A stretch of 21,161 nt of DNA, taken from IMG/VR virus record IMGVR_UViG_3300034063_000810, positions 1-21,161 of that record. The stretch is one strand, 5' to 3'. The translations under genes were made by a program, and so were the position numbers. The notes under the pieces are model-generated. The model did no database searches. It was not told where the DNA came from and worked only from the letters and a program-made list of their open reading frames with translations. This document shows positions 1 to 21,161 of this stretch, piece after piece. Source of the DNA: a virus. The first letter of the stretch is position 1, and the number at the start of each line of letters is the position of its first letter.

Positions 1-30
1 CCCACGCTAGCAGCCGGGAGTGCCTGTCTG

Positions 31-43
31 TATACTCTCGCGT
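31..43 (+). promoter_or_regulatory. Leaderless-type -10 promoter of the first gene
   Basis: TATACT at 31-36 is followed by exactly 7 nt and then the ATG at 44, so transcription would start on or next to the start codon. A TG pair lies directly upstream of the box. No good -35 or Shine-Dalgarno sequence is visible. The same geometry recurs before the ATGs at 507, 4285, 7629 and 10835. The role is inferred from that recurrence. Confidence 0.6.
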
Positions 44-496
44 ATGCAAACGATCACATGGATGGACAATCGGAATCTGATGGGGGAACTGTGGCCGAAG
101 TGGATGCTCGAGCCTGAATTGTCGCGTCTCTTGAACGAGCGATGGGGGTCGCTGCACCAGGACAAGCTGCGCGAATGCATCCGCCAGCACCGCCTCGAGC
201 GCGACACGAAGCCGGACATTGCTGCGATTCACAAAGCGTACTGCGCGATTGTGCCGCAGGCCGATGTCCTTGCGCGTGGCGAAGTCGTACAGACTCGGCG
301 CGATGCGACCTCTTTGCAAGGCCCGTCCCTGGCCGACTACGCGGATTGGGATGCGTGGGCCAAGGGGGTGCTATCGACCGCGACCCAGCAGGAGATCGAA
401 GCAGCGCAAGAGCGTCTAGGCATCAGCCCCGACACGCACCGCGTACTGGCGGTCGCCATCGACTATTGCCGCAAGAACCCCGCACCCCGGAGGTAG
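44..496 (+). CDS. Unknown phage protein, possibly a replication helper
   Basis: A 150-residue protein. The ATG at 44 is chosen because it lies 7 nt downstream of a TATACT -10 box; a GTG at 20 would add eight residues. The N-terminal half is helical in character and reads L-WPKW...LL-ERWG...L-ECIR-H, followed by KPDIAAI. This resembles the layout of phage helicase-loader or replisome-organiser N-terminal domains (tryptophan-rich helices, then a P-x-I-x-x-I element). The resemblance is weak and from memory. No catalytic motif is visible. It is followed after 10 nt by the next small gene. Function is unassigned. Confidence 0.6.
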   Translation: MQTITWMDNRNLMGELWPKWMLEPELSRLLNERWGSLHQDKLRECIRQHRLERDTKPDIAAIHKAYCAIVPQADVLARGEVVQTRRDATSLQGPSLADYADWDAWAKGVLSTATQQEIEAAQERLGISPDTHRVLAVAIDYCRKNPAPRR

Positions 497-506
497 ACTC
501 ATGCAC
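494..506 (+). promoter_or_regulatory. Leaderless-type -10 promoter overlapping an SD-led start
   Basis: TAGACT at 494-499 is followed by 7 nt and the ATG at 507. GGAGG at 489-493 is correctly placed, 7 nt away, for another in-frame ATG at 501. The gene could therefore start at 501 on read-through mRNA and at 507 on its own leaderless mRNA. Confidence 0.55.
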
Positions 507-806
507 ATGGGCAAGCGCCGGCGTGTCGCCGCCATCCTTCTGTCGGGCTTCGATGACTGCCTCCTCGGGGTGTCCTACCCCCGCAGCGGGGAGCGCGGCA
601 TCCCGGTGGCCGTCTATTCGGCGGACATGATCGCAGCTCGGCTACGGGACAATGACGGCATGAGCCACCGCGATGCCAAGGCGTTCGTGGCCGATCAGAT
701 TGAGCAGGAGTGGCTTGGGGCCGGCACACCCCGGATCGTGTGGGCGGCGACCGCCAACGACTTCGGGGTGGCGGAAGATCCCCCAGCGCCGCCGCAGGCC
801 GCCTAG
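507..806 (+). CDS. Unknown small phage protein
   Basis: A 99-residue protein from the leaderless-type ATG at 507, or 101 residues from the SD-served ATG at 501. The N-terminus is basic (GKRRRR-like), followed by a hydrophobic strand AAILLSGFDD, then a central stretch with AVYSADMIAARLRDNDGMS and FVADQIEQEWLG. The C-terminus is proline- and alanine-rich. No family is recognised. It is bounded downstream by a GC-rich gap with a hairpin and a promoter, so it probably ends the first short transcription unit. Confidence 0.6.
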   Translation: MGKRRRVAAILLSGFDDCLLGVSYPRSGERGIPVAVYSADMIAARLRDNDGMSHRDAKAFVADQIEQEWLGAGTPRIVWAATANDFGVAEDPPAPPQAA

Positions 807-872
807 GTTGCCCCAGGACGCGCCCGCCCCGCCCGGACGGCCGGAAGGGCATCCTGCGCCCCCTGCCCTGTA

Positions 873-891
873 GGGGCCGTCCTACGGCCTC
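873..891 (+). terminator. Hairpin, possible terminator
   Basis: GGCCGT at 875-880 and ACGGCC at 884-889 form a perfect 6-bp stem with a 3-nt loop, extendable by a G-T and a G-C pair to 873-891. An AT-rich stretch follows but not a real T run. It lies between the gene ending at 806 and the promoter at 924-951, where a terminator is plausible. The rest of 807-923 is GC-rich and shows nothing else I can identify. Confidence 0.4.
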
Positions 892-923
892 AAATAATTC
901 TACGAAATATCCGTGCTACCCCC

Positions 924-951
924 TTGACAGGCGTATACGCGGGGCTAACAT
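924..951 (+). promoter_or_regulatory. Sigma70-type promoter
   Basis: A perfect -35 box TTGACA (924-929) is separated by 16 nt from TAACAT (946-951). Transcription would start near 958, giving a leader of about 50 nt before the ATG at 1007. This is the only promoter in the window with an obvious -35 box. The spacer holds a perfect palindrome (931-940). Confidence 0.7.
931..940 (+). promoter_or_regulatory. Palindromic operator candidate
   Basis: GCGTATACGC is a perfect 10-bp palindrome sitting entirely between the -35 and -10 boxes, a position where a bound dimeric repressor would block polymerase. The binding protein is not known; the winged-helix protein at 1711-1983 and the HTH-like protein at 4285-4536 are candidates from this window. 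Confidence 0.4.
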
Positions 952-956
952 TCACC

Positions 957-991
957 GTGTCGTAGGAACGCACGTTGCGCAAGCGCGACAC
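957..991 (+). other. Structured 5' leader with inverted repeat
   Basis: GTGTCG (957-962) and CGACAC (986-991) form the outer arms of an inverted repeat. Inside it lie a small CGCA/TGCG stem (969-979) and the palindrome TTGCGCAA (975-982). The structure starts close to the predicted transcription start and ends three bases before the SD (GAGGAG, 994-999). It could protect the mRNA end, tune translation, or act as a DNA operator. Confidence 0.4.
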
Positions 992-1006
992 AACGAGGAG
1001 ACAGCC

Positions 1007-1312
1007 ATGACCACCAAGACCGACAACCGCAAGCCCGCCGCTCGCCGCGAAATCGCCGCCCGTAACGCTTTCAACGCAGCCTCCGCTGCTTGCAATCAAA
1101 TCAGCGCGATGATCGGTGCAACAGAAATCGCCCGCCGCGAATACGAAACCACGGATGCCGCCGCGAGTGAGGCATACGCGAAGGCCACCGAAGACCTTCG
1201 CAAGCTGCACGACCGCTTGATTGAAATCGCGGAGGCAGCCGACCTGGCCTCCATGATGGCCGAAAAGCGCGCGTTCTACCGCGCACTCGGTGTGAAGATT
1301 GCCGCCCTGTAA
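1007..1312 (+). CDS. Unknown alanine-rich helical protein
   Basis: A 101-residue protein. The ATG at 1007 is preceded by GAGGAG (994-999) at good spacing, downstream of the TTGACA/TAACAT promoter. The N-terminus is basic (KTDNRKPAARREIAARN). The rest is almost all predicted helix, rich in Ala and charged residues (for example EDLRKLHDRLIEIAEAADLASMM), consistent with a coiled coil. No catalytic or metal-binding motif is visible. It has its own strong promoter and a downstream terminator-like hairpin, so it may be a well-expressed early gene. No family is recognised. Confidence 0.75.
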   Translation: MTTKTDNRKPAARREIAARNAFNAASAACNQISAMIGATEIARREYETTDAAASEAYAKATEDLRKLHDRLIEIAEAADLASMMAEKRAFYRALGVKIAAL

Positions 1313-1321
1313 CCACTAACC

Positions 1322-1343
1322 GGGGCGATGCGACCGCCCCTTT
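1322..1343 (+). terminator. Intrinsic-terminator-like hairpin
   Basis: GGGGCG (1322-1327) pairs with CGCCCC (1335-1340) around a 7-nt loop and is followed by TTT (1341-1343). It begins 10 nt after the stop codon of the preceding gene. The short T tract suggests partial termination. Confidence 0.55.
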
Positions 1344-1354
1344 CCAACCCACCC

Positions 1355-1714
1355 ATGATTACAGCACAAACACTCATCGACTCTGACCCCGTGCATCAGA
1401 TGCTCTCCACCCGCGCCCTGCACGTTCTCATGATCGGGCAGGCGATCCCGACCGTGGGCGACCTTGCCGCCGTTGACCGCGCCACCGCGGCCAAGTGGCG
1501 GCAATGCGGCGCGGTCACCCTGGCCGAATTCGACCGCCTCCTGCGCTCCGCAGGACTGTGGTGGGGTGGGCAGCACTCGGGCGACATCGAAGCCGTCCGC
1601 GCTCGCCTCAAGGAACTCGAGGAGGCCAACGCCGTCCTGCGCGCCATGCTTGCCCCCAACACGCTGGCGGCCTTCGACCGCTACACGCAGCTCGTGAAGG
1701 AGTACGCGCAATGA
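1355..1714 (+). CDS. RNA polymerase alpha-CTD-like protein with coiled coil
   Basis: A 119-residue protein. Residues 16-68 read like the helix-hairpin-helix fold of the alpha subunit C-terminal domain: LSTRALHVL, then IPTVGDL, QCGAVTLAEFDRLL and SAGL. The E. coli pattern is LTVRSANCL...IGDL...NLGKKSLTEI...RGL. The arginine matching Arg265 is kept (R20), as are the glycine (G52) and the acidic residue (E58), but Asn268 becomes H23 and the KK pair becomes AV. A charged helix (about 75-93) follows and could form a coiled coil. An ATG at 1328 lies in the terminator loop and is unlikely; 1355 has no clear SD. It could act on host transcription, or be a generic HhH DNA-binding protein. Inferred from sequence pattern. 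Confidence 0.65.
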   Translation: MITAQTLIDSDPVHQMLSTRALHVLMIGQAIPTVGDLAAVDRATAAKWRQCGAVTLAEFDRLLRSAGLWWGGQHSGDIEAVRARLKELEEANAVLRAMLAPNTLAAFDRYTQLVKEYAQ

Positions 1715-1983
1715 AGCACAAGCGCACAGGCCGCCGGCGCGGCTACGCCGACCTCTTCGACCGCGTCGTCTTCCTTGTTGTCCAGGCTGACCGAAACACG
1801 TACTACACGCGCCGCGAACTTGCCGCGATTTGGGGATGCAGCCCCAGGGCGGTCTCCCATCTCGTGGATCACGCCAAGCACACCTACGGAGTGCGCGTGC
1901 GCTCCGTGACCGAACGCAACCGGGGCTACGAACTCGTCAGCCCCGGTGTCCTCAACCTCAACGCCCTCAAGGAACGCGCATGA
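1711..1983 (+). CDS. Small winged-helix DNA-binding protein
   Basis: A 90-residue protein whose ATG overlaps the preceding stop as ATGA; GAAGGAG (1695-1701) serves as SD. A very basic start (KHKRTGRRRG) is followed by a helix (LFDRVVFLVVQ), an HTH-like segment at about residues 33-54 (TRRELAAIWGCSPRAVSHLV) and a possible wing ending in NRGYELVSP. This is the layout of a winged helix, but no exact family can be named. It may regulate the early genes, including the palindromic promoter upstream. It is translationally coupled to the alpha-CTD-like gene. Confidence 0.65.
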   Translation: MKHKRTGRRRGYADLFDRVVFLVVQADRNTYYTRRELAAIWGCSPRAVSHLVDHAKHTYGVRVRSVTERNRGYELVSPGVLNLNALKERA

Positions 1984-2279
1984 TCGAACTACCGGAAAAC
2001 CTCTTGCCATTTGAGCGCAACCGAATCAATGACCTACGCAAACTTGCCGACAAGGCCGGACCAGCGACCGCGTTCGCAACGGAACAGGTGGTGTCCATGC
2101 TTGTGAGCGCGTTGCAACACAACTGGGACTCCGCCGACAAGCACCGCGCCGAGCGCGACCGCCTGGAATCCATCATCGTGCGCTTGGGCGGCGGGTTCGA
2201 CCGTCGCGGCCTCGAGGGCGAACCACCCGGCATCATGGTGCAGCACGGCATTCACACCGTGGTGGAGGACTCCCGATGA
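1980..2279 (+). CDS. Unknown small phage protein
   Basis: A 99-residue protein starting at an ATGA overlap, with AAGGA upstream as SD. It has a helical N-terminal half (FERNRINDLRKLADKAG, then VVSMLVSALQHNWDSA) and a short charged helix containing AERDRLESII, which recalls the AERDEARR helix of the downstream family, followed by a glycine-rich tail. The last codons encode EDSR within the repeated gene-end/SD sequence GGAGGACTCCCGATGA, which sets up translation of the next gene. Function unknown. Confidence 0.7.
   Translation: MIELPENLLPFERNRINDLRKLADKAGPATAFATEQVVSMLVSALQHNWDSADKHRAERDRLESIIVRLGGGFDRRGLEGEPPGIMVQHGIHTVVEDSR
2264..2279 (+). repeat. Gene-end/SD repeat, copy 1 of 3
   Basis: GGAGGACTCCCGATGA. 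It encodes the C-terminal EDSR and stop of one gene, contains the SD (GGAGGA) and supplies the overlapping ATGA start of the next. Identical 16-nt copies are at 3237-3252 and 3821-3836. Confidence 0.85.
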
Positions 2280-2527
2280 GCAAACCCACCAACAACGTGA
2301 GTCGGCTGGCAACAATTGCCAAAATGATGGAGGATGGTAATTGGTATTCATCGGCAAAAGTGGTGCTTGCCGCCGCCGACGAAATCGAACGCCTCACCGC
2401 CGAGCGCGATGAGGCGCGGCGGATGTATTGCGGACGGGTTTCCCGCGATGTGCCGCTTGATGCGTTTGATATTGCGAAGAATCACGGTTGGGGTTGCTTT
2501 CCACAGGAGGACGAGTCATGCCAGTAG
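2276..2527 (+). CDS. Small coiled-coil protein of the ERDEARR/GWxCF family, copy 1
   Basis: An 83-residue protein starting at an ATGA overlap 7 nt after GGAGGA. After a helical N-terminus comes the family core: ADEIERLTAERDEARRMYC, a variable linker, and a C-terminal IAKNHGWGCFPQED. The same plan is seen at 2693-2971, 2968-3252 and 3833-4048. The helix looks like a short coiled coil, and the C-terminal Trp/Cys/aromatic element could be an interaction tail. No enzymatic motif is visible. The base composition around here is less GC-rich than in the structural genes. Function unknown. Confidence 0.75.
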   Translation: MSKPTNNVSRLATIAKMMEDGNWYSSAKVVLAAADEIERLTAERDEARRMYCGRVSRDVPLDAFDIAKNHGWGCFPQEDESCQ

Positions 2528-2703
2528 GCGGCAGATACAAGAACACAAAGTACGGACACAACGCATCGGGCGACGATGTGTTCTTCATCCTCATCCCGAT
2601 ATTCGCGGTCGTCCTGCTCATTGCGATGATCGGGGAGGCTCGGAGAGCCAAGAGCAGCACGAACCACAACACCACACAGAAGGAGACTCGCCATGTTCAG
2701 TAA
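2518..2703 (+). CDS. Small single-pass membrane protein
   Basis: A 61-residue protein. The ATG at 2518 overlaps the end of the previous gene by 10 nt and is preceded by AGGAGG (2505-2510). Residues 21-39 (VFFILIPIFAVVLLIAMIG) are one clear transmembrane segment. A short basic/polar N-terminus precedes it, and a polar basic tail (EARRAKSSTNHNTTQKETR) follows. No lysis partner or spanin-like motif is near, so a holin role is not supported; a superinfection-exclusion or membrane-anchoring role is possible but not shown. Confidence 0.65.
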   Translation: MPVGGRYKNTKYGHNASGDDVFFILIPIFAVVLLIAMIGEARRAKSSTNHNTTQKETRHVQ

Positions 2704-2971
2704 CACCTGCGCCATGACACTCGCACAGAAGTCCGACTGCATCCTCGCCCAGACGCGAGGATTGAGCGGAGCGACACCGAACGCCACGCAACTCATCGAA
2801 GAACTGCGGTGGGCGTTGGAGGAGAACAGGAAGGAAGTCGAACGCCTTCACAAAGAGCGGGATGACGCAAGATTTCGGCTCTGCAAAGTCGTTGGGGACA
2901 ACCGCGAAATGTGGGCCGATGATGTAGCAAAGGAATACGGGTGGTCATACTTGAATGGGGACGGCAAGTGA
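2693..2971 (+). CDS. Small coiled-coil protein of the ERDEARR/GWxCF family, copy 2
   Basis: A 92-residue protein, ATG at 2693 preceded by AGAAGGAGA, overlapping the membrane-protein gene by 11 nt. The N-terminal half differs from the other copies (LIEELRWALEENRKEVERL). The core is RLHKERDDARFRLC and the tail is VAKEYGWSYLNGDGK, where the usual Cys after GW-x is replaced by Tyr. It ends in the second type of gene-end repeat (GGACGGCAAGTGAGC), which leads into a GTG start. Confidence 0.75.
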   Translation: MFSNTCAMTLAQKSDCILAQTRGLSGATPNATQLIEELRWALEENRKEVERLHKERDDARFRLCKVVGDNREMWADDVAKEYGWSYLNGDGK

Positions 2972-2973
2972 GC
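2959..2973 (+). repeat. Gene-end/GTG-start repeat, copy 1 of 2
   Basis: GGACGGCAAGTGAGC encodes DGK and the stop of one gene and the GTG-AGC start of the next. The same 15 nt occur at 4036-4050. Confidence 0.8.
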
Positions 2974-3252
2974 AAGAAGAAACCAAAGACGATTGATGCT
3001 TCCTGCCCCGTTACGTTGATGGGGTGCGAAGGAGAAGTGATCGTAGAGATGACTCCGACCGAGGCAGTTTCGATGCTCGAAAAGGCATGGCAGGAAAACA
3101 AGCGACTGCGGCAGGAGAACGCAACCATCACCGCCGAGCGCGACGAGGCAAGGCGGGAGGTGTGTCGGATGGCGACCGCTCACCACGGCGACCCACAAGC
3201 AATTGCGTGTGAACGCGGGTGGAGTTGCTTCAAGCGGGAGGACTCCCGATGA
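2968..3252 (+). CDS. Small coiled-coil protein of the ERDEARR/GWxCF family, copy 3
   Basis: A 94-residue protein from a GTG start overlapping the preceding TGA (GTGA), served by the GGGGACGG stretch. It has a distinct N-terminal part with two cysteines (CPVTLMGC), then a long helix (AVSMLEKAWQENKRLRQE), the family core TAERDEARREVC and the tail ACERGWSCFKREDSR. The conserved Cys near the core plus the CF tail fits copies 1 and 4. The gene ends in GGAGGACTCCCGATGA, coupling it to the methyltransferase gene. Confidence 0.7.
   Translation: MSKKKPKTIDASCPVTLMGCEGEVIVEMTPTEAVSMLEKAWQENKRLRQENATITAERDEARREVCRMATAHHGDPQAIACERGWSCFKREDSR
3237..3252 (+). repeat. Gene-end/SD repeat, copy 2 of 3
   Basis: GGAGGACTCCCGATGA, identical to 2264-2279 and 3821-3836; it couples the small coiled-coil gene to the Dam-type methyltransferase gene. 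Confidence 0.85.
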
Positions 3253-3836
3253 ATCTGTATTCCCTGCCGGAAATGGAAATTAACGGTAGCGATGAGGTCT
3301 ACACCCCGCCGTGTTTGTTTGAGCGCCTTGGACTGACATTTGACATTGATGTCTGCGCGCCAACTGGCGGCCTTCCGTGGATACCAGCAACTCGGCATTT
3401 CTCGATTGCCGAAAACGGATTGGCGCAGCCGTGGGATGGTCGCGTTTGGTGCAATCCCCCGTACTCAAACGCCACGCCGTGGATTCGCAAGTTCATAGAG
3501 CATCGAAACGGGATCATCCTGATTCCAATGTGTCGATCACGGGCTTTCATCGAATTGTGGAATGCAGCTGATGCCGTTTGCGTGCCATCCGCTTTCAACA
3601 TCACGGGCGATTCGTGCCATTTTCTCAAGGACAACAAGAAACGGCTGATCGGATTTGCGGTGATGCTTGCAGCATTTGGGCCATCCTGTGCCAAAGCACT
3701 CAAGCAAACGGGACATACGCGACACAGTCAGAACCACGCCGAAGCAATGCTAGAGAGAATTCACCACCTGGAATACGATCAAGCGTGTTCCGATGGATGG
3801 GATGAACGCACCGAATTGCCGGAGGACTCCCGATGA
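3249..3836 (+). CDS. dam: Phage DNA N6-adenine methyltransferase (Dam family)
   Basis: A 195-residue protein from the ATGA overlap at 3249. It fits the phage Dam family that methylates adenine with S-adenosylmethionine. The N-terminus has DEVYTPP (15-21), where this family usually has DEWxTP, then FDIDVCAP. The catalytic motif is NPPY at residues 69-72 in VWCNPPYSN. A strand IILIPMCRSR and later VCVPSAFNI complete the Rossmann-like core. The length is normal for the family. The target cannot be read from sequence; GATC is common in this window, so it is not avoided. The likely role is protection from host restriction. The final EDSR is encoded by the repeat that couples it to the next gene. 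Confidence 0.88.
   Translation: MNLYSLPEMEINGSDEVYTPPCLFERLGLTFDIDVCAPTGGLPWIPATRHFSIAENGLAQPWDGRVWCNPPYSNATPWIRKFIEHRNGIILIPMCRSRAFIELWNAADAVCVPSAFNITGDSCHFLKDNKKRLIGFAVMLAAFGPSCAKALKQTGHTRHSQNHAEAMLERIHHLEYDQACSDGWDERTELPEDSR
3821..3836 (+). repeat. Gene-end/SD repeat, copy 3 of 3
   Basis: GGAGGACTCCCGATGA, identical to 2264-2279 and 3237-3252; it forms the end of the Dam-type gene and the start signal of the next. Confidence 0.85.
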
Positions 3837-4048
3837 AGGACATCGTCACGCAGCTTCGCGCCAACAGCGAGTGCCTTGCGCCGTCGATCATGCTCGAGGC
3901 CGCCGACACCATCGAACGCCTCACCATTGAGCGCGACAAGGCTAGGCGGGAGTTATGCCAGGAGATATTCACCAACGGTGGACTCCGACCAAGCGAATAC
4001 GCAAGACATCGCTGCTGGGATTGCTACAAGCAGGAGGACGGCAAGTGA
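3833..4048 (+). CDS. Small coiled-coil protein of the ERDEARR/GWxCF family, copy 4
   Basis: A 71-residue protein, the shortest and cleanest copy, starting at an ATGA overlap. It runs MKDIVTQLR, then LEAADTIERLTIERDKARRELC and the tail YARHRCWDCYKQEDGK, where Cys replaces the Gly before Trp. Its core shares a 15-nt identical stretch, ATCGAACGCCTCACC, with copy 1, so at least these two copies look like duplicates. It ends in the DGK/GTG-start repeat. Confidence 0.75.
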   Translation: MKDIVTQLRANSECLAPSIMLEAADTIERLTIERDKARRELCQEIFTNGGLRPSEYARHRCWDCYKQEDGK

Positions 4049-4050
4049 GC
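4036..4050 (+). repeat. Gene-end/GTG-start repeat, copy 2 of 2
   Basis: GGACGGCAAGTGAGC, identical to 2959-2973, here preceded by AGGA so that the full SD is AGGAGGA (4032-4038). Confidence 0.8.
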
Positions 4051-4242
4051 GACTGGAACGACAAAACCGTGCCATTAGGCAAGCGAAAGCAGGACTTCGT
4101 TCGATGGGCTTTGACGAAAGGCATGGACATCAGACAAGCAAAACTAGCCTGCTACCGACACTTCCGAAAAGAGATTGAAGCGCAGGACGAACGGGAATAT
4201 TGGAAAGCCGTTTCGGAAGCAGATGAAAGAGGAATTCGATGA
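4045..4242 (+). CDS. Small basic protein, unknown
   Basis: A 65-residue protein from a GTG start overlapping the preceding stop, with AGGAGGA as SD. It is charged and helical throughout: a basic start (GKRKQDFVRWALTKGMD), a middle stretch RQAKLACYRHFRKEIEAQ, and an acidic end (YWKAVSEADERG). A small HTH is conceivable but not convincing. It is the last gene of the early run, followed by a 42-nt gap carrying the next promoter. Confidence 0.6.
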   Translation: MSDWNDKTVPLGKRKQDFVRWALTKGMDIRQAKLACYRHFRKEIEAQDEREYWKAVSEADERGIR

Positions 4243-4271
4243 GCGGCGACTCATCCGCAGCCAGCCCGTGA

Positions 4272-4284
4272 TATGCTTCCGCGT
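4272..4284 (+). promoter_or_regulatory. Leaderless-type extended -10 promoter
   Basis: TATGCT at 4272-4277 has a TG one base upstream (4269-4270), making an extended -10, and is followed by exactly 7 nt and the ATG at 4285. No SD precedes this ATG, which supports leaderless translation. Confidence 0.65.
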
Positions 4285-4536
4285 ATGGCAGTAATCACGA
4301 CCTACGATCAATTCAAGGCCACCATCACCGAAGCCGTGGCCGCCGCCGGCGGCACGCGATCCGGCCTTGCCCGCGAGATGGAAGCCAACGGCATCCTGCG
4401 CGCCCATACCGTCCGATGCCTCCTCGGCACACCCGGCACGGTCATCGGGAAGCGCAAGCCCACCTTCGACTCCATCCTGAAGGTGGCGAACGCCGCCGGG
4501 TTCGACCTCATCCTGATGGAAAGGAAGCACAAGTGA
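4285..4536 (+). CDS. Small HTH-like regulator
   Basis: An 83-residue protein. The ATG at 4285 is 7 nt after a TATGCT box and lacks an SD; an in-frame ATG at 4273 lies inside that box and is less likely. Residues 10-47 (FKATITEAV...GTRSGLAREMEANG...HTVRCLL) look like a helix-turn-helix. The C-terminal part, FDSILKVANAAGFDLIL, matches the end of many small Xre-type regulators and antitoxins. There is no toxin-like partner: the coupled downstream gene (GTGA overlap) is a DNA methyltransferase, so it may control that gene. The Xre-type assignment is moderate. Confidence 0.65.
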   Translation: MAVITTYDQFKATITEAVAAAGGTRSGLAREMEANGILRAHTVRCLLGTPGTVIGKRKPTFDSILKVANAAGFDLILMERKHK

Positions 4537-5780
4537 GCAAGGCCAAGACCCCCAGCGGCGTGGACATGGGCATCGTGGACATTCCCTGCGCCGAGCTACA
4601 CAACGACCCGGCCAACGTCCGCAAGCACGGGGAGCAGAACCTGGCTGCCATCAAGGCTAGCCTTGCCCGCTTTGGCCAACAGAAGCCCATCGTGGTCAAC
4701 CAGGACGGGGTGGTCATCGCCGGAAACGGAACCCTGATGGCCGCCCGCGCCCTGGGGTGGCAGACCATCAAGGCCGTCCGCACCAACCTCGCCGGCAGCG
4801 AGGCGACCGCCTTTGCCATCGCGGACAACCGCACCGCCGAACTGGCCGAATGGGACGATGCCGCCCTCCAGCAGCAGCTCGCCGCCATCGCCATCGACGA
4901 CGAGGAACTCCTTGCCGCCACAGGATTTGACGAGAAGGAACTCGCCAAGCTCGCCGCCGCCAACGCGCCCGAGGTGACCGAGGACGATGTACCCGAGCCG
5001 CCCGCCGACCCCATCACGCAACCCGGCGACCTGTGGCTGCTGGGCAAGCATCGCCTGCTCTGCGGGGACAGCACCAAGGCCGAGGACGTGGAGCGGCTGA
5101 TGAACGGCCATCGCGCCGACCTGATGCTTACCGACCCGCCCTACAACGTGGCGCTCGGAGTAGGGGAATCGCCGGAAGAAGCCAAGAGGCGGAATCGACG
5201 CGTGGACGGAAAGGTGGTTGCCAACGACAGCATGGGCGACACCGACTTCCGCGAGTTTCTCGTCGCCTGCTTTACTGCGGCATTCAGCAGCATGAAGCCC
5301 GGAGCGTCGTTCTACGTCTTCCACGCGGATAGTGAGGGGTACAACTTTCGCGGAGCAATCAGGGATTGCGGCCAGGTCGTGCGGCAGTGCCTGATCTGGG
5401 CCAAGGACATACTCATCATGGGCCGGCAGGACTACCAGTGGCAGCACGAACCGTGCCTGTACGGCTGGAAGGACGGCGCGGCCCACGGCTGGTACAGCGA
5501 CCGAAAGCAGACCACGCTGCTGCGCTTTGACCGCCCCAAGCGCAGCGAGGAACACCCGACGATGAAGCCCGTGGGCATGTTCGCCTACCTGATGGGAAAC
5601 AGCACCGCGCCCCAAGGACTGGCCTACGACCCGTTCCTCGGCAGCGGCACCACTCTCGTTGCCGCCGAGCAGCTTGGGCGCGTCTGCTACGGCATGGAAA
5701 TCAGCCCCGCGTACTGCGATGTCATCGTGAAGCGGTGGGAAACCCTGACCGGGCAGACGGCAACCCGCGAGGAAGTGTAA
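4533..5780 (+). CDS. ParB-domain/DNA methyltransferase fusion
   Basis: A 415-residue protein from a GTG that overlaps the preceding stop (GTGA), with AAAGGAAG as SD. The N-terminal part (about 17-105) is a ParB/sulfiredoxin-like domain (HNDPANVRKHGEQ, IVVNQDGVVIAGNGTL). The C-terminal part is an N6-adenine or N4-cytosine methyltransferase of the beta order: catalytic DPPY at 201-204 comes before the SAM-binding motif DPFLGSGTT at 366-374. PTMKPV, just before the latter, is typical of the family. This fusion is widespread in phages and prophages. Likely role: modification of phage DNA; the site is unknown. Whether the ParB domain binds or cuts DNA here is open. Confidence 0.92.
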   Translation: MSKAKTPSGVDMGIVDIPCAELHNDPANVRKHGEQNLAAIKASLARFGQQKPIVVNQDGVVIAGNGTLMAARALGWQTIKAVRTNLAGSEATAFAIADNRTAELAEWDDAALQQQLAAIAIDDEELLAATGFDEKELAKLAAANAPEVTEDDVPEPPADPITQPGDLWLLGKHRLLCGDSTKAEDVERLMNGHRADLMLTDPPYNVALGVGESPEEAKRRNRRVDGKVVANDSMGDTDFREFLVACFTAAFSSMKPGASFYVFHADSEGYNFRGAIRDCGQVVRQCLIWAKDILIMGRQDYQWQHEPCLYGWKDGAAHGWYSDRKQTTLLRFDRPKRSEEHPTMKPVGMFAYLMGNSTAPQGLAYDPFLGSGTTLVAAEQLGRVCYGMEISPAYCDVIVKRWETLTGQTATREEV

Positions 5781-5781
5781 G

Positions 5782-6192
5782 ATGCCCCAGGACATCAGAA
5801 TGCAGTCGCCCACGCATATCATCGCGGAGGGGGAGGGGAGGCCTCGCGCCGATCTTCGCATGGTCATGGCTGCCATCCGCGCCGGATGGGTCATCGACCC
5901 CGTCATTAAGCAGGCCATTGTCGGCCGCGCCTCCCGCATCCTTGCCAACCCCGATGCCAAGCCCCGCGATGTCGCTAGGGCATCCTCCACCCTCCTTGCC
6001 ATCGAGCGCCTGACCCTTGATGCCGCCGTGCAGGAGGACCGGATGGCGCGGCTGGATTCGGGGACGGCCACCGAGAACGTGGCCCTGATTGACATGGCGG
6101 ACGGGGCGCTTGAGGCCGTGGCCCGCTCCATCGCCGGCGTGGCCCCGGCAGAACCCCCCAAGCCGTGCCGAAAGCCCAAGCGCAAGCCCTGA
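5782..6192 (+). CDS. Probable small terminase subunit
   Basis: A 136-residue protein starting 1 nt after the methyltransferase stop, with GAGGAAG as SD. It directly precedes and overlaps the large terminase gene, the usual place for the small subunit that recognises phage DNA for packaging. The middle (MVMAAIRAGWVIDPVIKQAIVGRASRIL, then PRDVARASSTLLAIERLTL) is all-helical and could hold a DNA-binding and oligomerising region. The C-terminus is basic (KPCRKPKRKP). No family motif is diagnostic, so the call rests mainly on position and size. Confidence 0.6.
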   Translation: MPQDIRMQSPTHIIAEGEGRPRADLRMVMAAIRAGWVIDPVIKQAIVGRASRILANPDAKPRDVARASSTLLAIERLTLDAAVQEDRMARLDSGTATENVALIDMADGALEAVARSIAGVAPAEPPKPCRKPKRKP

Positions 6193-7610
6193 CCGCGACC
6201 CAGGCCGTGGAGGCCGCACGGGAGAACCCGGCGGCCTTTATCGCATTGCTCATCGGCAAGCCCATCAGCAAACTGCAACGCGAACTGCTGATCCACGCGG
6301 CCACCCACCACCGCTGGTACGCCGAGCTGCCCCGCGGCCACGGCAAGACCTCGAGCCTGACCTACCTTGCCGCGTGGTGGCTTGGCCGCCGCCCTGCGAC
6401 CCGCTTCAAGCTCATCGGGTCCAACGACGAGGCCGCCAGCGCCACGAGCCGCTTCCTGCGCGACATCATCCGCAGCCCCCTGTACCGGGCCGTGTTCCCC
6501 CACGTTGCCCTCAAGCCCGGTGAGGACACCGTGACCGCCTGGAGCGTCACCGCCCCCGGTCTGCCCGCCCGCCGCGACCCATCCGTGCAAGCCTCCGGCA
6601 TCTTCGGCCGCACGGGCGGCCGTGCCGACATCCTGTGGCCCGATGACATCTGCGACCTCCGCAACGCGGTACTGCAACCCGCACTCCGCGAACAGGTCAA
6701 GGAGGCGATGGCGAACATTTGGCTGCCGATGCTGGACCCGTCCGCCAAGCACCCGGCGCGCATTTGGCGCACGGCTACGCCCTTCCACACGGATGACATC
6801 ACCGCTCAATGGCGGCGCGAGTGCGAGGAGAACGGCACGCTCCTGCGCCGGCCGTGCCGGGGCTTGGAAAGCCCGTGGCCCGAAGTCTTTACGGCTGAAC
6901 TGCTCAACCGCAACCGCCGCGACATGGGTCCGATGGCCTACGCCCGCGCCTACGAGCTTGTGCCGCTGTCCTCGGACCTCCTCGTGTTCCGGCCCGAGTG
7001 GGTGCGCTATCACGATGGCAACCACACGGGGTCGCGCACCATCGCCGCCATTGATTGGGGGTACGGCCGCAAGCGCCAGGAGCGCGACGATCCCGACTAC
7101 TCCGTCTGCATCGTGGGCGAGGTGGACTACAACCGCAACCTGTACCTGACCGACATCCTGCGCGTGCGCGAGTCCTTCCCGGACTTCGCCCGCATGGCCA
7201 AGGAACTGGTGGAGCGCCGGGGCTGCCAACTGGTTCTCGCGGAGGCCAACGGCCCGCAGAAGGGCGTGTTCGACCAATTCCGCATGGGCTGCCGTCAGCC
7301 CGTCATCCCCGTGGAGCGCGGGGCGGACAAGCACCTCCGCGCCGCCGGGGCGCAGCCATTCGTTGAGCAGGGCCGCCTCCACTTCCCCCAAGCCGCGAAC
7401 GGCCAAGCCGCGCCCGACTTCCGCGTGGTCCTGGACGAGCTGCTGTCGTTCCCCGCCGGGTCGCACGATGACACCGTGGACGTTGTGGTGGACCTCTGCA
7501 ACGCGGCCGCCAGCGGTACGGTCGTGAGCCAAGGCGGCGTGGTCACCGTCAACACCACGCCTACGCGGATGTTTGAATCGCGTGGTCCGAAGCGAAGGAT
7601 GTTCGGGTGA
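6165..7610 (+). CDS. Terminase large subunit
   Basis: A 481-residue protein, the DNA-packaging motor. The ATPase half has Walker A PRGHGKTS (56-63) and a Walker B-like ILWPDD (156-161), followed by the coupling-like RIWRTATPFHTDD. The nuclease half has acidic positions in IAAIDWGYG (D297), VLAEANG (E360) and SHDDTVD (D435/D436), the pattern of the RNase H-like terminase nuclease. The length is normal. The GTG at 6165 overlaps the small-subunit gene by 28 nt and has no clear SD; a GTG at 6207 is an alternative. Packaging strategy (cos, pac or Mu-like) cannot be told from this protein by eye. Confidence 0.93.
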   Translation: MPKAQAQALTATQAVEAARENPAAFIALLIGKPISKLQRELLIHAATHHRWYAELPRGHGKTSSLTYLAAWWLGRRPATRFKLIGSNDEAASATSRFLRDIIRSPLYRAVFPHVALKPGEDTVTAWSVTAPGLPARRDPSVQASGIFGRTGGRADILWPDDICDLRNAVLQPALREQVKEAMANIWLPMLDPSAKHPARIWRTATPFHTDDITAQWRRECEENGTLLRRPCRGLESPWPEVFTAELLNRNRRDMGPMAYARAYELVPLSSDLLVFRPEWVRYHDGNHTGSRTIAAIDWGYGRKRQERDDPDYSVCIVGEVDYNRNLYLTDILRVRESFPDFARMAKELVERRGCQLVLAEANGPQKGVFDQFRMGCRQPVIPVERGADKHLRAAGAQPFVEQGRLHFPQAANGQAAPDFRVVLDELLSFPAGSHDDTVDVVVDLCNAAASGTVVSQGGVVTVNTTPTRMFESRGPKRRMFG

Positions 7611-7615
7611 CGCGG

Positions 7616-7628
7616 TAGACTCCCACCC
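7616..7628 (+). promoter_or_regulatory. Leaderless-type -10 promoter
   Basis: TAGACT at 7616-7621 is followed by exactly 7 nt and the ATG at 7629, in the 18-nt gap after the large terminase. The hexamer is identical to that at 494-499. No SD precedes the ATG. Confidence 0.65.
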
Positions 7629-8228
7629 ATGACCACGCGAGAGGAAATCGAAAACCGCTTGGGCATCTTCGCCCGCCGCGCTCTGTTCGACAACTGCGGC
7701 ATCGGCCCGGATGGCTTTCAGCCTGGGAACGACTGCGGCGGCAAGCCCGGTAGCGGTGGCTCCGAAGGCAAGGCCGCGCCCAAGTCCGGCCGCAAGGCGG
7801 CCAAGACCGACAAGACCGCAAAGGGGATTGAGGAACGCGCCAAGGCCGCTGGCAAGACGTTCACCGAGCAATACCTTGAGGAAACCCGCGGCGGCATCGA
7901 CCGCGACTACGAGGACCGCGAACGGAAGGCAAGCGATGCCGAACAACGCAAGGCCGATGCCCGTGTCCGCAAGGCAGAAACCGCCCTCGAGGAAGCCAAG
8001 GCGCGAGGCCCGGAACGCACCGACCGTGCGAGAGCGGTAGACCGCAGCATTGCGGAGATCGACCGCAAGCTTGCCGACATCGCCAAGGAGCGCGAAGATC
8101 GCAAGGCTGCCGACGAAGCACGACAAGCGGCAAACGCGACCGCCTCCGCGGAGCGCGATGCGCGTATTGCAGATGCGAAGCGCAAACTTGCAGAACTCAA
8201 GCAGCGCGGCCGCAGCCTACGGATCTAA
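7629..8228 (+). CDS. Coiled-coil phage protein with NCG...GFQPGN motif
   Basis: A 199-residue protein read from a leaderless-type ATG. The N-terminus, REEIENRLGIFARRALFDN, resembles that of the protein at 10835 (RKEIASRLGII). It is followed by NCGIGPDGFQPGNDCGG (about 22-38), a short cysteine-containing motif that I recall in various phage structural-region proteins. A basic Lys/Ala-rich stretch and then a long, highly charged helix (about 85-195) give a strong coiled-coil appearance. It sits between the large terminase and portal, so it may be a virion or assembly protein. No enzymatic motif is visible. Confidence 0.7.
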   Translation: MTTREEIENRLGIFARRALFDNCGIGPDGFQPGNDCGGKPGSGGSEGKAAPKSGRKAAKTDKTAKGIEERAKAAGKTFTEQYLEETRGGIDRDYEDRERKASDAEQRKADARVRKAETALEEAKARGPERTDRARAVDRSIAEIDRKLADIAKEREDRKAADEARQAANATASAERDARIADAKRKLAELKQRGRSLRI

Positions 8229-8231
8229 CGC

Positions 8232-9719
8232 ATGAACGAATCACACAGCAATCCTCTGATGCCGAACGCCGTTCCGGGAACGGGCCTCCCGCCCGCACGC
8301 CGGCCGCGCAAGCCCCTGCCACCGCCCACGAGCCGCGGACCCACCGGGCCGCTTGCCCTGCCCGTGGAAGTGCAGCGGTCGTACTTCCGTACCGCGTCCT
8401 TGATGCTGCGCAACAGCAGCCTCGCGTACCGCCTGGATGTGAACTATCAGGCCATGATGCGGATGGACGCGGACATCGAAGGTGTCCTGCGCTCCCTTCT
8501 CGTCACCCTCGCTGGCCTTGAATGGTCCGTGACCGCGGACGATGACGAGAACCCCCGCACGCAGGAACTCGCTTCCCGCATCGCTGACATCGTCAACGCC
8601 ATCCCCCGGCGCAGCGACCTGTTCCGCGCCATGCACGAGGCCGTGTGGTACGGCGTGGCTGCTACCAACATCGTCTACGAGAAGGACGCGAAGCTCGGCG
8701 TGCGCGTGGCCGAATGGATTCCGTTCGCTTCCGACACCCTGGCATTCGACCAGCGCGGCAACGTGGCTATGCGCGTTGGCTCGGCGTACATCAACGAATC
8801 GTCGGTGACCGACCTCGGCTTCGACTCGCTCGTCCACCTGTTCGACGAGAACGAGCGGCGCGCCATCGTCCTGCACCGCGTCTTCACGACCGCCCCGAAC
8901 TTCATCGACCCGAACAGCGCCGACCAGGTCTACCGCGGCGTGGGCGCACGCGATGTGTGCTGGTACATTTGGCTGCTGAAGCAGGAGATCCTTCAGAACG
9001 CCGCCGCCTACGCGGAACGGTACGCGCTCGGCATCCGGGTGGGCTACTACCCCGCCGGCAACGATGCGGCCAAGAGCGAGATGCTGACGGTTCTTCAGAA
9101 CCTCGTCAACGACAACTCCGTGGTGCTGCCGCGCATCGGCCCGAACGAGTCGATGTACGACATTGACATCAAGGACGCGAACGCGGGCCGCGCACAGATC
9201 TTCATGGAGATGGTCGATTGGTGCAGCAGCAAGCTCAAGGAGGCCATCCTTGGGCAGTCGCTCTCGAGCGAGGCAGGCAGCACGGGCCTCGGCTCCGGCG
9301 TTGCCGATCTCCACGCTGACACCCTCTCCCGCGTCATCCGCTACCACGCGGACGCGCTGGCGGAATCCATCACCACCGACCTGGTGCGCGTGGTCGCCAA
9401 GATGCTCGGCGCGTCCGATGACGAAGCCCGCGCCATCCGCTTCAACTTCGCCCCGGAGCGCCCGGACACCAAGGAGCGCCTGGAGGCCGTGGAGAAGTTT
9501 GTGGCCCTCGGCGGCCGCGTCAGCGAACGCGAGGTGCGCGACCTCCTCGGCCTTGCCGAACCGATGGACGGCGAACCCGTCCTTGGTGGCAAGTCTGCCG
9601 GCGGGGACAACCCCATTGCAGCCATGCTCGGTTTGGGCAACGATGCCCCGGAGGGTGAGGAACCCGCCCCGCAGGCTCCCAAGGTCGTGGCCGTCCGCAA
9701 GCGCAAGCGCAAGGCATGA
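8232..9719 (+). CDS. Portal protein, DUF935 / Mu gp29-like
   Basis: A 495-residue protein, the usual portal size, directly after the terminase region and before a gpF-like protein. The order and sequence fit the DUF935 family. Visible family features are the early MMRMDADIEGVLRSLLVTLAGLEW segment (describing the body start), FRAMHEAVWYGVAATNIVY, and AILGQSLSSEAGSTGLGSG (from about 338) followed by HADTLSRVIRYHADALAESI. The N-terminus is proline-rich and the C-terminus ends in a basic tail (VRKRKRKA). It would form the 12-fold ring through which DNA enters. No SD is visible; translation may be coupled to the gene ending 3 nt upstream. Confidence 0.88.
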   Translation: MNESHSNPLMPNAVPGTGLPPARRPRKPLPPPTSRGPTGPLALPVEVQRSYFRTASLMLRNSSLAYRLDVNYQAMMRMDADIEGVLRSLLVTLAGLEWSVTADDDENPRTQELASRIADIVNAIPRRSDLFRAMHEAVWYGVAATNIVYEKDAKLGVRVAEWIPFASDTLAFDQRGNVAMRVGSAYINESSVTDLGFDSLVHLFDENERRAIVLHRVFTTAPNFIDPNSADQVYRGVGARDVCWYIWLLKQEILQNAAAYAERYALGIRVGYYPAGNDAAKSEMLTVLQNLVNDNSVVLPRIGPNESMYDIDIKDANAGRAQIFMEMVDWCSSKLKEAILGQSLSSEAGSTGLGSGVADLHADTLSRVIRYHADALAESITTDLVRVVAKMLGASDDEARAIRFNFAPERPDTKERLEAVEKFVALGGRVSEREVRDLLGLAEPMDGEPVLGGKSAGGDNPIAAMLGLGNDAPEGEEPAPQAPKVVAVRKRKRKA

Positions 9720-10804
9720 ACCGCGCCGCGCTAGACAAGCACCTCCGCAGCGTTCTCAAGGAGGCGCAGCAGGCGTACCGCAGGGGCATCGCAGCCCAGG
9801 TACTGGGGGAAACGGGCGCGGAGCATTGGCGGACGTTCCACGAGGCAACGTCGGCCCTCCTGATGGCATCGTGGCTCTTCGGCGCACGGGAGGCCATCGA
9901 CAAGGCCAAGATCCCGGACGAGGCCGTGGCGGGGATGCTTGAGGACAACACGGCCCTGACCTTCGACCGCTTGGAAACGGGCGTGCTGCTGGAGGGGTTC
10001 GGCCGCGACTTCCTCGCCCCCATTGCCAACTGGTTCCGCAGCCGCGTGCCGATCTCGCGCACGGATTGGGATGTGCTGATTGAGGCCGCCCAGCGCAGCG
10101 GCGGCGAAGTGGCCGACCACGAGCGCGACAACGCCCTGCCCGATATGCGCGCCCGTAACCCGGTGCTTGATTCGCTCCTGCGCGGCATCACGGTCAACCC
10201 CCAGGGTGGGCAAATCTCCACGGCCAAGCGGATCACCGACGGCACGTTCTTCGTGACGGGCATGAACCCCAAGCAGACGCGGCAGACGCAGGAGCTGATT
10301 GCCCGCGTCATCGAAGAGAAACCCGGCAAGTCCGTGGTGGGCAAGTGGATACGCAAGATGAACCTCGGGGACTTCGTGACCACCACGCAGATGGTCACGG
10401 GTACGCACCTGACCACGGCGCGGCTCGAGACCGTGCTACGCACGAACACCAACCGGGCGGCCACGGAAGGGCTTGCGGAGACCCTGCGCGAACCGAAGGT
10501 GCAGGCGTTCGTGCCGCTGGTGGAATACAGCGCGACCGGGGACAACCGGACGCGGCCCACGCATCAGGGCTTGGACGGCTACATCGGCACGATGGAGATG
10601 TTCGACCGCCAGGGGATCGCACCGCCGTGCGGATTCAACTGCCGCTGCGCGCTGATACCCGTGCCGGCGGCGCGCGCCCTTGAGCGCGGGTGGACGGATG
10701 TGGATGGCAACGTGAACTACGCCGCGCTGAAGCGGCACAACGGGAAGCGTCAGCAGCTCATTGACACGCGGCAGATTCCCGATCCCGGATTTGTGAATGC
10801 GTAA
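9716..10804 (+). CDS. Mu gpF-like head morphogenesis protein
   Basis: A 362-residue protein starting at an ATGA overlap with the portal gene. The C-terminal part carries the classic MuF signature: an early RTNTNRAA helix, TRPTHQGLDG (279-288) and the PPCGFNCRCALIPV element. The middle has the helical linker TKQTRQTQELIARVIEE-like stretch typical of the family. The protein is a minor head component that sits near the portal and is usually needed for head assembly or DNA ejection. There is no C-terminal toxin domain; it ends about 50 residues after the MuF motif. Confidence 0.9.
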   Translation: MNRAALDKHLRSVLKEAQQAYRRGIAAQVLGETGAEHWRTFHEATSALLMASWLFGAREAIDKAKIPDEAVAGMLEDNTALTFDRLETGVLLEGFGRDFLAPIANWFRSRVPISRTDWDVLIEAAQRSGGEVADHERDNALPDMRARNPVLDSLLRGITVNPQGGQISTAKRITDGTFFVTGMNPKQTRQTQELIARVIEEKPGKSVVGKWIRKMNLGDFVTTTQMVTGTHLTTARLETVLRTNTNRAATEGLAETLREPKVQAFVPLVEYSATGDNRTRPTHQGLDGYIGTMEMFDRQGIAPPCGFNCRCALIPVPAARALERGWTDVDGNVNYAALKRHNGKRQQLIDTRQIPDPGFVNA

Positions 10805-10821
10805 ATCGCAAGAGAGGACGC

Positions 10822-10834
10822 TACGATGGAAGGC
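10822..10834 (+). promoter_or_regulatory. Leaderless-type -10 promoter overlapping an SD-led start
   Basis: TACGAT at 10822-10827 is followed by exactly 7 nt and the ATG at 10835. The last two bases of the box overlap an in-frame ATG at 10826, which has its own SD (GAGAGGA, starting at 10811). As at 501/507, two in-frame starts appear to be used by two mRNA types. Confidence 0.6.
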
Positions 10835-12154
10835 ATGAGCGACACTCGCAAGGAAATCGCGTCCCGGCTTGGCATTATTGCGAAGGCGACATTTGGCATA
10901 TGGGGTGATGCGCCTGACAAGTATCGCGCTGCCATCGACTTCATTCAGGCCCAGCGCACGCCATCCAGCGCGGCAATGAGCGATCTCAAGAAGGCGATCA
11001 AGCGTCGGCAGCTTCAGTCTGCGCAGACAAAGAATCCCGAAACCAAGCAGATGCTTGAGGATGACGTTGGCGGACTTCAGAACGTGCTCGACTACGCGCA
11101 GCGAGGCGATCACTCGACGCTGCTCCGTTCCGCGTACAACCTCGACACCGAGGTGCGCGACGACATTCCCGTCGAAATGTTTATTTGGGCCGGCGCGGAC
11201 GTTAATTGGAACCACCGCAATGCCAAGAGCCTGCTTGACACCATCAGCCAGCTTGTCCGCAGATCAAAGCACGGCAAGTCAAAGCATGGTCTGATGTCCC
11301 GCCCCGGCGCGAAGGCAAAGTTCGCAGAGGACGCGAAGGAAGTCGCGCAGGAGATTCTTCGCCAACTGGGCGGCGGTTCTTTCATGGCGATGGTCGGCGG
11401 CAAGAACGCGCTGCACGGCAACTTCGGCGGTAGCCCCGGCCTACAGATCGACATTGGCAAGGGCGCGAAGGACGGCATCAACCGTCTGATCGTGACGCTT
11501 GATCGTGGCACCGACACCTACGATATGGAGTTTTGGCGCATCGCCAACCGTGGCATGACCACCAAGAAGGTGGCCGAGGCAAACGGTGTGTACGCCGAAG
11601 CGCTGCGTCGGATGTTTACGAGCAAGACGGATTTCCGCACTTCGCTGTTCTCCCGCCCCGGCGCGAAGGCCGCGATGGGCCTCGAGGACGCGTGCTGGAA
11701 GGGCTACGAGGCCGTGGGCATGAAGACCAAGGACGGCAAGGACGTTCCCAACTGCGTCCCGAAGGCCACCGCCGCCAAGCCCGAATTTCCGGTGAAGGTT
11801 GGAGACCGAGTTCATGCTGGACTTGCAACGGCAGGCGGCGCGGGTGTAGTTGGAACCGTCACGAAGATTGAAGACGGCTACGCGCACATTCGTGCCGATG
11901 CGTCTGCGTCTGACAGGTATGGCGCGCAGACCTACAAGGCTCCATTGCGCTTGATTACGGCTGCTCCGAAGAAGGCATATGAGGCTGCCAAGCCCGAGAT
12001 CGAAGAGACCGAGCAGGACAAGGCCGGCCTCAAGCTCATGGAGAAGGCCGACAAGGCCGTCAGCGACAAGATCCGCACACTCATCAAGGAAGGCAAGCCG
12101 CAGGAACAAGCGGTTGCCATTGCGCTCGACATGAAGCGCCGAGGAGAAATCTGA
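10835..12154 (+). CDS. Mosaic phage protein built from recurrent small domains
   Basis: A 439-residue protein (442 from the ATG at 10826). Its N-terminus resembles that of the protein at 7629. Segments in order: helical region to about 150; SRPGAKA (155-161); a domain with ILRQLGGGSFMAMVGGKNAL and RLIVTLDRGTDTYDMEFWRI; a second SRPGAKA (273-279); ACWKGYEAVGMK and DVPNCVP; an SH3/KOW-like stretch (VKVGDRVHAG...GVVGTVTKIEDGYAHI); and a C-terminal AVAIALDMKRRGEI. Several of these are short modules I recall from unrelated phage proteins of unknown role. The two SRPGAKA sites lie in 20-bp identical DNA repeats. It sits between gpF and the surface genes; probably a virion or assembly protein. Confidence 0.7.
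   Translation: MSDTRKEIASRLGIIAKATFGIWGDAPDKYRAAIDFIQAQRTPSSAAMSDLKKAIKRRQLQSAQTKNPETKQMLEDDVGGLQNVLDYAQRGDHSTLLRSAYNLDTEVRDDIPVEMFIWAGADVNWNHRNAKSLLDTISQLVRRSKHGKSKHGLMSRPGAKAKFAEDAKEVAQEILRQLGGGSFMAMVGGKNALHGNFGGSPGLQIDIGKGAKDGINRLIVTLDRGTDTYDMEFWRIANRGMTTKKVAEANGVYAEALRRMFTSKTDFRTSLFSRPGAKAAMGLEDACWKGYEAVGMKTKDGKDVPNCVPKATAAKPEFPVKVGDRVHAGLATAGGAGVVGTVTKIEDGYAHIRADASASDRYGAQTYKAPLRLITAAPKKAYEAAKPEIEETEQDKAGLKLMEKADKAVSDKIRTLIKEGKPQEQAVAIALDMKRRGEI
11297..11316 (+). repeat. 20-bp direct repeat, left copy
   Basis: TCCCGCCCCGGCGCGAAGGC, encoding SRPGAK(A). Identical to 11651-11670, 354 bp (118 codons) downstream in the same frame; together they bracket one domain of the mosaic protein. Confidence 0.9.
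11651..11670 (+). repeat. 20-bp direct repeat, right copy
   Basis: Identical to 11297-11316 and in the same reading frame. Recombination between the two would remove exactly 354 bp without shifting the frame. Confidence 0.9.
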
Positions 12155-12732
12155 TGCCCCCCATTACGACCCCGCAGGAAAACTTCCGCAAGGCTTCGGC
12201 CGCGTCCGTCCCGGCCACCTACAACGCGGCATCCGCCGTCCTGACCACGACCGTGCCGTCTAGCGGGACTTCGGGAAGCGGGAACGTGCTGCTGTTTGAC
12301 ATCACCAGCGCATCGGTGAGCGGTCAGAACGCCTCCCTGCTGTACGTCATGCCGTTTATTGTGGTGGCTGGCACGCCATCAAATACCACTATCGGTATGC
12401 GGATCATCGGGTGGCGAAAGTATCTTGAGGCGGCTGGCACGACCTTTTGGTACATCCCTACGGTGCTGGCGGACCTTACTCTCGGCTTCACTAGCCCCGC
12501 GTCCTCAACGCCCTCGTACACCATCGACAGCGTTGCGAATACGCGCACGTTCAGCAGCATCACGCAGGTCTCGGGAACCCCGTCAGGCAACCTCTATTCC
12601 CCGGCCACGGCCGCTAGCTCAAACGTGGAGCCTGCCTACGCCATGATCGACCTAGCGGGCGCGCAGTACGTCACCGCCCAATTCAAGTCCAGCGGCACGC
12701 CCGACATGGGCGCGTTCTGGTCCACCCTCTGA
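12154..12732 (+). CDS. Probable virion protein, unknown
   Basis: A 192-residue protein starting at TGATG (1-nt overlap), with GAGGAG (12141-12146) as SD. It is rich in Ser, Thr, Ala and short hydrophobic strands (GNVLLFDITSASVSG, LLYVMPFIVVAGTPSN, AGTTFWYIPTVLADLTLGF), a beta-rich profile seen in capsid-surface or fibre proteins. Charged residues are few. No signal peptide or catalytic motif is visible. The neighbours are surface/adhesin-like genes, so an external virion component is likely but unproved. Confidence 0.65.
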   Translation: MPPITTPQENFRKASAASVPATYNAASAVLTTTVPSSGTSGSGNVLLFDITSASVSGQNASLLYVMPFIVVAGTPSNTTIGMRIIGWRKYLEAAGTTFWYIPTVLADLTLGFTSPASSTPSYTIDSVANTRTFSSITQVSGTPSGNLYSPATAASSNVEPAYAMIDLAGAQYVTAQFKSSGTPDMGAFWSTL

Positions 12733-13601
12733 TGAATCGCGCCAACCGCCCAAGGCTTGGTCGCGTCACGGGCAGCTCTTATTCGAGCCGCTTAATGTCG
12801 CGTGCTGGTTACACCGCGGAGGTACTCGTCGTTGCTGGCGGTGGTGGCGGTGGAAGACCAACAAACAGCAGTTATGCAGGCGGCGGCGGCGGCGCTGGTG
12901 GACTTGTCTATAGAACATCGACTTTGGTCGGCGGGACTACTTACCAAGTCACCGTTGGTGCTGGTGGTGCAGGAGCTGCAACTACTTCCGAACCGGGAGG
13001 AGATGGTTCCAATTCGGTGGTGAGCATCTTGGCATTGACTGCAGTCGGTGGCGGCGGTGGCGGATCGGCCGGAACTAGCAAAGGAAACGGTCGTAACGGT
13101 GGATGCGGAGGCGGTGCAAACGGGTCTACCGGATTGACTGGTGGAACCGGAAGCCAAGGATTCAATGGCGGCAATGCCGGAGATGGCAACGCCCAATACC
13201 GTGGCGCTGGTGGCGGTGGAATGGCAGCCGCTGGTTCAAACGGCGGAAGCGCAAACGCAAACGGAGGCGCTGGCGTTTCCTACTTCGGAAATACCTATTG
13301 CGGTGGTGGCGGCGGCGGTGCAGGAGGATCAACTGCTGGTAGCGGTGGCTCCGGTGGTGGTGGTCCTGGTGGAAATTCAACCTCCCTAACTGGCACCGCA
13401 GGAACAAACCTGACAGGCGGCGGCGGTGGTGGTGGTGGAAACAGCGGAAGTAACAATGGCGCAGGAGCAAAAGGCGGCGACGGCGTCGTTGTGTTCCGTT
13501 ACGCAGGAAGCACGCAAATTGCAACGGGTGGAACGGTATCCATTTCAGGTGGCTACGTCACTCATACTTTCTCAGCAAACGGAAACTTGGTGATTCCATG
13601 A
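12732..13601 (+). CDS. Glycine-rich adhesin/tail-fibre-type protein
   Basis: A 289-residue protein starting at TGATG. From about residue 30 it has the repeating pattern VLVVAGGGGGG...GGGGGAGGLVY...TYQVTVGAGGAG, then long Gly/Ser/Asn stretches with poly-Gly runs of 5 to 8. It ends GGDGVVVFRYAG...GGYVTHTFSANGNLVIP. This is the glycine-rich domain of phage fibres and adhesins, where poly-Gly helices pack as a receptor-binding tip. There is no signal peptide, consistent with a virion protein. Runs of GGC/GGT make the gene prone to length change. Its composition differs from the head genes around it. Confidence 0.8.
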   Translation: MNRANRPRLGRVTGSSYSSRLMSRAGYTAEVLVVAGGGGGGRPTNSSYAGGGGGAGGLVYRTSTLVGGTTYQVTVGAGGAGAATTSEPGGDGSNSVVSILALTAVGGGGGGSAGTSKGNGRNGGCGGGANGSTGLTGGTGSQGFNGGNAGDGNAQYRGAGGGGMAAAGSNGGSANANGGAGVSYFGNTYCGGGGGGAGGSTAGSGGSGGGGPGGNSTSLTGTAGTNLTGGGGGGGGNSGSNNGAGAKGGDGVVVFRYAGSTQIATGGTVSISGGYVTHTFSANGNLVIP

Positions 13602-13810
13602 GTAAGTACGCAGCGCAAATCGAAAACGACGTTGTGGTCCAAGTTCTTGTTACCCCATCGCTCGCGTGGGTGCGTGACAACCTTGGGGGGGAATGGATTG
13701 AGTGCAAGCCTGATGGCAGCATTCGCGGGATGTATCCGGCACCTCGTTACATTTACGACCGCGCCAATGACGTATTCCTTCCACCGTCGGAAGAGCCGGA
13801 GCCGGCATGA
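13598..13810 (+). CDS. Small fibre-associated or virion protein
   Basis: A 70-residue protein starting at an ATGA overlap with the glycine-rich gene. It has the pattern YAAQIENDVVVQVLVTPSLAWV, then NLGGEWIEC and YPAPRYIYDRANDVFLPP, which I recall as a common small protein next to phage tail-fibre or surface genes. It may be a minor surface component or an assembly partner of the adhesin. No catalytic residues are evident. Assignment by recalled pattern and position only. Confidence 0.7.
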   Translation: MSKYAAQIENDVVVQVLVTPSLAWVRDNLGGEWIECKPDGSIRGMYPAPRYIYDRANDVFLPPSEEPEPA

Positions 13811-13881
13811 AGCTCGTTGCCGCCGTACTGCTGCTCACCGCCGTGCTTTCCAACGCCACGCTTCAGTCTCTCACCGCATGA
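13807..13881 (+). CDS. 24-residue signal-peptide-like ORF
   Basis: It starts at an ATGA overlap with the preceding gene and reads MKLVAAVLLLTAVLSNA followed by seven residues to a stop. One Lys, a hydrophobic core and an SNA end give a good signal-peptide or small membrane-peptide profile. It fills the whole gap between two genes. It could be a real membrane micropeptide, the remnant of a longer secreted protein, or a coupling ORF that carries ribosomes to the next start at 13889. It is short, so chance is possible. Confidence 0.4.
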   Translation: MKLVAAVLLLTAVLSNATLQSLTA

Positions 13882-13888
13882 GGATCTA

Positions 13889-14275
13889 ATGGGAACCGCA
13901 GGCTACGTCCCCAACTTCAAGGCAGGATCGACCGTCTACCCGTTCCGGGTGGTGCGGATGGATACCAGCGCGGCGTTCACGGCAATCCCGGCTACCGATC
14001 CCGCTCAAATCGTCCTCGGCGTTACGGACGGATCGACGCGAGCGTTTGACTCCACCGAACACGCGGCAGCAGGCGGTACGATCAGTCTTCAGAACAGCCG
14101 TTTCGTCCAGGTGCAGTCCAACGGGACCATCGTGGTCGGTGATCTCCTCAAGGCATCAACGGCTGGTCTCGTGGAGAAAATTGGTACGGGGGAACGTGCG
14201 TTCCTTCAGGCGTGCGACAATGCCGCTAGCGGTGAAATTCTTTGGGCCTTCCGCGTTCAGACCTGGGAGATTTGA
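13889..14275 (+). CDS. Decoration-protein paralogue
   Basis: A 128-residue protein; the ATG at 13889 has GAGGA just upstream. It runs GTAGYVPNFKAGSTVYPFRVV, then IVLGVTDGSTRAFDST, SLQNSRFVQVQSNGTIVVGDLL and SGEILWAFRVQ. The same arrangement is found in the first 125 residues of the next gene and in the 135-residue protein at 17877 beside the capsid gene. The features (small beta protein, GVTDGSTR turn, G-x-x-x-GD-L) suit a trimeric head-decoration or cement protein. As a stand-alone copy away from the capsid gene it may decorate the head together with the fused copy downstream. Confidence 0.75.
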   Translation: MGTAGYVPNFKAGSTVYPFRVVRMDTSAAFTAIPATDPAQIVLGVTDGSTRAFDSTEHAAAGGTISLQNSRFVQVQSNGTIVVGDLLKASTAGLVEKIGTGERAFLQACDNAASGEILWAFRVQTWEI

Positions 14276-14278
14276 CAT

Positions 14279-16354
14279 ATGGGCATCGCAGGACACACTC
14301 CGAACTTCACCGCCGCAGGAACCATCCTGCCGTTCTCGTGCGTCGAAGCAACCACCACCGACCCGTTCAAGGTCGTGGTGGCTACCGCCGAAACGGACAT
14401 TGTGCTTGGTGTGACGGACGGAAGTACACGCGCGTTCGACTCCACGAACAATGCCTTGGCTGGTGACCCGGTCGTGCTTCAGAACAGCGAATTCCTTCAG
14501 CTCCGCGCTGGCGGAACCATCGCCATCGGTGACGGTCTTTGCCCGACCACCAACGGCGCGGTGATTACCGCAACGACTCGCATTCAATTTGTCGCCTGCG
14601 AGGCGGCAAGCAGCGGCGAAATCCTGTGGGCGCAGCGGGTGGGATCGGTGGACAATGCCGAGGCTGGTGTGTACGGGAGCAGCCGTGCCGGCGCATTTCT
14701 TCGAGATGTGATGGCCGGAAACGACTCCGTGGACATCGTGGTGTTCGGAGACAGCAACGCTGGATCGCCGGGAGTATGCGGGTACACCTACGGATGGTCT
14801 TCGGCAATGGCTGCGCTTGGAGCGCCTAATTACGCAACGCCGTTGCATCCATGCGATTCTGAAGATGGCGGAAATGAGCGTTACGGCGGGATGTTTATGC
14901 AGTGGAACGGGTACATCTGGAATGGAAGATCGCAAGAGGATATTGGATTTGTGTATTCGCTTACTAACCGGATTGCTGTCGCAAGTGATACAGATGCCAC
15001 TGCTCTCAACACCACGTTCGACAATTTGTTTGTCCGGGAAAACACCGCTGTTGCTTCCTCATCCACGACGCTGCAGCTTGATGCTGGTGCGTCATCGGTG
15101 AATAACGCATACACCGGAATGTTCATCGGCATTTTGTCGGGTGCGGTAGGAAGCACGTACCCCTCCGGCTCCTCATTCAATTACGGAAAAATTACGGCAT
15201 ACAACGGCACGACCAAGACGGCAACAGTTAGCGGTTGGTCAGTAAGCACGCCAAGTAGTACGGCATCATTTGTGATCGCCAAAGCATTTTGGAAGCCAGC
15301 ATCTTTCAATATTGGTGTTGCGTTTGTTCCGGCAGGCACAACCTACACATCATTCGGCGGCGGCACAAGTGTTCGACTGAATGGAGGTAGTCAACTTGCA
15401 AGCGGCCCAACTGGTGGTGCGGGGGTGTCTCTGCAATACCGCCTCGTGTACGGAAAGTTTGCTACGACTGGAGGCACCTTCCGACTTCGTGCCATGAAGG
15501 GAAGCAATACGCTTGTCGCAGGGAGCGCAAACGACATCCCGACGAGCGGCGGCACCGGATATGACACGGAGAAGCTTAACTTCAGCTCAAGTAATACTGG
15601 CGGAGCGCCGGACGAGATGAAGTGTTCGTGGGCTGGTTACAACACCGGAACGACATATCGAGTTACAGGGCCGTTCGCAGCGTTCTATCACTCGGTGATT
15701 CGCAGGAGTTATAAAGGATTCAGCGTAAGCTGCCTCAACTACTTTGGCGGCGCTACGACTGAATTGCTGGCCGATCTTGTTGAAGCTACGCCCAAGTACC
15801 TGGAGTCGTACCTGAAGGAACTTCGGGAGCGACAGATTGAAGCAGGTGGATCTGGGCGCGTTGTGTGGTGGCACAACAGCGGCATCAATGGATCGGAAAC
15901 AGGATCGACCTGGACGATCAATGCCGCAAGAATCAGAGATGCAGTCTACAACGTGTGGGTCACAACGCTCGGCTATCCGGCAACAGACCTGTCGTTCGTG
16001 ATGTCCGTGACACACCCAGTCGTTGCGGGAGATCCCGGCGCAGGCACATGGGACACGAGTCGTCCTGCAGTAGCACAAGCGGCAGCAAATTGGGCGACTA
16101 CGAATTCAAACGATGGAAAGAATGTCACGGTTGTGGACATTGCATCCATCTTGACGGCGCAGCAGATCAGGGACAGGAACCTGTATCAGAACCTGTCAAA
16201 CACTCTCTATGCAGCGCATCTGCGAAGTCAGCCCACCGTCACGACAACGCCGACTTACAGTCCATCCACATTCACAGGTCTGTCGGATTCTGCTTCGCCG
16301 GACAACGGGTACACCGTGATCACGACCGGAATCATTCGCAAGCTCATCGCCTGA
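14279..16354 (+). CDS. Decoration domain fused to SGNH-hydrolase-like domain
   Basis: A 691-residue protein; GGGAGA (14265-14270) serves as SD. Residues 1-125 repeat the decoration-protein pattern (IVLGVTDGSTRAFDST, GEILWAQRVG). After a linker comes IVVFGDSNAG with GDSN at 157-160, the block I signature of SGNH/GDSL hydrolases (S159 would be the nucleophile). Further candidates are VVWWHNSG (H532, N533), SVTHPV (H579) and LYAAHLRS (H647), the last resembling the C-terminal catalytic His, though the usual Asp three before it is absent. Between these lies a beta-rich insert (about 240-440). It could remove acyl groups from host surface glycans. Later parts are less GC-rich than the head genes. 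Confidence 0.75.
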   Translation: MGIAGHTPNFTAAGTILPFSCVEATTTDPFKVVVATAETDIVLGVTDGSTRAFDSTNNALAGDPVVLQNSEFLQLRAGGTIAIGDGLCPTTNGAVITATTRIQFVACEAASSGEILWAQRVGSVDNAEAGVYGSSRAGAFLRDVMAGNDSVDIVVFGDSNAGSPGVCGYTYGWSSAMAALGAPNYATPLHPCDSEDGGNERYGGMFMQWNGYIWNGRSQEDIGFVYSLTNRIAVASDTDATALNTTFDNLFVRENTAVASSSTTLQLDAGASSVNNAYTGMFIGILSGAVGSTYPSGSSFNYGKITAYNGTTKTATVSGWSVSTPSSTASFVIAKAFWKPASFNIGVAFVPAGTTYTSFGGGTSVRLNGGSQLASGPTGGAGVSLQYRLVYGKFATTGGTFRLRAMKGSNTLVAGSANDIPTSGGTGYDTEKLNFSSSNTGGAPDEMKCSWAGYNTGTTYRVTGPFAAFYHSVIRRSYKGFSVSCLNYFGGATTELLADLVEATPKYLESYLKELRERQIEAGGSGRVVWWHNSGINGSETGSTWTINAARIRDAVYNVWVTTLGYPATDLSFVMSVTHPVVAGDPGAGTWDTSRPAVAQAAANWATTNSNDGKNVTVVDIASILTAQQIRDRNLYQNLSNTLYAAHLRSQPTVTTTPTYSPSTFTGLSDSASPDNGYTVITTGIIRKLIA

Positions 16355-16355
16355 C

Positions 16356-17855
16356 ATGGAAATCGACCTCAAGCCAACCGACGAGATGGCCGCCAACGCC
16401 GAGCGTGGGCTGGCGCTGCGCGAGAAGCACGGACGCGGTGGCACGGAGGTGGGCGTGGCTCGAGCGCGGGACATCAAGAACCGCAAGAACCTGTCCCCGG
16501 ACACGGTGCGCCGGATGAACTCCTACTTCGCCCGCCACGAGGTGGACAAGAAGGGCGAGGGTTGGGGCAAGGATTCGGCCGGGTATATCGCGTGGCTTCT
16601 GTGGGGCGGCGATGCGGGCAAGGCGTGGGCCGACCGCAAGAGCAAGGAACTGGACCGCAAGGAGGACAAGAACGTGAATAGCAAGGCATCGCACAGCGTG
16701 CAGGATGACGGCGAGAAGATCAAGATTGAGCGTGTGGAGCTGTTCATGGCGTTCGACCCGGCCATCGACGATGGCGAGGCTGACCCGGAGCTGAAGCGGT
16801 TCAACAACGAGCGCCTGAAGTCCATCGTCCGCGCCACTCGCGCCCACATGGCGCGTGGCTCCTTCCCCCAGGTCGTGGTCATGCACGAGAAGAACGGGGA
16901 CGAGCCGAAGAGCGCCGTGGGAAGAATTCCCACGATCAATTACGAAGAACGCAATGGCATCGGTTACATTGTGGGAGACATGGAGGTGAACAAGCCCATC
17001 TTCGACAGCCTCATTGCAACCAACGCGTTCCCGCGTCGGTCGGCAGAGATTTGGGCTGAATCGAACCACCTGTCGGAAGTGGCCCTGCTGGGCCGCGAAA
17101 CCCCGCGCCGGCCGTTGCCCGATACCCACTTCGCCCGCGAGGGAAAGAAGATCACTTGTTCCAAGTCAAACTTCGACCTCGCCGGGGTCGGAGGCGGACT
17201 CAACACCTTTGTCCCGGCGACCACCAAGGAGGAAGCCTCAATGGCATCCAACGATTACCGCGAAGAGCTTGAGGCGATGAAGTGCGCCATCGGCGAACTC
17301 GCTGACATGATGAAGAAGAAGTTCGGTGAGGACGAGTCCAAGGACAAGAAGGACGAGATGTCCGCCGAGTCCGAGACCGACATGGAATTCCAGGCCAACG
17401 AAGGCGACGAAGGCGTTCACATCGACATCGGCAGCCATGACGTTGAGGCTCCCGAGGAAGAGGAAGAGGCCATGCCCGTGGTGGCTGCACGTTCGACCTA
17501 CGCCCTGCGTTCGGAGAACGCCCGCCTCAAGTCCCGCATGGAGCGCCTCGAGGCCGAAGTGCGCCGCGAGAAGTTCTCCCGCGAGATCGACATTCTCGAG
17601 CAGGATGGCTACCGCATCCCCGAGTCGCAGCGCGACAATCTGATGACCCAGCTCCAGGCCAGCCGCGATCCGGTTGCCCTGCTTGAGTCGTGGCGCTCCC
17701 TGTTCTCCCGTGACCCCATCGGCGCGAAGATCGACATGAGCCGCGCGGCCATGCCGAAGACCGTCAGCGGTGGCGACATCTCCTCGTTGGTCAAGGAATT
17801 CGCCGGCAAGCCGGAAGAGTTTGCCAAGGCCATCAACTCCCGAATCAAGCGTTAA
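16356..17855 (+). CDS. Prohead protease and scaffold fusion
   Basis: A 499-residue protein starting 1 nt after the previous stop. Residues 7-98 form a conserved phage module (AERGLALREKHGRGGT, LSPDTVRRMNSYFARHEVDKKG, AWLLWGGDAGKAWA). Residues about 115-265 look like a Mu gpI-type capsid protease (VGRIPTINYEERNGIGYIVGDM, FPRRSAEIW, LSEVALLGRETPRRPLP). Catalytic residues cannot be fixed by eye. After VGGGLNTFVP (278-287) come acidic stretches (EEEEEA) and a coiled coil (LRSENARLKSRMERLEAEVRR), typical of scaffold. A strong internal start at 17241 would give free scaffold, as in the lambda C/Nu3 arrangement. Confidence 0.8.
   Translation: MEIDLKPTDEMAANAERGLALREKHGRGGTEVGVARARDIKNRKNLSPDTVRRMNSYFARHEVDKKGEGWGKDSAGYIAWLLWGGDAGKAWADRKSKELDRKEDKNVNSKASHSVQDDGEKIKIERVELFMAFDPAIDDGEADPELKRFNNERLKSIVRATRAHMARGSFPQVVVMHEKNGDEPKSAVGRIPTINYEERNGIGYIVGDMEVNKPIFDSLIATNAFPRRSAEIWAESNHLSEVALLGRETPRRPLPDTHFAREGKKITCSKSNFDLAGVGGGLNTFVPATTKEEASMASNDYREELEAMKCAIGELADMMKKKFGEDESKDKKDEMSAESETDMEFQANEGDEGVHIDIGSHDVEAPEEEEEAMPVVAARSTYALRSENARLKSRMERLEAEVRREKFSREIDILEQDGYRIPESQRDNLMTQLQASRDPVALLESWRSLFSRDPIGAKIDMSRAAMPKTVSGGDISSLVKEFAGKPEEFAKAINSRIKR
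17226..17240 (+). promoter_or_regulatory. Internal ribosome binding site for nested scaffold
   Basis: AAGGAGGA at 17226-17233, 7 nt before an in-frame ATG at 17241. It is one of the best SD sequences in the window although it lies inside a gene, and is exactly where protease-like sequence gives way to scaffold-like sequence. Confidence 0.75.
17241..17855 (+). CDS. Nested scaffold protein (internal start)
   Basis: A 204-residue protein in the same frame as the protease fusion (Met296 of the long form), starting MASNDYREELEAMK after a near-perfect SD. It is acidic in its first half (DESKDKKDEMSAESETDMEFQ-like, then EAPEEEEEA), has a coiled coil near 110-145 and a C-terminal helical region (ISSLVKEFAGKPEEFAKAI), the composition of capsid scaffolds that bind capsid protein at their C-terminus. 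It would be made in excess over the protease form and removed by proteolysis. Independent production is an inference. Confidence 0.65.
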   Translation: MASNDYREELEAMKCAIGELADMMKKKFGEDESKDKKDEMSAESETDMEFQANEGDEGVHIDIGSHDVEAPEEEEEAMPVVAARSTYALRSENARLKSRMERLEAEVRREKFSREIDILEQDGYRIPESQRDNLMTQLQASRDPVALLESWRSLFSRDPIGAKIDMSRAAMPKTVSGGDISSLVKEFAGKPEEFAKAINSRIKR

Positions 17856-17876
17856 TCGCAGAAGGACACTACAGAA

Positions 17877-18284
17877 ATGCTTCAGTTCTCCCCCAATCTC
17901 ATCGCAGGCGGCGACATCAACCCCTTCGCCATCGTGAAGATGTCCACCACCGCATTTACGGGTGTGGCTTCCACCGCTGCTGGTGACTACGTCGTCGGCG
18001 TTGCTGACGGTTCGACTCGTCGTTTCGACTCCGCGCTTCACGCACAGGCGGCTACGTCAACTACGCCGGCGGACCCGATCAGCCTCCAGCCGTCCAACTG
18101 CGTGCAGCTCAAGTGCAACGGCTCCACGGCCATCACCGCTGGTCTTGCTCTCAAGGCAACGACCGCCGGCGCAGCCGTTGGTACGTCCACGAGCGGCGAT
18201 GTTCCCCTGTTTGTTGCTCTCGAGGATGCGTCGGTTGGCGCGATCTTCTGGGCTTACCGTCTCCCCGCCACCAAGGCGATCTGA
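17877..18284 (+). CDS. Head decoration protein (capsid cement)
   Basis: A 135-residue protein directly before the major capsid gene, the standard place for decoration proteins that stabilise the expanded head. An AAGGAC at about 17862-17867 is a distant SD. The features are FSPNLIAGGDINPFAIV, YVVGVADGSTRRFDS, DPISLQPSNCVQLKCNG, AGLALKATTAG and VGAIFWAYRL, matching in order the proteins at 13889 and 14279. Here a short Thr/Ala/Pro insert precedes DPISL. The codon choice, with many GCT/GTT codons like the capsid gene, fits high expression. Confidence 0.78.
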   Translation: MLQFSPNLIAGGDINPFAIVKMSTTAFTGVASTAAGDYVVGVADGSTRRFDSALHAQAATSTTPADPISLQPSNCVQLKCNGSTAITAGLALKATTAGAAVGTSTSGDVPLFVALEDASVGAIFWAYRLPATKAI

Positions 18285-18289
18285 TCCCT

Positions 18290-18304
18290 GACCTTAAGGA
18301 GGTC
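18290..18304 (+). promoter_or_regulatory. SD of the capsid gene inside a small inverted repeat
   Basis: GACCT-TAAGG-AGGTC: a 5-bp stem with a 5-nt loop that contains the near-perfect SD TAAGGAGGT (18295-18303), 6 nt before the ATG at 18310. Part of the SD is in the stem. The hairpin is short and should melt easily; it may modulate initiation or be incidental to the perfect SD. Confidence 0.5.
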
Positions 18305-18309
18305 TTACC

Positions 18310-19359
18310 ATGAGTTATGTCGCAGTCGGTGGCGGACTGAATACGTTCGTCCCCTCCACCAATGCCCTCGCAACGGGCGCTCTCCAGGTTGAATTCACCC
18401 GTGCGGTGAACACCTTCCCCATCACGAAGTACGCGCAGATCGTTCCCACTCAGCAGATGACGGGCTTCTACCTCCGTCTTGACTCGGACGACAACGTCCG
18501 CGTGACTGATGTGAACGAGTTCGCTTGGCCCCTGGGCAACGACCGCCCGGTCGGCAAGATGAACCAGCACGACTTCGTTGCGTTCACCGCTGCTCGATTT
18601 GCGTTCCCGTTCTACATCCCGAACGAGACCGTGAAGCAGGCCGCGTGGGACGTTGTCGCTCAGCACGCTCGCTCCAAGGCGCAGCTCGCCATGACGGCTC
18701 GCTCTATGCGTACCGCGACCGCCCTCACGAATTCTGCGGCCGTGACGGCGTTCACCGCAGCCGGCAACTACTTCGCAACGGGTACGGCTTCGGCTGCTGG
18801 TGGCCCGTGGACGAGTGCTGGTAGCCCGGACAACCGCATTCAGAAGGGCATTCAGCAGGCTCTTCAGCGCATTTCGCTTGCCACGGGCGGCGCGGTGCGT
18901 GGTGAGACTGACATCATGATGGTCATTTCCCCGACCATTGCGAATGCTCTTTCGCAGACTTCGGAAGTTCGTGACTACGTCAAGAACTACCCGGCCGCTC
19001 TGCCCTTCCTTCAGGGTGCGGACACGTTCGCCAAGTACGGCCTCCCGCCGAACCTGTTCGGCGTGCAGGTCGTGGTCGATGACAGCGTGAAGGTCACCAC
19101 CCGCAAGGGTGCTGCCAGCACCACGCGTGAGTTCGTCTACGGCAACTCGGCGGTTTTCGTTAGCCGTCCGGGTGGCCTGGTGGGCGTGGAAGGTTCCACC
19201 TCGTTCTCCACCGTGCAGATCTTCGCCTTTGAGGACATGACCGTTGAGAACTGGGACGATCCGTATGATCGTCGCATGGAAGGCCGCGTGATCGACAACA
19301 GCACCTCGGAACTGGTTGCTCCGGTGTCCGGCTTCCTGGTTGCTAACATTACGGCCTGA
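18310..19359 (+). CDS. Major capsid protein
   Basis: A 349-residue protein with the strongest SD of the window, after scaffold/protease and decoration genes and followed by a strong hairpin: the expected context and expression level. The N-terminus SYVAVGGGLNTFVPST repeats ten residues of the protease fusion. The body has NTFPITKYAQIVP, a long helix (ETVKQAAWDVVAQHARSKAQL), DNRIQKGIQQALQRISLATGG, MMVISPTIANAL and a C-terminal GVEGSTSFSTVQIFAFED, compatible with the HK97 fold although not provable by eye. The size is typical. T-rich codon choice in a GC-rich genome suggests selection for expression. Confidence 0.82.
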   Translation: MSYVAVGGGLNTFVPSTNALATGALQVEFTRAVNTFPITKYAQIVPTQQMTGFYLRLDSDDNVRVTDVNEFAWPLGNDRPVGKMNQHDFVAFTAARFAFPFYIPNETVKQAAWDVVAQHARSKAQLAMTARSMRTATALTNSAAVTAFTAAGNYFATGTASAAGGPWTSAGSPDNRIQKGIQQALQRISLATGGAVRGETDIMMVISPTIANALSQTSEVRDYVKNYPAALPFLQGADTFAKYGLPPNLFGVQVVVDDSVKVTTRKGAASTTREFVYGNSAVFVSRPGGLVGVEGSTSFSTVQIFAFEDMTVENWDDPYDRRMEGRVIDNSTSELVAPVSGFLVANITA

Positions 19360-19379
19360 CGTTCGTTCGCCACAGTCAT

Positions 19380-19411
19380 GGGGGGGCAGGAGTTTCGATT
19401 CCTGCCCCCCC
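19380..19411 (+). terminator. Strong hairpin after the capsid gene
   Basis: GGGGGGCAGGA (19381-19391) pairs perfectly with TCCTGCCCCCC (19400-19410); adding G19380/C19411 gives a 12-bp stem with an 8-nt loop. No T run follows. It begins 21 nt after the capsid stop, so it may be a partial terminator or a 3' stability element that keeps capsid mRNA abundant relative to the downstream connector genes. Confidence 0.7.
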
Positions 19412-19432
19412 GTGTTCGCATAAGGGGACACC

Positions 19433-19927
19433 ATGCCACAGTACGCCGGCTATGCGGAACTTGAGTCATCGCTTGATGCCAACATCATCGCGCAGCTCTC
19501 AAGCGATACGGGCAGCAACAACCCCGGCGCGAACTGCCTTGTGGACACCATCCTGCAACGCGCTAGCAGCGTGGTGCAGGCCTACGCCCGCGTGGGGAAC
19601 ATCTACACGGACACCGATCTGAACACGCTGGCGGCCGCCAATGACGGCCTCCTCGTGATGCTGACGGTGGACTTGGCGACCGAGATGCTGTTCCAGCGCC
19701 GCGCCATGAAGATCACCCCGGCCGTGGAGGCGCGGGTGACCCAGGCCCGTGCCATGCTCGAGGCGCTGCGGGACGGCAAGATGATCTTCGGAGCGGTTGC
19801 CAAGGCCGCCGATGCCGGCGTGTGTGAGGTGGCCGTTGTGCCGATCAACAACCTCGCCTGGTACAACAACGTGAGCAGCAGCGCGTTCTTCCGTCCTCGC
19901 GCCCCGAACATCTACCGGGGCGGCTAA
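19433..19927 (+). CDS. Head-tail connector, gp36 / DUF1320-like
   Basis: A 164-residue protein; AAGGGG precedes the ATG as SD. It starts YAGYAELESSL and has helices for most of its length (TILQRASSVVQAYARVGNIY, LLVMLTVDLATEMLFQRRAMKITPAVEARVTQARAMLEALRDGK), the layout of the Mu gp36/DUF1320 adaptors that follow the capsid gene and link portal to tail. The C-terminal tail (SSSAFFRPRAPNIYRGG) is typical of these proteins. Family assignment from pattern and position; moderately confident. Confidence 0.7.
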   Translation: MPQYAGYAELESSLDANIIAQLSSDTGSNNPGANCLVDTILQRASSVVQAYARVGNIYTDTDLNTLAAANDGLLVMLTVDLATEMLFQRRAMKITPAVEARVTQARAMLEALRDGKMIFGAVAKAADAGVCEVAVVPINNLAWYNNVSSSAFFRPRAPNIYRGG

Positions 19928-20613
19928 TGGCTTCCGATTGGGGCAAGCGCGTTGCCAAGGCGCTGCGCGACCCCGCGGTGGTCAACGGCATCGCCACCCT
20001 CGTAGGGCGCTACGCGAAGCAGCACATTGCAACGAGCCGCGGCCGGGACGAGAGCGGCGGGGAAACGGCATTGCAGCCCTTGGCGGCCGTGAAGGGCGAA
20101 TACTGGACCACGAGCAAGCCGAAGGACTCCGCGGCCATCAAGGCCACGCGAACGGTGGTCGTGGTGCGGCAGCGCAAGATGAAGAACGGCAAGACCGTGG
20201 CGAAGCCCACAACGGTCACGGAGTACCTCGTGACGGGCGAGTCCTACCGCGCTGGCGGGAAGCCCCTGCGCGACACCGGGCAGATGATGCGGGAGATGAA
20301 CGCCAAGGGGCAGACGGGCGGCAACGGCATTTCGATCATCCTGTACGGCCCGCTGCACGCGATCTTCCACGAGCTTGGGTTTGAGACCAGCGGCCCGAAC
20401 TACATCCCGCTGACGCGCAAGGGCAAGCGGTCGCACGCCACGGGTAACAACCCCACCAAGGAGGGCTTGGTGCGCGGCAAGGATTTCGTGATGGCTTGGC
20501 AGGGCGTGACCGTCCCCAAGCGACCGTTTATGATTCCTACCAACGATGAATGGGGAGAGATCGGAAAGTCGATTAGACTAGGCCTCGCCCGAATCCTGAA
20601 AGGAAGAAGCTGA
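19927..20613 (+). CDS. Virion morphogenesis / tail completion protein (gpG, HK97 gp10-like)
   Basis: A 228-residue protein starting at TAATG. Features are a basic N-terminal helix, KPLRDTGQMMREMNA near residue 115, IILYGPLHAIFHELGFETSGPNYIPL and the near-C-terminal VPKRPFMIPTNDEW. PL-x-x-TG, the H-x-x-G element and the (P)KRPF(M)IP element are hallmarks of phage virion morphogenesis proteins that cap or connect the tail. In Mu the gpG gene follows gpF; here it follows the gp36-like gene, so the order is rearranged. A basic loop with NNPTKEG is inserted before the final motif. Confidence 0.75.
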   Translation: MASDWGKRVAKALRDPAVVNGIATLVGRYAKQHIATSRGRDESGGETALQPLAAVKGEYWTTSKPKDSAAIKATRTVVVVRQRKMKNGKTVAKPTTVTEYLVTGESYRAGGKPLRDTGQMMREMNAKGQTGGNGISIILYGPLHAIFHELGFETSGPNYIPLTRKGKRSHATGNNPTKEGLVRGKDFVMAWQGVTVPKRPFMIPTNDEWGEIGKSIRLGLARILKGRS

Positions 20614-21104
20614 TGGCTACCGAAATTTTCGTCGCAGGACCAACCAAGATCCAGGTGAACCTCGGAGCTGGCTACGTTGACCTCGGACTGACCGACAACG
20701 ACAGCCTTCCGCAGATCACCTACACCGACAACGTCCACGAGATCAAGACCGTGGCCTCGGGCGCTGTGCCGGAGGAAATGGTGCTTCAGAACACCACGGC
20801 GGTCATCTCCTGCACCCTGGTCAAGTGGGACGCGGCCAACCTGACGGCCTTGGCCGTGCGGGAGCGCGGCGCGGAATACACCACTACGGTGGGCCGTCTG
20901 CTCATCAACGGCAACGGCACGTTCGGGGTGAAGATCCTCCCGCTGACGGCTGGCAAGACCTCATACACGTTCGCAACGTGCATGATCATGGGCGATGCCA
21001 TCAACCACAGCAACTTCGGCAACGTGGAGCAGCGTCTTGGGCTGACCTTCAAGGCCATCCCGACCCCGTCCACCAACGTCCTCGCTACCTCGGCATCCAC
21101 ATGA
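20613..21104 (+). CDS. Probable tail tube or related tail protein
   Basis: A 163-residue protein starting at TGATG, with GAAAGGAAG as SD. It is beta-rich: IFVAGPTKIQVNLGAGYVDLGLTDND, then VHEIKTVASGAVPEEMVLQNTTAVISCTLVKW, and late FGVKILPLTAGKTSYTFATCMIMGDA and RLGLTFKAIPTP. The layout (small beta-barrel, LG-T-D opening, strand ending in L-F-A-I-P) and the position after the connector genes fit a tail tube-type protein. Whether the tail is contractile cannot be judged, as no sheath or tape-measure gene is in the window. Confidence 0.6.
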   Translation: MATEIFVAGPTKIQVNLGAGYVDLGLTDNDSLPQITYTDNVHEIKTVASGAVPEEMVLQNTTAVISCTLVKWDAANLTALAVRERGAEYTTTVGRLLINGNGTFGVKILPLTAGKTSYTFATCMIMGDAINHSNFGNVEQRLGLTFKAIPTPSTNVLATSAST

Positions 21105-21161
21105 TCGACCTGAACGAAGACAACGACCCGATGCTGTTCCGCGAGGACGTTGGAGGACGGG
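21101..21161 (+). CDS. Start of a further tail-region gene, cut by the window edge
   Basis: An ATGA overlap with the previous stop opens a frame that reads MIDLNEDNDPMLFREDVGGR and runs off the end without a stop. The tight overlap, as in neighbouring genes, supports a real start. Too short to assign. Confidence 0.6.
   Translation, partial: MIDLNEDNDPMLFREDVGGR

Follow-up and report, generated by a model that had tools for sequence, protein, structure and literature searches.

In a window of 21,161 nucleotides (positions 1 to 21,161 of the IMG/VR virus record IMGVR_UViG_3300034063_000810, the whole stretch of DNA that we analysed), the head-coat protein of a bacterial virus appears to have been copied and fused to an exchangeable enzyme of the sugar-esterase type, which removes acetyl groups, so that not just the tail but also the head would present an enzyme to the host; the same kind of join appears in relatives and in at least one other phage lineage. 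The gene concerned is a single open reading frame made up of two domains, a decoration domain and an SGNH hydrolase domain (Table 1), and we consider it probable that its product is a capsid-displayed SGNH enzyme that de-acetylates host surface glycans.

Two domains in one reading frame

When the fusion protein was compared with the translated DNA of the window, residues 1-122 matched 13889-14260 (52% identity, E 6e-32) and residues 7-122 matched 17889-18266 (49% identity, E 2e-18), matches that, as judged from sequence, far exceed chance. These regions belong to two free-standing decoration proteins: deco2, whose listed open reading frame (13817-14275) probably starts too early, and deco1, which in the window, as in the relatives that cover that region, is the gene immediately 5' of the one for the major capsid protein. 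A preliminary description of this DNA, made from its letters alone, had already likened the N-terminal part to the protein at 17877, and the likeness holds, with residues 1-124 being ~45-52% identical to deco1 and deco2; the second decoration copy and the block II and III residues were absent from that description. All three decoration sequences match phrog_673 (head and packaging), and deco1 scored below the curated cut-off of Pfam Phage_cement_2 (PF09956; 10.5 bits vs 24). A profile built from 32 decoration sequences (A4) matched the HFTV1 capsid stabilization protein (CSP; 8qsy; E 7e-4); its match to the phi29 capsid fibre protein was weak (6qyy; E 0.055). When modelled with AlphaFold2, deco1 (pLDDT 90.8) retrieved the HFTV1 CSP, the N-terminal base of phi29 gp8.5, the Sf11 capsid and the TW1 stabilising protein in Foldseek, with TM scores of 0.6-0.7 to 8qsy and 6qyy. 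Similarly, in the model of the whole fusion protein (pLDDT 87.0, pTM 0.80), the N-terminal domain matched the gp8.5 base (6qyy; TMt 0.75) as well as the HFTV1 CSP. Searches of cultured phages with the capsid and decoration proteins gave no matches. Two other contigs join a domain of this decoration family to a tailspike-like protein: L142 (6009-8264), where the partner is a pectate-lyase beta-helix, and L077 (1688-3724).

Sequence searches with the SGNH part against Pfam, the PDB and cultured phages returned nothing useful, and fold comparison was therefore needed. The top PDB match of the full model was 4k3u, a peptidoglycan O-acetylesterase that we take to be Ape1 of Neisseria (E 3e-8), and further fold matches, interspersed with decoration proteins, were the carbohydrate esterase PbeAcXE, a CE2 esterase and a GDSL-like lipase; residues 129-691 are thus predicted to fold like SGNH carbohydrate or peptidoglycan O-acetylesterases. 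The preliminary description had proposed a GDSN block I motif at 157-160, a candidate C-terminal catalytic histidine and a comparison of the predicted structures of both parts. The motif and the histidine (H647) are present, and both structural comparisons came out as proposed: the N-terminal part is predicted to fold like capsid-stabilising proteins and the part after residue 140 like an SGNH esterase, with all four SGNH residues invariant. In an alignment of 52 diverse relatives, D158, S159, N160, G491, G535, N537 and H647 were invariant and G157 was kept in all but one (51/52). A chance occurrence of GDSN was considered and rejected, since the four letters alone would be weak but the catalytic residues are invariant in the 52 relatives. 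In block V of SGNH enzymes the catalytic histidine is usually accompanied by an aspartate three residues before it. A conserved aspartate was absent there in the 52-relative comparison, position 644 being Y, G, N or F, and the GDSL proteins that occupy the same slot in relatives (Pfam-recognised in L046) are also without it. The Pfam GDSL model did not match the fusion protein and matched only one of 48 alignment members (E 0.04), for which the large insertion in the domain may be the reason. A beta segment inserted between blocks I and II gave a weak match to a Microcystis phage protein and is missing from L010, L011 and L012; part of the relative L158 matches annotated tail proteins, a region whose correspondence to the beta segment was judged by eye. 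Un-fused SGNH relatives of about 650 aa occur in L132-L134, and the one in L132 has a CBM5/12-like segment near its C-terminus (E 1.2e-4).

The SGNH domain appears to be under purifying selection (dN/dS 0.06-0.23 where computable). A pseudogene was ruled out, dN/dS being well below 1, and so was a chimera of assembly, since the contigs L010, L011, L061, L114 and L200 share the architecture.

Table 1. Positions of the fusion gene, its domains and active-site blocks, and its neighbours in the window.
Feature	Position	Strand	Basis or remark
Conserved slot gene	12154..12732	+	in relatives usually directly upstream of un-fused SGNH cargo
Glycine-rich tail-fibre-like cargo gene, same slot	12732..13601	+	Pfam Gly_rich_2, E 2.8e-25
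deco2, free-standing second decoration copy, directly upstream of fusion	13889..14275	+	52% identity to fusion N-domain
Decoration domain-SGNH hydrolase fusion gene, 691 aa	14279..16354	+	open reading frame; AlphaFold2 model
Capsid-decoration domain, residues 1-124	14279..14650	+	identity to two free copies; Foldseek
SGNH hydrolase domain with large insertion, residues 129-691	14663..16351	+	predicted; Foldseek; family alignment A2
Block I GDSN, 157-160, predicted nucleophile S159	14747..14758	+	conservation in 52 relatives
Beta insertion between blocks I and II	15020..15292	+	part possibly resembles phage tail protein module
Block II glycine G491 in NYFGGATT	15749..15751	+	invariant in 52 relatives
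Block III G535-I-N537	15881..15889	+	G535, N537 invariant in 52 relatives
Block V putative catalytic histidine H647	16217..16219	+	invariant in 52 relatives
Probable protease/scaffold, between fusion and deco1	16356..17855	+	conserved neighbour in relatives; role by position
deco1, head decoration protein beside major capsid gene	17877..18284	+	AlphaFold2 model; Foldseek
Major capsid protein	18310..19359	+	phrog_29 major head protein, E 1.6e-4

Exchange of the enzyme half and recurrence of the join

Comparison of the window with L010 and L011 revealed DNA identities of 86-100% across deco2 and the decoration domain of the fusion (with one 75-base bin at 78%), a drop to about 40-60% at the domain boundary, about 30-60% in most bins of the SGNH part, and again about 90% or more just 3' of the fusion gene. 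Close relatives retain the decoration half, joined to an SGNH half that is divergent. The SGNH cassette (14629-16390) is also present in contig G001, at 97.7% DNA identity over 1762 bp (dS 0.05) and with a different decoration domain; G001 carries a DNA polymerase gene and is otherwise little related to the window. When 52 SGNH domains were placed on a maximum-likelihood tree, 8 state changes were needed to account for the 10 decoration-anchored tips. By sequence, the SGNH half has been exchanged repeatedly on a constant anchor.

In relatives, 42 distinct slots were compared, and free decoration copies were found only together with fused cargo. Automatic scoring had assigned L061 a free copy without a fusion and L141 neither, because the slot boundary that was set automatically falls within their genes; both actually have the pair, and a decoration copy and fusion are likewise present in L200. 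The slots of relatives also contain, among other cargo, glycine-rich proteins, arrays of fibronectin type III domains and another GDSL family, which Pfam recognises, and in L105 the slot between muF/g10826 and the protease/scaffold gene is empty, so that cargo seems dispensable there. In several phage types, the genes of un-fused SGNH proteins are often directly preceded by a 12154-family gene, whose product might serve as an adaptor for such cargo, and these SGNH proteins often have a short Arg-rich stretch at their start. Such starts are frequent in cargo genes that have no decoration domain, examples being MRAIRTRQLF, MNRANRPRLGR and MQRAARPSRPRL. The large gene at 10826-12154 of the window, like that at 2648-4606 of L200, has repeated SRPGAKA(K/A)(M/F) motifs between variable segments, which look like repeated processing or targeting tags.

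The podovirus L161 repeats independently the layout of a copy beside the capsid gene, a free copy and an SGNH-fused copy. Its genes run in the order major head protein (phrog_9953), 164-aa protein, SU10-type adaptor and, after two more genes, a free copy of 161 aa followed by a 901-aa protein in which the same N-terminal domain is fused to SGNH; this 901-aa protein is found also in L164 and L166. The N-terminal domain of this fusion is 51% and 38% identical to its two copies, and the free copy matches phrog_122 (head decoration) and passes Phage_cement_2 (34.4 bits vs a cut-off of 24). Profile comparison of the window decoration family with the L161 family gave no credible homology, and we therefore treat them as separate families; with the layout of L161, this indicates that two separate decoration families have been joined to SGNH. 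In L198, the SGNH domain sits on a domain related to the L161 family, and the L152 relative of that domain lies beside a capsid gene. Searches of cultured phages with the L152 SGNH protein and the L161 fusion gave no matches. On sequence evidence we accept the domain identities, the catalytic residues, purifying selection, the pairing with deco2 and the exchange of the SGNH half.

Proposed head display and competing readings

Head display of a glycan O-acetylesterase is, we infer, the best reading, and the virion location, trimer mixing, substrate and benefit of the fusion protein are deduced as follows. The N-terminal beta-barrel duplicates the phage's own decoration protein and would enter decoration trimers on the capsid surface. 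From there the C-terminal SGNH domain would point outward and strip O-acetyl groups from polysaccharide of the host surface, which would help the particle to bind or pass the polysaccharide layer before the tail engages. deco2, strictly paired with the fusion, may mix with it in trimers, leaving only some positions to carry the bulky enzyme, a dilution that may be likened to engineered lambda D display. The preliminary description had thought of capsule crossing or mucus binding, either of which is possible; we prefer removal of O-acetyl groups from surface polysaccharide because it fits the structural matches better. Scans of genome contigs with the capsid protein and with the SGNH domain turned up no host or prophage.

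The decoration domain could instead be a general trimeric virion anchor located at the neck or tail, making the enzyme a tailspike or neck appendage. We regard this as unlikely, yet it is the strongest competitor of head display. Since the anchor family also bears tailspike-like beta-helices (the pectate-lyase/tailspike fusions of L142 and L077), the protein might conceivably attach elsewhere than on the head shell; the SGNH domain has many relatives that are not anchored and that, in other phages, are encoded near tail or lysis genes, as is the SGNH protein of G001, and a review includes a phi29 preneck appendage among the fold relatives of gpD (PMC7602432). Against these observations, the domain is most similar, within its own genome, to the protein encoded next to the major capsid gene and to the copy of that protein, its PDB relatives are capsid-surface proteins, a gene of its own gives tail-protein matches in a close relative, and a second cement family has been fused independently.

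If the protein does sit on the head, its SGNH fold might have been kept as a lectin without catalysis, turning the enzyme into an adhesin. The absent conserved aspartate and the carbohydrate-binding modules that are also found among the Foldseek matches to the model would agree with this, as would the carbohydrate binding that one review describes as common in decoration proteins (PMC7602432); complete conservation of the active-site Ser, Gly, Asn and His in 52 diverse sequences is, however, unexpected under binding alone, and we think an adhesin improbable. Least probable of all is an enzyme that removes O-acetyl groups from peptidoglycan during entry or lysis, as in Ape1, rather than from surface glycans, because, although the best structural match is a peptidoglycan O-acetylesterase and some un-fused relatives adjoin small lipoprotein-like, possibly lysis-related genes, a head-surface anchor would keep the enzyme distant from peptidoglycan, the gene sits in the head cluster in the window phage and its relatives, and cassette exchange at a domain boundary is typical of surface recognition and not of lysis.

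Beyond the single gene, we give roughly even odds to a wider proposal, that a two-part head display has evolved repeatedly, in which a second decoration copy carries an exchangeable glycan esterase and a free copy sets its dose, with cassettes traded between otherwise different phages and the head being an evolving organ of host recognition like the tail tip.

Known systems and further observations in the window

Three precedents were known beforehand, namely the anchor layout of phi29 gp8.5, the deacetylase of the HFTV1 turret and the Hoc-GDSL fusion of phage PG7. According to the accessible text of two papers (PMC6542822, PMC7602432), gp8.5 has an N-terminal beta-barrel base of ~110 residues, trimers of which attach to the capsid at quasi-three-fold sites. 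The fold of this base matches our N-terminal domain, and it bears, as in the fusion, a projecting C-terminal part; in gp8.5 this part is a supercoiled fibre and not an enzyme, and neither a free copy nor cassette exchange is described in that text. The HFTV1 turret exposes a polysaccharide deacetylase-like domain on the capsid surface that is proposed to modify host glycans (PMC12494034). It differs in being from an archaeal virus, in having a Zn-dependent deacetylase-like fold rather than SGNH, and in placing the enzyme on a separate hexameric base with no decoration-domain fusion. In Enterobacter phage PG7, a Hoc capsid-binding domain fused to a GDSL/SGNH hydrolase has been mentioned in passing, and the same phage has a second, shorter Hoc-like protein (PMC10385173). 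We found a GDSL domain in a 520-codon open frame of the PG7 record; the anchor differs, being the Hoc domain, and no kinship was detectable between the PG7 SGNH and that of the window family.

Virion SGNH proteins are also found in G7C gp63.1 and Possum gp66, but on tail fibres and not on the head, and O-deacetylation of host O-polysaccharide has been shown for Possum gp66 (PMC9569702). Vibrio phage Peru-2 encodes a 473-aa GDSL esterase, P2_42, beside its tailspike gene, which is abundant in purified virions and for which the authors speculate on an internal location; by description it resembles the un-fused arrangement of our relatives, and a decoration domain is not mentioned (PMC13320782). 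The closest structure to the enzyme part, 4k3u, is a bacterial protein without a virion anchor. Literature searches within an open-access library turned up no earlier account of a fusion between this decoration fold and SGNH.

Sugar-modifying phage enzymes are usually sought on tails, and should exchangeable esterases be present on the head too, searches confined to tails would overlook part of what gives a phage access to its host. The fusion would be a natural counterpart of engineered head display, in which the free partner could dilute a large fusion, and the repeated independent joins of cement proteins to SGNH make enzymatic heads directly testable.

Elsewhere in the window, four small open reading frames (2276-2527, 2693-2971, 2941-3252 and 3833-4048) have, by eye, a common ERDxAR...C...W ending and look like tandem paralogues. 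Also by eye, 3219-3836 has a DNA-methyltransferase-like motif (CNPPY), and 4416-5780 has a ParB-like start followed by a DNA-methyltransferase-like DPPYN.
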